Shown here in pieces: positions 1 through 64,000 of a DNA stretch of 64,000 bases. The notes under the pieces are model-generated. The model was not told where the DNA came from and searched no databases. It saw nothing but the letters and a program-made list of their open reading frames with translations. The stretch is from a gamma proteobacterium symbiont of Taylorina sp. Its GTDB lineage: Bacteria > Pseudomonadota > Gammaproteobacteria > GRL18. Both the position numbers and the translations under genes were made by a program. The stretch is from assembly GCA_025655455.1 (NCBI GenBank), contig JAHXIV010000007.1, positions 62,001-126,000 on the forward strand, read 5' to 3'. Position 1 is the first letter of the stretch. Each line of letters begins with the position of its first letter.

Positions 1-724
1 CGGCTTCATCCACACTGGTGGAATCTCTGCTGTCAAAGCCGGCCATTACATTAAGCATAATAGCGGCATCTTCTGCTGTACGAGTCATAGGTCCTGCCTG
101 ATCCAGACTGGAAGCAAAGGCAATCATGCCGTAACGTGATACCCGGCCATAGGTGGGTTTTAATCCGGTGATACCACAAAAGGATGCTGGTTGACGAATT
201 GAACCACCGGTGTCAGTCCCGGTTGCTGCCGGGGTTAATCGGGCAGCAACAGAAGCGGCTGAGCCACCGGAAGAACCGCCGGGTACAGTATCCAATGACC
301 AGGGGTTTTTAACCGGGCCATACCAGGAAGTTTCATTTGAAGATCCCATGGCAAATTCATCCATGTTGGTCTTACCCAGCATGACTGCACCTGAGTGATT
401 AAATTTTTCAATAGTTGTCGCATTATAAGGCGATATAAAGGGATCCAGCATTTTGGAGCCGCAAGAGGTTTTTATATCTTTGGTACAAAAAATGTCTTTT
501 TGAGCCAGGGGGATACCATTTATAATCGTTGCCTGACCTGCTGCACGTTGCTCATCTGCTTGTTTTGCCTGCTGTAATGCAAGATCCGGCACTATGGTAA
601 TAAAACTGTTTAATTGTTCATCTAATGAATTGATACGATTTAGATAATGCCGGGTTAATTCAACACTGGAAAAATCTCCGGCCTTTAATCCGGCTGTGAG
701 TTCGGCAATGGTTTTGTTATGCAT
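1..724 (-). CDS. gatA: Asp/Glu-tRNA amidotransferase subunit A, partial
   Basis: Amidase subunit of the GatCAB complex, which converts Glu-tRNA(Gln) or Asp-tRNA(Asn) to the amidated form using ammonia from glutamine. The first 241 residues are present and the rest lies beyond the left edge. The amidase-signature catalytic residues are visible: Lys76 in GIPLAQKD, the GGSSGG loop at 150-155 and the nucleophile Ser176 in [10 protein letters not shown]. It starts [10 protein letters not shown], 26 bp after the gatC stop codon, so the two are co-transcribed; gatB probably follows outside the window. The reading frame stays open to base 1 and nothing looks broken. Confidence 0.95.
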
Positions 725-750
725 GTTTGTTATCCAATTTATTCAGCAAC

Positions 751-1041
751 TTATTCTACAACTCTGGGCACAAGGAACAAACCTGCTTCAACTTCTGGTG
801 AATGTGCCATTAGATTATCTCTATCATTCACTTCTGTAACTTCATCCAGGCGTAAACGCTGTACACTATCCAGAGGATGGGACATGGGCTTAACTTCATC
901 AGTATTGATTGAATCCAGCTGCTCAACCAAATCTAAAATATTTGATAAATTAGTCGCATATTCAGGGATATCCTGATCATTGATTCCCAGTCTTGCCAAA
1001 AAGGCAATTTTTTCAACATCACTTTTATCCAGTTTGGACAT
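751..1041 (-). CDS. gatC: Asp/Glu-tRNA amidotransferase subunit C
   Basis: Small GatC subunit (96 residues) that wraps around and stabilises GatA-GatB. The fold signature is visible: an N-terminal helix with DVEKIAFLARLGI, then the SNILDLVEQLDSINTDEVKPMSHPLD stretch (described here by its ends: SNILDL to HPLD) and the C-terminal FLVPRVVE that inserts at the GatA/GatB interface. The start MSKLDKSD is chosen because GGAGAATTACTG precedes the ATG and the length fits the family; a longer in-frame start 75 bp upstream would add an atypical extension. First gene of a gatC-gatA operon divergent from mreB. Confidence 0.93.
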   Translation of the reverse strand: MSKLDKSDVEKIAFLARLGINDQDIPEYATNLSNILDLVEQLDSINTDEVKPMSHPLDSVQRLRLDEVTEVNDRDNLMAHSPEVEAGLFLVPRVVE

Positions 1042-2377
<1,336 letters not shown>

Positions 2378-2422
2378 GAATATGTTTGATGTATACAGTA
2401 TAGTCAGCGCGGAGCTTTAGCC

Positions 2423-3292
2423 ATTAAACATTTATTTGATGAAGATTCGTCCTATCTGGCTCGATTGATTTTTGTGATGGTGTTTTCCATCATTCTGTTA
2501 ATCACTGATCATAGAACCAATATGTTCAACGATATTAGAGGTTTTTTTACGCTGGTTATTTATCCTCTACAGAGTATCGCCAGTATGCCTGATGAACTGG
2601 GTTTTTGGCTTGACAGCCAATTGAATTCTCATCAGTCTCTGGTGGATGAAAATAAAAAATATCGTGCTGAGAATCTCCTTCTAAAAGCACAATTGCAGAA
2701 ATTTACTTCACTTCAGGCGGAAAATATTCGTCTGCGCTCATTATTAAAGTCATCACGGAAGCTGCAGGATCAGATGCTGATTGCAGAAACCATTACTGTC
2801 GATCTGGATCCTTATAAACGCCAGATAGTGATTAATAAAGGCTTGTTAAGTGGTATTTATGCAGGGCAGCCAATTCTGGATGCCTATGGCATCATGGGAC
2901 AAATTATTCATCCGGGTATTCCTTCCAGTACAGCCATTTTAATTACTGATCCCTCCCATGCGATACCGGTGCAGAATAATAGAAACGGCCTGAGAACGAT
3001 ATTATACGGTACGGGATCTGCAAATTTTCTGGAAGTACAAAATCTGCCTAATAATGCTGATATTAAAGAGGGTGACTTGTTGATTACTTCAGGCTTGGGA
3101 GGACGCTTTCCGGAAGGCTATCCGGTGGCGGTTGTGACAGAGATCAAACGTGACCCGGGACAGCCGTTTGCTCAGATTACAGCTGAAGCATCGGCACATC
3201 TGGAACAAAGTCGGGAAGTCCTGCTGGTGATAGAAAGTGAAGGCGTTAGTAAAGACTCTTCAGCAGAACGGGAACAAAAAGATGAGCCATAA
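2423..3292 (+). CDS. mreC: Rod shape-determining protein MreC (ATT start)
   Basis: Bitopic periplasmic scaffold linking MreB to the elongation synthases. Transmembrane helix near residues 15-32, a coiled coil (about 60-105, LLKAQLQKFTSLQAENIRL region) and the MreC beta-barrel domain with VTSGLGGRFPEGYPVA-like ITSGLGGRFPEGYPVAV. No ATG, GTG or TTG gives the expected N terminus: the nearest is TTG 2465, inside the membrane helix and without a ribosome-binding site. Reading from ATT 2423 gives (I/M)KHLFDEDSSYLARL, which resembles MreC N termini such as the E. coli MKPIF form, and GGAG lies 8 nt upstream. I therefore place the start at ATT; a sequencing error is the alternative. Confidence 0.85.
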   Translation: MKHLFDEDSSYLARLIFVMVFSIILLITDHRTNMFNDIRGFFTLVIYPLQSIASMPDELGFWLDSQLNSHQSLVDENKKYRAENLLLKAQLQKFTSLQAENIRLRSLLKSSRKLQDQMLIAETITVDLDPYKRQIVINKGLLSGIYAGQPILDAYGIMGQIIHPGIPSSTAILITDPSHAIPVQNNRNGLRTILYGTGSANFLEVQNLPNNADIKEGDLLITSGLGGRFPEGYPVAVVTEIKRDPGQPFAQITAEASAHLEQSREVLLVIESEGVSKDSSAEREQKDEP

Positions 3293-3773
3293 ACAGGCCT
3301 ACCATGGCGGTATTGTTATATTGTTCAGCTTTGCCATTGCTTTTATTTTGATGATGTTTCCCCTTGCACAAGAGCTGGAAATTTATCGTCCAAAATTAGT
3401 CACTTTAGTACTCATTTACTGGTGTATAGCTGTTCCCCATCGTGTTGGTGTATTTACAGGCTGGATAGTGGGGTTTTTCCTGGATATTCATACTGACAGC
3501 ATACTGGGACTACATGCTTTGTCATTGGCTGTTGTGGCCTATCTGTCTTATAAACTGCATGCACGTATTCGACTTTATCCATTATTTCAGCAGTCATTTA
3601 TTATTCTGCTGCTGGTCGCTTTATCGCAGATACTTATTCTATGGATTAACGGAAGTATGGGGGAAGTACGGGGAGACTGGTTCTATTGGATTCCCTCATT
3701 AACCAGCACGCTGCTGTGGCCCTGGTTATTTTATTTACTGAGAAATATTCGACGCCTTTATGGTGTTAATTAA
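3282..3773 (+). CDS. mreD: Rod shape-determining protein MreD
   Basis: Integral membrane component (163 residues, five to six helices) of the Rod complex. It is hydrophobic throughout, with the FLDIHTDSILGLHALSLAV stretch typical of MreD. Start MSHKQAYHGG is inside the end of mreC (11-bp overlap, translational coupling) with GGAAC upstream; a longer start 45 bp upstream would give a polar extension not seen in the family. The next gene, mrdA, follows after 47 bp. Confidence 0.9.
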   Translation: MSHKQAYHGGIVILFSFAIAFILMMFPLAQELEIYRPKLVTLVLIYWCIAVPHRVGVFTGWIVGFFLDIHTDSILGLHALSLAVVAYLSYKLHARIRLYPLFQQSFIILLLVALSQILILWINGSMGEVRGDWFYWIPSLTSTLLWPWLFYLLRNIRRLYGVN

Positions 3774-3820
3774 CTTGGACAAGCTCCTATGGCATCGGTT
3801 AAAAAACATAATTATTAATA

Positions 3821-5731
3821 ATGAAAGAAAGATATCGTTTAAAAGATCATTTTATTGAGTTAAGGATTTTTCATAACCGCAGCATCATTGCGATTTTTTT
3901 CACACTGATTCTGTTTATATTATTAATTAGCCGTCTTTTTTTTCTGCAAATTAATAATCATGAACACTTTACGACTTTGTCACAAAACAACCGGGTTTCA
4001 GTACAGGCAATTCCACCCACCCGGGGACTTATTTATGATCGCAACGGGATTATTCTGGCTGAGAATTTACCCTCTTATACCTTGCAGATTATACCTGAAC
4101 AAACTACTGATATTGACAAGCTGCTGCGGGAGTTATCACAATTAATTAATATTCGTGATATTGATATACAAAAATTCAAAAAAGAAGTTCGACGTAAACG
4201 ACGTTTTGAAGGAATATCCCTGAGATTTCGTCTAACGGATAAGGAAGTTGCTATTATTTCTGTTAATTTACATAAACTACCGGGGGTAAAAATACAGGCA
4301 CAACTCAGTCGTTATTATCCTTTTGGAGAAGAAACTTCACATGTGGTGGGCTATGTCGGGCGTATTAATGAAAAGGAATTAAAATCTCTGTCACCCACAA
4401 ATTATAGCGGCACCAATCATACTGGCAAGTTGGGTATAGAAAAATCTTATGAAACACAATTACATGGCTCTGTGGGTTTTCAGAAAGTTGAAACCAATGT
4501 TAAGGGAAGAGTCTTAAGAGTACTGGAGCGGCAAAATCCGCTGCCTGGTAATGATATTACTTTGAATCTGGATATTAACTTGCAAAAAATAGCCACCCGG
4601 GCTTTTGCCAATAAGCGTGGTGCACTGGTTGCTATTGAACCTGCTACAGGTCATATTCTTGCCATGTTGAGTATGCCTAATTATAATGCCAATTTATTTG
4701 TTAATGGTATTGATGTAAAAACTTATAAGGCGCTGAATGGTTCATGGGAGCGTCCCCTGTATAATCGCACTGTTCTTGGCAGTTATCCTCCCGGTTCAAC
4801 GATTAAACCGTTTATGGCACTTGCCGGTCTGGAATTGAATATCATCAATCATCAGCACCAGATTTTTTGTCCAGGATATTATCGGCTGAAGGGTAAGTCA
4901 CACAAGTATCGTGACTGGAAAAAATGGGGGCATGGAAAAACAGATATTACAAAATCTATTGTCCAGTCATGTGATGTATTTTATTATGATTTGGCTGTAC
5001 AGTTAGGTATTGGAAAAATGCATGATTTTATGTCTTTATTTGGTTTTGGACAAAAATCCGGTATTGATATTTTGGGTGAAAGAAGAGGTTTAATGCCATC
5101 AAAAAAATGGAAAAGAGAGACTCGAAATCAGGCCTGGTATCCAGGAGAAACAGTGATTGCAGGTATTGGCCAGGGTTATGTACTGGTCACACCTTTACAA
5201 CTGGCTTTAGCGACAGCCACACTGGCCAATGGGGGCACTTATTTTCAGCCGCAATTAGTACGTTCTATTAAACAAAAGTCAGATACTGAAGAACTATTGG
5301 TAACTCCCAAAGTACAGCGAAAAATTTCCATCTCTCAACAAGCTAACTGGGATCATGTTTATAAAAGTATGACTGATGTTATTCATAGTCCAAGAGGTAC
5401 AGCAAGACGCTTAAATAAACCAGGATTAAGGTATAAAATTGCTGGTAAAACAGGCACAGCACAGGTATTTTCTGTGGCTCAGGATGCTAAGTATAATGAA
5501 GATGAGTTGGAAGAACATTTAAAAGATCATGCTTTATTTATGGCCTTTGCACCAGTTGATAATCCTAAAATTGCCATTGCTATTGTGGTTGAAAATGGTG
5601 GCCATGGCGGTTCTGTGGCAGCACCGATTGCAGGTCAGGTGATAGAATATTATTTAAGTCAGTTCAGTGATGAGGCGCTTAAGATAAAAAATACGGAAAT
5701 CGTTCATCAGGGTAAACAAAAACATGGCTAG
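3821..5731 (+). CDS. mrdA: Penicillin-binding protein 2 (peptidoglycan DD-transpeptidase)
   Basis: Class B PBP of the elongasome (636 residues) that cross-links lateral-wall peptidoglycan together with RodA. One N-terminal transmembrane helix (about 22-42), the pedestal/dimerisation domain with RG(L)IYDRNG at 69-76, then the transpeptidase domain. Active-site motifs are complete: SxxK as Ser326-Thr-Ile-Lys329, SxD as Ser383-Cys-Asp385, and KTG at 543-545. There is no clear Shine-Dalgarno sequence before the ATG. The stop codon overlaps the rodA start by 8 bp, so PBP2 and RodA are translationally coupled. Confidence 0.96.
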   Translation: MKERYRLKDHFIELRIFHNRSIIAIFFTLILFILLISRLFFLQINNHEHFTTLSQNNRVSVQAIPPTRGLIYDRNGIILAENLPSYTLQIIPEQTTDIDKLLRELSQLINIRDIDIQKFKKEVRRKRRFEGISLRFRLTDKEVAIISVNLHKLPGVKIQAQLSRYYPFGEETSHVVGYVGRINEKELKSLSPTNYSGTNHTGKLGIEKSYETQLHGSVGFQKVETNVKGRVLRVLERQNPLPGNDITLNLDINLQKIATRAFANKRGALVAIEPATGHILAMLSMPNYNANLFVNGIDVKTYKALNGSWERPLYNRTVLGSYPPGSTIKPFMALAGLELNIINHQHQIFCPGYYRLKGKSHKYRDWKKWGHGKTDITKSIVQSCDVFYYDLAVQLGIGKMHDFMSLFGFGQKSGIDILGERRGLMPSKKWKRETRNQAWYPGETVIAGIGQGYVLVTPLQLALATATLANGGTYFQPQLVRSIKQKSDTEELLVTPKVQRKISISQQANWDHVYKSMTDVIHSPRGTARRLNKPGLRYKIAGKTGTAQVFSVAQDAKYNEDELEEHLKDHALFMAFAPVDNPKIAIAIVVENGGHGGSVAAPIAGQVIEYYLSQFSDEALKIKNTEIVHQGKQKHG

Positions 5732-6830
5732 TCAAACTTCTCAGCAAGGTTTATTTTTCCGTCTGCACATTGATTTTAGTTTGCTGATGGGATTGATTAT
5801 TCTGGTTATCATTGGACAAATAATTCTTTATAGTGCCAGTGGAGAAAATATGGCGCTGATGCAGCGTCAGGGTATTCGCCTGGGTATTGCCTTTATCGTG
5901 ATGTTTACTTTGGCTCAAATTTCACCGGACAGCCTATGCCGTTGGTCACCTGTTATTTTTATTATCGGTATTGTAATGCTCATTGCAGTTTTATTAGTCG
6001 GCACCAAAGTACTGGGTGCTCAACGCTGGCTTAATCTGGGATTGTTTCGCTTTCAACCTTCTGAAATGATGAAACTGGCAGTACCCATGATGCTTGCCTG
6101 GTTTCTGGCTGGTAATAATATTCCACCGACAAAAAAATATTTATTTCTGGCTATTGTGCTGTTATTGATTCCAGTGCTGCTGATTGCAAAACAACCTGAT
6201 TTGGGTACCTCTCTTTTGGTTAGCAGTGCCGGCCTGTTTGTTATTTTTATGTCGGGTATTTCATGGAAAATTATTTTTAGTTTTATCATTGCAGGTATTA
6301 CCTTTACCATACCGATGTGGTTCTTTCTAATGCGTGATTACCAGCGTCAGCGAGTACTTACTATGCTTGATCCTGAGTCTGATCCATTGGGCAGCGGCTA
6401 TCATATTATTCAATCAAAAATTGCTATTGGTTCAGGAGGGGGGTTTGGCAAAGGCTGGCTCAATGGTACCCAGTCACATCTGGAATTTTTGCCTGAACGT
6501 CATACAGATTTTATTTTTTCAGTCTTTGCAGAAGAGTTTGGTTTTAGCGGTATTTTAATTTTGCTGATGATTTACTTATGGATTATTTTACGTGGTATTT
6601 ATATTACGACTCAGGCACATGGTACTTTTTCCCGCTTACTGGGTTCCAGTATTATCCTGACATTTTTAACTTATATTTTTGTCAATATTGGCATGGTCAG
6701 CGGAATATTGCCTGTTGTAGGTGTGCCGCTTCCTCTGGTCAGTTATGGTGGTACATCTATTGTAACGATTATGGCTGGTTTTGGCATATTAATGTCGATT
6801 CATACACATAGAAAACTTTTAGCACACTAA
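5724..6830 (+). CDS. mrdB: Rod shape-determining protein RodA (SEDS glycosyltransferase)
   Basis: SEDS-family peptidoglycan polymerase (368 residues, about ten transmembrane helices) that works with PBP2. Family landmarks: GAQRWLNLG after the third helix, FQPSE, the HTDFIFSVFAEEFG motif containing the catalytic-region Asp, and the C-terminal PLPLVSYGGTS. It overlaps mrdA by 8 bp. Gene order mreBCD-mrdA-mrdB-mltB places the whole elongasome in one probable transcription unit. Confidence 0.95.
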   Translation: MASQTSQQGLFFRLHIDFSLLMGLIILVIIGQIILYSASGENMALMQRQGIRLGIAFIVMFTLAQISPDSLCRWSPVIFIIGIVMLIAVLLVGTKVLGAQRWLNLGLFRFQPSEMMKLAVPMMLAWFLAGNNIPPTKKYLFLAIVLLLIPVLLIAKQPDLGTSLLVSSAGLFVIFMSGISWKIIFSFIIAGITFTIPMWFFLMRDYQRQRVLTMLDPESDPLGSGYHIIQSKIAIGSGGGFGKGWLNGTQSHLEFLPERHTDFIFSVFAEEFGFSGILILLMIYLWIILRGIYITTQAHGTFSRLLGSSIILTFLTYIFVNIGMVSGILPVVGVPLPLVSYGGTSIVTIMAGFGILMSIHTHRKLLAH

Positions 6831-6874
6831 GCCAGCATTTATAAAATAATGGTATTTAAAATAGAGGAATCTCA

Positions 6875-7903
6875 ATGAGTTTTAAACAGATAAAATACAC
6901 GATAGGGATAGTCATATTGTCATTATCACTATTTTCTTTTATAAGTAGTTTTGCAGCGAGTTCCAATGCAGGTCTCAATAATATTCCTGATGTGCAAAAA
7001 TTTATTAAAGAAATGGTCAATGAGCATGGCTTTAATCAAAAAGAACTGGAGAGCTTATTTCAGCAGGTAAAAATCAAGCAAAAAATTATAGATGCAATGA
7101 ACCGTCCGGCAGAAAAAAGTAAGCCATGGTATGAGTACCGTAAAATATTTTTAACGGAAAAACGTATTAAGCAGGGTGCAAAGTTCTGGCAGGAGAATAT
7201 TGATATTTTAAACTATGCAGAGAAAACTTATGGTGTCCCTGCAGAAATTATAGTAGCAATTATCGGTGTTGAAACCTTCTATGGTCGTATGCAGGGAACC
7301 TATCGTGTTATGGATGCATTATCTACGCTGGCATTTAAATACCCTAAGCGTAGCAAATTTTTCCGGGGTGAATTAAAACATTTTCTTATTATGAGTCAGG
7401 ATCAAAAATTTGATCCCTTATCAAAAAAAGGTTCTTATGCCGGTGCGATGGGTATGGGACAATTTATTCCCAGTAGTTTTCAGAGCTATGCCATTGACTT
7501 TGATGGCGATGGAGAAAAAAACATCTGGAATAATAATGTAGATGCCATCGGTAGTGTTGCAAATTACTTTAAACGGCATGGCTGGAAAAAAGGTCAACCG
7601 GTGGCGGATAAAGTTAAACTGGACAAAGTAGCAACAACCTTAACAAAAAAAGATAGCTGCCGGCGTAGTTGTAAACCCAAAAAGACGATTGCTGCTTTCA
7701 AACAACAGGGTATAGAAGGTAAAATTCGTCCAGGTGACGAAACAGCTGCTATTTTTCTGAGACTAAAGCAAAAAAACAACATTGAGTACTGGTTAGGCTA
7801 TAAAAATTTTTATGTCATATCGCGTTATAACCATAGCACGCTGTATTCTATGGCAGTTTATCAACTTAGTCAGGAAATCAAAAAAACTTATTTTAAGAAA
7901 TAA
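6875..7903 (+). CDS. mltB: Membrane-associated lytic murein transglycosylase B
   Basis: Cleaves the MurNAc-GlcNAc bond with formation of 1,6-anhydro-MurNAc. N-terminal signal peptide (hydrophobic 9-27, cleavage near FAAS); no lipobox cysteine, so it is probably soluble periplasmic (SltB-type) rather than a lipoprotein. The catalytic Glu is Glu133 in IIGVETFYGR, followed by the MGMGQFIPSSF substrate-binding segment and a Ca-binding-like DFDGDGEKN loop. 342 residues, usual length. Good site AGAGGAATCTC before the ATG. Its last 16 bp overlap the convergent tonB gene. Confidence 0.92.
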   Translation: MSFKQIKYTIGIVILSLSLFSFISSFAASSNAGLNNIPDVQKFIKEMVNEHGFNQKELESLFQQVKIKQKIIDAMNRPAEKSKPWYEYRKIFLTEKRIKQGAKFWQENIDILNYAEKTYGVPAEIIVAIIGVETFYGRMQGTYRVMDALSTLAFKYPKRSKFFRGELKHFLIMSQDQKFDPLSKKGSYAGAMGMGQFIPSSFQSYAIDFDGDGEKNIWNNNVDAIGSVANYFKRHGWKKGQPVADKVKLDKVATTLTKKDSCRRSCKPKKTIAAFKQQGIEGKIRPGDETAAIFLRLKQKNNIEYWLGYKNFYVISRYNHSTLYSMAVYQLSQEIKKTYFKK

Positions 7904-8682
7904 TCCATATGAAATTTAACTTCCATTGGCAATGGAATGTTTTTAGGGGGAGCAGGCATGGGCAGAGCCTGGTTGACTGCTTTCTGAGAAGCTTTTTTCA
8001 AAATGCTTCTTTTGCCATTGATGGAGAGGTTTTTAATCTGACCATCTTTTAAGAGTGAGAATGAAACCAGAACCTTTCCCTGAATTTTTCGTTTGCGTGC
8101 CGATCTGGGATAATATTTATGCACTTCAATATGGCGCATTAATAATGCCTGATAGGAGATACGGGTTTTCTTTATAAGCAGTGGGTCAGCAGTGGAGACA
8201 ACTGGAGATGGTTTCACAATCTTCTGAGTAGTAGGATTGATATTTTGTGAGACTGTTTTTTGTTTCCTGACTGGTTTTATTGCTTTAACAGGAGGTTTAG
8301 GTTTATTTTTCTTTACCTTGGGTACGGGCTTTTTTTTCTTTTTTGGTTTTGGCTTTGGGTTAGTTTTTGGTTTAATTTCTTTTGTAACCCTTGGCTGCGG
8401 TTTTTTCTGCACAGGTTCAGGTGGAATAATTTTTTCTACTTTTTGTGGTTCAGGTCTGGGTTCTTCAACCTTAGGTTGAATCATTGCCACAGGTGGTGGT
8501 GCCAGTGTTGAAAAACTGACATGTGTCACGGTTTCCTGAATCAGTATTGCAGGTGCTGCATTTAATTTGTTTTGACGTAGTACAAATAAAATACTGCAGA
8601 CAGAAATTGATAACAGGCTGGCAATCGTCCAGATAAAATAATCACGATCCAGTAATGAGTGAAAAACTGAAGGGCGGGTCAT
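7888..8682 (-). CDS. tonB: TonB-family energy-transduction protein
   Basis: Transmits inner-membrane proton-motive force to outer-membrane transporters. 264 residues: one N-terminal helix (about 15-34, WTIASLLSISVCSILFVL), a long Pro/Lys-rich spacer (about 68-145) that would span the periplasm, and a C-terminal TonB domain containing YYPRSARKRKIQGKVLVSF. Last gene of exbB-exbD-tonB, 7 bp after exbD. The divergent HMDYFLK C terminus and the absence of a nearby receptor leave open whether it serves iron uptake or another substrate. Confidence 0.9.
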   Translation of the reverse strand: MTRPSVFHSLLDRDYFIWTIASLLSISVCSILFVLRQNKLNAAPAILIQETVTHVSFSTLAPPPVAMIQPKVEEPRPEPQKVEKIIPPEPVQKKPQPRVTKEIKPKTNPKPKPKKKKKPVPKVKKNKPKPPVKAIKPVRKQKTVSQNINPTTQKIVKPSPVVSTADPLLIKKTRISYQALLMRHIEVHKYYPRSARKRKIQGKVLVSFSLLKDGQIKNLSINGKRSILKKASQKAVNQALPMPAPPKNIPLPMEVKFHMDYFLK

Positions 8683-8689
8683 TATCAGG

Positions 8690-9130
8690 CTATTTTTTTT
8701 GTGGTGTATTGGATTGATTTAGTGGCATGTTTACCTGTATTGTAACAATGTCAACTCCGCTGGCACCGGCTTTTCGTGCCGCATCAAAGGCACCAATGGC
8801 AATGCCTAAATCCACCTGCTTATCACCTCGAATACGAACAACTTTTTCTTTCTGAGCGGCTAGTTTCTCCTGTAATACACCCTCTAATTGATTCAGTGAT
8901 ATTATTTGACTGTCAATAAGGTATTCACCCGTTTCATTAATAATGACTTCTACCTGCTGTGGTTCATCCAGAGCATCACCACTTTCTGCTTCCGGTAAGT
9001 CAATATTGATGACTTCATCACGGACAAAGTGTGATGTCAGCATAAAGAACACCAGTAATAAAAAAACGATATCAATTAAAGGTGTCAGGTTGGGGATATG
9101 GCTGGTGCGTCGTCTGCCTTCAAACTGCAT
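8690..9130 (-). CDS. exbD: Biopolymer transport protein ExbD
   Basis: Part of the ExbB-ExbD proton channel that drives TonB. 146 residues from the chosen start MQFEGRRR: one transmembrane helix with the proton-carrying Asp in LTPLIDIVFLLLVFF, then a periplasmic domain. Start chosen because the basic MQFEGRRRTSHIPNLTP segment is the usual ExbD N terminus; longer in-frame starts (9142, 9160, 9205) would lie inside exbB. The start overlaps the exbB end by 11 bp. Confidence 0.9.
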   Translation of the reverse strand: MQFEGRRRTSHIPNLTPLIDIVFLLLVFFMLTSHFVRDEVINIDLPEAESGDALDEPQQVEVIINETGEYLIDSQIISLNQLEGVLQEKLAAQKEKVVRIRGDKQVDLGIAIGAFDAARKAGASGVDIVTIQVNMPLNQSNTPQKK

Positions 9131-9785
9131 GAACAACACCATCACGGTGGTGGACTGCATCACTGGATTCCTTATCCGAACATTCAATATGAGGCAGATG
9201 TTCAAGAATCAAAGAAGCAAAATTGCGCATACTATGAGCTCTCTTATCTGCAGCTGATTCCAGCAGATGTAATAAGAGCAATACTGGAATTGCGACTGCA
9301 AGACCCACTCCTGTGGTTAACATAGCTTCCCATATACCACCGGCTAATGCCTGTGCATCTACCTGACCACCAGCCTGCTCAATAACCATAAAAGCCTTGA
9401 TCATACCTATAATTGTACCTAAAAGTCCTAATAATGGTGCAGTATTGCCTAAAAAAGAGAGTGTGCGAAAGCCCTTTTCCATGCTGACCAGTTCCAGACT
9501 CCCCAGACGCATAGCGACCCGGTTTAAATCATGAATGCCTTCATTCCAGGCAGATAATATACCCTGTAAAACTCTGGCTTCAGGTCCATTAATATCCTTA
9601 ATCACCTGCTCAGGCTGACCCAGCTGAAAAGAATCAAGCAAAAGGTTTTCAAAATTCTTCCCTGGTTTACCCATAAAAGTAAAACGTATCATTCGTTCAA
9701 ACAAAATAGTTAGGGCAATAAAGGCATAAGCGGCTAATATCCAGACGATAATTCCGCCCTTATCAAAAATATCAGTGACAATCAT
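9120..9785 (-). CDS. exbB: MotA/TolQ/ExbB proton channel protein
   Basis: 221-residue inner-membrane protein with three transmembrane helices: about 10-30, then two in the conserved proton-channel domain (FLGNTAPLLGLLGTIIGMIKAF and MLTTGVGLAVAIPVLLL regions). It assembles as a pentamer around ExbD. The three-helix topology and partnership with exbD and tonB favour ExbB over TolQ. First gene of the operon. The upstream 250 bp is AT-rich; an ATAATGAT half-site resembling half a Fur box is on the minus strand at 9887-9894. Confidence 0.9.
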   Translation of the reverse strand: MIVTDIFDKGGIIVWILAAYAFIALTILFERMIRFTFMGKPGKNFENLLLDSFQLGQPEQVIKDINGPEARVLQGILSAWNEGIHDLNRVAMRLGSLELVSMEKGFRTLSFLGNTAPLLGLLGTIIGMIKAFMVIEQAGGQVDAQALAGGIWEAMLTTGVGLAVAIPVLLLLHLLESAADKRAHSMRNFASLILEHLPHIECSDKESSDAVHHRDGVVHAV

Positions 9786-10038
9786 AATTTAATTTGTATT
9801 TTTTGTAAGTTAAAAAGAATGCAGTATTTTATAGGATAATTAATATAATTACCTTGATTTTGAACATATTAAAGAATTTATAATAAATCATTATGGGAAT
9901 GTTTTTTCAAATTTTATGAACTTGTGTTGTTTTGTGATATTCCCTATAAAAGCGCTAACTCTCTTTACCGGTGAAATAATGCAGCAATGCCTTGCTTGTC
10001 ATGAGATGTTTAAAGTTGATTAATGAATCATTGTTAGA
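9786..10038. other. AT-rich intergenic region upstream of exbB
   Basis: About 250 bp between exbB (reading leftward) and the end of the LysE-family gene. It should hold the exbB promoter. The only regulatory-looking word is ATAATGAT (minus strand, 9887-9894), half of a Fur consensus; the other half does not match. No gene, hairpin terminator or repeat is seen. Confidence 0.35.
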
Positions 10039-10665
10039 CTAATTTTTATATTCCAACGAAGCCATTTTAATTCCTGTTGCAATCAGAGTAACACCGGCCG
10101 TTTTGTTGATTAAGTTAATTACCCATGACTTCATTTTTTGTTTAGCTAAACGAGCGCCCATGTGGCTGAAAAGACTATAAACCAGAATGTCGGCGAGAAG
10201 GCATGAAAACCCCATAAGAAACATTTGAAACAAAATGGGTTCATCAGGATCAACAAACTGAGGAAGTAGAGCGGAGAAGTACATCAACGCTTTGGGATTC
10301 GCAAGTTGAACAACCAATCCCTGAGAGAACAACTTTGTATGGCTACTTTTGACTATTTTTTTATTGATTTTGATTGCACCTGATTTACTAAATAAAGCAG
10401 TGACACCAAGATAAAGAAGGTAGACAACACCAAACCATTTGATTAAGGAAAACAACAGGTTTGAGGTAAGAATCAGTGAAGCGATGCCTGTTGCAGAAAG
10501 AGCGAAAAAAATCACATCAGCACTTGCAACACCGAGAACGCCTAGAAATGATTTATTAGGACTGTAGCTTGCCCCTTGTGCTGCCACAGTAATGGCAGCA
10601 GGGCCGGGAACCAGGATTAGCATCACTGTGGAGACAAGAAAAATTAAATAAAGTTCAATATCCAT
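10039..10665 (-). CDS. LysE/RhtB family amino-acid exporter
   Basis: 208-residue membrane protein with about six helices. N-terminal VSTVMLILVPGPAAITVAAQG carries the PGP motif of the RhtB/LysE family, followed by SPNKSFLGVLGVASAD and the NPKALMYFSALLPQFVD signature. These proteins export amino acids or derivatives such as homoserine or lysine; the substrate cannot be told from sequence. It stands alone on the minus strand. A second family member lies at 13401-14015 and the two are only distantly alike. Confidence 0.87.
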   Translation of the reverse strand: MDIELYLIFLVSTVMLILVPGPAAITVAAQGASYSPNKSFLGVLGVASADVIFFALSATGIASLILTSNLLFSLIKWFGVVYLLYLGVTALFSKSGAIKINKKIVKSSHTKLFSQGLVVQLANPKALMYFSALLPQFVDPDEPILFQMFLMGFSCLLADILVYSLFSHMGARLAKQKMKSWVINLINKTAGVTLIATGIKMASLEYKN

Positions 10666-10973
10666 GCTTGATACCTATTTTATTGCTCCATAAAGGCACT
10701 GACCATACATTAAAAATGCTCTGTCAAATTTAATAAGGAATTGACAATTTTTATTCAATTATGCATTAATTCGGATTTTAGCTCAATGATGTTATTCTTA
10801 GCTTTCAATTCCGTTATGGGCATACAAAAGAAAATTTATGAACAAAGTTAAATATTCTGCATCATTTGAAATCTCTCAATATCTCTGAATGGAAGATTTT
10901 GCTTCTCAGATACTTTGACGCTAAATAAATTATAGGGGCGGGGTTACTTGCCCCTATAATTGGAACAACATTT
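10666..10973. other. Intergenic region with a hairpin; no gene seen
   Basis: About 308 bp between two minus-strand genes. The promoter of the LysE-family gene should be at the left end. A plus-strand TTGACA (10741-10746) followed 17 bp later by CATTAA resembles a promoter, but only a 16-codon reading frame follows at 10838, so I assign nothing. The right end contains the hairpin listed separately (10928-10961). Confidence 0.4.
10928..10961 (-). terminator. Hairpin terminator after the GlcG/HbpS-like gene
   Basis: AATTATAGGGGC (10928-10939) and GCCCCTATAATT (10950-10961) form a perfect 12-bp stem with a 10-base loop, starting 12 bp after the minus-strand stop codon at 10974. Reading leftward the stem is followed by TATTTAG, a weak T-tract, so it may be an imperfect rho-independent terminator or an mRNA 3' stabiliser. 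Confidence 0.7.
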
Positions 10974-11456
10974 TTACATGGACATTTCAAGATCATCAAT
11001 GACTGCGTTGATTCCGGCTTGGGCACAAAATTCATCAGTTTTTCCTGATGGAGCACCACTCACACCAACACCACCAACCAATGAACCTCCCACTTGAATT
11101 GGTAATCCTCCAGCAGACATTATGATTCCTGATACACGGCCAATCGGGCCATTTGCTCGATCACCAAGCGCTGAGGTTGCTGCATTAAAATTAACAGCGG
11201 TATAAGCCTTTCCCTTACTGATAGGGACTGTAATTTGTGCGGCTATCGTGTCACGTAAAGTCACCTGAACAACGCCTTGTCTGTCAACAACAGTGACACC
11301 AATTTGAATACCTTTCTTCGTACAAGCGACAATGGCAGCTTGTGCAATTTTTGTTGCAGTTGATAATGATAAGTTTTTAGTGTTGACCATTAATCCCTCA
11401 TCTGCATGTACCATACTGGAAACTAATATTAGAATTAACGTTGTTATAAATTTCAT
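10974..11456 (-). CDS. Exported GlcG/HbpS-like protein
   Basis: 160 residues: signal peptide (MKFITTLILILVSSMVHA, cleavage before DEG) and one GlcG/HbpS (DUF336) domain, recognised from the GIQIGVTVVDRQG segment, the KAYTAVNF segment and the glycine-rich GGLPIQVGG and GGVGVSGAPSG loops. Family members bind haem (HbpS) or sit in glycolate and cobalamin-linked loci; the function here is unknown. The C-terminal half has two cysteines, one in DEFCAQAG. A good AGAGGAAAATGAG site precedes the ATG. It is divergent from the CadC-like regulator, which could control it. Confidence 0.8.
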   Translation of the reverse strand: MKFITTLILILVSSMVHADEGLMVNTKNLSLSTATKIAQAAIVACTKKGIQIGVTVVDRQGVVQVTLRDTIAAQITVPISKGKAYTAVNFNAATSALGDRANGPIGRVSGIIMSAGGLPIQVGGSLVGGVGVSGAPSGKTDEFCAQAGINAVIDDLEMSM

Positions 11457-11667
11457 CTCATTTTCCTCTTTTCCTGTTAAAATATTTGAATAATGTTTTC
11501 ATGACATCCTGAACATTATGTCTAAATCAAGTATGATTTATAACCTAAAACAGTGGTAAAGTTATGTCTGAACTTTAACAAGTATATGACGAAACCATAA
11601 ATCATTTCAAAACAACAGGATAGTTCTTCTTGTCTTAGCCGCTAACACATGGAAAAATTGATTTAAT

Positions 11668-13293
11668 ATGAATTTTTATGTCTTAAATTGGTATGTTGAT
11701 ATTGATGGAAATCAGATAACATCCGATGAGAAACAGATTAAACTGGAAAGTAAAGTCATGGCCTTGCTGGTATTTCTAGCCAGTCATCAGGGTGATGTCG
11801 TGAGTCGTGAACAGTTAGAGGCCGCGGTCTGGGCCGATCAAGTCACGGGCTATGATGCACTGACTACTTGTCTGACAAGATTGAGAAAAGCGTTGGGAGA
11901 TAATTCACGTCAACCTCAATATATTGAGACGGTGACAAAAAAAGGTTATCGCCTGATAGCACCCGTTCATTGGGACAAAGTCGGCAAGACTCATCCTGTA
12001 AAGAATAAAGGTCGAGTCAATTGGTTTATTAAGAAAATAAGCATCCTGTCAGTCTTCGTATTGTTGTCTGTCAGTATTCTGCTGTATTCCTTAAATAAAA
12101 AAACAAATAACGATCAAATTGCTCTGGATAAATTACCTTCAATTGCTGTATTCCAATTTGAAAACCTGAGTCATGTTGCTAATCAGGCCTATTTTAGTAA
12201 TGGTATTACTGCTGATATTCGTACGGCACTGTCTAAGGTGTCGGGATTACAAGTCATTGCAACGCCCAGTGATCAACTGCAAAATAATAACCCGGAGAGT
12301 CTACAGGATATTCACTATAGTCTGTCAGGGAGTGTGCAGCGTGCTGAAAATACACTACGTGTTAATGTGCGTTTGATTGATAATGTGACACACCATCAGT
12401 TATGGGCAGAAAGCTATGACCGGGAAATTACCGAAATATTCAAGGTACAAGATGCTATTACGTCCCAAATTGTATCCACCTTGTCAATTAAATTGACTGC
12501 AGAAGAAAAAAGGCGAGTTTCACAAAAATTTACCCGCAGTATTGAAGCGTATGACTTTTTCCTTAAAGGACAATCACTCTATGTTCAACATACAAAAATG
12601 GCAAACTTGATGGCCAGGCAGTATTTCCAGAAAGCCATTGAGACTGACCCTGCGTTTGCACGAGCTTATGGTGCACAAGCTCTGACTTATGTTGATGCAT
12701 ACCGTTACCATTGGGATTCTGATAATGAAAATTCTCTTTCTATTGCCATCACGCAAGCAGAGAAAGCGGTTTCTATTGATAAGGAACTTCCACAGTCACA
12801 TTGGGCATTAGCTTATGCAAGAGTCAATCAACATCAATATCATCTGGCGATTGAATCAGCTAATCAATCACTGACTCTGAATCCAAATTATACGGATGCT
12901 CTCGCCACACTGGCTGAAAGCTATATTTATAGTGATAATGAGAATAAAGGAGTGGAAATATTACGCAAGGTGATGCATCTCAATCCCTATTATCCAGCAC
13001 CCTATGCATCAATCTTGGGGCAGGCCTATTATTTTTTAGGAGAAAATGAAAAAGCACTCTCTTCACTGCAGGATGCTATGGAAAAAAATTATAGTTTACT
13101 CGCCTCACATGTGATGTTAATCGCAACACTGAGTCGTTTAGGTATGAAAGATGAAGCCGAATGGGCATCTGAACAACTTGAGATTATTGCACCAGACTTT
13201 ACACTGGATGATACTGCCCGAATGTTTCCCCTCAAAGATAAAAATAAACAACAGAATATTATTGACAATCTACGTCTTGCTGGCATTAAATAA
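11668..13293 (+). CDS. CadC-like membrane transcription regulator with TPR repeats
   Basis: 541 residues in three parts. Residues about 5-105 are an OmpR/PhoB-type winged-helix DNA-binding domain (VVSREQLEAAVWAD, ending KKGYRLIAPV). One transmembrane helix follows (about 120-140). The periplasmic part starts with a TolB/FlgO-like segment (LPSIAVFQFENLS, GITADIRTAL, YSLSGSVQRAE; about 155-285) and ends in TPR-type repeats (about 290-520). This is the one-component architecture of CadC/ToxR-like regulators, in which the sensor is outside the membrane. Targets are probably neighbours: the divergent GlcG-like gene or the LysE exporter downstream. No recognisable ligand site. Confidence 0.85.
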   Translation: MNFYVLNWYVDIDGNQITSDEKQIKLESKVMALLVFLASHQGDVVSREQLEAAVWADQVTGYDALTTCLTRLRKALGDNSRQPQYIETVTKKGYRLIAPVHWDKVGKTHPVKNKGRVNWFIKKISILSVFVLLSVSILLYSLNKKTNNDQIALDKLPSIAVFQFENLSHVANQAYFSNGITADIRTALSKVSGLQVIATPSDQLQNNNPESLQDIHYSLSGSVQRAENTLRVNVRLIDNVTHHQLWAESYDREITEIFKVQDAITSQIVSTLSIKLTAEEKRRVSQKFTRSIEAYDFFLKGQSLYVQHTKMANLMARQYFQKAIETDPAFARAYGAQALTYVDAYRYHWDSDNENSLSIAITQAEKAVSIDKELPQSHWALAYARVNQHQYHLAIESANQSLTLNPNYTDALATLAESYIYSDNENKGVEILRKVMHLNPYYPAPYASILGQAYYFLGENEKALSSLQDAMEKNYSLLASHVMLIATLSRLGMKDEAEWASEQLEIIAPDFTLDDTARMFPLKDKNKQQNIIDNLRLAGIK

Positions 13294-13400
13294 AAGAATG
13301 TAAATGATGAGATTAAGTTAATTGGGCATACATTTGACGTTATTGATTCATATCTTTACTATCAACGATCTGGAAGTTTATTAACGAATGGTGAAAATAA

Positions 13401-14015
13401 ATGTTGAGCACTGAATTTCTTATCACATCTTTAATTGTCGTTTTAATTCCTGGCACGGGCGTTATTTACACAATATCAACAGGACTGTTTCAAGGCTGGC
13501 GAGCAAGTATCTTTGCTGCATTGGGATGTACGGCTGGAATAATTCCACATTTATGCGCCAGTGTTTTGGGTTTGGCAACTATTCTTCATATGAGTGCGAT
13601 AATGTTTCAGGTGATTAAATTCATCGGCGTTGCTTATCTGCTCTATCTCGCCTGGTCTATGTGGCAAGAAACAGGTGCGCTAGAGTTAGAAGATAAAAAG
13701 AGTGTGAAAAATGTGTATTCTATTAGTCTGAGAGGATTTCTAATCAATATTCTAAACCCTAAATTATCATTATTTTTTCTGGCATTTTTACCACAATTTT
13801 TGCCCTCCCAGACAGAAGCACCTGTTATTGATATGCTCATACTCAGTAGTATTTTCATGGCTATGACATTGTTTATTTTTATACTATATGGTTTGTTTGC
13901 CAATGGAGTAAGAGTTTATGTGATCAGCTCACCCAAAATTATAAAAAACACACAACGAGCATTTGCTGTCATTTTTGCAACATTAGGTGTCAAACTGGCA
14001 ATGGCAGAGCATTGA
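13401..14015 (+). CDS. LysE/RhtB family exporter
   Basis: 204-residue integral membrane protein with about six helices. The N terminus has the family PGTG motif (VVLIPGTGVIYTIS) and the middle NILNPKLSLFFLAFLPQFL, the counterpart of the NPK signature. It follows the CadC-like regulator by 107 bp in the same direction, so it may be its target or cotranscribed with it. Substrate unknown; annotated as amino-acid export by family only. A convergent DASS transporter ends 37 bp downstream. Confidence 0.86.
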   Translation: MLSTEFLITSLIVVLIPGTGVIYTISTGLFQGWRASIFAALGCTAGIIPHLCASVLGLATILHMSAIMFQVIKFIGVAYLLYLAWSMWQETGALELEDKKSVKNVYSISLRGFLINILNPKLSLFFLAFLPQFLPSQTEAPVIDMLILSSIFMAMTLFIFILYGLFANGVRVYVISSPKIIKNTQRAFAVIFATLGVKLAMAEH

Positions 14016-14052
14016 TGAAAGGGCAGGTATAACAAGGAGGAAGCATATATTG

Positions 14053-15477
14053 CTAGAACATATCCATCAGTTGCCACCAGAAAAAATTACAGGGCATTAA
14101 AACAAACAGGCTTACAAGTGTTAACCAGAAACAAAATTTTATTGCACTGGAAATATTCTCTCCTGCCATTTGCAGACCCACTAATATTGGCGGAGCCTGA
14201 TAGGGGAACATCACAGTAGAAAAGCCAATGACCTGAGTCATCATGACACTTTCTAATGGCAAGCCCGTTGCTTGTGAGAGTTGTGCTGACAAGGGGGTTA
14301 ATACAGCTGGCACGCCCGGTAAGGTGGTCATAAAACCGGTTATGACAGCCATAAAATCAAGCAGCATAAAGTTGACAAAATTTTCACCTTGTTCCATAGC
14401 TAATACCGACAAAAACCTGTGTGCCATAATATTCCCAATACCAGAAGAACTGATAACTCCACCAAAGCCTAAAATACCAGCCACAAATAATAAGGATGAA
14501 AAATTAATTTTCTCATGAAATGCTTTGGGATTTACAATATTAATTCCAGGTAATAACAAAAAAATTGCACCACCCAATGCAATCCAGGCTGGTGAAATAT
14601 GATGAATAAAATCACTACCCCAAAGAACTAACAGCAGTACAACCAGTACGAGTAGTATTGATTCATCTTTGCTTATTTTTCTGCTAACCGATAATTCTCG
14701 ATATTGTTTTTTTGAAGGGGTATCTGGATAAAGCCAAATCAATAATAGAATGATTGCCACCGCTTTGAGCATGCCTAAAACGGGAAAATGCAGTAATAGA
14801 TATTCTCCGTATAGAAATGAGAGGTTGAATTGATTCTCGGCAAGACCAGCAAGGATCATGTTGGCAACATTTGCTGGAAGAATTGAAAATGCAGGAATAA
14901 ATGTCCCAAAAATTGCGGCGAGTATAATAGCGGTTCGACCATTCGAACCCGCAGAAAAACCAAAATGCTCAGCAATACCCAGAGCAATGGGTATTAATAA
15001 TATAACCCTGCCCATTGCAGACGGCATTAAGAAACTAAAAAGTACACCAATGAGAACCACACCGGCAATTATTTTAAGATAACTGCCTTCAAGATGTATC
15101 ACTATCTGGTCAGCAAAGCGCTTCCCTAAACCTGTTTCATTAATAGCCACCCCAATAATGAGACCGGCAAAAACCAACCAGTATACGGCTGACGTAAATC
15201 CTGAAAGCACAATGTCAACAGGCGCCAGTGAAAAAATAATCATACTGAAAAAAAACAGCAAGGCCGTTATATGTTCTGGTATAATACTCGTAGCCCATAG
15301 AGCAATAATCAACAAGAGTAATGCGCTGGTTTTTGACTCATCTGCCGTTAAAAAGGAGGGGTGAAAAAACAATAATAAGATGATTGAAATAGTGATACTG
15401 AGAAACACCATTGTATAAATCAGTGTTTTTATAGAAATACTATATTCATTTGTTATTGTTTTATCAAACAGACGCAT
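14053..15477 (-). CDS. DASS-family (SLC13) sodium:anion symporter
   Basis: 474 residues, about eleven to twelve hydrophobic helices. It has the divalent anion:sodium symporter organisation: two hairpin regions with conserved small-residue motifs, here SFLMPSAMGRVILLIP in the first half and TTLPGVPAVLTPLSAQLS in the second. The VMFPYQAPPILVGLQMAG segment is also typical. Substrates in the family are sulfate, di- and tricarboxylates or thiosulfate; sequence alone does not decide. Single gene with no partner on the same strand. Confidence 0.85.
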   Translation of the reverse strand: MRLFDKTITNEYSISIKTLIYTMVFLSITISIILLLFFHPSFLTADESKTSALLLLIIALWATSIIPEHITALLFFFSMIIFSLAPVDIVLSGFTSAVYWLVFAGLIIGVAINETGLGKRFADQIVIHLEGSYLKIIAGVVLIGVLFSFLMPSAMGRVILLIPIALGIAEHFGFSAGSNGRTAIILAAIFGTFIPAFSILPANVANMILAGLAENQFNLSFLYGEYLLLHFPVLGMLKAVAIILLLIWLYPDTPSKKQYRELSVSRKISKDESILLVLVVLLLVLWGSDFIHHISPAWIALGGAIFLLLPGINIVNPKAFHEKINFSSLLFVAGILGFGGVISSSGIGNIMAHRFLSVLAMEQGENFVNFMLLDFMAVITGFMTTLPGVPAVLTPLSAQLSQATGLPLESVMMTQVIGFSTVMFPYQAPPILVGLQMAGENISSAIKFCFWLTLVSLFVLMPCNFFWWQLMDMF

Positions 15478-15628
15478 TCACATTGCTCACTAATCAGAAT
15501 TTATTACTTTTTAGCAATGCTATCATGTTTTTCATTCAGAATTTCAATTTAGCTGTCACCATCCGTGATTATTAGTTAAAAGCTCATATTTTATGACACA
15601 TTCTCTTCAGTTCAGAAAGGTTTAATCA

Positions 15629-16861
15629 ATGGCGCTTCAAACGGACAACACTTCTTTTGTCGAATTTGTTTTTATGATGGGACTGATGACAGCTATGACA
15701 GCTCTGGCTATTGATGCGACCCTTCCTGCACTGGGAGAAATTGGGCAGGCACTTAACATTAGTGATAGAAATGATAATCAGCTTATCATTTCTATACTGT
15801 TTGTGGGAATGGCTATTGGCCAGATCATCTATGGACCGCTTTCTGACAGTATTGGCCGTAAAAATACAATATATATCGGCTTTGTTCTTTATATTACAGG
15901 CTGTTTTTTCTCAATTTACAGTACCGATCTCACCACCATGCTCGCTGGCCGATTTTTACAAGGGTTTGGCGCTGCTGGGCCTCGCATTGTCAGCATGGCA
16001 CTTATCCGGGATCGTTACGAGGGTCGTGAAATGGCACGAGTAATGTCCTTTATCATGAGTGTTTTTATTTTTGTTCCTGTCATTGCCCCCGCAATAGGTG
16101 AAGCTATCTTGTACTTCTGGGGCTGGGAGGCCATCTTTGTCAGTTTTCTGATTTTTTCTTTATTAATGTTTATATGGTTCAGCATTCGACAAGAAGAAAC
16201 ACTGCCAAAGAATAAACGCATTCCTTTTTCTCTAATGCATATTTACAAAGGTATCAAGGAGACTTGTCTAAACCGTACCGCATTTGGTTATACAGCCATA
16301 TCGGGGATTATATTTGGTGCTTTTCTCGGTTATTTGAGTTCTGCGCAACAAATCTTTCAAGACGCATACTGTACAGGAAATCTCTTTGCACTCTATTTTG
16401 GTCTTTTTGCTATCTCAATTGGTCTGGCTTCATTTCTCAATGCGCGACTGGTCATGCGCTATGGCATGCGCAAAATCAGTGGCTATTCTATCCTCTCCAT
16501 ATCCATAATCTCATTACTTTTCTTTGTTTTCGCATTGATGTTTGATGGACTCCCTCCGCTTTACAGTTTTATTCTCTATGGGCTTCTCACCTTTTTCTGC
16601 ATAGGACTGCTTTTTGGCAATCTTAGTGCTATGGCAATGGAACCTTTAGGGCATATTGCTGGTATTGGTGCCGCAGTTGTGGGTTCATTATCCACCTTTA
16701 TTTCTGTGCCGTTCGGCATACTCATTGGACGCTTATATGATGGTAACATCCTTCCTTTAGTCGCCGGGTTTGCCATTTTGAGTCTGTTGGCTGGAGTTGT
16801 ATTCAGACATACCAGCACTGCAAGTATGCATTCCATCCAGATGGATGAGGCAGCACATTAG
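15629..16861 (+). CDS. Bcr/CflA-family MFS drug exporter
   Basis: 410 residues, twelve predicted helices, drug:H+ antiporter family DHA1. The N terminus DATLPALGEIGQALNIS and the loop 2-3 motif A as GPLSDSIGRKNT place it with Bcr/CflA proteins; LQGFGAAGPRIVSMALIRD is their characteristic helix-5 (motif C-like) region. Role: extrusion of small toxic compounds, substrate unknown. Good AGAAAGG upstream of the ATG. Monocistronic, convergent with the hydrolase/TlpA gene 42 bp away. Confidence 0.87.
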   Translation: MALQTDNTSFVEFVFMMGLMTAMTALAIDATLPALGEIGQALNISDRNDNQLIISILFVGMAIGQIIYGPLSDSIGRKNTIYIGFVLYITGCFFSIYSTDLTTMLAGRFLQGFGAAGPRIVSMALIRDRYEGREMARVMSFIMSVFIFVPVIAPAIGEAILYFWGWEAIFVSFLIFSLLMFIWFSIRQEETLPKNKRIPFSLMHIYKGIKETCLNRTAFGYTAISGIIFGAFLGYLSSAQQIFQDAYCTGNLFALYFGLFAISIGLASFLNARLVMRYGMRKISGYSILSISIISLLFFVFALMFDGLPPLYSFILYGLLTFFCIGLLFGNLSAMAMEPLGHIAGIGAAVVGSLSTFISVPFGILIGRLYDGNILPLVAGFAILSLLAGVVFRHTSTASMHSIQMDEAAH

Positions 16862-16903
16862 GAGTATTCACAAAATAATTTGTATGACAAGATAGATCAG
16901 AGT

Positions 16904-18154
16904 TTAGAGTAATGATTTAATTTTATCTATAAATTCAGGCTCATCCCACTCAATTGCAGCATTAACGCCATATTTAATTTTGCCAGTAGGATCAATGATA
17001 AAAGTTGAGGGGTAGGTAATAACATTCCATTTTTTTGCAAAGTCACCATTCTGATCAAGTAACACCGGGAATTCAACATTCACTTTTTCCATAAACTCTA
17101 AAATAGTTGCTTTGTCTTCTGCATAATTAATTGAAATAAGTTCAAATGGAACTCCTGCCATTTTCTTTTTTAAGCGATTTAATGAAGGAATTTCCTGAAC
17201 ACAAGGCGGGCACCAGGTTGCCCAAAAATTAACAATTGTAATTTGTCCTTTGAAATCATTCTTACTAAAAGTGTTGCCATAGGCATCAACTAATTTGATT
17301 GCATTGGGGATCTCATTACCCTTAAAGACTTTAATCGAATGATCAACGCCACTATTATTTATTTTGATATATTTCATAGGGACAGGCTCATCAGGAATAT
17401 CATGTTTTTCCAAAACGGTAATCATTTTTCTGATATTAGATGATAATAATTTTATGTGATTTATTATCTCCTCTGTTGGCTCTTCACTATAAAAAAGACT
17501 TCTGATATTGGGAACAGTTTTAGAATATACTGGATTATCATGTTGCTGCAACTGTTCAAGCAAGTGCTTAAATTGAGTAATATTACCACTTTTTTGCGCT
17601 TGATAAATCATCATTGGAATATTAGTTGCTGAAGCAATGGGCATAAATTCAGGAGGCAAGCCAAGTGAGGGGATAAAAGCATATAATGAGGGAGTAAAAA
17701 GTATTGCACCAATTAGAGCTGGTGATTGTTGATGTCTCTGTTGCCATTGATGTGCTCCATTTAAGACATTTAATGCCGCATAAGAGTCCCCTGCAATTAT
17801 AATTTTTTTCCCTGTTGTTTTATGTGCATAGTCAATAAGATCAGCCACATATTTTCCATCCAGTTGTTTAAGTGAATTTGTACTTTGAGGCAAATAAAGT
17901 GACTCAACAATATTACTTAACCAGACTTCAATTTTTTGTTCAGTTAATTGACGAGCCATGAAGTGATGATTCTTGCGCAAGCCATATTCAGGTGCTAACC
18001 ACAATATCAAATACTGTCCAGATGAAGCAAAGCGCTCAACTGAAATATCGATTTCAGGTGACACTGAAATCGATATTTCACTTTCAGCCAAACAAAGACT
18101 AGAAGTTAATATCAGATAAACAAATAATGTTAGAAATAAAAAAATTTTTTTCAT
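16904..18154 (-). CDS. Exported fusion: alpha/beta-hydrolase-fold domain + TlpA thioredoxin domain
   Basis: 416 residues from MKKIFLFL. A signal peptide (1-24) is followed by a region of about 225 residues with an alpha/beta-hydrolase look: a strand-turn-helix IIIAGDSYAALNV with Ser124 at the nucleophile position, but no convincing Asp or His partners, so the enzyme may be inactive. Residues 285-416 are a TlpA/ResA-type thioredoxin with IVNFWATWCPPCVQEIPSLN; Cys315 and Cys318 form the redox pair, and the cis-Pro is in TYPSTF. Both parts should be periplasmic. An in-frame ATG 15 bp upstream (18169) is also possible. Last gene of the TetR-led series. The combination is uncommon; I cannot assign a substrate. 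Confidence 0.75.
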   Translation of the reverse strand: MKKIFLFLTLFVYLILTSSLCLAESEISISVSPEIDISVERFASSGQYLILWLAPEYGLRKNHHFMARQLTEQKIEVWLSNIVESLYLPQSTNSLKQLDGKYVADLIDYAHKTTGKKIIIAGDSYAALNVLNGAHQWQQRHQQSPALIGAILFTPSLYAFIPSLGLPPEFMPIASATNIPMMIYQAQKSGNITQFKHLLEQLQQHDNPVYSKTVPNIRSLFYSEEPTEEIINHIKLLSSNIRKMITVLEKHDIPDEPVPMKYIKINNSGVDHSIKVFKGNEIPNAIKLVDAYGNTFSKNDFKGQITIVNFWATWCPPCVQEIPSLNRLKKKMAGVPFELISINYAEDKATILEFMEKVNVEFPVLLDQNGDFAKKWNVITYPSTFIIDPTGKIKYGVNAAIEWDEPEFIDKIKSLL

Positions 18155-18263
18155 AAACACAATATCCATTATCAAACAAATAAATCCTTAAAAGAAATCA
18201 TTTGCCTACAACTAATGATGAGGGAGGTATGAAGACCATGAAATATTATTTGGGTATAAATAA

Positions 18264-18635
18264 TCATTTACAATACAATAGTATTCCGTTTGACCAGTCA
18301 CTGATAAATTCTTCAATGGATTCAATAAAATCTGTATCGTGTATTGATTTGTTTATAGTACAGTGAATGAGAATATTAGCACGATCAACGTCCATTGTTA
18401 TTGTCCAGGTAAGTGCATTAGGGCAATTAGGCAATGAAAAACGAATACCATATTTCAACTTTTCACGATTAACTTCAAATTCGCCCCAGAGACAATAAAT
18501 AATACCCTTTTTTTGTTCATCTAAAATCACTGAGTTAATAGACTTACATAATAATGGCAGATTTTTAATGGATAATAAATTTCTTAAATCTTTTACATCT
18601 AAATTTGAACTTTCAACTTCTTTAAAAAATTCCAT
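18264..18635 (-). CDS. Hypothetical protein, 123 residues
   Basis: I do not recognise this protein. It is probably cytoplasmic (no signal peptide, no membrane helix), acidic at both ends, with a predicted mixed alpha/beta pattern: an N-terminal helix, alternating strands (GIIYCLWGEFEVN, YGIRFSLP, LTWTITMDV, NILIHCTI) and a C-terminal helix IESIEEFISDW. The strand pattern with a final helix resembles small steroid-carrier or START-like binding folds, but that is only an impression. It lies between the DsrE-like gene and the hydrolase/TlpA gene on the same strand. Confidence 0.6.
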   Translation of the reverse strand: MEFFKEVESSNLDVKDLRNLLSIKNLPLLCKSINSVILDEQKKGIIYCLWGEFEVNREKLKYGIRFSLPNCPNALTWTITMDVDRANILIHCTINKSIHDTDFIESIEEFISDWSNGILLYCK

Positions 18636-18760
18636 ACATACTCACCAACAATATTAAGTCATCTCTAAGTATCTTAAAATTTAATAATCATCTAATCAGG
18701 AATTGTATGTCATCAAAACGATGGTCGGTAAATTTTAGTTTAGCTAAAGGGTTATGAATT

Positions 18761-19267
18761 TTAAAAAATTGGAACCAGTTTATAATCCTGGGTTTGCCAA
18801 CCTATCAGTGAAATAAAACCATCTCCAACCAGGTTCATTTCCGTGGGTATTGAATTATTCTTAACATTAAACACCCTGGTGGCAATTGCACAAACTTCCA
18901 TTCTGACGCCCAGTTTCGCAAATTCTTTTATCGAATGCTGGATAGATGCTAAATCTGATTCGTGTCTCATAGCCAACTCATCATCAGGTTCGGTACTCAA
19001 ATACTGCACTGTTTTACCAATGAAAACCAGCACCATTTCTGATTTTACATTTTGTCGCATCAGCCCCTTATGAGTACCACGAATTATATCAAGATATAAT
19101 GCAGTTTTTTGGGGATTGGTGAAATCAATCAAAAAAACACTTTTTACCTGACTAATACCCGCCAAAGCAGCTGAATCATTGAACTTTTCAGCTTTGACCT
19201 GCATTGTTGATAAAAAAATAAAGAATATCAAGACAAGTAGTTGCGACTGATTAAATTTGTTTTTCAT
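18761..19267 (-). CDS. Exported DsrE-like protein
   Basis: 168 residues: signal peptide (1-26, cleavage after QVKA), then a DsrE/DsrF-like fold. The fold is recognised from an N-terminal strand VKSVFLIDFTNPQKTALYL, the middle VKSEMVLVFIGKTVQYL, a helix IQHSIKEFAKLGVRMEVCAIATRVFNV and a final GFISLIGWQTQDY. The single conserved-position cysteine in MEVCAIAT matches the sulfur-binding site of periplasmic DsrE-like proteins, which occur near sulfur-metabolism genes. Proposed role: persulfide or sulfane-sulfur handling outside the cytoplasm (inference). Second gene below the TetR-controlled membrane protein. Confidence 0.7.
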   Translation of the reverse strand: MKNKFNQSQLLVLIFFIFLSTMQVKAEKFNDSAALAGISQVKSVFLIDFTNPQKTALYLDIIRGTHKGLMRQNVKSEMVLVFIGKTVQYLSTEPDDELAMRHESDLASIQHSIKEFAKLGVRMEVCAIATRVFNVKNNSIPTEMNLVGDGFISLIGWQTQDYKLVPIF

Positions 19268-19314
19268 AATAATTATCCTGGGGTTAAAATATTGATAGTG
19301 ATAAGTGCATTTGT

Positions 19315-19746
19315 TTAATTCTGCAATTTTTCAGAAGCAGAAAAACCTTGCTGAACACTGCCTTTCACTGGACGGGAAAAAAATGTTTTTATTAATAATT
19401 TCAGTGAAAATAATTCAGCCCTGTTCCAGGGTAAAAGAGAGACAAACCGAGCCATTGTGCAATAGCCAAATATGACCTGAGCCCAGGTACCAATACAGGG
19501 TATCCAGAATATCAGCTGCATTGGCTCGGGTAATGCGATGATAAGAAGCATGAGATACCATACTCGAACCTGTATAGGGAAGCTGGTGATACTACGATCT
19601 TTAATAATGAAGTGAATAAGCTGTATTACAGTAAGACTGATGGCAAGAATAAAACCAATGGGTTCACCCAGAACACCAAATGTTAACAATACTGCTGTAA
19701 CCAACCAATATCGCCAGCCGATATCTTTATACTCAATCATAAACAT
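19315..19746 (-). CDS. Membrane protein of unknown function under TetR control
   Basis: 143 residues with three to four hydrophobic helices (about 13-45, 63-82 and 88-106) and a basic C-terminal tail. I know no function; the W/P/C-containing IFWIPCIGTWAQVIFGYCTMARF resembles small proteins near sulfur-oxidation and copper genes but this is not decisive. GGAG lies 8 nt before the ATG. A near-perfect palindrome matching the one in front of the tetR-like gene lies 30 bp upstream (19776-19791), so the repressor probably controls this gene and those after it. Confidence 0.65.
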   Translation of the reverse strand: MFMIEYKDIGWRYWLVTAVLLTFGVLGEPIGFILAISLTVIQLIHFIIKDRSITSFPIQVRVWYLMLLIIALPEPMQLIFWIPCIGTWAQVIFGYCTMARFVSLLPWNRAELFSLKLLIKTFFSRPVKGSVQQGFSASEKLQN

Positions 19747-19775
19747 TGTACTTCTCCACTTTAAATTCTATATTG

Positions 19776-19791
19776 GAACGAATGTTCGTTC
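19776..19791. promoter_or_regulatory. Candidate TetR operator upstream of the membrane-protein gene
   Basis: GAACGAA-TG-TTCGTTC is a perfect inverted repeat of two 7-bp arms around TG. It matches 13 of 16 positions of the palindrome in the tetR promoter (20431-20447, read on the opposite strand). It ends 30 bp upstream of the 19746 start codon and 31 bp downstream of the tetR stop codon, a sensible place for repression of the downstream genes. Confidence 0.75.
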
Positions 19792-19821
19792 TAAAATTTC
19801 TCATACAAAAAAACAGATAGC

Positions 19822-20418
19822 TTAAGCTGCTACTGACCGCCAAGCACAGTTCCATACATCATCGAGCTTGTCCATTAATGAATGTTCTATCACACCATCC
19901 AATCGTAAAAAAATCAGACGTAAGGCTCCGCCATAGAGTGATGCAGCTGCGACCAAATCATCAATTGGAACAAGTTCACCATCTGTGATTGCTGCAGTCA
20001 CAAATTCACGCATTTTCTGAAAGGGTCTGGATGAACAAATAGGGTTATTTCCAGGTAAAAATTCTTTATGTTTTGCATATAAAATAAATTCCATGACTTC
20101 AGGCTCTGTTTCTGTGATACGAAACAATAATTCAATCACAGCCCTGCATCGTTGTTTTGAAGTTGGAAAATGCATTTCTATCTCATCAAGTGCCAGATTC
20201 ATACGCATGACCAGGCTCTCATACAAAGCGCTTGCAATACCCTCTTTATCTTTAAAATGATGATAAATTGAACCTGTACTACAACCAGAAGCTTTCACGA
20301 TATCAGGTACTGAGGTGTTGAAATAACCTTGCTTTGTAAACAGGATCAGGGATGCATTGATAACACGCTCATGCACTCCTTTAACAGGGAGAGGTGTTTT
20401 TTTACTGGTTATAGTCAT
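19822..20418 (-). CDS. TetR/AcrR-family transcription repressor
   Basis: 198 residues. N-terminal three-helix DNA-binding domain (about 15-62) with the family signature INASLILFTKQGYFNTSVPDIV region and recognition helix STGSIYHHFKDKEGIASALYE region; helical ligand-binding/dimer domain after it. It heads the minus-strand series 20418-16904. Two related palindromes, one inside its own promoter and one before the next gene, indicate autoregulation plus control of the membrane/DsrE/TlpA genes. The ATG lies where transcription should start, so no ribosome-binding site is available. Ligand unknown. Confidence 0.85.
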   Translation of the reverse strand: MTITSKKTPLPVKGVHERVINASLILFTKQGYFNTSVPDIVKASGCSTGSIYHHFKDKEGIASALYESLVMRMNLALDEIEMHFPTSKQRCRAVIELLFRITETEPEVMEFILYAKHKEFLPGNNPICSSRPFQKMREFVTAAITDGELVPIDDLVAAASLYGGALRLIFLRLDGVIEHSLMDKLDDVWNCAWRSVAA

Positions 20419-20424
20419 TTGACT

Positions 20425-20453
20425 AGTATAAAACGAACGTTCATTCTAGTCAA
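20425..20453 (-). promoter_or_regulatory. Sigma-70 promoter with embedded operator for the TetR gene
   Basis: On the minus strand TTGACT (20448-20453) and TATACT (20425-20430) are separated by exactly 17 bp. The whole spacer (20431-20447) is the operator-like palindrome containing GAACGTTC. The outer arms GACTAG and CTAGTC are also an inverted pair. Predicted start of transcription is within a base or two of the A of the ATG (20418). Confidence 0.8.
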
Positions 20454-20641
20454 TAAGTATTTTGTGCTTCAGCTGCTCGACGAAAATTACCATATTCCCG
20501 TAGAGCCAGTGCATAAGATAAGTTATTTAGAGTAAACTTGATGCATTCAAAGTATCATATGTAAACTAATAATATATTAGATATTGAGCTGTAGTTAAAT
20601 TATACTATGGTTATTTTGTAACAAATTTTGGAGTCAATTCA

Positions 20642-21046
20642 ATGCTGGATTATGTTGCTCTGGGCTTATTATTTTTTGTGGCCATTACTCTCTTTTATGG
20701 CATTATTGCTATTCATGATATTCCTTATGAAATATCTAAACACAGAAATCATCCCCAACAGGATGCGATTCATGTCGCCGGTTGGGTCAGTTTATTTACT
20801 CTGCATGTGCTGTGGCCATTTTTATGGATTTGGGCCACTCTATATAGAGAAGATAGAGGATGGGGCTTTCAAAATCAGAAATACGCTGAAGAAGATGAAA
20901 GTGAATCATTAAAAAACCAACTGGCTGACTTACAAGAACGTTTTAATCAAATGGAAAAAACACTTTCAGAAACAAGCAGATCCACTTCTAATAAAACTCA
21001 ACAGACTGAAACTTCAGCCACTCAGTCAGCACAGGGAGAACAATAA
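20642..21046 (+). CDS. DUF3302 inner-membrane protein (YiaW-like)
   Basis: 134 residues with two transmembrane helices (about 5-25 and 48-68), the WPFLWIWATLYREDRGWGF motif typical of DUF3302/YiaW, and a polar Gln/Ser/Thr-rich coiled-coil C terminus (about 85-134). In E. coli yiaW is paired with the HlyD-family yiaV, as here: the stop codon shares one base with the next ATG. TTTGGAG lies 9 nt before the ATG. Probable partner of a membrane-fusion protein; exact role unknown. Confidence 0.8.
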   Translation: MLDYVALGLLFFVAITLFYGIIAIHDIPYEISKHRNHPQQDAIHVAGWVSLFTLHVLWPFLWIWATLYREDRGWGFQNQKYAEEDESESLKNQLADLQERFNQMEKTLSETSRSTSNKTQQTETSATQSAQGEQ

Positions 21047-22005
21047 TGGAATTGCTGCTTATTCTGACTTATACCGCAATCTGTATATCTATATTTAAAA
21101 TTTTTAAAATACCATTAACTAAATGGACTGTTCCAACAGCAGGCTTAGGTGGTGTGGTATTAATCGCAACACTCTTTATTTTTATGAATTATAACCATCC
21201 TTACTCCGAATTTACCCGGGAATATTTTGCCAGTACACCAATTCTTCCTGCTGTAAGAGGAAAAGTAATCTCAGTCAATGCTAAGCCTAATGTCCCATTA
21301 AAGGCAGGGGATGTATTATTTCAAATTGATCCGGAACCGTTTCAGTATAAGGTAGATGCTCTTGTGGCTCAGTTAGGTTCAGCGCAATTGGATCTGGATA
21401 GAGCACTGCTGTTAATGAAAAAACAGGTGGGAAAACAAAGAGACGTGGATGTTACTCAGAAAAGGGTGGATGATCTCAGTGCACAGTTAAAAAATGCTAA
21501 ATTTGAGCTGGATGAAACAACGGTACGGGCGTACTCTGATGGCTATGTGACTCAAATGTTTATTTATCCGGGCTTGTATGTGGTTCCGGTGCCATTAAAA
21601 CCATCCATGGTATTTGTTCAGTCTGGAACTTTTACTTATACCGGCTGGTATCGACAAAATAGTTTACTAAGATTAAAAAAAGGTTCTGCAGCAGAGATTG
21701 CTTTTGATGGTTTGCCAGGCCAGGTTTTTTCTGCAGAGGTTGTCAAAGTTCTAAATGTTATGGCTGAAGGTGAATTACAGGCCAGTGGTAAACTATATGA
21801 TATGTATTCTCAACTCAATCCTGGAAGAATTCCGGTTATTTTAAAAATAACCGATCCCGAATTTGCTGAATTTGCTGATCTGGTTCCCGGTGGAGCCTAT
21901 GGTCAGTCAGCCATTTATTCTGAACATGCTCATCATCTGGCTGTTTTGAGAAAGATATTATTACGTATGGCATCATGGTTGAATTATTTATTTCCTTTTC
22001 ACTAA
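21046..22005 (+). CDS. HlyD-family membrane-fusion protein (YiaV-like)
   Basis: 319 residues: two N-terminal hydrophobic segments (about 1-15 and 25-42), then a biotinyl-lipoyl-like hairpin (ILPAVRGKVISVNAKPNVPLKAGDVLFQIDPEPF region), an alpha-helical hairpin (about 100-165) and a beta-barrel part. It belongs to the periplasmic adaptor family that pairs with a small YiaW/DUF3302 protein and acts in export or envelope stress. No transporter or outer-membrane channel is adjacent, so it may work with a pump encoded elsewhere. GGAG is upstream in the end of the previous gene. Confidence 0.85.
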   Translation: MELLLILTYTAICISIFKIFKIPLTKWTVPTAGLGGVVLIATLFIFMNYNHPYSEFTREYFASTPILPAVRGKVISVNAKPNVPLKAGDVLFQIDPEPFQYKVDALVAQLGSAQLDLDRALLLMKKQVGKQRDVDVTQKRVDDLSAQLKNAKFELDETTVRAYSDGYVTQMFIYPGLYVVPVPLKPSMVFVQSGTFTYTGWYRQNSLLRLKKGSAAEIAFDGLPGQVFSAEVVKVLNVMAEGELQASGKLYDMYSQLNPGRIPVILKITDPEFAEFADLVPGGAYGQSAIYSEHAHHLAVLRKILLRMASWLNYLFPFH

Positions 22006-22025
22006 ATTTAACTGAGTGATTCAGG

Positions 22026-22838
22026 TTAAAAACAGAGGTTCAAAATCTCTTTGAATTTTTTGGGATGGGAAATAAAAGGGGTATGGCCGGCTGCAGAAAT
22101 ACTATGCAGTGAGATATTATTCTGTTCTGCCAATTGTTTTTGGCTCTTATAATTAACCAGAGCGTCCCGTTTACCACTGATTAAATGAATGGGAATTTGT
22201 GATATCTGCTGTAGTTGCTGTCTTTTATCCTCTTTTAATAACATATTCAAGCCATATTCTAAAGCTTTATTATCAGCTTGTCCTCTGTTAAATAGTTGTG
22301 CATATAAAAATTTAATATCCTGTCGGGCTGTTTGGCTGCCCATAGCCTGAAGGGCTAAAAAGCGTTTTAGTGTTGTCTGGTGATCGACCAGTAAACTTTG
22401 ATAGAATTCTTTAAAAACAGTGACTGCTACAGCATGCGGCCAATGATCAGTTTGTACAAAACAGGGTGTTGAACTGACCAGAATCAATTGTGATACTTCT
22501 GTTGTTAGTCTGCTTGCCAATTCTATTGCCACCAGACCACCCATTGACCATGCAATTATAATGTTTTGTCTGTCTTCCAGTATAGACTGCAAACTTAGTG
22601 ACAGTGACTGAGCATTATAATGTCCGCCCAGCTGTTCAAGAGAATAATCTGCACTTTGTCCGTATCCGGGCAAGTCAACAGCTATTATTGAATAATCTGG
22701 ATGTAATAGTTCCAGAGACACGGCAATATCATTCCATATATTGCTGTTCATGCCCCAGCCGTGGATGAATACAATCTGCTTATTTGAGTCAGCTTCACCC
22801 CATTTTTGTGTGCCTAATTGTGTACTCTTATCAAACAT
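22026..22838 (-). CDS. bioH: Pimeloyl-ACP methyl ester esterase BioH
   Basis: Alpha/beta hydrolase (270 residues) that removes the methyl group from pimeloyl-ACP methyl ester at the end of biotin side-chain synthesis. Catalytic triad: Ser98 in AWSMGG, Asp225 in SGKRDALV and His252 in AAGHTPF; oxyanion motif HGWGMN near 26-31. It follows bioF by 51 bp. The first residues MFDKSTQ come from the shared leader repeat (see findings) and extend the N terminus by about ten residues relative to E. coli BioH. Biotin genes bioC and bioD are not adjacent. Confidence 0.9.
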   Translation of the reverse strand: MFDKSTQLGTQKWGEADSNKQIVFIHGWGMNSNIWNDIAVSLELLHPDYSIIAVDLPGYGQSADYSLEQLGGHYNAQSLSLSLQSILEDRQNIIIAWSMGGLVAIELASRLTTEVSQLILVSSTPCFVQTDHWPHAVAVTVFKEFYQSLLVDHQTTLKRFLALQAMGSQTARQDIKFLYAQLFNRGQADNKALEYGLNMLLKEDKRQQLQQISQIPIHLISGKRDALVNYKSQKQLAEQNNISLHSISAAGHTPFISHPKKFKEILNLCF

Positions 22839-22891
22839 AAACCTGCCTTGAGCGAATAAAGAGTACCCCCAGTCTTATTTGCTGAAGGCTC
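22819..22891 (-). repeat. Leader repeat copy D (shortened), bioF-bioH junction
   Basis: A short copy of the leader repeat. It has the outer parts GAGCCTTCAGC and AAATAAGAC-GGGG and the MFDK start, but lacks the roughly 45 bp between two direct AAATAA words found in the other copies, as expected after deletion between short direct repeats. The bioF stop codon lies inside it and the first seven codons of bioH belong to it. Confidence 0.65.
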
Positions 22892-24089
22892 ATAGACATA
22901 GGGATTGAACTTCATCCAGTGCAGATAATAATTGTTCAATATCTTTTTCACTATGATCGGCGGAAAATGTAATACGCAGGCGTGCAGTCCCTTTGGGAAC
23001 TGTTGGAGGACGAATGGCCGTGACCAGAATGCCTTTAGCTTCTAATGCCTGGCTAATTTTCATTGCTGTTTTATTATGACCAATCATAATGGGCTGAATT
23101 GGTGTGCTGGAATCCATCAGGGATAGACCTAACTGCTCAGCTCCGCAACGGAAGCGGATAATTAATTGTCGGAGTTTTTCCCTGCGCCAACTTTCTTCCT
23201 GGGAAATTTTTATACTCATAATTAAAGCATGAGCCAGTGCAGGCGGCATGGATGTAGTATAAATATAGGGACGGGCTTTTTGAATCAATGTTTCAATCAA
23301 GGCATTACTGCCCGCGACAAATGCACCAAAAACTCCCATAGCCTTGCCCAAGGTAGCCATATAAATGGGTAATTGCTCTTGATCCAGGGCATATTCCTCC
23401 GCAATACCTGCTCCATTTTTTCCTAATACACCAAAACCATGGGCATCATCCAGCATAAGCCAGGCATCATGTTCACGGCAAAGAGAAGAAAGCTGAGAGG
23501 CTTCAGCCAGATCGCCATCCATACTAAAAACAGCATCACTCATCACTAATTTTCTTGCTGTGGGTGGTGTGGAATTTTTATTAAATTGTCTTGCCAAACT
23601 GGTCAGGTTGTTATGGGGATAGCGTTTGAATTGACTGCCTGATAATGCGCTGGATAATAAAGCTGCATCGATGAGAGAGGCATGGTTTAACTTGTCCTGA
23701 TAGACAACATCTCCCTTTCCTAATAAAGCGCTGGCAATACCCAGGTTAGCCATATAACCAGTTGAAAAGAGTAAGGCTCGATCACGTCCGGTATATTCAG
23801 CCAGTATTTCTTCAAGCTCATGATGTGCGCGGTTATGACCACTAACCAGGTGTGCTGCACCACTTCCAGCACCGTAAATATTGACTCCCTGTTTGAATTG
23901 TTTAACAACATCCGGATGATGTGCCAGCCCCAGATAATCATTACTGCAAAAGCTCAGCAGTTTTTTTGTATTAGTCTTTAGATAAACACTTTTATTGTCA
24001 GCTGAGGGAGCTTCAATTATTTTTCGTTGCCGATAAAGTGAATCCTGCTGCTGTTTAACTAAATCTCTTTGCAGGATCTTATCAAACAT
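22890..24089 (-). CDS. bioF: 8-amino-7-oxononanoate synthase
   Basis: PLP-dependent enzyme (399 residues) condensing pimeloyl-ACP with alanine to KAPA in biotin synthesis. Type I aminotransferase fold of the alpha-oxoamine synthase group: FCSNDYLGLAHHP (48-59), GAGSGAAHLVSG (73-84), GYMANLG (111-117), DDAHGFG (214-220) and the PLP lysine Lys249 in YMATLGKAMGVFG. Second gene of bioB-bioF-bioH; 108 bp after bioB with a full leader repeat in the gap, which also supplies its first codons. Confidence 0.96.
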   Translation of the reverse strand: MFDKILQRDLVKQQQDSLYRQRKIIEAPSADNKSVYLKTNTKKLLSFCSNDYLGLAHHPDVVKQFKQGVNIYGAGSGAAHLVSGHNRAHHELEEILAEYTGRDRALLFSTGYMANLGIASALLGKGDVVYQDKLNHASLIDAALLSSALSGSQFKRYPHNNLTSLARQFNKNSTPPTARKLVMSDAVFSMDGDLAEASQLSSLCREHDAWLMLDDAHGFGVLGKNGAGIAEEYALDQEQLPIYMATLGKAMGVFGAFVAGSNALIETLIQKARPYIYTTSMPPALAHALIMSIKISQEESWRREKLRQLIIRFRCGAEQLGLSLMDSSTPIQPIMIGHNKTAMKISQALEAKGILVTAIRPPTVPKGTARLRITFSADHSEKDIEQLLSALDEVQSLCL

Positions 24090-24170
24090 AAAACTTTACC
24101 CCTGTCTTATTTGCAATGTAACTATGTTTACAAAGCGACAGCGGCAAAAATTTTATTTGCTGAGGTCTCT
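24069..24170 (-). repeat. Leader repeat copy A, bioB-bioF junction
   Basis: Full-length copy of a dispersed leader repeat, read on the minus strand: CCTCAGCAAATAAAATTT, then GCCGCTGTCGCTTTG, TTGCAAATAAGACAGGGG and ATGTTTGATAAGATCCT. It is followed without a break by bioF coding sequence and includes about 21 coding bases. Related copies lie at 44897-44994, 35764-35838 and 22819-22891. Confidence 0.75.
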
Positions 24171-24197
24171 TATCCAGGTTCATAATAGTGAATTTTA

Positions 24198-25238
24198 TCA
24201 GACTATATTAGCAGAAGTGCTTTGAGCTTGAACAGGCTGCTGTCTGGATGATTTATTCTTACAGTCTTTGTTTTTTTCCAGCTGGGTATTGATGCCTAAA
24301 TTTTCAAATAGTTTTTGATCTCTGTTAGTACTTGTATTATCAGTGGTCAGTAAGCGCTCACCATAAAAGACTGAATTGGCTCCGGCAAAGAAGCACATTG
24401 CCTGCATTTCATCGGACATTTCTTCCCGGCCTGCTGAGAGTCTGACGACTGACATGGGCATCATTATTCTGGCAACAGCGACAGTACGCACAAATTCCAG
24501 AGGGTCTATAGCATCCGCACCGAATAAAGGGGTGCCCTCAACCTGCACCAGCATATTAATGGGCACACTGTCCGGGTGTTTGCTCATATTGGCTAGTTGT
24601 ATCAGCAGACTGCATCGATCTTTACGTGCTTCACCCATGCCTAAAATGCCTCCGCTGCAAACATTGATACCAGCTTCCTGAACAGAGTTCAATGTATCCA
24701 GGCGATCCTGAAAAGTACGGGTTGAAATCACATTAGCGTAAAATTCCGGGGAAGTATCCAGATTATGGTTATAGTAATCCAGGCCAACTTCTTTCAATTG
24801 CTGCACCTGCTCTGTATCGAGCATGCCTAAGGTCACACAACTCTCCATATCCAGAGATTTAACCGCCTTAATCATTTCCAGAACTTTGGGAAAATCTCGT
24901 TTATTGGGTCTTGACCAGGCCGCTCCCATACAGAAACGATCAGCACCTTCTGATTTTGCCTGTCTGGCAGCACTGATCACTTTATCCAGAGCCAACAGAC
25001 TTTCAGGCTCGAGATCTGTATTATGATGAGCACTTTGTGAACAATAACCACAATCTTCTGAACATTTCCCTGTTTTGATACTCAGCAGTGTACTGATTTG
25101 AATTGAATTGGGATCAAAGTTTGCGCGATGAATGGTATGAGCCTGAAATAATAGATCATTTAAGGGTAAATCGAACAGAGCCTGAACCTCAGAAATGTCC
25201 CAATTATGTCTTAATTCACCTGTTGCCTGAAATGTCAT
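24198..25238 (-). CDS. bioB: Biotin synthase
   Basis: Radical SAM enzyme (346 residues) inserting sulfur into dethiobiotin. The SAM-cluster cysteines are Cys59, Cys63 and Cys66 in [15 protein letters not shown]; the second-cluster cysteines lie in ESCVTLGML and [13 protein letters not shown], and the last ligand Arg is in [10 protein letters not shown]. The polar C-terminal tail (about 315-346, Lys/Gln/Ser-rich) is normal for the family. First gene of the biotin unit; upstream is a 394-bp region with two palindromic elements, the first starting 20 bp from the ATG. Confidence 0.97.
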
Positions 25239-25258
25239 ATTATTGCCCGTAGATTATA

Positions 25259-25438
25259 ATCCTAAATAAATCAGTTGAACCTACTGCGAACGTCCAATGC
25301 ACTGAATCTTCAAGATTTTTCAGAATATTTTAGGCTCACCCGTAGGGTGACTACGAATAAACCTAAAATAACCTGTAAAGCCTTGAATATCCAGCACCTT
25401 GATCGTTCTCGCTACGATTCAACTGATTAATTTAGGAT
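25259..25438. mobile_element. MITE-like palindromic element 1 (180 bp)
   Basis: Ends ATCCTAAATAAATCAGTTGAA and its inverted counterpart ATTCAACTGATTAATTTAGGAT. The two halves align as arms of about 75 bases, including ATTTTAGG against CCTAAAAT and the central TCACCC-GTA-GGGTGA hairpin. It encodes nothing. Such a size and full palindromic structure suit a miniature inverted-repeat transposable element or a large REP-type element. No transposase is in the window. Confidence 0.7.
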
Positions 25439-25476
25439 AATGTATTATTTATAGAATGCTTATTGTAACATAGACA

Positions 25477-25627
25477 TATACCCAAACAACTTGAAAATGC
25501 AGGTTTCAGCAAGCCCATAAGTTCATTCTTCGGCGTTATGAAAATTGGCTATTCATGCGATTTCATGCCTTGAATAACAAACTTATGAACTCACTGAATT
25601 CCTGTATTTCCAGGTAGTTTGGGTATA
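25477..25627. mobile_element. MITE-like palindromic element 2 (151 bp)
   Basis: Perfect 11-bp terminal inverted repeats TATACCCAAAC (25477-25487) and GTTTGGGTATA (25617-25627). The arms continue imperfectly for about 55 bases, for example CATAAGTTCATTCTTC against GAATAACAAACTTATG. TA at both ends could be a TA target duplication as made by IS630/Tc1-mariner elements (inference). It is unrelated in sequence to element 1. Confidence 0.75.
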
Positions 25628-25632
25628 ATGAA

Positions 25633-26379
25633 GTGAACTACAGTTCCTGGAGTCAACTTATCACCTATCTGCTTAATCGACTGATAGCAAAACACTGCTT
25701 ATTCTGTTTGCAAAAGACACTCAGTGATAATGACTTGTGTGATGATTGTCTTGCGGCTTTTGCTATTAATGACTGCTGCTGCAAACGTTGTGCCTCTCCT
25801 ATGGAAGAACAGAGAACGCAGCAGCAATTATTATGTGGTCATTGCTTAAGTCACCATTCATTCTATGACAAGGTTTATAGCCCTTATCGTTATACAGAGG
25901 ATATTCGTTATCTGATCACCAAATTAAAATATCAAAAGAAAATCCACTTTGCTAAAACTCTGGCAGAATTATTTATTAAACAAAACCACAATAATAAAGA
26001 TTTCCAACAGCCACAGCTTATTCTTCCAATGCCCATGCATGTCAGGCGTCTGCGAGAACGTGGTTATAACCAGGCTTTGGAACTCAGTCGATTTTTTGCT
26101 TCATTTTATTCATTACCTCTGGATTACAGCAGCATTGTTCGCTCTCGTTACACAGAGCTGCAAGCTGGCCTGGCAGCAACAGATAGACAAAAAAATGTAG
26201 CCAATGCTTTTACTATTAAGAAACCTTTAGACTATAAACATATTGCCCTGGTAGACGATGTTATGACAACAGGCAGTAGTGCCAATGAAGTTGCAAAGTT
26301 GCTTAAAATTTCTTCTCAAAATAAGGGCGTAATGCGGATTGATGTCTGGACTATTGCCAGAGCAGGGATTAAGCATTAA
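25633..26379 (+). CDS. comF: ComF-family phosphoribosyltransferase-like protein
   Basis: 248 residues. An N-terminal zinc-ribbon region carries paired cysteines (CLFC, CDDC, CCCKRC, CGHC within about 20-75) and the C-terminal half is a PRTase-type domain with VALVDDVMTTGSSANEVA (the PRPP loop). ComF is needed for DNA uptake in naturally transformable bacteria; in others (GntX) the role is less clear. The GTG start at 25633 gives the full-length product; no clear Shine-Dalgarno sequence. In many gammaproteobacteria comF is next to bioB, as here. Confidence 0.88.
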   Translation: MNYSSWSQLITYLLNRLIAKHCLFCLQKTLSDNDLCDDCLAAFAINDCCCKRCASPMEEQRTQQQLLCGHCLSHHSFYDKVYSPYRYTEDIRYLITKLKYQKKIHFAKTLAELFIKQNHNNKDFQQPQLILPMPMHVRRLRERGYNQALELSRFFASFYSLPLDYSSIVRSRYTELQAGLAATDRQKNVANAFTIKKPLDYKHIALVDDVMTTGSSANEVAKLLKISSQNKGVMRIDVWTIARAGIKH

Positions 26380-26397
26380 TTTAAACTGGAGGAATGA

Positions 26398-27312
26398 GTG
26401 AAAAATTTTGATGTTTCTAATCATATTGTTATTGCCGGATGTGGTCATCTAGGTCGTAAAGTAGTTGATAGTTTATTAAGCAGAAGGGGAATTACAGCAA
26501 AAAATATTAGCACTCTGGTTAAAACAGAGCAAAGCAGGGATCTATGTGTTGAAAAAGGTTGTGAAAGCTTTGCCATTAATTTAGATAAGCAAGACTCTGT
26601 TGTTCCGTCACTATTTAAAACAGCGGATACACTGCTTTATTATTTTATACCACCACCACGGCAGGGTCGAGAGGATAGTCGTGCTCGGGAATTTATCAGT
26701 CAATTAACAAAAGGCCGGTCATTCCAGCCAAAAAAAATAGTATTGATTAGTACGACAGGAGTATATGGCAATTGTCATGGAAAATGGGTGGATGAAATGA
26801 GTCCTGTTAATCCACAAGTTGATAGAGCATTGCGACGGGTAGATGCTGAGCAGCAATTTCAATCCTATAGTCATACTTTTAAAATCCCACTGGTGATTTT
26901 AAGGGTTTCAGGTATTTATGGGGCGGGAAAATTACCATTAAGGCGAATCCGTGCAAAAATACCTATTGTACGAAAGGAAGACTCGCCCTATAGTAATCGT
27001 ATTCATATTGATGATTTATTTGAAATCTGTATTGAAGCAGGTTTTTCTGAACATATTAGTGGAATTTATAATTGTGCTGATGGCCATCCTACAACGATGT
27101 ATGATTATTTTATAAAAGTAGCACAGGCCAATCATTTGCCTGAGCCGCAGGTGATTAGCTTAGAACAGGCTCGCAAACAATTATCTGCAGGTATGTTATC
27201 CTATATGGATGAATCACGGCGCATCGATAACAAGAAACTTTTAAAGTACTTTAATCTGCGCTTAAAACACCCTGAGTTAACATTGGAAAATCTTAGAGAA
27301 AAACTTTGTTAA
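26398..27312 (+). CDS. NAD-dependent epimerase/dehydratase-family (extended SDR) protein
   Basis: 304 residues resembling the YeeZ group of atypical extended SDRs. N-terminal Rossmann motif IAGCGHLGRKVV, then ISTTGVYGNCHGKWVDE (the position of the SDR Ser/Tyr region), LRVSGIYGAGKLPL and the C-terminal HIDDLFEICIEAG and YNCADGHPT segments. Substrate unknown. GTG start with GGAGGAATGA immediately upstream. Stop codon TAA shares bases with the stop of the convergent GGDEF-EAL gene in the tetramer TTAA. Confidence 0.82.
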   Translation: MKNFDVSNHIVIAGCGHLGRKVVDSLLSRRGITAKNISTLVKTEQSRDLCVEKGCESFAINLDKQDSVVPSLFKTADTLLYYFIPPPRQGREDSRAREFISQLTKGRSFQPKKIVLISTTGVYGNCHGKWVDEMSPVNPQVDRALRRVDAEQQFQSYSHTFKIPLVILRVSGIYGAGKLPLRRIRAKIPIVRKEDSPYSNRIHIDDLFEICIEAGFSEHISGIYNCADGHPTTMYDYFIKVAQANHLPEPQVISLEQARKQLSAGMLSYMDESRRIDNKKLLKYFNLRLKHPELTLENLREKLC

Positions 27313-29777
27313 GCCTGACTGGAAAGAATATTGTCGTAAATCACTTTCTCAAATTCATCTGCAGGCATAGGCTTTCCAAGGTAAAATCCCTGAACTTCAT
27401 GGCATCCGTTGCGTTGTAGAAACTCGAGTTGTCTACTTGATTCTACACCTTCTGCAACGACATTTAGATTTAATGCTTCTGCTAATGAAATAATTGCTCG
27501 TACAATATCTGCATCTTTTGAATCTGTTGTCAGATCGCGCACAAAGGCCTGGTCAATTTTGAGTGTGTCAATCGGGAAACTTTTCAGATAGCTTAATGAA
27601 GAATAGCCCGTACCAAAATCATCGATGGCAATGGAAATCCCGTGGCCTCTTAACTGATTCATAATGGAGATAGCTAACTCGGTATTTTCCATGAGGAGAC
27701 TTTCTGTAATCTCAAATTCTAATAAATGAGTGGCCAGATCCTGTGCTTTGATAATTTGCAGAAAATCTTCAACAATATTTTGTTTATAAAATTGTCGAAT
27801 TGAGATATTCACTGCAATACGGAGATGGGTAGAAAATTGTTGATTCCATAATCTGGTCTGATGACATGCTTGTTCCAGAACCCAATCACCCAAGGGTATG
27901 ATTAAACCTGTCTCTTCTGCACAGGGGATAAATTCAAGAGGTGATACCATTTTTCCATCGGGCTTTGGCCAACGTATTAGTGCTTCCATTCCTATCAACT
28001 GATGGTCAGATGCGCGAAATTTTGGTTGATAATAGAGTTGGAAAACTTCTCCATCAACTGCCTTATGGAGTTCACGTATAAGAGCCTGGCGTTCTCTGGC
28101 CATACTATTCATCTCAGGAAGAAAGAAAATATATTTATTTTTACCGGATTCCTTCGCTTGATACATCGCAATATCAGCATGTTTGATAAAGTCATCTCTG
28201 TTTTGTGCATCATCTGGAAAAATAGCGATACCGATGCTGGCACCAATGTGAATCTCTTGATGATTAATCGTAATTGTCTTTCTAAGAACCTGCAGAATTT
28301 CTCCAGCCAGTGAAGCAACTTGTTCAGATTGTTCAAAGTTATTAATGAGCATGGCAAATTCGTCGCCGCCCAGGCGACCAACACTATCGGATTTACGTGT
28401 ACGTTCATCAAGTCTTCCTGCAATTTCTGTCAGTAGCTGGTCTCCTACGGTATGTCCAAGAGTATCATTGATATCTTTAAATCCATCCAGATCAATAAAC
28501 ATTAACGCAACTTGTTTTCCGGTACGGTGTGTTGATGAAATTGCCTGTTCAATCTTTTCATAAAAAAATGTCCGATTTGCTAATGAGGTTAATGGATCAT
28601 AAAAAGCAAGATTCCTAAGTTTATCCTCGATAGCTTTTTTTTCAGAAATATCACTAAAAACACCGACAAAATTTGTAATACCGCCAGTGTCACTGAAAAT
28701 TGCATTGATCGTTAACTCTTTGGGAAATAATTCACCATTTTTGCGACGATCCCATATTTCTCCAGACCAGTTTCCTGTATTAATTAATTTACTCCACATG
28801 TTCTTATAAAAATCTCTATTATGTCGTTCTGACTTAGCAACATTGGGGTTCATACCAATGAGATCATGGCGTTGGTAACCGGTAATCTGCTCATAGGCAT
28901 GATTAATATCCAGTATCTTTCCCTGGGGATCAGTTATAACAACGGCTTCACTGGTGCTTTCAATGACCTTTTTAGCCAGGCGAAGAGATTTTATGTCACG
29001 GTTATAGAGATCCAGGAAAAACCAGAGAATCACAATATAGGCAAATAGACGCAGGATATGCCAAAGCCACCAGGTAGCATCCCAAAGGTCGGAAAAGTGA
29101 AATAAAATGCCTGCCATACCAAAGAGTAAACAGTGATTAGCTAATAACAGGTGTTCATTCTGTCTGGCTGGTTTTTTTTGACCGGCAAAGGCAAAATGAA
29201 ACCAGGCAACTATAAAACCTGCTCCGCCAATAATATTCATAAGTTCAGCATTGACAGTAAAATGTCCATTGACAATCATGGCCGGGATTCTTTCAGGCAA
29301 TAAAATGGAACCTAAGCCTAATAAGACACTTAAAGCAGCCATCAGATAGGGGAATGAATGAAGGATTGGTCTATTAGAAATTCGTTCCGGCAAAATGACT
29401 AAAGCAAAGGTAATTCCCCCGATAAAGGTTGCTAAACTGTGCAGCCATACAAATACTGCCCCCGGTTCTATACTTGCGTGAAAGCCATCAAGGAGTCCCA
29501 TGCCCATCAGCGTGGTTGCCACCCAGATATATCCTGGATAAAGTTGATTATTGCGACGCATGATTAAAATGAACAAGGCAAGCAAAATAGCAGCAAATGA
29601 ACCTACACCCTCAACCATGGAGTGTAGAGATATATTGGCCCAACGTTCTGTTTCAAGGTATAGATTGAATAACATAGCAGCAGCTACAGGCATAACTGCA
29701 CTGGGAAGCACAGTAGCTAAGACGGGATACCACCAGATTGACTTGTTGGATTGACTGTATTTGTGGTTATGAGTCAT
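27309..29777 (-). CDS. Membrane GGDEF-EAL cyclic-di-GMP enzyme with PAS domain
   Basis: 822 residues. About seven to eight transmembrane helices (16-260) form an N-terminal membrane sensor; then a PAS domain (about 265-385), a GGDEF domain with intact GGDEF at 470-474 and an RxxD inhibitory site at 461-464 (Arg461, Asp464), and an EAL domain with intact EAL at 598-600. Motifs for both synthesis and hydrolysis of c-di-GMP look active, and product inhibition is likely. The upstream region holds a candidate Fur-like site. Confidence 0.92.
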   Translation of the reverse strand: MTHNHKYSQSNKSIWWYPVLATVLPSAVMPVAAAMLFNLYLETERWANISLHSMVEGVGSFAAILLALFILIMRRNNQLYPGYIWVATTLMGMGLLDGFHASIEPGAVFVWLHSLATFIGGITFALVILPERISNRPILHSFPYLMAALSVLLGLGSILLPERIPAMIVNGHFTVNAELMNIIGGAGFIVAWFHFAFAGQKKPARQNEHLLLANHCLLFGMAGILFHFSDLWDATWWLWHILRLFAYIVILWFFLDLYNRDIKSLRLAKKVIESTSEAVVITDPQGKILDINHAYEQITGYQRHDLIGMNPNVAKSERHNRDFYKNMWSKLINTGNWSGEIWDRRKNGELFPKELTINAIFSDTGGITNFVGVFSDISEKKAIEDKLRNLAFYDPLTSLANRTFFYEKIEQAISSTHRTGKQVALMFIDLDGFKDINDTLGHTVGDQLLTEIAGRLDERTRKSDSVGRLGGDEFAMLINNFEQSEQVASLAGEILQVLRKTITINHQEIHIGASIGIAIFPDDAQNRDDFIKHADIAMYQAKESGKNKYIFFLPEMNSMARERQALIRELHKAVDGEVFQLYYQPKFRASDHQLIGMEALIRWPKPDGKMVSPLEFIPCAEETGLIIPLGDWVLEQACHQTRLWNQQFSTHLRIAVNISIRQFYKQNIVEDFLQIIKAQDLATHLLEFEITESLLMENTELAISIMNQLRGHGISIAIDDFGTGYSSLSYLKSFPIDTLKIDQAFVRDLTTDSKDADIVRAIISLAEALNLNVVAEGVESSRQLEFLQRNGCHEVQGFYLGKPMPADEFEKVIYDNILSSQA

Positions 29778-30030
29778 TTTTTATAGGTTGAGGCGGTTCC
29801 AGGCGATTAGTCAATAATAACACCACTAACATTAGCATCATCATTATCATCAATTTAGTTGAATTAGTCAATCAGTAAAAAGTTGCAATATCAGTGTGAT
29901 ATATTTGTCTTTCTCATTCCTTTTAACCACTGTATTATTCATTTTATTAAAATGAAAGGTTCCCATCACTCACAGGATTTAGTATTATCTGCTTTTGAGC
30001 ACTGATAAATTATAAGTAGTTACCCATATT
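29778..30030. promoter_or_regulatory. GGDEF-EAL / moaA divergent promoter region with Fur-like box
   Basis: 253 bp between divergent starts. On the minus strand GATAATGATGATGCTAATG (29830-29848) matches 14 of 19 positions of the classical Fur consensus, 53-71 bp upstream of the GGDEF-EAL ATG. A 19-bp palindrome, TTCATTTTATTAAAATGAA (29938-29956), is closer to moaA. I see no Moco-type riboswitch stem set. Confidence 0.4.
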
Positions 30031-31008
30031 ATGAGTTTAATAGATAAATACAACAGAACAATAAAATACTTAAGAGTTTCAGTGACCGATCGCTGTGATT
30101 TGCGTTGCTTCTATTGTATGCCCAAAGGCTTTGATGGCTATGAAGAACCGGATGACTGGTTAAATTATACAGAAATTGAGCGTATTATTGCTTCTTTTAC
30201 CCGTCTTGGTGTAAATTCAGTACGTATCACAGGGGGGGAACCTCTGGTGAGAAAAAATTTACCTGATCTCATTACACGACTTGCAGCGCTGCCCGGGCTG
30301 GACGATCTCTCATTAAGCACCAATGCAACACAGCTGGGCAAACATGCTCAGGCTCTTTATGATGCAGGTATATCAAGAATTAATGTCAGTCTGGATACAG
30401 TGAATCCGGATAAATTTAATGAAATTACGCAGGGAAAACTAGAGAAAGTTACCAATGGCTTATTAACGGCAAAAGCAGTGGGTCTTGATCCGATTAAAAT
30501 CAATATGGTTATCATGAAAGGTGTGAATGATGATGACGTAGAAGATATGGTTGAATTTTGCATGAACAATGGTTTCACTTTGCGTTTTATTGAAACCATG
30601 CCTGTTGGCGACACAGGGCGTAATGCTATAGATTACTATATTGATCTGCACGAAATTGAACATCGACTGGCACAAAAATACGAGCTTATACCGGCGGTTA
30701 TGAAAGGAGCGGGACCTGCACGTTATGTACAGGTTGCTGATACAAATTTAAAAATTGGTTTTATTACCCCTATTTCACAACACTTCTGTGATACCTGCAA
30801 TCGGGTACGTTTATCAGCAACTGGAACCCTGTATATGTGTCTGGGTGATGAGTATAAATATGAGTTACGCACTATACTGCGACAAGGCGTTAGTGATGAT
30901 GAACTGGACCAAATCATACGTGATGCCATTAATTTAAAGCCGCTCAAACATGAATTTAATGAGAAGCCTGAAAAGGTAATGCGCTTTATGTCTATGACGG
31001 GTGGTTAA
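30031..31008 (+). CDS. moaA: GTP 3',8-cyclase MoaA
   Basis: Radical SAM enzyme (325 residues) for the first step of molybdenum cofactor synthesis, GTP to 3',8-cH2GTP. SAM-cluster Cys22, Cys26, Cys29 in DRCDLRCFYCMP; TGGEP at about 67-71; C-terminal cluster cysteines in FCDTCNRVRL and YMCLG; the essential C-terminal Gly-Gly is present. No moaC, moaE or moeA nearby, so the pathway genes are scattered. The next gene follows after 9 bp. Confidence 0.96.
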   Translation: MSLIDKYNRTIKYLRVSVTDRCDLRCFYCMPKGFDGYEEPDDWLNYTEIERIIASFTRLGVNSVRITGGEPLVRKNLPDLITRLAALPGLDDLSLSTNATQLGKHAQALYDAGISRINVSLDTVNPDKFNEITQGKLEKVTNGLLTAKAVGLDPIKINMVIMKGVNDDDVEDMVEFCMNNGFTLRFIETMPVGDTGRNAIDYYIDLHEIEHRLAQKYELIPAVMKGAGPARYVQVADTNLKIGFITPISQHFCDTCNRVRLSATGTLYMCLGDEYKYELRTILRQGVSDDELDQIIRDAINLKPLKHEFNEKPEKVMRFMSMTGG

Positions 31009-31017
31009 GGCATATCT

Positions 31018-31500
31018 ATGGGAGTTTCTGAAAATAATGCTCACTACGGTCATCGACTGAGGGTTTACCGAAAAATCGGTGATGTTGTTTATGATGAAGT
31101 TTACTATTTAACTGAAAATGGACAGCCTGTTACAAAAAAGCGTGAACGTGAAATTCGGGCTATGGTAAAAGCTCGTGATAAAGAACTTTTAGAGTATCAA
31201 AAAGCATGTCAAACTGAGTATGAACAAGCCAATCCGGTCAGATTTCATGGCGACGGACGCATTGTTGGTCTGACCCGTCAGCAGCAGAAAAATCAAGGAC
31301 ATATGATTGATATTTTTAAACTGCGCTTTAAATTGCCGGATGGAAGTATTTACTGGGGAAGTGTCAGTATCGATTATCATGGCTTTGATGATGCCTTTAG
31401 CTATGCATTAAATCGTATTGCCGATGCCTCAGGCATCAACAAACGCACTAAAATATATCGTCAAATGAAAAATGCCAGAGATGCATATTTAAATATCTAA
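31018..31500 (+). CDS. Hypothetical protein, 160 residues, cotranscribed with moaA
   Basis: I do not recognise this protein. It has no signal peptide or membrane helix, is rich in Lys/Arg/Tyr, and has a helical middle (KKREREIRAMVKARDKELLEY region) between beta-rich ends (RLRVYRKIGDVVYDEVYYL and DIFKLRFKLPDGSIYWGSVS). The end SYALNRIADASGINKRTKIYRQM might bind nucleic acid. It starts 9 bp after moaA with no other promoter, so it is probably cotranscribed. The 3' end overlaps the convergent gene by 12 bp. Confidence 0.6.
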   Translation: MGVSENNAHYGHRLRVYRKIGDVVYDEVYYLTENGQPVTKKREREIRAMVKARDKELLEYQKACQTEYEQANPVRFHGDGRIVGLTRQQQKNQGHMIDIFKLRFKLPDGSIYWGSVSIDYHGFDDAFSYALNRIADASGINKRTKIYRQMKNARDAYLNI

Positions 31501-32118
31501 GTCATCAAGAAATGCCTGATTTTGTTCATCCTTAGTCATTTCGGGGTGTGAATCTGTTTTATTGTCCGGATCATCTAATTCAATAAAATCTGTTTTTTCC
31601 ATAGACATTTCTAAAAAGAAAGTTTGGTGGTTTTCAGTACGAAAAACCACCCGGCGAGATTGAGGTCTGTCGATATTGGCATTAATAGAAAGTACCAGTT
31701 CTTTATTGATGACCAGCATTTTCGGCTGAGTCTGGTTGATGGATAATGAGAGCTGGTGTTCCATTTCACCCTGAAAATCACCAACAATCTGGTTCATCAA
31801 TTCACCCAGCATATTAGAAACATCATCAGAAGTATGTTGATCGGAAATATCATCATCAGAAATCCCCATCTGTTTCATATAAGACTGATAAATTTCTACT
31901 GCTGCACTGGCTGACAGATTAATAATAATCAGACCGGAAAATGCACCCTCAAATAAAACAAAGCAGCCGATATCAGGTTTCAAACAGGTTTTGTTAATCC
32001 TTTGTACGGTAGGAGAATACTGAATACTGGTATTGGTTGTTTGTGAAAGAATTTTCTGTACTGCCTTACACAAAATTAACAATACATCATCCGTGCTCTT
32101 AGGTTTTTTTATTGCCAT
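31489..32118 (-). CDS. DUF3334-family protein (CheX-like)
   Basis: 209 residues. It matches the DUF3334 family of gammaproteobacteria by INKTCLKPDIGCFVLFEGAFSGL, the HTSDDVSNMLGELMNQIVGDF helix and RPQSRRVVFRTENHQTFFLEM. The ELxNQ-type motif in the helix (GELMNQIVGDF) resembles the CheC/CheX phosphatase helix, so a chemotaxis- or signalling-related fold is likely, but no function is established. Cytoplasmic; acidic C-terminal tail. Confidence 0.78.
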   Translation of the reverse strand: MAIKKPKSTDDVLLILCKAVQKILSQTTNTSIQYSPTVQRINKTCLKPDIGCFVLFEGAFSGLIIINLSASAAVEIYQSYMKQMGISDDDISDQHTSDDVSNMLGELMNQIVGDFQGEMEHQLSLSINQTQPKMLVINKELVLSINANIDRPQSRRVVFRTENHQTFFLEMSMEKTDFIELDDPDNKTDSHPEMTKDEQNQAFLDDLDI

Positions 32119-32165
32119 GATATTCTCTTATTATGGTTTATATTAATATTCTATTCAGGACAAAG

Positions 32166-32630
32166 TTATTGTCCTTTGGAAAATCCCTGCTGACGCCATG
32201 CTTCATAGCTGATAATAGCCACTGCATTGGATAAATTTAAACTTCGGCTATCAGGAACCATGGGAATTCTCAGACGTCTTTTGGCATCAATATCCTGTAA
32301 CACGCTGTCAGGCAAACCATGAGTCTCTGAACCAAATAATAAAACATCACCGGGCTGATAGTCTATTTGATCATGAAAACAACTTCCCCTGGTTGTACAG
32401 GCTAAAATTCTACGTCCCTGCATGGCCTGTGAAAATAAATCATAGTCAGCATAGCGTGTGACATTGGTTAGGTCATGATAATCTAAACCTGCACGACGTA
32501 ACTTCTTTTCTTCAAAGTTAAAACCTAAAGGCTCAATGAGATGCAGCTCACAGCCATTATTAGCGGCCAAACGAATGATATTGCCCGTATTAGGAGCAAT
32601 TCTGGGTTCGTAAAGTGCAATATGAAACAT
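32166..32630 (-). CDS. trmL: tRNA (cytidine(34)-2'-O)-methyltransferase TrmL
   Basis: SPOUT methyltransferase (154 residues) that methylates the ribose of wobble C/cmnm5U in tRNA-Leu. Start [17 protein letters not shown] is the family N terminus; an upstream in-frame ATG (63 bp) would add an unrelated extension. Knot motifs: [34 protein letters not shown] and the C-terminal [20 protein letters not shown] (SAM-binding knot). Follows murI by 73 bp in the same direction; E. coli trmL is also near secB-gpsA. Confidence 0.93.
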
Positions 32631-32703
32631 AAGATCCTTCAGGCAAATGTTGTTTCCGCTATGATTGTACGATCGGTTACAACAGCGGGTCAATAGGTTT
32701 TAG

Positions 32704-33531
32704 CTATTTCAAAGCATTTAAATTTTCAATTTTATGACCAAGGAGACTACTCATTACAAGGCGGGTTTTTTCAATATCCCCCGTGGTAAAGAATTGGCTT
32801 AGTCCATTTCCCTCATTATTTTGCAGACTGTATTGCTTGATGATACGGGCAATTTGTTCTGCCACGGCATGGCTGGTATCAATTAATAAAATAGAATCGC
32901 CAACAAGTTTCTGCATCAGGGGAATTAAAAAAGAATAATGAGTACAGCCAAGCACAATTGAATCTACCTGCTTTGTTAGGAGAGGCTGAACAAAGTTCTC
33001 TAATAATGTCATTGTTTTTGCAGTATTAATTTGACAAGATTCAACTTGATCAGCAAGACCGGGGCAGGCGGTATGGTATAAATTAACGGTATGTGAAAAA
33101 CGTTGTTTTAATTCATTATAACGTTGACTGGCCAAGGTTCCCTGAGTGGCCATGATGCCGATATTACCATTTTTTGATACTGATATTGCTGGTTTAATCC
33201 CTGGTTCAACACCGATAAAGGGGATACCGTATTGATGACGAAATTTTTCAATAATGGAGGCAGTTGCTGTATTGCAGGCAATTACAATCAGTTTTGCACC
33301 CTGCTCCAGTAAATGTTCAGTTATAATTTTTGAACGCTGTTCGATAAAATGATGATCTTTACTGCCCCAGGGAGCATAACCACTATCTGCAACATATATA
33401 AAATTTTCCTGTGGTAATAATTGACGGCTGCGTTGTAATACTGAAAGACCGCCCACTCCGGAATCAAAAATACCAATGGGGCTATTATTTGAGCCGTTAC
33501 TCTGTCGTTTAGTGTTCAGTCTTATATTCAC
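32704..33531 (-). CDS. murI: Glutamate racemase
   Basis: Interconverts L- and D-glutamate for peptidoglycan. 275 residues. Both catalytic cysteines are present, in IACNTATAS and VLGCTHYSF; the N-terminal IGIFDSGVGGLSVL is diagnostic. A GTG at 33531 starts the frame, 23 bp inside the end of gpsA, with translation probably coupled. The C terminus is of normal length. Confidence 0.94.
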   Translation of the reverse strand: MNIRLNTKRQSNGSNNSPIGIFDSGVGGLSVLQRSRQLLPQENFIYVADSGYAPWGSKDHHFIEQRSKIITEHLLEQGAKLIVIACNTATASIIEKFRHQYGIPFIGVEPGIKPAISVSKNGNIGIMATQGTLASQRYNELKQRFSHTVNLYHTACPGLADQVESCQINTAKTMTLLENFVQPLLTKQVDSIVLGCTHYSFLIPLMQKLVGDSILLIDTSHAVAEQIARIIKQYSLQNNEGNGLSQFFTTGDIEKTRLVMSSLLGHKIENLNALK

Positions 33532-34516
33532 GGGATAATAAATTTTCTACCGCTTTTTGAGGGGAGAGATTTTGATAAAGAACTTTATAAACCTGCTCAA
33601 CAATAGGCATTTCTATGCTTTGTTCTTGTGCCAGGAGAAAAATTAATTTGGCAGCCTGAATGCCTTCTACAACCTGACCAATTTCAGCTTGAGCTGTTTT
33701 AATAGCCATTCCCTTGCCAATAGCCAGCCCCATACGGCGATTTCTGGATTGGTCGTCTGTACAAGTCAGCAATAAATCACCTAAGCCGGAAAGTCCCATC
33801 AGAGTTTTATTTTTACCGCCCATTTTTTCTGACAGGCGATTAATTTCATGCAGAGCGCGGGTGATCAGTGCTGATCGAGTATTTGCACCATAGCCGAGAC
33901 CATCGGCAATGCCTGCAGCAATCGCCATGACATTTTTTGCGGCACCGCCCACTTCAAGTCCTGTCATATCTTGACAGACATAGGGACGAAATGTGTTGTT
34001 GCAAAGCAGTTTTGCCAAATGTTGAGCATAATCCAGATTTTTTGCAGCTATTGTGACTGCTGTTGGTAAGCCCATAGCAACCTCACGGGCAAAGGTTGGG
34101 CCGGAGATAACAGCCTGTTGTGCAATATCTGGAAAAATATCTGCAACAACCTGATGAAGAAAATGGTGGGTCTCAGCCTCCAGGCCTTTAGTGGCCCAGC
34201 ATAAGTTTTGAAGTTGTGGACGATATTCTTTTACTTTGACTAAAGTATCACGAAAAGCATGGCTGGGTACAACCACCAGGAGTTCTTCACATTGCTGTAG
34301 AGAGTTTTCAAGTTGATAGCTTAGATGAAGATTTTTCGGGAATGAAAAGCCGGGAAGAAAAAAAGAATTTTCACCTGCTGCCTGCATGGCAGTTATTTTT
34401 TCTTTATTTCTACCCCACAAAAGCACTTCATGACCATTTTTTGCTAATAAAATGGCAAGTGCAGTTCCCCAGGAACCAGCACCCAGCACAGTTATTTTTT
34501 GCTTAGTGAATGGCAT
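33509..34516 (-). CDS. gpsA: Glycerol-3-phosphate dehydrogenase (NAD(P)+)
   Basis: Makes sn-glycerol-3-phosphate for phospholipids. 335 residues from [11 protein letters not shown]-binding [14 protein letters not shown] at the N terminus, catalytic Lys in [14 protein letters not shown], and [11 protein letters not shown]. Longer in-frame starts inside secB would add up to 47 residues unlike the family. The chosen start overlaps the secB end by 14 bp. Order secB-gpsA is conserved from E. coli. Confidence 0.94.
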
Positions 34517-35003
34517 CAGCTGCTGTTTTCTCATCACTTTGTTGTTCTTGCTGCTGTTGCAAATGTTGTGAATAAATTGCATCAAAATTAACAGGTTGTA
34601 ATATGAGCTGAGGGAAACCACCCTTATTAACCAGATCAGAAACCATTTCTCTGGCATAAGGAAAAAGTATATTGGGGGCGTAACTCCCTAACATGCCATC
34701 TAATTGAACTTTTTCAAAGCCAGTCACATTGAAAATTCCGGCCTGTTGTACTTCAGCCAGAAAGGCGGTTTTTTCACCGACTGTTACGGTGGCAGTCACT
34801 GTTAAAACGACTTCAAAAACACCTTCTGCAAGAGGGTTAATGGCTGTATGTAAATCAACTTTTAGTTCTGGCTCCCATTTTTCAGTAAATAGTTTCGGGG
34901 AGTTGGGTGTTTCAAAAGAGATATCTTTAGAATAAATTTTTTGAATAATGAATTGTTGTTTAACTTCTTCGTTATTCGCTTCGTTTGCTTGTTCTTCCGC
35001 CAT
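34503..35003 (-). CDS. secB: Protein-export chaperone SecB
   Basis: Cytosolic tetrameric chaperone (166 residues) that holds precursors unfolded for SecA. Conserved segments: [63 protein letters not shown] (described by ends) and QPVNFDAIY. The C-terminal tail is Gln-rich ([14 protein letters not shown]), and the Glu/Asn-rich N terminus is longer than in E. coli. GGAATAAC is upstream of the ATG. Between trxC and gpsA. Confidence 0.95.
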
Positions 35004-35030
35004 TGTTATTCCTTAAATTGTAAATAATGC

Positions 35031-35468
35031 TTATAAGTGACTTTGTATCCACTGGATTAAACTATTTTTATCCATTGCACCAGCCTGTCGGGCAATTTCT
35101 TTGCCGTGATGAAACAATGCAATAGTGGGGATGTTTCTAATTGAAAATTGGGCTGCAAGTGATTGTTCCTGCTCTGTATTCACCTTGACCAGTTCTAATT
35201 GATGTTGAAAATAATGAGCTGTTTGTTCGAAAACCGGTGCCATCATTTTGCAGGGACCACACCAGGGAGCCCAAAAATCAACCAGTACAGGAATTTCGGT
35301 TTTTTGAATATGCTTATTAAATCGAATGGCATTCAATTCAATTGGTTTACCGGTTAATAATAACTGTTTACATTTACCGCAGTGAGCACCACTGGAGGCT
35401 GATTTTACCAAAGGAATTCTATTAATACCATCACAATGAGGGCAGACAATATGAACTGAATCAGTCAT
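35031..35468 (-). CDS. trxC: Thioredoxin 2 with N-terminal zinc finger
   Basis: 145 residues. An N-terminal zinc-binding pair of CxxC motifs (Cys9, Cys12, Cys30, Cys33) is followed by a thioredoxin domain with active site WCGPC (Cys70, Cys73) and cis-Pro region IRNIPTIALF. This is the TrxC type, which is more oxidation-resistant than TrxA. It lies between grxC and secB, an insertion compared with the E. coli order yibN-grxC-secB. Confidence 0.94.
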   Translation of the reverse strand: MTDSVHIVCPHCDGINRIPLVKSASSGAHCGKCKQLLLTGKPIELNAIRFNKHIQKTEIPVLVDFWAPWCGPCKMMAPVFEQTAHYFQHQLELVKVNTEQEQSLAAQFSIRNIPTIALFHHGKEIARQAGAMDKNSLIQWIQSHL

Positions 35469-35493
35469 TCCTTCTCCTTAATACAGAAGTGTT

Positions 35494-35763
35494 TCAAATA
35501 AACAGCATGTCATCTAACTTGCCTGCTGATTCTGTCGCAAACAAATCGTCACAACCACCGACATGAGTTTCACCAATAAAAATTTGCGGGACAGAGCTTA
35601 TACCATTGCTCTTTTGTATCATTTCCTTACGTAATTCAGGCTGGCGACCCACATCGATTTCAGTATAGTTAACTTCCTTAGAATTCAGAAGACTTTTAGC
35701 TCTGACACAATAAGGACAATATTGTGTCAGGTAAATTGTAATTTCTGCTTGTGTTTTTGGCAT
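35494..35763 (-). CDS. grxC: Glutaredoxin 3
   Basis: 89 residues, a dithiol glutaredoxin with active site CPYC (Cys16, Cys19), GSH-binding TVP-like SVPQIFIG and GGCDDLFA segments. Reduces glutathione-mixed disulfides. The gene starts right after a leader repeat (35764-35838) that fills the gap to the rhodanese gene; here the repeat stops before the coding part, and the N terminus is MPKTQAE, not MFDK. Confidence 0.93.
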   Translation of the reverse strand: MPKTQAEITIYLTQYCPYCVRAKSLLNSKEVNYTEIDVGRQPELRKEMIQKSNGISSVPQIFIGETHVGGCDDLFATESAGKLDDMLFI

Positions 35764-35838
35764 TTAAATCCCTTCTCTTAATTTGCAATGTATTACGTTT
35801 GCAAAGCGACAGCGTGCAAGTTTATTGGCAGATGGTTC
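35764..35838 (-). repeat. Leader repeat copy C, rhodanese-grxC junction
   Basis: Minus-strand reading gives AACCATCTGCCAATAAACTT, GCACGCTGTCGCTTTGCAAA, ACATTGCAAATTAAGAG and AAGGGATTTAA before the grxC ATG. It aligns with copies at 24069-24170 and 44897-44994 but ends before their ATGTTTGATAAG part. It exactly fills the gap between the two genes. Confidence 0.7.
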
Positions 35839-36264
35839 TTAGATCTTATTCATGGGCAGGTTATCATTTTCCCAGGCCAGTACACCTCCGCGAATATTAT
35901 GTACTTTTTCAAAACCATTTTTCTTTAATATACCACAGGCTCTGCCTGAACGACTGCCAGAGCGACATCCTAAAATAACATTTCTATCTTTATATTTTAT
36001 TAATTCGTCAACACGTGAAGATAAGGTACTCAAAGGAATGTGTATAGAATCTTTAATGTGATTGGACTGAAATTCTTTATCTTCTCTGACATCTACAATA
36101 ATACCACCTGTTTCGTGGCTCATTAATTGTACAGCCTGTTGCGGGCTAATATCATTGGTAGATTTTAAAAAAGAATTAATGATCATACCTAACAGGAAAA
36201 ACCACATTAGAATCATTACCCAGTTTACTTCAATAAATACGTTCAATTGTTCCATTTTTGACAA
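35839..36264 (-). CDS. yibN: Membrane-anchored rhodanese (YibN-like)
   Basis: 141 residues: one N-terminal transmembrane helix (about 14-33) and a cytoplasmic single rhodanese domain with AVQLMSHETGGIIVDVRED, and active-site loop ILGCRSGSRSGRA (Cys100). The family transfers or carries sulfane sulfur. Same position as yibN in E. coli, upstream of grxC. A TCAGATAT-TC-ATATCTGA palindrome (36292-36309) lies 28 bp upstream and could be an operator of the nearby repressor. Confidence 0.9.
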   Translation of the reverse strand: MSKMEQLNVFIEVNWVMILMWFFLLGMIINSFLKSTNDISPQQAVQLMSHETGGIIVDVREDKEFQSNHIKDSIHIPLSTLSSRVDELIKYKDRNVILGCRSGSRSGRACGILKKNGFEKVHNIRGGVLAWENDNLPMNKI

Positions 36265-36291
36265 CCATAAAATAAGTTAGCTGAGACTGCA

Positions 36292-36309
36292 TCAGATATT
36301 CATATCTGA
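36292..36309. promoter_or_regulatory. Palindrome upstream of the rhodanese gene
   Basis: TCAGATAT (36292-36299), two bases TC, ATATCTGA (36302-36309): perfect 8-bp arms. It is 28 bp upstream of the rhodanese start, in the leftward promoter region of rhodanese-grxC-trxC-secB. An operator is the simplest reading, but it does not resemble the arsR-upstream palindrome, and a small hairpin is possible. Confidence 0.45.
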
Positions 36310-36380
36310 CGACTCTTACAAAAACATGTAAGCATAGCAAAAAAGAGGTGAGATGAAAATATGAATGAGTTCAATTGTTT

Positions 36381-36426
36381 GAAAAAAGTATCTTCCCTGT
36401 TGAGTGACTATCCACGAACAGGGAAG
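36381..36426 (-). terminator. Rho-independent terminator of the ArsR-family gene
   Basis: CTTCCCTGTT (36392-36401) and AACAGGGAAG (36417-36426) make a perfect 10-bp GC-containing stem with a 15-base loop. On the minus strand the stem is followed by ATACTTTTTTC. It begins 19 bp after the arsR-type stop codon, so the repressor gene is a separate transcript from the rhodanese operon. Confidence 0.85.
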
Positions 36427-36444
36427 TTAAGAGGGGTGAAATGT

Positions 36445-36801
36445 TCAACTTAAGGGTTGAATGGTGCAGAAAACTTCTCTCATCATGCCAATCAAACGTA
36501 GAGTTCTGGCATCACCAACACGGTAGTAGACCCGGTTTGCATCTTTTCGAGAAGCTAAAATACCCTTGTCTCTAAGGATGGCCAGATGCTGTGAAATATT
36601 ACTCTGGGAAGTACCTACTTTTTCAACAATATCCTGAACGCTGATTTCTTCATCACCCAGAGTACATAAAATTTTTAAACGAAGAGGATGTGACATCGCT
36701 TTGAGAGAGCGGGAGGCACGATCAATATCTTCATCGCGTGACATTAAATCCATCTTCATATCACAACAATCATTATCATTGAGATCAAATTGACTGGTCA
36801 T
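36445..36801 (-). CDS. ArsR/SmtB-family repressor with SqrR/BigR-type cysteine pair
   Basis: 118 residues, winged helix (about 28-105) with LKAMSHPLRLKILCTLGDEE, recognition helix TSQSNISQHLAILRDKG and wing ASRKDANRVYYRV. Cysteines are 12, 13, 46 and 112. Cys46 (in helix 2) and Cys112 (in the last helix) are 66 residues apart, the same spacing as Cys41 and Cys107 of SqrR, the persulfide sensor of Rhodobacter; E. coli YgaV is also paired with a rhodanese (YgaP). No ArsR-type metal ligand set (ELCVCDL) is seen. I infer a persulfide-responsive repressor controlling itself and the neighbouring thiol genes. Confidence 0.85.
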   Translation of the reverse strand: MTSQFDLNDNDCCDMKMDLMSRDEDIDRASRSLKAMSHPLRLKILCTLGDEEISVQDIVEKVGTSQSNISQHLAILRDKGILASRKDANRVYYRVGDARTLRLIGMMREVFCTIQPLS

Positions 36802-37186
36802 ATATTAACTCTTCCCATAACGTGTTTTGTTCTTTAGCAAAGCGCTTTGCTAAAATTTCTGCAATGTGTATTACTTTCAGATTCCACTCTAGACTATATC
36901 ATAAAAACATTATACTATAATATTACTAAAAACCACAAAATTATTAATAAATTAGAATAAATTTTATTTGCCTATGGCTATTAGAACTTGAAAGAATAGT
37001 GATTTAAGTGCATAATATACAACATGCTTTTACCCTGAAGATGAAATTTTTTACTGACGTATTTCTATTTTTAAATATGCCAGCAAAGCAACAGCAACAG
37101 CAATAACAATATTCAGCTGAAGGCTTCCAATTTAGCTGATGGATCCCAACTTTTCAAACTCTATATTAAGAATCAATAAACAACTC
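36802..37186. promoter_or_regulatory. arsR-family / gpmI divergent region
   Basis: About 385 bp. Near the repressor it holds a perfect 22-bp palindrome (36833-36854). Further right, ATTATACTATAAT (36909-36921) is a 13-bp palindrome whose minus-strand half is a TATAAT -10 candidate, with no clear -35. ATTTTATTTGCCTATGGCT (36962-36980) vaguely recalls the leader repeat. The rest is AT-rich; no gene is seen. Confidence 0.45.
36833..36854. promoter_or_regulatory. 22-bp perfect palindrome, candidate repressor operator
   Basis: TTTAGCAAAGC-GCTTTGCTAAA is a perfect 22-bp inverted repeat with no spacer, 32 bp upstream of the ArsR-family start codon. Its size and place fit a dimer or double-dimer operator for autoregulation. 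The central AAAGC/GCTTT also resembles a word in the leader repeat (GCAAAGCGACAGC), so a repeat origin is possible. Confidence 0.65.
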
Positions 37187-38755
37187 ATGTCAACACTACC
37201 CAAACCCTTAGTACTTATTATTCTGGATGGCTGGGGCTATTCAGAAGACCCTGAACACAATGCAATTCTCGAAGCCAGGACACCTGTCTGGAATTCTATC
37301 TGGAAAAAATACCCTCATACTCTGATAAAAGCCTCGGGTGCTGAAGTCGGTTTGCCTGCAGGGCAAATGGGTAATTCAGAAGTAGGACATCTTAATATTG
37401 GCTCTGGAAGGGTTGTTTATCAGGAATATACCCGGGTTAGCCGTGCTGTGCGTACAGGTTCCTTTTTCAGCAACTGTACCTTGACCGAAGCAGTTGATAA
37501 AGCACTAGAAAATAATTCAGCCTTACATATCATGGGTCTTCTTTCCTCCGGCGGAGTGCATAGTCATGAAGACCATATTCATGCCATGGTTAAACTGGCG
37601 GCTGAGCGAGGACTGGAAAAAATATACTTGCATGCATTTCTTGATGGACGCGATACTGCACCTAAAAGTGCTGAAGATTCAATAAATGCAATGCAGACTT
37701 TTTTTGATGAATCGGGACGTGGACAATTTGCCTCTGTTATTGGTCGTTATTATGCGATGGACAGGGATCATCGCTGGGAACGCATTAAATCAGCCTACGA
37801 TGCGATGGCTGATGGGGAGAGTGAATTTACCGCAAAAACAGCATTAAAGGCACTTGAAAAAGCGTATAATCGAGATGAATCCGACGAATTTGTTCAGGCC
37901 ACTTGTATTATACCGGCTGGTCAGAAAGCGATTCAGATGGAAGATAATGATGTTATGGTGTTTATGAATTATCGTTCTGATCGTGCACGCCAGATTACCC
38001 GTCCATTTATTGAAGAGAATTTTGAAGCGTTTAAACGAGGTCGTCATTTTAAACTGAGTCAGTTTGTCAGCCTGACAGAATATTCCTCCAAATTTGATGT
38101 ACCTGTTGCCTTTCCTCCCGAGCGCTTAACCAATGTCTTTGGCGAATATATTTCAAATCTTGGTTTACGTCAGCTGCGTATTGCTGAAACTGAAAAATAT
38201 GCCCATGTAACTTTTTTCTTTAATGGTGGAGAAGAAGAACCTTTTCCTGATGAAGATAGAATTCTGGTGAATTCACCTGACGTGGCCACTTATGATTTAC
38301 AACCGGAGATGAATGCCCCAAAGTTAACAAAAAAACTAATTAAGGCGATTAAATCTGATCAATACGATACGATTATTTGTAATTTTGCCAATCCGGATAT
38401 GGTCGGGCATACGGGCAACGAAAAAGCAACAATTAAGGCAATTGAAGCACTGGATACCTTTATCAAGCAGATCTGTAAGGTCATTATCGATGTTGGTGGT
38501 GAGTTATTATTGACGGCCGATCATGGCAATGCAGAACTGATGCTGAATAAAAATACCGGCCAGGCACATACAGCACATACCTGCAATCCGGTACCTTTTG
38601 TTTATATTGGACGTGAAGCAGTGATGGAAGAAAGCGGTGCTTTATCCGATATTGCACCAACAATGTTATATCTAATGGGGATTGAAGTTCCTCCGCAAAT
38701 GAATGGTCGTTCTCTGGTCACATTATCAGATGATATTGAAGAACAAAAAAAATAA
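37187..38755 (+). CDS. gpmI: 2,3-bisphosphoglycerate-independent phosphoglycerate mutase
   Basis: Glycolytic enzyme interconverting 3- and 2-phosphoglycerate with two Mn ions. 522 residues from MSTLPKPLVL; alkaline-phosphatase-type metal site: ILDGWGY, catalytic Ser64 in MGNSEVGH, DGRDT, then C-terminal CNFANPDMVGHTG and LTADHGNAE. The longer in-frame ATG (37139) would add a 16-residue extension. No good ribosome-binding site is visible for either start. First gene of gpmI-envC-ctpA-yibQ-yajL, as in E. coli gpmM-envC-yibQ. Confidence 0.95.
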   Translation: MSTLPKPLVLIILDGWGYSEDPEHNAILEARTPVWNSIWKKYPHTLIKASGAEVGLPAGQMGNSEVGHLNIGSGRVVYQEYTRVSRAVRTGSFFSNCTLTEAVDKALENNSALHIMGLLSSGGVHSHEDHIHAMVKLAAERGLEKIYLHAFLDGRDTAPKSAEDSINAMQTFFDESGRGQFASVIGRYYAMDRDHRWERIKSAYDAMADGESEFTAKTALKALEKAYNRDESDEFVQATCIIPAGQKAIQMEDNDVMVFMNYRSDRARQITRPFIEENFEAFKRGRHFKLSQFVSLTEYSSKFDVPVAFPPERLTNVFGEYISNLGLRQLRIAETEKYAHVTFFFNGGEEEPFPDEDRILVNSPDVATYDLQPEMNAPKLTKKLIKAIKSDQYDTIICNFANPDMVGHTGNEKATIKAIEALDTFIKQICKVIIDVGGELLLTADHGNAELMLNKNTGQAHTAHTCNPVPFVYIGREAVMEESGALSDIAPTMLYLMGIEVPPQMNGRSLVTLSDDIEEQKK

Positions 38756-39953
38756 TACGATCCATATTTTTCAGATTGTTGATATAAGAAAATATTGCAT
38801 AGCGCTATTAATCATATTATCCACTGTATTATGTATCACTGATGGTTTTGCAGCATCCCCTCAAGCTCTTAAGCAGCAAGAGCTGCAGCAATTACGCAAA
38901 AAAATAAAAATGCTGCAGAAAGATTTAAGCAGACAGCAGGGTGAAAAAACGCAATTACAAAAAGATATTAAAACATCGGAGCAATTAATTGCGCAGAATG
39001 CACGCCGGCTTTTTAACTCTCAGCAGCAAGCCGAAGCTATCAGTAAAAAACTAGCCAGCTTGAATCAATCAGTTTTACAACAAAACAATAATCTGTTTAT
39101 TCAACGGCAGCTACTCGCTGAACAAATACAAGCCAGTTATGCAATCGGACGACAGGAATATCTTAAATTACTGCTTAATCAACAAAATTTATCAAGCATT
39201 AGTCGAATGATGGTTTATTATCAATATTTTAATGAAGCACGTCAGCAGCAAATTGAGCAAGTTGATCTCCTGCTGAAATCTCTGCAGGATAATAAACAAA
39301 AAGTTAACCTGACCAGGCAGCAGCTAAAAGAAAAACATTTTCAACTTAAGCAGGAAAAACAACAACTGGATAAACAACAGCAGCAAAGGAATATGCTGGT
39401 GGCAAAGTTAGATCTGGATATCAGCTCTAAGGCTGAAGAATTACTCAACCTTCAGGAAAATGAGAAAAATCTGACGCTATTGTTAAAAAAATTAAAAAGG
39501 ACAATGGAGGAAACGAGTGCTTTAGTGGTTAAGCTGCCGGAGAAAAAAGCATTCAGGAAACAGCGCGGCAAGTTGATTTGGCCAGTAAAAGGAAAAATTA
39601 AGAAATTATTTGGCCGCTGGCGCAGTGTCGGCAAGGTAAAATGGAGTGGCATTATTATCAGTGCTGAAGACGGCACAGCTGTTCATTCAATTGCTCATGG
39701 CCGCATAGCCTATTCAGACTGGCTCAGAGGCTATGGCTTGATCATTATAATTGACCATGGCAATGGATATATGAGTTTGTATGGACATAATCAGACATTG
39801 CTTAAAGAAGTTGGTGACTGGGTTGAAGCTAATGAGATTATTGCCACAGTCGGCAGCAGTGGAGGTTTAAAAAAATCAGGTTTATATTTTGAAGTGAGAC
39901 ACAATAGTAAACCATCTAACCCCTCCCGATGGTGTAAAAAACAACGACGATAA
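38730..39953 (+). CDS. envC: Murein hydrolase activator EnvC
   Basis: Periplasmic activator of cell-division amidases. About 407 residues: signal peptide or N-terminal anchor (about 20-42, ending DGFAAS), long coiled coil (about 45-260) and a C-terminal LytM/M23 domain (YSDWLRGYGLIIIIDHGNGYMSLYGHN, cited by its ends; VGSSGG; LYFEVRHN). The start ATG 38730 lies inside gpmI (26-bp overlap); another in-frame ATG is at 38703. The DWLRGYG and YGHNQ motifs match E. coli EnvC. As in EnvC, several catalytic zinc ligands appear substituted, so it is an activator, not a peptidase. Confidence 0.9.
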   Translation: MILKNKKNNTIHIFQIVDIRKYCIALLIILSTVLCITDGFAASPQALKQQELQQLRKKIKMLQKDLSRQQGEKTQLQKDIKTSEQLIAQNARRLFNSQQQAEAISKKLASLNQSVLQQNNNLFIQRQLLAEQIQASYAIGRQEYLKLLLNQQNLSSISRMMVYYQYFNEARQQQIEQVDLLLKSLQDNKQKVNLTRQQLKEKHFQLKQEKQQLDKQQQQRNMLVAKLDLDISSKAEELLNLQENEKNLTLLLKKLKRTMEETSALVVKLPEKKAFRKQRGKLIWPVKGKIKKLFGRWRSVGKVKWSGIIISAEDGTAVHSIAHGRIAYSDWLRGYGLIIIIDHGNGYMSLYGHNQTLLKEVGDWVEANEIIATVGSSGGLKKSGLYFEVRHNSKPSNPSRWCKKQRR

Positions 39954-39976
39954 TAGTGCCTGTATAGAGCTTGCTA

Positions 39977-40000
39977 TTTGACTCCGACCCCGAACAGGTA
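39977..40000. repeat. Dispersed motif TTTGACTCCGACCCC, copy 1
   Basis: TTTGACTCCGACCCC (39977-39991) continued by GAACAGGTA. Identical 15-mer at 48143-48157, followed by AAACAAGTA, and a diverged form TTTTACTCTGACCCT at 53862-53876. All three are intergenic. I recall similar sequences beside RAYT-type transposase genes in other bacteria; that is from memory and cannot be checked here. Confidence 0.55.
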
Positions 40001-40040
40001 CTATAGTCTCATCAATTAATTATTTATTTTGGAGTAATGA

Positions 40041-41396
40041 ATGTCTAAGGTTTTTTCATCGGTCTCTCTTTTTCTTGCTTTCAGCTTGATCAGTTTATTG
40101 CCGTTTTCGACTATTAAAGCTCAATCAAAGACTGTTGCAAGTGAGCCATTACCGCTTGAAATTCTAAAAGAATTTACTGATGTTTTTGCCAATATAAAAA
40201 GTGATTATGTTGAAGATATAGATGATAAAACCATTTTAAAAAATGCCATAAAAGGAATGTTATCCGGACTTGATCCCCATTCCAGTTATCTTGATGAATC
40301 GGGATATAAACACTTGAAAGAAGGAACAACCGGTGAATTTGGTGGTCTGGGTATCGAAGTGGGTATGGAAGATGGCTTAATTAAAGTGATTTCTCCTATA
40401 GATGATACGCCTGCACAACGTGCTGGTATCCAGCCTGGTGATATTATCTTTCGTATTGATGATAAGCCGGTAAAAGAAATGGATCTGGATGAATCAGTTA
40501 AACTCATGCGTGGCAAGCCGGGTAGTGAAATAAAACTTTCTATTCTGAGAGAAAATTTAGATAAACCACTTATAATTACCTTAATAAGAGCAGTGATTAA
40601 AGTAAAAAGTGTCAAATTCAGACTGCTGGAAAAAAGCTATGCATATATCAGAATTTCAAGTTTTCAATCACGCACTTCTGAACAATTAAAAAAAGCCATC
40701 AAATCTCTTAATAAAGATAGTGGAACGCTAAAAGGATTGATACTGGACTTAAGAAATAATCCCGGAGGTGTGTTGAATGGTTCAGTTGCGGTAGCTGATA
40801 TTTTCCTCAATGATGGACTCATTGTTTATACTAAGGGGAGAATTAAAGATTCTAATCTAAAATTCTCAGCCACTCATGGTGATATGCTTAATGGTGCGCC
40901 TATTGTTATACTGGTTAACGCAGGATCTGCATCAGCCTCAGAAATTGTGGCAGGTGCCTTACAGGATCATAAACGAGCGGTTATTATGGGTTCTGATACC
41001 TTTGGCAAGGGTTCAGTACAAACCATAAAACCACTGACCACTACCACTGCAATTAAGTTAACCACTGCACGTTATTACACACCATCGGGTCGTTCAATAC
41101 AGGCAGAAGGTATTATTCCGGATATTACACTGGCTAATATCAGTCTGAAGAAGGCAAAACATGATTCTTTTTCTCAAATTAAAGAAGCGGACTTGAAAGG
41201 TCATCTTGAGCAGCCGGATGGTACCCATATCAAGAAGCAATCTAAAAAAGGCAGTCAATCAACAAAGTCTAAAAACGGATCAAATAACGAAAAGAAAAGT
41301 AAAGGTGAAACTGATTATGGCTTGCATGAAGCTTTAAACCTGCTTAAAGGAATGAATATTCTCAACGCAAAAAAAAATTCGGCTTCTAAGTCATAG
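40041..41396 (+). CDS. ctpA: Carboxyl-terminal processing protease (S41)
   Basis: 451 residues: signal peptide (about 1-27, ends IKAQS), a short helical region, PDZ domain (about 100-185, EFGGLGIEVGMEDG) and S41 protease core. Catalytic Ser298 in NAGSASASEIVAG and Lys323 in DTFGKGSVQ are 25 apart, as in CtpA/Tsp. Removes C-terminal peptides from periplasmic proteins and peptidoglycan hydrolases. The C-terminal tail is Lys/Ser-rich. TTGGAGTAATGA precedes the ATG. An insertion relative to the E. coli envC-yibQ order; 2 bp before the next gene. Confidence 0.93.
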   Translation: MSKVFSSVSLFLAFSLISLLPFSTIKAQSKTVASEPLPLEILKEFTDVFANIKSDYVEDIDDKTILKNAIKGMLSGLDPHSSYLDESGYKHLKEGTTGEFGGLGIEVGMEDGLIKVISPIDDTPAQRAGIQPGDIIFRIDDKPVKEMDLDESVKLMRGKPGSEIKLSILRENLDKPLIITLIRAVIKVKSVKFRLLEKSYAYIRISSFQSRTSEQLKKAIKSLNKDSGTLKGLILDLRNNPGGVLNGSVAVADIFLNDGLIVYTKGRIKDSNLKFSATHGDMLNGAPIVILVNAGSASASEIVAGALQDHKRAVIMGSDTFGKGSVQTIKPLTTTTAIKLTTARYYTPSGRSIQAEGIIPDITLANISLKKAKHDSFSQIKEADLKGHLEQPDGTHIKKQSKKGSQSTKSKNGSNNEKKSKGETDYGLHEALNLLKGMNILNAKKNSASKS

Positions 41397-41398
41397 TA

Positions 41399-42229
41399 AT
41401 GAAATTAATATTAAAGATATTCTTCAGTAGTTTTTTTGCAATTGCTTCAGTTGTGTGGGCTCAGGGTGTAGTGCCTGATAATAAAAAGTTCAATCATAGT
41501 TTTGTAGCTATTATTATTGATGATCTGGGGTATAAAATAAAACAGGATAAGCGTGCCATACAATTACCCGGTAACGTCACCTATGCCTTTTTACCTTATA
41601 CGCCCCATGTAAAAGAAATGACAGAAATAGTTCATGCTCGGGGTAATGAAATTATGCTTCATTTACCCATGCAGTCCAACAAAACCCTTTCCCTTGGTCC
41701 TGGTGCTCTCACTAATAGGATGAATGAATATGAGTTTAGGTTATCTGTACTGAAAAGTATCCTTTCTATACCTCATGTTAAGGGTATTAATAATCATATG
41801 GGCAGCCTTATGACCAGTCAGCAAAAGTCAATGAACTGGCTGATGGATGAGATCAACAGAACTAATTTATTTTTTGTTGATAGTCGTACCAGCATGGACT
41901 CTGTGGCAGAACAAACAGCCAATCAGTATGCTATTAATAACACCCGACGTAATATTTTTCTTGATCATGAACTCGATCGGCATGCTATTGAATTTCAGTT
42001 TAACAGGTTGATTGAACTATCAAAAAAGAATGGTTCAGCTGTTGCGATTGGGCATCCTTTCGATATAACACTGGATGTGCTGGAAGAAAAGATTCCACAA
42101 TTAAAAAAAGCCGGTATTCAATTAATTAAGGTATCGAGCTTAATTCACCAACAATCTAAAAGGAAAACATCAGTATGGCAAGCGTCATTATCCCCATCGC
42201 AACCGGCTGTGAAGAGCTTGAAGCAGTAA
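41399..42229 (+). CDS. yibQ: Divergent polysaccharide deacetylase-family protein (YibQ)
   Basis: 276 residues with an N-terminal signal peptide (1-21). The body is a NodB-like fold: AIIIDDLGYKIKQDKRA at the start (DD motif of divergent polysaccharide deacetylases), HLPMQSNK, NNHMGSLMT, FFVDSRTS and the C-terminal VAIGHPFDITLDVL. The family is conserved in the gpmI-envC locus and its substrate is not established. The last 18 residues are encoded by sequence also used as the start of the next gene. Confidence 0.86.
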   Translation: MKLILKIFFSSFFAIASVVWAQGVVPDNKKFNHSFVAIIIDDLGYKIKQDKRAIQLPGNVTYAFLPYTPHVKEMTEIVHARGNEIMLHLPMQSNKTLSLGPGALTNRMNEYEFRLSVLKSILSIPHVKGINNHMGSLMTSQQKSMNWLMDEINRTNLFFVDSRTSMDSVAEQTANQYAINNTRRNIFLDHELDRHAIEFQFNRLIELSKKNGSAVAIGHPFDITLDVLEEKIPQLKKAGIQLIKVSSLIHQQSKRKTSVWQASLSPSQPAVKSLKQ

Positions 42230-42744
42230 CTATTATTGATCTGTTACGCAGAGCTGATATAGATGTCACTACGGTTAGTCTGGACACCGGTAGTCAGGTT
42301 GATCCAGTAACAGCAAGCCGTGGTGTTGTTCTTATTCCTGATATGACTTTAGATGATGCGATACAGAAAAATTATGATATGCTGGTTTTGCCAGGCGGTC
42401 TGCCCGGTGCTGATTATTTGGACAAGGATCAGAGAATTCATAATTTATTAAAGAAGATGGCTGCTGAAAATAAATATACTGCAGCTATTTGTGCTGCGCC
42501 AAAAATTTTAGCTCATGCTAATTTACTAGAGGGTAAAGCCGCCACCAGTTACCCAGGATTTCTTGATAAAATGGAATTAGCTACAACACAAATCAAGAAT
42601 GATGCTGTTGTGTGTGATGGTAAAATTATTACATCCCGTGGGCCTGCTACAGCCATGGAATTTGCTTTGATCTTAATTGAAACCCTTGCGGGAAAAGAAA
42701 AACGAAAAGAAGTCGCTGCAGGACTGCTTTGGAAAGCTGAATAA
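42175..42744 (+). CDS. yajL: DJ-1/PfpI-family protein (YajL-like)
   Basis: 189 residues, DJ-1/YajL subgroup: GCEELEAVTIIDLLRRA with the Glu14/Glu15 partner of the active site, LVLPGGLPGA and the reactive cysteine Cys106 in YTAAICAAPKI, then TSRGPATAMEFAL. Members protect against methylglyoxal or oxidative stress; the true activity is debated. AGGAAAACATCAGT precedes the ATG. It overlaps the end of yibQ by 55 bp. Confidence 0.9.
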   Translation: MASVIIPIATGCEELEAVTIIDLLRRADIDVTTVSLDTGSQVDPVTASRGVVLIPDMTLDDAIQKNYDMLVLPGGLPGADYLDKDQRIHNLLKKMAAENKYTAAICAAPKILAHANLLEGKAATSYPGFLDKMELATTQIKNDAVVCDGKIITSRGPATAMEFALILIETLAGKEKRKEVAAGLLWKAE

Positions 42745-42781
42745 TAGAATGAATTACCACTATCTCAAGACTATATCGCCA

Positions 42782-43696
42782 TTAATAGCGTTTTGGAACA
42801 TTGAGTTCTGGTGGTAGTATTTCACGTTCATAATCAGGGTTAAATGTTCGTTCTGGTAGAGTAACATGCTCATTTTCTATCTCTTCATAGGGGATCTGCT
42901 CCAGTAAATGATGGATGCAATTTAAACGGGCACGTTTTTTATCATTACCTTCGATAATAAACCAGGGTGCCTCGGGAATATTTGTTCGTGTAAAATTTTC
43001 TTCTTTAGCTTTTGTATAGTCTTCCCAACGGATACGGGATTGTAGATCCATTGGGCTTAACTTCCATTGCTTAATTGGATCGTGAATACGCATCATAAAA
43101 CGCAATTGTTGTTCCTCGTCGGAAATTGAAAACCAATATTTAATTAGACGGATGCCTGAGCGAACCAGCATTCTTTCAAACTCAGGCACATCCTGGTAAA
43201 ACTGTTCTACTTGTTCAGGTGTGGCAAAACCCATGACCTTCTCAACACCTGAGCGGTTATACCAGGAACGATCAAAAAGTACAATTTCACCGCCTGATGG
43301 CATATGAGGTACATAACGTTGGAAATACCACTGGGATTTTTCTTGCCTGGTGGGTTTGTTAAGGGCAACAACTCGACAGACTCGTGGATTAAGACGCTGT
43401 ATAATACGTTTTATAACACCACCTTTACCTGCAGCATCCCGTCCTTCAAAGATAATAGCGATTTTCTCTCCCGTATGTACAACCCAATCCTGTAATTTGA
43501 TAAGCTCGGATTGTAGTTTCAGAAGTGACCTGAAATAAGTATGGCGATCAATAGTTTTTGGATGCTGTTTCTTGTATATTTTGCGAAGTTCCAAAGATAG
43601 AGCCGGTTCAGATATTTCCAGTTCGTAATCCTCATCAAACATATCATTGAGTTCGGCCTGGAGCCAGTCCATTTTCTCTATGTTATCGTTGTTCAT
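42782..43696 (-). CDS. ppk2: Polyphosphate kinase 2
   Basis: 304 residues, P-loop PPK2 that makes NTPs from polyphosphate and NDPs (or the reverse). Walker A GRDAAGKGG at 85-93, Walker B-like IVLFDRSWYNRSG with Asp142, lid MRIHDPIKQWKLSP. Length and single domain suit a one-domain PPK2. Independent gene, convergent with yajL; downstream of the barrel gene on the same strand by 33 bp. Confidence 0.92.
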   Translation of the reverse strand: MNNDNIEKMDWLQAELNDMFDEDYELEISEPALSLELRKIYKKQHPKTIDRHTYFRSLLKLQSELIKLQDWVVHTGEKIAIIFEGRDAAGKGGVIKRIIQRLNPRVCRVVALNKPTRQEKSQWYFQRYVPHMPSGGEIVLFDRSWYNRSGVEKVMGFATPEQVEQFYQDVPEFERMLVRSGIRLIKYWFSISDEEQQLRFMMRIHDPIKQWKLSPMDLQSRIRWEDYTKAKEENFTRTNIPEAPWFIIEGNDKKRARLNCIHHLLEQIPYEEIENEHVTLPERTFNPDYEREILPPELNVPKRY

Positions 43697-43729
43697 ATAT
43701 CAGTCCATTTTGCAGTTTAGAATGATTAT

Positions 43730-44917
43730 TTAAAAGTATCGTTCTAAAGTTAATTGAAGTTGATCATCGTTGCCAATAGGATTGATCTTGTTGTCAGAAA
43801 ATATTCTCAGATCCAGGCTGAACTTCCAGTCATCTCCCAGGCGTCGGCTGGCCTCAATTTGAAAACTGCGTAATTCGCTATAATCCAGATACTGCAGCCA
43901 GCCTGCCAGAATTTCTGTGCTTTGCGCATCATTAAAACCCAGACGTAGACCTAACATCATATCATTTTGAAACTGGTTCAGTGTGGGATTATTTCTTTCA
44001 TCCCATGAGTACTCTGCAATCAGGCCTAAATCACTGGATGAATCCATTATGCCATTGATAGTATATTCGAATCCCCCGCTGACGGCAGTATAATTGTCAA
44101 TTTCATCTTTGCGTTGTATAGCCTCCAGCTTCCATAACCAGCCTTCAAGGGTTGCCTGAAAATCCAGTCCCAACTGGTTAATTTGATCATAATAGGGTAT
44201 TAAGTCCGGCTTTCCCGGAACATTGATCTTATAGCGTGGATCCCGGTTGGTTCCCTGAAAATAGGAAACTCCGATATCAAAGTCTGAGATAGTATGATTC
44301 CAGCGTAGAGCAAAATCAGTATGGTTGCGTCCGGCAGAAGACTCATATAAGGCGTGATCCGTGTCAACAACAAGAAAACCTCTTAGACGACCTTCTTCTC
44401 CCGGGAAGGTTCTTTCTCTAAAACCAGGCAGAATAAAAAAATCGATGATGCCCCAGTCTCTGATCAGGCTCAGATTAATCATTGGCTGGCCTAATTTAGG
44501 TTCACCATTGATGTCATCCACCTGGTCATCCTGATTAATAATATCCACCAGATGATTGGATTCATTAACTCCCCAGAAAACTTTTCCAATCCCTGTTCTC
44601 AGCTCCCAGTTATCTCTGACATGCAGCCACATTAGTTCTCTTATATCAAAGTGACTGCGTTTATTATCATGCTGGTCGATGCGTATATACGGTTTAAAAG
44701 TCAGGCTGTCCTGAGCATCATTCCAGTCATGATAAAATTCTAATTCAGAAAGAATTGATGCCTGTTGACGATGCTGAACTTCGTATAAGGGGGCGTGCTG
44801 GTATATCATGGTGGACATGCCCACTTTACCGGAAAATTCAAAGGCATGACTGAGAGGTGATAGTAAAAAAAATAATAATATGCAATTAACTATCAGTTGA
44901 AGGGTCTTATCAAACAT
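43730..44917 (-). CDS. Exported outer-membrane beta-barrel protein
   Basis: 395 residues with a signal peptide (1-25, after MFDKTLQL a hydrophobic run, cleavage near SHA-FEF). The body alternates hydrophobic and polar residues with many aromatic ends (LTFKPYIRIDQHD, FALRWNHTISDFDIGVSYF, LQLTLERYF) and ends in Phe, as in outer-membrane barrels. I cannot name a family with certainty. Last gene of a triad with an MMPL exporter and a LolA-like protein, so it may receive the exported lipid or be the outer-membrane part. Its first codons come from the leader repeat. Confidence 0.75.
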   Translation of the reverse strand: MFDKTLQLIVNCILLFFLLSPLSHAFEFSGKVGMSTMIYQHAPLYEVQHRQQASILSELEFYHDWNDAQDSLTFKPYIRIDQHDNKRSHFDIRELMWLHVRDNWELRTGIGKVFWGVNESNHLVDIINQDDQVDDINGEPKLGQPMINLSLIRDWGIIDFFILPGFRERTFPGEEGRLRGFLVVDTDHALYESSAGRNHTDFALRWNHTISDFDIGVSYFQGTNRDPRYKINVPGKPDLIPYYDQINQLGLDFQATLEGWLWKLEAIQRKDEIDNYTAVSGGFEYTINGIMDSSSDLGLIAEYSWDERNNPTLNQFQNDMMLGLRLGFNDAQSTEILAGWLQYLDYSELRSFQIEASRRLGDDWKFSLDLRIFSDNKINPIGNDDQLQLTLERYF

Positions 44918-44994
44918 AACATTATACCCCTGTCTTATTTGCAGGTGAAGATGTTTGCATAACGATAGCGGGAAAGTTTATTGGCTGAAGGCTC
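44897..44994 (-). repeat. Leader repeat copy B, LolA-like/barrel junction
   Basis: Full copy: GAGCCTTCAGCCAATAAACT, CCCGCTATCGTTATGCAAA, CTGCAAATAAGACAGGGG, then TATAATGTT and ATGTTTGATAAGACCCTTCAA. About 21 coding bases of the barrel gene belong to it. It fills the gap after the LolA-like gene. Confidence 0.75.
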
Positions 44995-45015
44995 GTATAT
45001 TGCCGCTGAAACACT

Positions 45016-45813
45016 CTAACGAACTCGTTTTAACGAGTTTTTATTAAAATCCTTGTCCGATAATCCCAATGAAAATTGGTAATTTTTCCAGGTTAAGCTG
45101 GTACTTTTACCAGTTTGATGATTAATCATTTGATAATTGTCAGCACGCCAGAATTTATTATTATATTGTTTATAATTTGAAAATGTTAAAGTTTTCAGCA
45201 GGCTTTTTTTTCGATCATAATATTCCACCTTATAAACACGATACTCCTGTTGATCAATCCAGCTGATAATTTTTGTATAGCCGCTATGCTTATAAAGCGG
45301 TGTGTTTTCAATCTTATAACATTTAAGCCGGTTATTTTGATCACCGCAGTTTTCATCTGCCAAATATTTATAAGAATATTTTTCTACCTCAAAGGAAGTG
45401 AGATCCTCATAGGCAAATTCGCTGCCCATAAAAGGGCCTGATTTATTTTTTGAACTGATGCGTTTCACTCTTTTTAAGGCTGGTAAATAAAGCCATTGAT
45501 CATCATTACCAAGCGGATGAGAAAAACTTAAAAAAGCCGTCCCCTTTACATCACGCGGACGATCAAAAATAGTCAGTCCCTTATCACCGTCATTTTCAAC
45601 TTCCAGGTTTTTAATGCGGATATTACGTACACTTTTCTGACCACTTTTATTGCGTAAAGTCATTACCATCTCAGCCTGACTATCTCCCCAGCCCTGATCA
45701 TGCAGTTTACGCTGAGTGGCAATTTCCATTCCCTTATCTTCAGCCTCTCCCGCTATGACAGGGAGTACTGTGAATGATAGTATTGCTGCTAAAAATATTA
45801 AAGTTATTTTCAT
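45016..45813 (-). CDS. Outer-membrane lipoprotein-sorting-like (LolA-fold) protein
   Basis: 265 residues: signal peptide (1-21, cleavage after VIA) and a LolA/LolB-type fold of the family placed next to MMPL/RND exporters: EMVMTLRNKSGQKSVRNIRI, FLSFSHPLGNDDQWLYLPALKRVKRI (cited by ends) and FMGSEFAYEDLTSFEVEKY. These are predicted periplasmic carriers of lipids. It sits 22 bp after the exporter and is not the housekeeping LolA. Probable carrier between exporter and barrel (inference). Confidence 0.85.
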   Translation of the reverse strand: MKITLIFLAAILSFTVLPVIAGEAEDKGMEIATQRKLHDQGWGDSQAEMVMTLRNKSGQKSVRNIRIKNLEVENDGDKGLTIFDRPRDVKGTAFLSFSHPLGNDDQWLYLPALKRVKRISSKNKSGPFMGSEFAYEDLTSFEVEKYSYKYLADENCGDQNNRLKCYKIENTPLYKHSGYTKIISWIDQQEYRVYKVEYYDRKKSLLKTLTFSNYKQYNNKFWRADNYQMINHQTGKSTSLTWKNYQFSLGLSDKDFNKNSLKRVR

Positions 45814-45835
45814 TGTTAAGTGTCCTGTTTATTTA

Positions 45836-48118
45836 TTATTTATCTTTATCTAATAACATCAGTAGTGGTGGTAAGAATAAAAAATCTACAATTAAGGCAA
45901 TAACAATCGTTACAGCGGTCAGTAATCCCATATCTGCATTGATTCTGAAACTGGACTGAGCCAGAATCATAAAGCCGACTGTTAAGACCAATGTGGTGAT
46001 CCATAATGCCCTTCCTACACTGGAAAATGCATAGTGTACTGCGTTGATTGAATTCATCTGTTTATCTCTGCGAGCATGTAAGTACTTACTTAGAAAATGT
46101 ACCGTATCATCAACAATAATACCAAGAGTCATACCGGCAACAACTGAATGTGCCAGTCCTACCTGTCCAACAAATATTCCCCAGAGACCAAAGGCAATAC
46201 CTGCTGGTACTAAATTTGGCAGTAGGCTGATCAAACCAAAACGAAGTGATTTAAGTGCAAAACCCAGCAGGCCTGAAATAAGGATTAAAGCAATGGTGGT
46301 GCCGGTGAGCATGCTGATAATATTACGTTGTCCAATATGGGCGAACATCAAGTTGGGACTGGCTATATCGACAGAGTACTCCCGCCCATTATTAGCAAAC
46401 CAGGCGATAGATCGTTGTTCTAAATCCAGCAATTGACTTGAAGTGATATTTTTAAATGTCACCATTAATCTCAAGCCGGATTTATCCACATTGAGTTGAT
46501 TATTTAAATCCAGCCCATAGGGCAGTGACATTTCATAGAGCAATAAATATTGGGCAGATAATTCCCGGCTCTGCGGAAGAACATGAAAATTATTATCGTC
46601 ACCATGCATATTCTTATTCAGACGTTTTAGAGTATCAGTGATACTTAACACATGATCGGTCTCTTCCTGTTGACGCATCCAGTTGGCGAATTTTTCTGTG
46701 ACTGCAAGAAACTCTGTTTGATTAATACCACTGGCCTCATCACTTTTAATTGAATAAAAAATAACGGTTAAACCTCGAATATTCTCCTGCATAAAGTCTG
46801 TGGATTGTCTGAAATCCAGTACTGGATCAAAGTATTCCACAAAGTTATCATTCAACTCATTTTTTGGGACAAAAATAATCAGTGAGAAAATGATCAGACT
46901 GCTGATGGGCAGCAATTTTATGCGATGTTTGACCACAAAGGCACTGATCTTATCCATGTAATCCTGTTTTGAGCGGTCTCTTTGCTTCACCTTGAATGGT
47001 AATAAGCTCAGCATGGCAGGGAATAAACTGACCGATAAGAAAAAAGCAATCATAACTCCACCGGCTACCATATTACCCAGATCCCTAAAAGGAGGAGCAT
47101 CTGAAAAGTTGAGGCTCAGGAAGCCAATTGCAGTGGTGATACTGGTGAGGAAAATGGGTTGTAAATTGATTCTCAAACTGGTCAGAATTGCTTCACGTTT
47201 TTCAAGACCATGACGCATTTCATAAAATTGTGAACTTAAAATATGGATGCAGTCAGCAACAGCCAGTGTCATTACCATCGTGGGTGTAACGGCAGATGGC
47301 CCGGTTAGAAAAAAACCTGCCCAGCCGGCTAATCCCATTATTGATATAATTGATCCAAAAATAATGAGTACGGTTGCGAAAATTCCAGAAATGCTTTTCA
47401 GCAGGATGAACATTACCATAGTAATGGCCAGGAACATCAGCGGAACGAGTGTTTTAGAATCCTTTAGAGATGATTCAGCAAAACTGTTATTCATCATGAC
47501 TATGCCGGATAAGTAAATATCAACATCCGGATACTTTGCCTGATATTTAGCCTTTATATCACGTACAAAATGCACCACCTCAGGTATTTCAGCGGTAGGA
47601 TCGATACCCGGTAACTGCACGGTGGTTGATATAATGGTGACATGCGCCTGTCTGGAAATAAGACGACCTGCCAGTTGTGGATCACTGATGGCAATCTGTT
47701 TTATCTGCTGTAATTTTTCCAGTGTTTTATCGGCTTCTTCTGCAAGCAGATCTTCCACTATCATGTCATCTTCAATCGCATAGGTGTATTGAAAATTAGT
47801 GATGGAATCAACTCGTGTTGAATAAGGGATCTGCCATGAGTCCTGTGTAATATCCAGCACCATTTGCATGACCTGAGGAGTAAAAACACGGCCGTTTTTA
47901 GGTGCAATCACAAAATCAATCGTATCACTTTTGTTGTAGGTTTTCTGCATTTCATCAAAGGCGATTAACTGAGGATTTTCCTCACCAAAAAAAACCCGGT
48001 AATCACTTTTAAAAACCAGTTTTGATGCACCATATCCAGCGATAATAATAAAAATAAGACTGAATAAGATGACAACAACAGGCTTGTCAACAACAAATTT
48101 AAACCACTTCTCTCTCAT
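45836..48118 (-). CDS. RND/MMPL-family exporter
   Basis: 760 residues with the RND layout: helix 1 (about 12-32), a large periplasmic loop, helices 2-6 (about 215-375), a second loop and helices 8-12 (about 615-755). The helix-4 and helix-10 regions carry the acidic residues of MMPL-type proteins (LAVADCIHILSSQ and LGIIVDDTVHFLSKYL). Such proteins move lipids or hydrophobic compounds with proton energy. First gene of exporter / LolA-like / barrel. The upstream gap holds a GACTCCGACCCC motif copy. Confidence 0.88.
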   Translation of the reverse strand: MREKWFKFVVDKPVVVILFSLIFIIIAGYGASKLVFKSDYRVFFGEENPQLIAFDEMQKTYNKSDTIDFVIAPKNGRVFTPQVMQMVLDITQDSWQIPYSTRVDSITNFQYTYAIEDDMIVEDLLAEEADKTLEKLQQIKQIAISDPQLAGRLISRQAHVTIISTTVQLPGIDPTAEIPEVVHFVRDIKAKYQAKYPDVDIYLSGIVMMNNSFAESSLKDSKTLVPLMFLAITMVMFILLKSISGIFATVLIIFGSIISIMGLAGWAGFFLTGPSAVTPTMVMTLAVADCIHILSSQFYEMRHGLEKREAILTSLRINLQPIFLTSITTAIGFLSLNFSDAPPFRDLGNMVAGGVMIAFFLSVSLFPAMLSLLPFKVKQRDRSKQDYMDKISAFVVKHRIKLLPISSLIIFSLIIFVPKNELNDNFVEYFDPVLDFRQSTDFMQENIRGLTVIFYSIKSDEASGINQTEFLAVTEKFANWMRQQEETDHVLSITDTLKRLNKNMHGDDNNFHVLPQSRELSAQYLLLYEMSLPYGLDLNNQLNVDKSGLRLMVTFKNITSSQLLDLEQRSIAWFANNGREYSVDIASPNLMFAHIGQRNIISMLTGTTIALILISGLLGFALKSLRFGLISLLPNLVPAGIAFGLWGIFVGQVGLAHSVVAGMTLGIIVDDTVHFLSKYLHARRDKQMNSINAVHYAFSSVGRALWITTLVLTVGFMILAQSSFRINADMGLLTAVTIVIALIVDFLFLPPLLMLLDKDK

Positions 48119-48142
48119 ATAAAACCTTATTGGCTAGTTTAT

Positions 48143-48166
48143 TTTGACTCCGACCCCAAACAAGTA
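48143..48166. repeat. Dispersed motif TTTGACTCCGACCCC, copy 2
   Basis: Second exact copy of the 15-mer found at 39977, followed by AAACAAGTA. It is in the divergent gap between the exporter (leftward) and the ABC gene (rightward), 25 bp from the exporter start codon. The adjoining CTTATTGGCTAG (48127-48138) has a weak likeness to the leader repeat. Confidence 0.55.
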
Positions 48167-48220
48167 ATAATATAATAGGAACCATAACCCGGCAGAGAAT
48201 AATTAGGCAGAAAGTACAGT

Positions 48221-49288
48221 ATGGAACACGAGTTATTAATTGAAGTGAGTCATCTCTCACGCCACTTTAGCACTAATCAAATGTCTGATCAATCAGCTTA
48301 CATCACTGCCGTTGATGACATAAGCTTCAATCTTAAACGGGGTGAAATTCTAGGCTTTCTTGGTCCTAACGGCGCAGGAAAATCAACCACAATGCAAATG
48401 CTGACAGGTAATTTAGCGCCTAGTCATGGTTCAATTAAAATTGGTGGTGTTGATTTGATGGACAGGCCTATTGAAGCCAAGGCCATGATGGGTTATTTGC
48501 CGGATACCCCGCCGCTTTATAAAGAACTCTGTGTTGATGAATATCTTAGCTATTGTGCACGTCTGAACCAAATACCTAAAGCCGGACTGCAGCAGGCCAT
48601 TGATACGACAAAAGAGCGTTGTGGATTAATGGATCATGGCCAACGGATTATTAATAATCTATCCAAGGGATATCAACAACGTGTTGGCATTGCCCAGGCT
48701 ATTATTCATTCACCTGATATTGTTATTCTGGACGAACCGACGGTAGGTCTTGATCCAATTCAAATGATAGCAATAAGAAAACTTATCAAAGAACTGGGGA
48801 AAACCCATAGTGTGATGTTATCCAGTCATATTTTACCGGAAATTCAGGCAATTTGTGATAATGTCCAGATTATCAATCAGGGTCAACTGGTTTTCAGTGC
48901 ATCCATCGATCAGCTTAATCAGCATATGCAGACTTATTCTATACGCATGAGCTGTCAATATAGTGTTGATATCCAGTTAATTGCTGCTCTGGAAGAGGTA
49001 AAGTCAGTAGAACAACTCAAGTCGAATGATTCTCAGGGGGATAGTATACGTATACATTGTTTTCAAAATAATCCCTCGCACAAAGATTCTTTACAGTTTA
49101 AGTCACAGCAGCAATCTGCTGTTTCCGAGTTAGCACAACAATTAGTTTCAATGGCCGAGCAGCAAGCCTGGGGACTGTATGAAATTTATGCTGAAAAACG
49201 TTCTTTAGAAGATATCTTTATGTCTTTAACCTGTATTGACTCCGGTGCTGGTAAACAGGACTTAAAACAGGGTGATCTCCTTGATTAG
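48221..49288 (+). CDS. ABC transporter ATP-binding protein (GldA-like)
   Basis: 355 residues. Walker A GPNGAGKSTT at 48-57, signature LSKGYQQRVGIAQA, Walker B IVILDEPTVGLDP, switch His in VMLSSHILPE. The C-terminal extension (about 235-355) is typical of the GldA/NatA-type ATPases working with ABC-2 permeases. Partner of the next three genes. No metal- or substrate-specific clue; these systems are often annotated as gliding-motility-like although most owners do not glide. Confidence 0.9.
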   Translation: MEHELLIEVSHLSRHFSTNQMSDQSAYITAVDDISFNLKRGEILGFLGPNGAGKSTTMQMLTGNLAPSHGSIKIGGVDLMDRPIEAKAMMGYLPDTPPLYKELCVDEYLSYCARLNQIPKAGLQQAIDTTKERCGLMDHGQRIINNLSKGYQQRVGIAQAIIHSPDIVILDEPTVGLDPIQMIAIRKLIKELGKTHSVMLSSHILPEIQAICDNVQIINQGQLVFSASIDQLNQHMQTYSIRMSCQYSVDIQLIAALEEVKSVEQLKSNDSQGDSIRIHCFQNNPSHKDSLQFKSQQQSAVSELAQQLVSMAEQQAWGLYEIYAEKRSLEDIFMSLTCIDSGAGKQDLKQGDLLD

Positions 49289-50042
49289 ACTCATTGCATT
49301 GCGTGAATTAAAAAGTCTGTTTTTATCTCCTCTTGCATGGGCTATACTCACAGTGACACAAATTATTCTGTGTTACCAATTTCTCAGTCAGCTGGAAAGT
49401 TATCTTCAATTACAGTCAAAATTGTCCGTGCTGGAAAACTCTCCCGGCATTACTGATCTGGTTATTAGTCCATTACTGGCAGGTGCTGCAATTATTTTAT
49501 TATTGATTGTGCCTTTATTAACCATGAGACTGATTAGTGAGGAGCAAAAAAACCAGACCTTAGCGCTGCTGTTTAGTGCCCCTGTTTCCATGAGCCAGAT
49601 TATTATCGGTAAGTATCTGGGTGTTCTAGGTTTTTTAATGATATTACTGCTGATGGTAGCATTAATGCCATTATCCTTGTTATTGGGTACTGCAGTGGAT
49701 TTAGGGCAGTTGTTATCGGCCTTATTGGGTCTGTTTCTGATTCTGGCCTCATTCACTGCGGCAGGATTATATATGTCGACACTGACCAGACAACCGGCAA
49801 TTGCTGCAGTCAGTAGTTTTGGTTTATTATTTTTTTTATGGATTATTAATTGGGCAGGTGTTAACTCAGGTACCGCAGGCAGAGGTGAAAGCGTTTTATC
49901 CTGGTTTTCACTATTAAATCATTTTGAACCCTTATTAAAGGGCGTTTTTTCTTCTGCAGATATCATTTATTACCTCTTATTTATCAGTCTTTTTCTGGTT
50001 TTAAGTATTCGTCGTCTGGAACGCTTGCGGCTGCCGCATTAA
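49272..50042 (+). CDS. ABC-2 type permease (GldF-like)
   Basis: 256 residues, six transmembrane helices, ABC-2 family. N terminus with LIALRELKSLFLSPLAWAILTV and the conserved TMRLISEEQKNQTLALLFSAPVS segment. GTG start 17 bp inside the ATPase gene, so the two are translationally coupled. It forms the membrane channel with the ATPase. Confidence 0.88.
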   Translation: MISLIRLIALRELKSLFLSPLAWAILTVTQIILCYQFLSQLESYLQLQSKLSVLENSPGITDLVISPLLAGAAIILLLIVPLLTMRLISEEQKNQTLALLFSAPVSMSQIIIGKYLGVLGFLMILLLMVALMPLSLLLGTAVDLGQLLSALLGLFLILASFTAAGLYMSTLTRQPAIAAVSSFGLLFFLWIINWAGVNSGTAGRGESVLSWFSLLNHFEPLLKGVFSSADIIYYLLFISLFLVLSIRRLERLRLPH

Positions 50043-50045
50043 ATT

Positions 50046-51473
50046 ATGAAAATTAATACACACTCTACACAACAGCTGAAGCGGCAAAATCTCTTATTTA
50101 TACTGTTGTTTATCACATTGCTCGGCCTACTGGCTTTTTTAAGTAATCGCTATATTTATATCAGTGACTGGACTGTCAACGGCCAGAACTCTCTCAATGA
50201 AGTCAGCTTAAAATTATTAGAGGTTCTGGAGTCACCACTTGAAATTGTCTCTTACACGAGTAATAAAGCGGTTAAACAATCCATACAGGAATTGATCAGC
50301 CGCTATCAAAGAATGAATAAGAAGATTAGTCTGTCTTTTGTTGATCCGAATCTTGACCCTGAAAAAAACCGTGCCCTGCAATTATCTGTGGATGGTGAAA
50401 TGATTATTACTTATCAGGGGCGTCAGGAACACGTAACAGAACTTTCTGAATCCATGATCTCAAATTCCCTGCATCGCTTATTACGGGCAAAACAGCGAAA
50501 AGTCATTTTTATTGAAGGGCATGGTGAGCGAAGTTCACGACAAAAGGCAAATTTTGATTTATCCAGTTTTACTCATCATTTGCAGAAACAGGGTATGCAT
50601 ATAGAAACAGTGAATATTGCTCAGACCTTATTGATTCCGGACAATACTTCCATGCTGGTGATTGCAGGACCACAGGCAGATTTTTTACCTGCTGAAGTTA
50701 GTATTGTGCTGGATTATGTTAAAAAAGGCGGTAATCTATTATGGTTGGGAGATCCTTTAAAAAGCAATAGACAATACCCTTTGTACGGTTTATTACCCTT
50801 ATCAGAATATCTGGGTATTGAATTTCTTGCCGGAACAATAGTTGACCCCAGTACCCTGGACTATGATATTAAACGGCCTGATTATGCGATTGTGACTGAT
50901 TATCCTCCCCACCCTGTCAGCAATGGTTTTTCAACATTAACTTTATTTCCCCAGACAGCAGGGATTGAGCGCCTGCCGGGCTATCTTGAAGCAGAAGAAG
51001 AGGAGGATAAAAATGTGGATGCAGATGAGAAAGTATTTACTGCGACGGCATTATTAAATACGGTTGAACGCAGCTGGATTGAAGTCTCCGCTATTAAAAA
51101 TAGTGTTAAATTTGATGAAAATGTGGATATTGCAGGCCCTATCACCATTGCAATGGTTCTGACACGGGATCTGACACAACAGTTCAATAGTGAACTATTA
51201 AAACAACAGCGTATTATAGTGTTGGGAGATGGTGATTTTCTCTCTAATACATTTCTTGGTAATGGTGGGAATCTGACTCTTGGGGTTAATATTTTCAACT
51301 GGCTGAGTCATGATGATCAGTTTCTTGCTATTCCGGTACAGCCTAAGAATGATATTATTTTAGATATTTCACCTGCCCATCTTTCTCTTCTGGGTAGTTT
51401 TTTCCTTTTTGGAATTCCATTATTATTAATTAGCAGCGGCAGTATTATCTGGCTAAGAAGGCGACATCGCTAA
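50046..51473 (+). CDS. GldG-like ABC-associated membrane protein
   Basis: 475 residues, N-terminal membrane helix (about 14-33), a long periplasmic domain with IVSYTSNKAVKQSIQELIS, FIEGHGERS, LWLGDPL, RIIVLGDGDFLSNTFLGNGGN (cited by ends) and a C-terminal helix (about 450-470). This is the GldG/IFT52-like domain family paired with GldA/F. Function is unknown; a scaffold for transport at the envelope is likely. 3 bp after the permease. Confidence 0.85.
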   Translation: MKINTHSTQQLKRQNLLFILLFITLLGLLAFLSNRYIYISDWTVNGQNSLNEVSLKLLEVLESPLEIVSYTSNKAVKQSIQELISRYQRMNKKISLSFVDPNLDPEKNRALQLSVDGEMIITYQGRQEHVTELSESMISNSLHRLLRAKQRKVIFIEGHGERSSRQKANFDLSSFTHHLQKQGMHIETVNIAQTLLIPDNTSMLVIAGPQADFLPAEVSIVLDYVKKGGNLLWLGDPLKSNRQYPLYGLLPLSEYLGIEFLAGTIVDPSTLDYDIKRPDYAIVTDYPPHPVSNGFSTLTLFPQTAGIERLPGYLEAEEEEDKNVDADEKVFTATALLNTVERSWIEVSAIKNSVKFDENVDIAGPITIAMVLTRDLTQQFNSELLKQQRIIVLGDGDFLSNTFLGNGGNLTLGVNIFNWLSHDDQFLAIPVQPKNDIILDISPAHLSLLGSFFLFGIPLLLISSGSIIWLRRRHR

Positions 51474-52450
51474 TGCCTCTCACACAGAAAATCAGCAACT
51501 TATCAAAAGAGGTTAAAACGAATTTAGTACTTTTTATAGCCTGTTTGTTTTTGTTTTTCATTGCCTGGTTTCAGCCGGGTTTAAAGCAGGAGAACAGACA
51601 ATATTTTACTAGTATGAAGGCAGATGAAATTTCTTCAATTACCATTAAACGGCAGGGAATTGATCAAGTTAAACTGATAAAAAAAGCAGGTGAGTGGTTT
51701 TTAGTCGAACATGATCAGCTGAAAATCGATCTGCCTGCTAATATTTTACGTGTTAATACAATTACTGCACTGGCAGAAAAACGCAGCTATTCACAATTTC
51801 AAGTGAAAGGTACAGATCTTGAGCGCTATCATCTGGATGATCCACAAGTCTCAATCTGGTTAAATAATGAGCATTTTATTATTGGAGGAACTGATCCGGT
51901 CAATAATCAGCGTTATGCTATGCAGCTTGGCGATCCTTCTAATACCATTCACATGATCAATGGTACAGTGTTCTATCAGCTCAGGGCAAATATAAATACG
52001 TTTATCTCAACCAAAATACTACCACCCCATGCAAGTATTCAAAGTATTCACTGGGATAATAAAATATTAGAGCTCAGCAATGGTAAATGGTCATTTGCTT
52101 CTGAAGATAGTGTTGTTGGGACTGATGATTCTGTTATAGCGGAAGGCTCTGTTATAGAAAAAGCCTCTAAAATCACCTCTGCCGATATCATACAGATAGT
52201 GCAATTTTGGCAAAAGGCACAGGCTTCCCGTATAGAAACAGCAGTTGTTGAACAGGTAAAATCAGATAATGTGCCTGATAAGAATATGGAGATTACTATA
52301 CATCTGAATTATCCGGGAAAGAACAATCAGCAGATTCATTTCTTGGTCATTAAGGAGAAAAATCAGATAAAACTATTACGCCGAGATGCGCAAACAGCAT
52401 ATTTAATCACTCCAGAGACATTAAAACAGCTAACAGAGTTTATTTTTTAA
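51473..52450 (+). CDS. DUF4340-containing protein
   Basis: 325 residues: N-terminal membrane helix (about 15-33), then a periplasmic region with DUF4340 features (TSMKADEISSITIKRQGI, WFLVEHDQLKIDLPAN, LIKKAGEWF, HFIIGGTDPVNNQRYAM). Translation starts in the last base of the GldG-like stop codon. Always found with such GldAFG systems; no known activity. Confidence 0.82.
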   Translation: MPLTQKISNLSKEVKTNLVLFIACLFLFFIAWFQPGLKQENRQYFTSMKADEISSITIKRQGIDQVKLIKKAGEWFLVEHDQLKIDLPANILRVNTITALAEKRSYSQFQVKGTDLERYHLDDPQVSIWLNNEHFIIGGTDPVNNQRYAMQLGDPSNTIHMINGTVFYQLRANINTFISTKILPPHASIQSIHWDNKILELSNGKWSFASEDSVVGTDDSVIAEGSVIEKASKITSADIIQIVQFWQKAQASRIETAVVEQVKSDNVPDKNMEITIHLNYPGKNNQQIHFLVIKEKNQIKLLRRDAQTAYLITPETLKQLTEFIF

Positions 52451-52615
52451 AAGAAATAAGCTAAACTCACACTAAATCTGTTAAAATAATCTGAAACAAC
52501 AAGAACTTTCGCTAAAAAAGTAATAATTTACATTAAGATTAAGAACAATAGCGTATATGATTACCGGTCAGTGTTTTTTCAATGGTCGGTGAACCATTAA
52601 AAAAGAGGTGAACAA

Positions 52616-52921
52616 ATGAAAACATCAATAAAGACGATAATAACAGGCTTTTTATTTACCGCATTGTTATTAATATCATCCAATAGTTTTTCTAATGATT
52701 ATTATTATGAAAGCGATGTTGCTTCCGAGGGCGATATTATCGTTGATTTGGTACTGGCGAGACCACTGGGTATTGTCGGTAGTGGTTTAGGTCTTGTTTT
52801 TCAGGGTGTTGGTCTGCTTTTTAGTGTACCAGGCGAGAATTTCAGTGAAACTGGAGATGTGCTGGTTAAAGCTCCTTTAAACTATACCTTCAACAGACCA
52901 TTAGGGCACTTTGAAGATTAG
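52616..52921 (+). CDS. Small exported protein of unknown function
   Basis: 101 residues with a signal peptide (1-26, cleavage near SFS-NDYYY) and one glycine-rich hydrophobic segment (about 50-72, PLGIVGSGLGLVFQGVGLLF) that might insert in a membrane. AAAGAGGTGAACA precedes the ATG. I know similar short proteins from other gammaproteobacteria only as uncharacterised. It is 165 bp after the DUF4340 gene and 42 bp before mutM. Confidence 0.65.
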   Translation: MKTSIKTIITGFLFTALLLISSNSFSNDYYYESDVASEGDIIVDLVLARPLGIVGSGLGLVFQGVGLLFSVPGENFSETGDVLVKAPLNYTFNRPLGHFED

Positions 52922-52963
52922 AAATTTATTTTAATCTTATTAATACAGTAATGCCGGAACATA

Positions 52964-53779
52964 ATGCCAGAGTTGCCTGAAGTTGAAACAACACTACAGG
53001 GTATATCTGTGCATGTTCTGAATACCCCCATTGTTAAAGTCACCATCAGAAACTCATCTTTACGCTGGCCGGTTCCGCAAGAACTGGCATCACAAGTCAT
53101 CCATGACAAAATTATCACAGCACAACGCCGGGCAAAATATCTCCTCCTGAGTACCCGTAAGGGCACAATTATTATTCATCTTGGTATGTCCGGTAGTTTA
53201 AGAATTACTTCTCCTGCAACACCTTACGAGAAACATGAACATGTAGAATTTTGTTTTGCTAATGGTAATGCGCTGCGCTTAAAAGATCCGCGTCGTTTTG
53301 GAGCAGTTTTATGGACCAGTGAGGTAATTGAAGAACACCCTTTGCTCAAGCATCTGGGTGTTGAACCACTGACTGAAGAATTTAATGCAAAATACTTATA
53401 TCAATTATCAAGAAATAGAAAAGTAGCGATAAAGCAATTCATAATGGATAGCAAAGTGGTGGTTGGTATTGGTAATATTTATGCTAATGAAGCACTTTTT
53501 TCCAGCGGTATTCATCCCAAACGTGCTGCAGGGAGAATCAGCCTGCAGCGCTATACAAAACTCTGTGTACAGATTAAAAAAATCCTTAAACAGGCAATTT
53601 TACAGGGTGGAACAACCCTAAAAGATTTTACTGGCAGTACCGGCAAGCCGGGATATTTTAAACAGGAACTTTTAGTTTATGGACGAGGAGGACAGCCTTG
53701 TTCTTTCTGTCAAAAACCTTTGCAAGAAATCAGACAGGGTCAGCGCAGCAGTGTGTTTTGTAGTCATTGTCAAAAGTAA
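52964..53779 (+). CDS. mutM: Formamidopyrimidine-DNA glycosylase
   Basis: 271-residue base-excision-repair enzyme (Fpg) that removes 8-oxoguanine and formamidopyrimidines. N-terminal catalytic PELPEVET with Pro2 and Glu3; C-terminal zinc finger with four Cys (CSFCQKPL and CSHCQ). [10 protein letters not shown] and QGGTTLKDF signatures present. Normal length. A terminator hairpin lies 18 bp downstream. Confidence 0.95.
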
Positions 53780-53797
53780 TCTTTGCTTTTCAAAAGA

Positions 53798-53827
53798 GCC
53801 ACCAGAAAATCAATTCTGATGGCTTTT
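53798..53827 (+). terminator. Terminator after mutM
   Basis: GCCACCAGAA (53798-53807) pairs with TTCTGATGGC (53814-53823), with one G-T wobble, around a six-base loop, and TTTT follows. It lies 18 bp after the mutM stop codon. The opposite strand also has AAAAG-type flanks, so it could stop transcripts from the right as well. Confidence 0.75.
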
Positions 53828-53861
53828 ATATTAATACTTCAACACCTGTTTTACAGTTTAA

Positions 53862-53877
53862 TTTTACTCTGACCCTG
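53862..53877. repeat. Dispersed motif, diverged copy 3
   Basis: TTTTACTCTGACCCTG, differing at a few positions from the TTTGACTCCGACCCC motif at 39977 and 48143. It is in the mutM / LamG-protein gap, preceded by ACACCTGTTTTACAG. Low information on its own, but intergenic like the others. Confidence 0.4.
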
Positions 53878-53951
53878 ATTACTGATTATTTTGTATCACC
53901 CAACAGTTACAGAAAAAGTGAAAATTTGATTATTTAAATAGTGTAGTATAT

Positions 53952-56900
53952 CTAGTTGAGAATGCAGCGTACACGATACCTGGTAGATTTAAGTCTTGCA
54001 TAACTATTATTACCAAAATAATCGAATTCTATTGCACGATCAGCATCTGTGCTACTTTCAACTGATGTCCAGTAACCATTATTATCATCCTCTAAACAAG
54101 CACCGTCGCGTCTATAATCATCTAATGTAGGTAAAGTCCAATTATTATAACCATCTAAAGAGAGATCCCTGCAATATTTCATTGCATCTTCCCAGCTATA
54201 ACGAATATCATCACTACATTGCTGCCATGTTCCACTATCCTTAATATCACATGAATTCATCACTTCAGATAAGGCAATACCTTGAATGCTACAGTTACCT
54301 TCAGTTGGGGGATTATCTTCACCATCCTCATCATCTTCACCACTATTTTCCTCATCATCTTCACTATCATTTTCCTCAGAATCTGTGCAGCTTGCAGAAA
54401 AATCAAAGTTGGGTGCATCGACAACGGTTAAATACTGTGAAAGTTGTTCAGGTTTTGGCGTAAAATCAGCCTGTTTTATTATTCCATTCAGTCTGACATT
54501 GACTGTTTCATCAGCCGTTTGTATCTGATTCAGGTAATTATATACTTTTTGACTGCAAGGACCATTATGTGCATCTATCGGAAGTTTACGCAGTTCATAA
54601 AGCTTTCTGATAAATGACCACATAGGTATAATTTCATCGCCAATATTGTCGCTTATATTTCTACTGGTATTTTTAGTAGTATCTGCTTTAATATCCTTAA
54701 TGACAGAACTTCCAAACTGGTATATTGTATTCATAATGCCGATAGCTGTTCCACCAATTGCACCAATAATAGCACCGCCGGAATAGTTCCAGCTGCAGCT
54801 CCAGTACCAGCTGTTATAATCTGCCAGACCCTGTAAATAGTATGAATAGGTATCAGTTAATAAATCATCAATATGCGGTGAGATTTTGGGTTTGATTATT
54901 CCTAGTTGTGGTAATTCTTTTCGCATTTCAATAGGTAGATCTCGTATGATAGTCACCTTAGGCAATTCACCATCATCACAACCAATGATATTACCTGAAA
55001 CTAACCATCTATTGTCCAGATCTGAGCTTCTAAGCAGTGCAGATCTAGTGGCTGCAGACTGCTCATCTTCGATTTCAGAACGTTGTGTGCTTACACTGCC
55101 ATAGGGATTATCAACCACAACCTTTTCAGAAGTACCATCATTTGATTTAATTAAAACACTTATTTGAGAATCTGAAATATACTCCAATAGCATCTGTCCA
55201 CCCGCTTCAGGCATTGCCACAGCAACAGGTCTGCCATACTGGTCAAAATCCATAGTCAGATAATATGAAAAGTCACCATTGCTATCTTTTTTATCTAAAA
55301 CTAATTGCTCAAAATACTCTAATTCACCTTCACTATCTTTTTTTCCGAAAAAAGAATAATAGGTATCATCATGATCAATGGCTGTCATGATCCAATTATC
55401 TTCCTTTACAGTATTTACAAATTCAGCTTTAATCACTTCATGCTGAAATGCACTTGACCATAACCAAAGTGGATCCAGAGTATTTGCTGGAGTAACAATT
55501 AAGTAGAAGGTATAGATTCCATGTGGTAGAACATTAACTGGAATTTGTGACAGGACAGTGACTGAAACAGGATCAGTCTGATCCTGCCTCCAGGATTGAA
55601 GCCCTGCTGCATTTAATCCCTCGATGCCCCCCGATTCTGTAAACAGATAGATATCATTTGGATTAAGTACAGGTGCATACAAAGCAAGATATATATCAAC
55701 CGGAGTACTGAAACCATTTATATCAATCAACAGATCCAGCTGCTCACCATTATCAGCAGCTGAACCAAGTCCCATAGGAAAAGCATTATCAGGTTTGATA
55801 GCGGTTACTGGCATTTTTAGTGGAGAATAATTAAAAGCCTGAGTTACTGTTGGTGTTGTCATAATATTTGTAATAACAGCTTGAGTACAGGTTGATTCCT
55901 GACAGCTATTATTACACCAGTAGGCATTATTAGATTGGCAACTGGATTCTGTTTCACAATATTCAGGATGAGCATCAGAGCAAATTTCAGTATTTTGAAC
56001 AGGAGTGGTTTGAGAAAGCTGCAGAATTTCTGTTTCAGTTAAAGCCCGGTTATATATCTTGACATCATCAATGGCACCATTAAAATAACCTGGATTACCA
56101 TTCCATCCTCTGCCAAAATAAAAATTCTCAGTGCCTTTAAATTCAAAGCCAGGGTTTCCATATACCCATTCACTATCCCGTATCCCATTGATATATAACT
56201 TTGTCTTTCCATCAGATGTCCATATTGCAACAGCATGATTCCATAAACCTGAAGTAATTTTATTGGGTGAAAGCTTATGATTATCGCCAACTCCCAGACG
56301 TAAACTGGCATTGCTTGATGTTGTATTTTCTGCATCCAGATATAAACGATCACTGCTTCCACCATAGTATTGAAAAATAAATGAACTACTGCCGGAAGCT
56401 TCTGCAGAGACATTAAACCAGGCACTGATAGAACCTTCACTAGTATCAATATATTGATTTATTTCCTCTTTGTTCCATATACTAATAAAATCATCCTGAC
56501 CATCAAATCCTGCTGCCTGATTCAATTTGCCATTGACATATATAACACCGTTGTTTTCAGTACCATGATGACCATTGCCGCTGAAATCATCAGCATTACC
56601 ATTAAAAGGGTAATAGGCAATCAGGCCGCTGTCTATGCTTGTTTCCTGATTATCAGTCATATTTTCATCCTGATAATCAACATCCAGCTGCAGAGTTTTT
56701 TGATTATTGGCAATATCATGTCTTGAGTGCTGAGCAGTGTTGGTCATTGCACCACCTCGGTCTGCATAGGTGCCATAGGAATTTAACTCTACCTTAAGCC
56801 AGATATCTTTACTGCCCGTAAAACTGTCGGGTAGAAGCTGATTATAGGACTGGATATTATAACCTCCATTATCTGGAGGCGGTGTGGCTTCTACTAGTTT

Positions 56901-57248
56901 GATCCAGTTTATACCATCGGTTGAAGCATAAATAAAACTATGTCCTTTGCTGTAAGTCCAGTGAAAGGTGGTGGTACGAATATAGAGTTTTGCTTCAGCA
57001 ACGGACATGGAAAAATTAAAATGATAAATAATAGTTCCCGGCTCGGCATTATCCATTGTTGCTGCACCAATATCCTGTTTCCAGTAAACATAATTTGACT
57101 CGGTCTGAATGACAGCATTATTGCTACTGACAATATAATCATCTGCTGTTGCAGAGGAAGGATTGTTAATAGTGTAGGAAAAATCATATGCGAAACTTAA
57201 TGAGGTGCTTATTATAAAGAGAAATACAATAGCGGTTATTTGTTTCAT
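53952..57248 (-). CDS. Large exported LamG / DUF1566 domain protein
   Basis: 1098 residues. Signal peptide (1-20). Residues about 22-195 are a beta-sandwich-like module with YWKQDIGAATM and WIKLVEATPP. A LamG/concanavalin-like domain follows (about 205-415, GLIAYYPFNGNADDFSGNG, AVAIWTSDGKTKLYINGI, YNRALTETEILQL). Then a cysteine-rich patch (about 420-455), a long beta-rich part, a hydrophobic glycine-rich segment (GAIIGAIGGTAIGIMNTIY, about residue 880), a very acidic Asp/Glu linker (about 980-1015) and a C-terminal DUF1566 domain (WEDAMKYCRDLSLDGYNNW to YRVRCILN). A cell-surface binding protein is likely; ligand unknown. Confidence 0.75.
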   Translation of the reverse strand: MKQITAIVFLFIISTSLSFAYDFSYTINNPSSATADDYIVSSNNAVIQTESNYVYWKQDIGAATMDNAEPGTIIYHFNFSMSVAEAKLYIRTTTFHWTYSKGHSFIYASTDGINWIKLVEATPPPDNGGYNIQSYNQLLPDSFTGSKDIWLKVELNSYGTYADRGGAMTNTAQHSRHDIANNQKTLQLDVDYQDENMTDNQETSIDSGLIAYYPFNGNADDFSGNGHHGTENNGVIYVNGKLNQAAGFDGQDDFISIWNKEEINQYIDTSEGSISAWFNVSAEASGSSSFIFQYYGGSSDRLYLDAENTTSSNASLRLGVGDNHKLSPNKITSGLWNHAVAIWTSDGKTKLYINGIRDSEWVYGNPGFEFKGTENFYFGRGWNGNPGYFNGAIDDVKIYNRALTETEILQLSQTTPVQNTEICSDAHPEYCETESSCQSNNAYWCNNSCQESTCTQAVITNIMTTPTVTQAFNYSPLKMPVTAIKPDNAFPMGLGSAADNGEQLDLLIDINGFSTPVDIYLALYAPVLNPNDIYLFTESGGIEGLNAAGLQSWRQDQTDPVSVTVLSQIPVNVLPHGIYTFYLIVTPANTLDPLWLWSSAFQHEVIKAEFVNTVKEDNWIMTAIDHDDTYYSFFGKKDSEGELEYFEQLVLDKKDSNGDFSYYLTMDFDQYGRPVAVAMPEAGGQMLLEYISDSQISVLIKSNDGTSEKVVVDNPYGSVSTQRSEIEDEQSAATRSALLRSSDLDNRWLVSGNIIGCDDGELPKVTIIRDLPIEMRKELPQLGIIKPKISPHIDDLLTDTYSYYLQGLADYNSWYWSCSWNYSGGAIIGAIGGTAIGIMNTIYQFGSSVIKDIKADTTKNTSRNISDNIGDEIIPMWSFIRKLYELRKLPIDAHNGPCSQKVYNYLNQIQTADETVNVRLNGIIKQADFTPKPEQLSQYLTVVDAPNFDFSASCTDSEENDSEDDEENSGEDDEDGEDNPPTEGNCSIQGIALSEVMNSCDIKDSGTWQQCSDDIRYSWEDAMKYCRDLSLDGYNNWTLPTLDDYRRDGACLEDDNNGYWTSVESSTDADRAIEFDYFGNNSYARLKSTRYRVRCILN

Positions 57249-57475
57249 AACGACTCTCTGAGCAGGAAGGAATAACGATCACCGAGCAGGTGTATAATCC
57301 AGCAAACGTAAGCAATTAAGATAACATTACAATTGTGGAAATATTTTGTCAATGATGCAGATCATGTTTTTATAGCTATTCTTCTTATTGGATATATTAG
57401 AAACTATTTTGGATGTTTTTGTATGATCTAAAGGTGATGATGGGCTTGTCCTTGAACTGCGGGTATTTACTTTAG
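57249..57475. other. Intergenic region upstream of the LamG/DUF1566 gene
   Basis: About 227 bp between two minus-strand genes. It should hold the promoter of the large exported protein. GAGCAGG occurs twice (57262 region and 57285 region). No clear promoter hexamers, hairpin or reading frame; I see no cyclic-di-GMP riboswitch signature. Confidence 0.3.
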
Positions 57476-58798
57476 CTACTGTTTGATAAGCTCCAGATAT
57501 TTTTCTTCCATGCTTAAGTATTCCATTTCAAGTTTAGAATATTTCTCTTCTAATGCTTTGCTTTTTTCCAGCTGACTTTCCAGCTGATTGATTTTAGCGG
57601 ATTGTTCGTCACTATGATCTTCCATGCCGGTAATACAACTCAATAGTTCTTTGCTTTCCTGAGCAAATCTGGCAATCATCTTATCTTTCTTTTCCAGCTT
57701 ATCAGTCATTTCAAGGGAGGGTTGGTTGACGTTCGAGTCTTGTGATGATTTTTGTAACTGATCCTGTTGATTAAGTTTCATTTTTAAATTGGATAGTTCT
57801 GAAGTCAGAGTCTGTATTTCCATATCCATGGTTTCTATACACATTTCAGAATCTTTTAATTGACGAGTCATTACTTCAATACCTGCGTTTAATTCGTTGG
57901 TATCCGGTGCCTGACCTGATGGCGGGTTGGATAATTTATTCTGTAAAGCCCATATTTTTTCAAACTGACCTGCAACCTGCTGCTTCAGTCGATTAATTTC
58001 ATCTTTTCTTTCATTAATCAAATTATCACTATAATCCATATTATTAGAAACACTTTGATGGTGTGCCTCCTTATCCATAGCTATCATTTGGCCCATATTG
58101 ATATAATGAGTTTTATTTTGTTCAACAATGGCTAAAATTTCAGCAGAATTATCACTTCCTTCCGCCAGATCAGCTATTTTCTGGTTGAGAACTTCAATCT
58201 CGGCAACACTATTGCTCAATTTAGCCTGTAATTCAAAATATAATTGTTTAAATTTTTCTAAATTAACTAAGCGTTTATGGGCATTTTCAAGCTGGATTTT
58301 TAATGCTTCATCATTATTTTTTTCAGCATTCAAAGCTATTTCGGATGCTTCATCATGTAATATAGGTTCAAGATAGTTTTCAATTAATGGTGTTAATTCA
58401 TTTTTAATTTTTTCCCAACTGGCTTGTGCTTCGTTGCTGTTTTCCAATGCATTACGGGTAGTAATGAGTGTCTGATACAGTGAGATGATAATAAATTTTT
58501 CTACTGATAATTTTTCAGAATTATTGTTGCCGGCATATTCATTTTCCTGTACTTCGTTTAATTGATGAACATAGTCTATCAGTTGATTTAATAAGGTTAA
58601 AATTCTTTCTTCAGTCTGCTCATTTTCTTCATCCAGTAGTTGTTTCTTAAGTTTTTTTATGGTCTCTTTTAAAGAAAGCATATAGGCTTTTAGTTTTTTT
58701 CGATCATTGTTAATCAGCCAGATAACTGCACTCAAAATACCTATGAGCAAAACCGCTATTTCGCCTGATATAGTCCAGAAAACTGGTGATATGTCCAT
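57476..58798 (-). CDS. Membrane-anchored coiled-coil protein of unknown function
   Basis: 440 residues: one N-terminal transmembrane helix (about 8-29, GEIAVLLIGILSAVIWLI) and then an almost continuous coiled coil, heptad-rich in Leu, Glu, Lys and Gln (for example KLRNL-type repeats in SLKETIKKLKKQLLDEE and LESQLEKSKALEEKYSKLEMEY). No enzymatic motif. A tethering or structural role in the cell envelope is likely. Single gene; start MDISPVFW. Confidence 0.75.
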   Translation of the reverse strand: MDISPVFWTISGEIAVLLIGILSAVIWLINNDRKKLKAYMLSLKETIKKLKKQLLDEENEQTEERILTLLNQLIDYVHQLNEVQENEYAGNNNSEKLSVEKFIIISLYQTLITTRNALENSNEAQASWEKIKNELTPLIENYLEPILHDEASEIALNAEKNNDEALKIQLENAHKRLVNLEKFKQLYFELQAKLSNSVAEIEVLNQKIADLAEGSDNSAEILAIVEQNKTHYINMGQMIAMDKEAHHQSVSNNMDYSDNLINERKDEINRLKQQVAGQFEKIWALQNKLSNPPSGQAPDTNELNAGIEVMTRQLKDSEMCIETMDMEIQTLTSELSNLKMKLNQQDQLQKSSQDSNVNQPSLEMTDKLEKKDKMIARFAQESKELLSCITGMEDHSDEQSAKINQLESQLEKSKALEEKYSKLEMEYLSMEEKYLELIKQ

Positions 58799-59086
58799 TG
58801 TCTACTATCTTTCAAATATTTTAAGGGATAACTAGTACCTGAACGCATTAGTTTTGACTGGTTCAATTGTAGTAAAAAACAGGCTTAATCGATGATTCAT
58901 GTATTTTCAACTGATCTGAATTAATGTGTTCAGGTACCAGTATAGTCATCGGCATGATAGATAACTTCTTTAATTAAGATCCATCAGCCAATAAAATTCA
59001 GCCAAATTCAATCTGCTATGGCTATTGTTCTGCTTAATAGCTTATAATTTAGCGTATTTTTTTAATGAATTTCAGGTACATATTTT
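58799..59086. other. Region upstream of arsM: palindrome plus partial leader repeat
   Basis: 288 bp in the gap between the divergent coiled-coil gene and arsM. It holds a 111-bp imperfect palindrome (58831-58941) and, at 58978-59003, AGATCCATCAGCCAATAAAATTCAGC, similar to the start of the leader repeat. The arsM start ATGTTTGATGAA is 83 bp further on. No gene. Confidence 0.5.
58831..58941. mobile_element. MITE-like palindromic element 3 (111 bp)
   Basis: ACTAGTACCTGAACGCATTA (58831-58850) pairs with TAATGTGTTCAGGTACCAGT (58922-58941): 20-bp arms with two mismatches. The similarity continues imperfectly inward (GACTGGTTCAATTGTAG against the inverse of CTGATCTGAATT). Another non-coding palindrome, unrelated in ends to elements 1 and 2. 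Its CAGGTACCAGTATAGTC end resembles CAGGTACTATAGTC after the motif at 39977. Confidence 0.6.
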
Positions 59087-60148
59087 ATGTTTGATGAAGT
59101 AAAAGATTATTACGGCAAAATATTACAGTCCTCTACAGATTTAAAAACAGATGCCTGTTGTACTGATACTGCATTGCCTGACTATTTAAAGCAGGCAATG
59201 GCTAAAATTCATGCTGAAGTTGCTTCCCGTTACTATGGCTGTGGTCTGGTTCGGCCTCAGCAATTACAGGGGATGCGTATTTTAGATTTAGGCTGTGGTT
59301 CCGGTCGTGATTGTTATATTTTGTCCCAGATGGTTGGTGAGGATGGATTTGTTTTGGGTGTTGATATGACAGATGAACAACTGGAAGTTGCCAATCAATA
59401 TATTGATTACCATACCGATGCCTTTGCCTATAAGAAGCCCAATATTGCATTTAAAAAGGGTTATATTGAAAGACTTGATGAATTAGATCTGGATGATAAC
59501 AGTTTTGATATTATCGTTTCTAATTGTGTGATTAATTTATCACCGGATAAAGAATCAGTGCTTAAGGAAGCCTATCGTGTACTGAAACCCGGGGGAGAGC
59601 TTTATTTTTCAGATGTCTATAGTGATCGCCGTGTGCCTGAAGAACTGGTTAAAGATCCGGTCTTATATGGTGAATGTTTAAGTGGAGCATTGTATTGGAA
59701 TGACTTTCAGAACCTTGCCAAACAATGCGGCTTTCTTGATCCCCGGCTGGTTGAAGACCGCCCATTAGGAATTGATAATGCACAAATTGAAGCATTAATT
59801 GGCCATATTAATTTTTATTCTGCAACCTATCGTTTATTTAAATTAGATGATCTGGAACCTGCCTGTGAAGACTATGGTCAGTCAGTTGTATATAAGGGGA
59901 CAATTGAGCATCATAAAAACCATTTTACATTGGATAAATATCATACTATTGAAAAGGGTCGTCACTTTTCTGTTTGTGGCAATACCTGGAAAATGTTGTA
60001 TGGTAGTCGTTTCAGAGAGCATTTTGAATTTTTTGGTCATATGAAAAATCACTTCGGTATTTTCCCTGGCTGCGGCAGTACTATTCCTTTTTCTGACTCA
60101 GCTCAAACAGGCCATAGCTCTGATAGTAGCGGAGGGAGCTGCTGTTAA
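59087..60148 (+). CDS. arsM: Arsenite S-adenosylmethionine methyltransferase
   Basis: 353 residues. Methylates As(III), using SAM. SAM motif I LDLGCGSGRD (67-76) and post-I GVDMTDEQ. All four conserved cysteines are found: Cys24, Cys52, Cys147 (SNCVINLSPDK) and Cys197 (YGECLSGALYW); the spacings 24-52 and 147-197 (28 and 50) equal those of the algal enzyme (44-72 and 174-224). C-terminal tail ends in SSGGSCC, two extra cysteines. No arsR, arsB or arsC nearby. The start MFDEVKDYYG is the natural family N terminus. Confidence 0.9.
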   Translation: MFDEVKDYYGKILQSSTDLKTDACCTDTALPDYLKQAMAKIHAEVASRYYGCGLVRPQQLQGMRILDLGCGSGRDCYILSQMVGEDGFVLGVDMTDEQLEVANQYIDYHTDAFAYKKPNIAFKKGYIERLDELDLDDNSFDIIVSNCVINLSPDKESVLKEAYRVLKPGGELYFSDVYSDRRVPEELVKDPVLYGECLSGALYWNDFQNLAKQCGFLDPRLVEDRPLGIDNAQIEALIGHINFYSATYRLFKLDDLEPACEDYGQSVVYKGTIEHHKNHFTLDKYHTIEKGRHFSVCGNTWKMLYGSRFREHFEFFGHMKNHFGIFPGCGSTIPFSDSAQTGHSSDSSGGSCC

Positions 60149-60174
60149 ATTCAGCACTCAATTATTGCTTATCA

Positions 60175-60951
60175 ATGATTAAAATTATAAAGGCTTTTAT
60201 GCGTATGTTTAAAGATTTTTTTGCGTTTAAGTGTACAGCTTTTGGTCAAACAGATATTGGCAAGGCTAGGGATCATAATGAGGATAATATCAGCCTGAAT
60301 CAGGAGCAGAATCTTTTTCTGCTGGCTGATGGAATGGGAGGTCATGATGCAGGTGAAGTAGCCAGCCAAATGGCTGTGGAAATAATTGAAAATGTATTAG
60401 CCGGATCATCACAGGATAAGTCTCGTCAGGAAACATTGATTATTGAGGCTGTTGAAAAAACAAATGCGGATATTTATCAGGAAAATATCCGTATGAAAGT
60501 AGACAATGGTAAGGGAATGGGTACAACGATTGTTGGCTGCCGTTACCTGGAAAAAGAGAAACAGGCTATCATCTTTAATGTTGGGGATAGCAGAGCCTAT
60601 AGTTATTATCAGGAAGAACTTTTACAAATCAGCACTGATCATTCATTATTACAACTCTGGAAGGAAGGCCTGCTTAAAAATCAGAAAAAACCAGCCGCCA
60701 ATATGCTGACCAAAGCATTGGGACCATACGCAGAGGTAGTAGCGGATACCTTGTTTTATCCTGTCAAAAAAGGGGAAAAATTGTTGTTATGTTCTGATGG
60801 TCTTACAACGATGGTGAGTGATGAAGACATACTGGATATTCTGATAGATAATCAGCAGTCAGCAGAAAAAATACCTGAATTGCTTATCAATAAGGCTAAT
60901 ATGGCTGGTGGTGAAGATAATATTTCTGTCATTATTATAAATTTCAGCTAA
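60175..60951 (+). CDS. PP2C-family Ser/Thr protein phosphatase
   Basis: 258 residues, PPM/Stp1 type. Metal-binding residues are visible: TDIGKARDHNEDN (Asp/Glu), LADGMGGHDAGEVAS, NVGDSRAYSY, LCSDGLTTMVSDEDI and AGGEDNISVIIINF. The N terminus has basic MIKIIKAFMRMFKDFF, possibly membrane-associating. 26 bp after arsM, so perhaps cotranscribed. It opposes the kinase encoded at 61967-64000. Confidence 0.9.
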   Translation: MIKIIKAFMRMFKDFFAFKCTAFGQTDIGKARDHNEDNISLNQEQNLFLLADGMGGHDAGEVASQMAVEIIENVLAGSSQDKSRQETLIIEAVEKTNADIYQENIRMKVDNGKGMGTTIVGCRYLEKEKQAIIFNVGDSRAYSYYQEELLQISTDHSLLQLWKEGLLKNQKKPAANMLTKALGPYAEVVADTLFYPVKKGEKLLLCSDGLTTMVSDEDILDILIDNQQSAEKIPELLINKANMAGGEDNISVIIINFS

Positions 60952-60973
60952 CACCTTACTTGGCTGATGGCTC
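60952..60973 (-). repeat. Partial leader repeat, after the PP2C gene
   Basis: Plus-strand CACCTTACTTGGCTGATGGCTC, which reversed reads GAGCCATCAGCCAAGTAAGGTG and resembles the first third of the leader repeat (GAGCCTTCAGCCAATAAAC). It starts at the base after the PP2C stop codon and is inverted with respect to the neighbouring genes. Only this end is seen. Confidence 0.4.
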
Positions 60974-61002
60974 TACGAACAATACTCATATTAACTTAAT
61001 TT

Positions 61003-61935
61003 GTGACTACTGAACTTATGTCTGAAATACTATCTGAAAAAACAATGCCGGCTGCAGTACTTTTTGCTGATCTGGTTGGTAGTACCGGACTTTATGACGT
61101 TAAAGGCGATAAGGCTGCCCGGCAGCTGGTAGGACTCTATCTTGCTAATTTAAAACAGCAGATTCAACAAAACTCCGGTATTACAGTCAAGTCACTGGGT
61201 GATGGAATACTTGCTTATTTTTTAAATATGGATGATGCAGTACAAGCTGCTTTAGATATCCATCAATCTGATTCTAGTTTTAATGGTCAAACTATGTTAT
61301 CTCATGTAGGCATCCACTATGGCGAAATCATTTTACGTAAGGGGGATATTTTCGGTGATGCAGTTAATCTTGCTGCTCGCCTTTCTGATCTTGCCAAGGC
61401 AGAGCAAACTATCCTTTCAGAACAGGCAGCACAATCAACTTCTGATATTTTTCAGGAACAACTGCGTAATATAGATAAGACAATTATCAAAGGAAAAAAG
61501 GAAGCCATTAACATCTATGAAGTGGTTATTCAGGATGATGATCAGACAGTCATGTTTTCACCGGATATTTTAAAAAAAATGACTTTAGAAAAAAGCTTAA
61601 ATTTGACCTGTCAGGATAAGCACTATAGTTTAAGTCAGACTTCTCCCGCTCTGACCATAGGTCGGGATAAGGAATGTGATATTAGTATTTCGTCACCAAT
61701 GATATCCAGACATCATGCTAAAATTAATTATCATAAGGGCGTTTTTACCTATATTGATCAAAGTACCAATGGCAGTTATCTTTATAGCAGGAAAACAGAG
61801 AATGCAATCTTTGTTGAAAGCTTTTTACGCAGAGAACAGCAGCAGTTAACAGAGTCGGGTATTATTTCAGTGGGTTCTCAAAAAGAGAAAAATACAGCTG
61901 ATCAACTGATTCATTTCTCAATTGCTGTTAAATAG
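61003..61935 (+). CDS. Class III nucleotide cyclase fused to an FHA domain
   Basis: 310 residues (GTG 61003; ATG 61018 is also possible, no clear Shine-Dalgarno). N-terminal adenylate/guanylate cyclase domain (about 14-175): VLFADLVGSTGLYD (first metal Asp), VKSLGDGILAYF (second metal Asp) and FGDAVNLAARLSDLA (transition-state Asn and Arg). C-terminal FHA domain (about 215-300): LTIGRDKECDISISSPMISRHHAKI (cited by ends) with the Gly-Arg, Ser and His that bind phosphothreonine and STNGSYLY. A cyclase switched by kinase-phosphorylated partners is the natural inference; the nucleotide product is unknown. Confidence 0.88.
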   Translation: MTTELMSEILSEKTMPAAVLFADLVGSTGLYDVKGDKAARQLVGLYLANLKQQIQQNSGITVKSLGDGILAYFLNMDDAVQAALDIHQSDSSFNGQTMLSHVGIHYGEIILRKGDIFGDAVNLAARLSDLAKAEQTILSEQAAQSTSDIFQEQLRNIDKTIIKGKKEAINIYEVVIQDDDQTVMFSPDILKKMTLEKSLNLTCQDKHYSLSQTSPALTIGRDKECDISISSPMISRHHAKINYHKGVFTYIDQSTNGSYLYSRKTENAIFVESFLRREQQQLTESGIISVGSQKEKNTADQLIHFSIAVK

Positions 61936-61966
61936 AAAATCACTTCCTTAACTGAGCTATTTATGT

Positions 61967-64000
61967 TTACCGCTGGTATTTTTTAATTAAAGCTTCAGAA
62001 GCCAGGCCTTTTAATTTTTGTAATAATTTAAGTTCCTGTTGTTTAATCACCAGATCATTTGCTTGAAATTGATCACCATAAAACAAGCCGATGGGTTTCT
62101 TTTTAACCATAATGGGTAAAATAATAAAACTCTTCGCCTCAATAATCTGCTGATACCAGGCGGGAATTTTCTTAATAATTTTTTCATCGCTTGAATCTGA
62201 AATACAAATATCAATACCTTTATCCAAAGCTAAATGAAAAACATCTAACTTATGTTTTAAAGGAAATTTAAATTGAGAGAGGAATGCATTATTAATCCCA
62301 TAGCCAAATTTGGCTTCCATTATTTTCTTGCTGTTATTTACCATGCAGACGGCAGCATGATCAAATTTAAAGGCTCTTTGCATGACCTCCATACAGAGTC
62401 TGAAAATATCTGTGACGCTATAGCTCTCTTCTAACAGTGCGCTGATATCCTCAATGCCGGCATTAAGGATGCTTATAGGATCATTACCCACCTCTTCTAC
62501 AATAATTTGAATGTTTTTATCGTCAGGCTTTATCAGTATGGTTTGTTCTGCTCCCATGATGACCGTTTTGTCGGCAGTTTCCTCATCTTCCTGATTAAGA
62601 CCTTCAATAATAGAGGATTTGGACATATTAATATTTAATATTGAATTGAGTTCATTTAAATCATCTTTTGCCTGATCAGCCAATCCTGTGAGATCGCTGT
62701 CTTTTAATTTAAGTTGTGGTGTGTACTCCCGCCATAGTTTAACTGATTGTTTTCTCCAGTCAGAACCGCTGCTGTTTTCAATCAGAGAGGTGAGTTCATT
62801 GGAGAGACTGGTTATGGCATGCATTTTTTCTTCATTATTCAATTGCATGCGTTTATTATTGGCCTTGGCATTATAGGGATTGATGGTATTAACAATATAA
62901 TAGGGCAACTCCCATTCTTTGGCTATTGCTACGCCTAAACGACTATAGGTGACTCCCAGGACCTGAATAGCGGCATTTTCTTCATTTGATTTTTTATCAG
63001 CAACCAACTGTTCAATTTCTAATGATTCTTCATTGAAATAGAAAATACTGAGTAGTTTTCCAAGATTATGAAAAATACCGCTGAGAAAAACCTCTTCTTT
63101 ATTTTGCAGCTCTATTTTATCTGCCAGGTTTTTTGCAAAAACACCACTATATAAGCAGGAAACGACCTGATCTTTTAACTGTTTTGCCTGTGCTTTATCG
63201 TGCAGGTGGTCAATGAGAATTAAACTGACAGCAATGGAACGAATTGCATCAAAGCCCAGCATCATGACTGCACGGGATATGGTTTTAACTTCACCACCGC
63301 TGCGACGATAATATGCAGAATTAACAATCTTAAGAATTTTATTGGTTAAGGCAAAATCTTCAACAATGGCTCCTGCCAGCTCATTAAATCCCTTTTCATC
63401 TTCATCAACAATTTTATTAATTTTAAACAACGATTCTGACAGTGCAGGAAAATCTTTTTTTCGCTTCATTCGCCTGAGCAAAAACTCAACAGTGACATCC
63501 TGGTTTTTACTGGACTGATTAATAGAACTGGACTGGGTCTCCAGATAGTCATCAATTGCTGTATTAAATTCTGTTGTACTCTGGTAACGATTCGCTAATT
63601 TTTTATCAATTGCCTTTAAAATAATACTTTCAAATTTATCATCAATATCAGTATTAAATTTTGAGGGGACAGCCAGTGATTCATGCAGTACTTTTTTTAT
63701 AATCAGCTTAATACTGTTAGCTTTAAATGCAGATTGTCCGGTCAGCATTTCATAGAGAATAATTCCCATCGCATAAGAGTCATTACTGGCACTAAGAGAT
63801 TGTTCACGAATATATTCAGGGGGCATATATCGCGGGGTACCAAAAAAGCCATCCGTTTTGGTTTTTTGACCTGAAAGTATACGGGCAATACCAAAGTCCA
63901 TTATTTTGGCCACATTTTCATCATTAATGAGAATGTTATCAGGTTTTAAATCACAATGAATGATATTTTGCTCGTTTGCATGACTGATAGCTTCAATGGC
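61967..64000 (-). CDS. Ser/Thr kinase - HDOD - GAF fusion, partial
   Basis: 677 residues visible; the N-terminal lobe lies beyond the right edge. Visible kinase part (about 1-145): HCDLKPDN catalytic loop, DFG in KIMDFGIARIL, activation-loop/P+1 FGTPRYMPPE and the usual C-lobe. The residue before the catalytic Asp is Cys, not Arg, so it is a non-RD kinase. A HDOD domain follows (about 175-400, with FPALSESLFKINKIVDED and LTNKILKIVNSAYYRR) and a C-terminal GAF domain (about 510-670). No such three-part protein is known to me. It is convergent with the FHA-cyclase gene. Confidence 0.85.
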   Translation of the reverse strand, partial: AIEAISHANEQNIIHCDLKPDNILINDENVAKIMDFGIARILSGQKTKTDGFFGTPRYMPPEYIREQSLSASNDSYAMGIILYEMLTGQSAFKANSIKLIIKKVLHESLAVPSKFNTDIDDKFESIILKAIDKKLANRYQSTTEFNTAIDDYLETQSSSINQSSKNQDVTVEFLLRRMKRKKDFPALSESLFKINKIVDEDEKGFNELAGAIVEDFALTNKILKIVNSAYYRRSGGEVKTISRAVMMLGFDAIRSIAVSLILIDHLHDKAQAKQLKDQVVSCLYSGVFAKNLADKIELQNKEEVFLSGIFHNLGKLLSIFYFNEESLEIEQLVADKKSNEENAAIQVLGVTYSRLGVAIAKEWELPYYIVNTINPYNAKANNKRMQLNNEEKMHAITSLSNELTSLIENSSGSDWRKQSVKLWREYTPQLKLKDSDLTGLADQAKDDLNELNSILNINMSKSSIIEGLNQEDEETADKTVIMGAEQTILIKPDDKNIQIIVEEVGNDPISILNAGIEDISALLEESYSVTDIFRLCMEVMQRAFKFDHAAVCMVNNSKKIMEAKFGYGINNAFLSQFKFPLKHKLDVFHLALDKGIDICISDSSDEKIIKKIPAWYQQIIEAKSFIILPIMVKKKPIGLFYGDQFQANDLVIKQQELKLLQKLKGLASEALIKKYQR

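Follow-up and report, generated by a model that had tools for sequence, protein, structure and literature searches.

A candidate persulfide-responsive ArsR-type repressor beside yibN, shared by dsrA-bearing Gammaproteobacteria

Introduction

What is sensed by the ArsR-type regulator encoded near a membrane rhodanese gene in a gammaproteobacterial symbiont of Taylorina sp., and which genes does it control? The window analysed is a stretch of 64,000 nucleotides (contig JAHXIV010000007.1, positions 62,001–126,000). Sulfur sensing by gammaproteobacterial sulfur oxidisers is poorly known, and the sulfane-sulfur repressors of sulfur oxidation in the literature searched are alphaproteobacterial. The reading preferred here, and considered probable, is an autoregulated, persulfide-responsive repressor with a dimeric ArsR fold, a Cys46–Cys112 bridge and local control.

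Cysteine pair of the repressor

The arsR gene (36445–36801, minus strand) encodes a predicted ArsR/SmtB-fold repressor of the persulfide-sensor type, 118 amino acids in length. Cysteine occurs at exactly four positions: 12, 13, 46 and 112. In the AlphaFold2 model (mean pLDDT 80), Cys46 lies inside helix 39–48 (alpha2) and Cys112 one residue past helix 98–111 (alpha5). Conservation among homologues and the model mark Cys46 (codon 36664–36666, minus strand) and Cys112 (codon 36466–36468, minus strand) as the first and second cysteine of a proposed polysulfide bridge. The two are 66 residues apart. A first-pass annotation had placed them in helix 2 and the last helix at this distance, as is borne out by the ORF translation and the model; the spacing that it gave for SqrR also holds, the PDB chain of Rhodobacter capsulatus SqrR having cysteines at positions 42 and 108.

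Both cysteines are among only 12 invariant columns of 47 aligned homologues (52–94% identity to the window protein), and the spacing is 66 in 104/104 close homologues; to judge by sequence, the pair is therefore no chance occurrence. Identity among the 80 closest loci, drawn from many genera, is 79–95%. A spacing of exactly 66 is not essential, since insertions lie between the two cysteines in orthologues L157, L159 and L162, and Escherichia coli YgaV has a spacing of 67 through one insertion.

Phylogenetic position and nearest relatives

The protein scores 47.9 bits against PF01022 (cut-off 22), which places it in the ArsR/SmtB superfamily in agreement with the fold, and 86.2 bits against the generic ArsR metalloregulator model NF033788 (cut-off 55). 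It is not a member of the BigR equivalog NF040642, where 79.7 bits fall far under the curated cut-off of 155. Best PDB sequence matches are BigR (4.5e-18), HlyU, YgaV, NolR and SqrR, with all metal sensors behind. Identity is 36–41% to BigR, HlyU, SqrR and YgaV, 23–32% to SmtB, NmtR, CzrA and CmtR, and 38% to CadC over 73 residues. The solved folds closest to the model are HlyU (nearest), NolR, SqrR, BigR and YgaV.

The phylogenetic comparison with SqrR, BigR, YgaV and metal sensors, suggested earlier as a check, was run as a maximum-likelihood tree of 63 rows, limited by long branches and an alignment of only 90 columns. One clade (97/95) unites the window protein with its orthologues and the paralogues of about 60% identity; this clade is sister to BigR/SqrR/YgaV/HlyU/NolR and not nested among them. 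SmtB, NmtR, CzrA, CadC, CmtR and SrnR fall outside this joint sensor group; the window protein does not take a position with the first five of these metal sensors. It groups instead with the characterised reactive-sulfur sensors, with support of 96/80 for the assemblage including NolR; an AU test of a single clade without NolR gave p 0.116. NolR stands among the sensors, yet its aligned segment is without the alpha2 cysteine, so the ligand cannot be read from tree position alone. The reactive-sulfur-sensing ArsR group is defined by a cysteine pair in alpha2 and alpha5 (PMC10509353), and conservation and the AlphaFold2 model place such a pair in the window protein.

Each characterised relative matches in part. 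SqrR is alike in fold, in the two cysteine positions with 66 spacing, in having an N-terminal-tail cysteine and in 39% identity, but belongs to a separate clade and is without the cysteine doublet described below. BigR of Xylella fastidiosa is the top PDB sequence match and has the same cysteine pair, but is only 36% identical, and the BigR equivalog score is not reached. YgaV has the highest identity of the characterised relatives (41%) and the same pair, but differs in spacing, and the gpmM–yibN position of E. coli is without a regulator. HlyU of Vibrio has the closest fold and the same pair, but is 37% identical and activates hemolysin transcription (PMC10509353). sHdrR and SoxR of Hyphomicrobium denitrificans, compared by description only, are two-cysteine ArsR repressors of a sulfur oxidiser (PMC12423496, PMC10451225), but are alphaproteobacterial and act at sox and shdr clusters.

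Search ranks, the miss of the BigR model, the sister-clade tree and the fold matches together place the protein in an orthologue group of its own, of reactive-sulfur-sensing type, as neither a BigR nor a SqrR orthologue. This group is an uncharacterised new branch of a known sensor family and, judged by sequence, fold and tree, a separate gammaproteobacterial sister clade of the persulfide sensors, in no named family. Literature outside subscription papers yielded no description of the orthologue group and nothing on an ArsR gene beside yibN.

Distribution

A class-wide sample of 276 gammaproteobacterial genomes was searched, an orthologue being called at E at most 1e-27. The arsR orthologue is carried by 142/276 genomes. 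By raw counts irrespective of relatedness, it is present in 88/89 dsrA carriers and in 105/115 soxB carriers, and dsrA is found in 1/134 genomes without it; neither dsrA nor soxB is found in 28 of the 142 orthologue carriers. The orthologue keeps one chromosomal position in nearly all the dsrA-bearing Gammaproteobacteria sampled. Four genomes of about 1.0–1.1 Mb (L151–L154) keep the regulator with both cysteines, and all four have dsrA; gpmI and envC are lost from the block in these genomes, ctpA adjoins, and arsR stays. The window's own genome carries soxB as well as two dsrA genes.

Co-occurrence with dsrA is better support for a sulfur role than the gene neighbourhood. The points of novelty are the conservation and the near-complete overlap with dsrA carriers, and the orthologue group is a concrete, unusually conserved candidate for which both a sensing pair and an operator are predicted. 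A larger proposal would make it the sulfur oxidisers' ancestral, class-wide sulfane-sulfur sensor in Gammaproteobacteria, fixed at the gpmI/envC–yibN position, kept in dsrA genomes of about 1 Mb and coupling sulfur oxidation to a thiol-redox and protein-export housekeeping block; this is tentative and rather doubtful.

Both dsrA genes of the window's own genome are full-length and over the family cut-off (C25:33103-34314 and C18:74427-75638).

Candidate operator

Upstream of arsR lies a candidate operator or promoter core, ATTATAGTATAATGTTTTTAT (36901–36921, minus strand), conserved across families and nearly unique per genome. Ten-mers of ATTATTGTATAATGTTTT recur in the region before arsR, at up to 51/88 loci where about 0.4 would be expected. 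A single close site, before arsR, is present in the window's own genome. In 15 other genome records (two pairs apparently identical) the best site, with 0–2 mismatches, is just upstream of arsR, and the remaining sites have three mismatches and occur at about the control rate. A related form is present exactly once, before arsR, in 6/10 Chromatiaceae genomes, with no control hits; the other 4/10 have no match to the related-form pattern. Thus in all 21 genome records with the element the best site precedes arsR, and no other site exceeds the control rate. Loci with a divergent neighbour other than gpmI still have the element, which links it to arsR.

The element contains TATAAT and may be an operator that covers the -10 box, or no more than the promoter core. 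Because it is nearly unique in each genome searched, the predicted action is likely autorepression with local control and no broad regulon. A broad regulon acting through this element was rejected: in the window's own genome, the 15 records and the 10 Chromatiaceae, only the site before arsR exceeds the control rate. Alternatively, the element could be a strong promoter core only, with the true operators elsewhere, more diverse and serving a wide sulfur-oxidation regulon. The TATAAT fits this, as does the presence of the gene in nearly all dsrA carriers, and wide regulons are reported for YgaV and for sHdrR/SoxR (PMC9774250, PMC12423496); a generic promoter is, however, unlikely to hold about 18 bases near-identical from family to family or to be unique in GC-rich genomes. 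This alternative bears on the targets, leaves room for persulfide sensing and is judged unlikely.

The reported SqrR/YgaV consensus, ATTC-N8-GAAT, has no close match in the upstream element. As an operator in the window it was also rejected, with no exact match and with one-mismatch sites at chance frequency; one of these lies near arsR (36943–36958). A short form of the element, ATTAT-N3-ATAAT, is no more frequent in the window than by chance, so the argument rests on the long conserved form only.

Sensing mechanism

Conservation, fold and tree support persulfide sensing through Cys46–Cys112, as does the joint occurrence with the dissimilatory sulfur genes dsrA and soxB. The first-pass annotation had reached the same reading, and to this extent it stands; its arguments from the neighbourhood and from Cys12–Cys13 are weaker than stated there.

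The dimeric state, chemistry, DNA binding, repression and targets are predictions, and the bridge, DNA release and derepression are modelled on relatives (PMC10509353, PMC12423496, PMC10451225, PMC9774250). The reduced dimer would bind the AT-rich site over its own promoter (36901–36921) and hold down arsR transcription. The signal would be a build-up of persulfides or of other sulfane sulfur, as might occur in Dsr/Sox sulfur oxidation. A polysulfide (tetrasulfide) bridge would then link Cys46 to Cys112 within a subunit, by analogy with these relatives, and the bridged repressor would let go of the DNA, so that arsR transcription rises. The downstream genes yibN, grxC and trxC, which encode proteins for the transfer or reduction of sulfane sulfur, would benefit only through read-through, limited here by a terminator-like hairpin.

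A general thiol-redox sensor, responding to peroxide or disulfide through an ordinary Cys46–Cys112 disulfide, is improbable. The pair is a dithiol, grxC and trxC are close by, and an oxidised cysteine was earlier reported for HlyU (discussed in PMC10509353). Yet persulfides react with HlyU, which has the pair in the same helices, whereas H2O2 and GSSG do not, and the H2O2-sensing ArsR protein RexT uses two alpha3 cysteines (PMC10509353). Helix 55–62 of the window protein contains no cysteine, let alone the two proximal ones of the RexT type, and the co-occurrence with dsrA is very tight.

Gene neighbourhood

Downstream of arsR on the minus strand follow a yibN-type membrane rhodanese gene (35839–36255; PF00581; position as in E. 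coli yibN), with one N-terminal hydrophobic segment and a CRSGSRS active-site loop, then grxC for glutaredoxin 3 (35494–35763; TIGR02181 over cut-off), a trxC-type thioredoxin gene (35031–35468; NF008229 over cut-off) and secB (34503–35003; NF004393 over cut-off). The divergent neighbour on the plus strand is gpmI, encoding phosphoglycerate mutase (37139–38755; TIGR01307 over cut-off). At most loci with enough flank, arsR is divergent from gpmI, envC or ctpA and is followed by yibN, (grxC), (trxC), secB and gpsA.

The yibN-grxC-secB-gpsA genes beside gpmI are a housekeeping block. E. coli has this gpmM / yibN-grxC-secB-gpsA block without any regulator, so thiol-related neighbours alone do not show what the regulator senses, and rhodanese and glutaredoxin genes at a yibN locus are no evidence by themselves. 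The adjoining rhodanese, glutaredoxin and thioredoxin genes had been taken to fit persulfide sensing. Their presence is confirmed, but they lend the reading little, given the E. coli block and a terminator-like hairpin predicted by folding in the gap between arsR and the rhodanese gene (36392–36426, minus strand; 10-bp outer stem, -17.9 kcal/mol, followed by a T run). A stricter terminator scan did not list this hairpin. An operon with the rhodanese gene was rejected: the gap is 189 bp here, with the hairpin in it, and is at most 60 bp in only 24/97 loci. A perfect palindrome between the two genes, TCAGATATGAATATCTGA, is not kept in the family and was likewise set aside.

That the protein is mainly a repressor of divergent gpmI, passing the sulfur state to glycolysis, would suit an element located in the arsR–gpmI intergenic region and the many genomes with gpmI as divergent neighbour. 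In Chromatiaceae, however, the divergent neighbour is envC and a related element still precedes arsR, and the genomes of about 1 Mb have retained arsR beside ctpA without gpmI or envC there; control of gpmI is accordingly very improbable as the main role.

Tail cysteines

Cys12 and Cys13 (codons 36763–36768, minus strand) lie within a disordered N-terminal tail of the AlphaFold2 model, with pLDDT below 50 at residues 7–19. The doublet is lineage-limited: it occurs in 18/104 loci, all of the window's family. One cysteine of the doublet is left in L084, L101 and L102, and the second copies in L104–L106 and most outside orthologues have no tail cysteine. The first-pass annotation had described the extra tail cysteines as absent from SqrR. 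This is correct for the doublet and not for a single tail cysteine: the SqrR tail has Cys9, present in 6o8k and absent from the C9S entries through the crystallographers' mutation, so only the doublet is unusual. The pair thus exists as described, but the metal or thiol sensing proposed for it is no more than an unsupported possibility, since the pair is family-limited, sometimes reduced to one cysteine and located in a disordered tail.

A metal or metalloid sensor with ligands from the tail pair, as with the N-terminal cysteines of CadC, would accord with the ArsR fold, the NF033788 score and a cysteine doublet in an acidic tail, but is the least credible reading of all, as the doublet is family-limited and missing in most outside orthologues, no alpha3 cysteine ligands of the ArsR/CadC type are present, the tree and the closest folds both speak against a metal sensor, and no metal transporter is nearby.

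Related regulators

Apart from the arsR protein, no ArsR paralogue with the cysteine pair was detected in the window's own genome. Its nearest paralogue there (about 38% identity; L187:3632-4285, contig C18) is a protein of 218 aa in which an ArsR domain (PF01022) is fused to a rhodanese domain (PF00581). The fusion is without the Cys46/Cys112 pair, and one of the two dsrA genes is on the same contig.

Congeners L104, L105 and L106 have a second regulator copy of 78–80% identity, without tail cysteines. In L104 and L106 the second copy precedes a thioredoxin-fold gene and a gene for a large protein without a Pfam match. In L106 the copy (about 80%) retains a similar upstream element and is separated from the thioredoxin-fold gene by 18 bp, an arrangement in keeping with control of thiol chemistry. 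L171–L186 form a clade of about 60% identity with both cysteines, mostly at other loci with mixed neighbours. Apparent RND efflux parts, named by sequence inspection, adjoin the gene in at least two members, L179 and L186.
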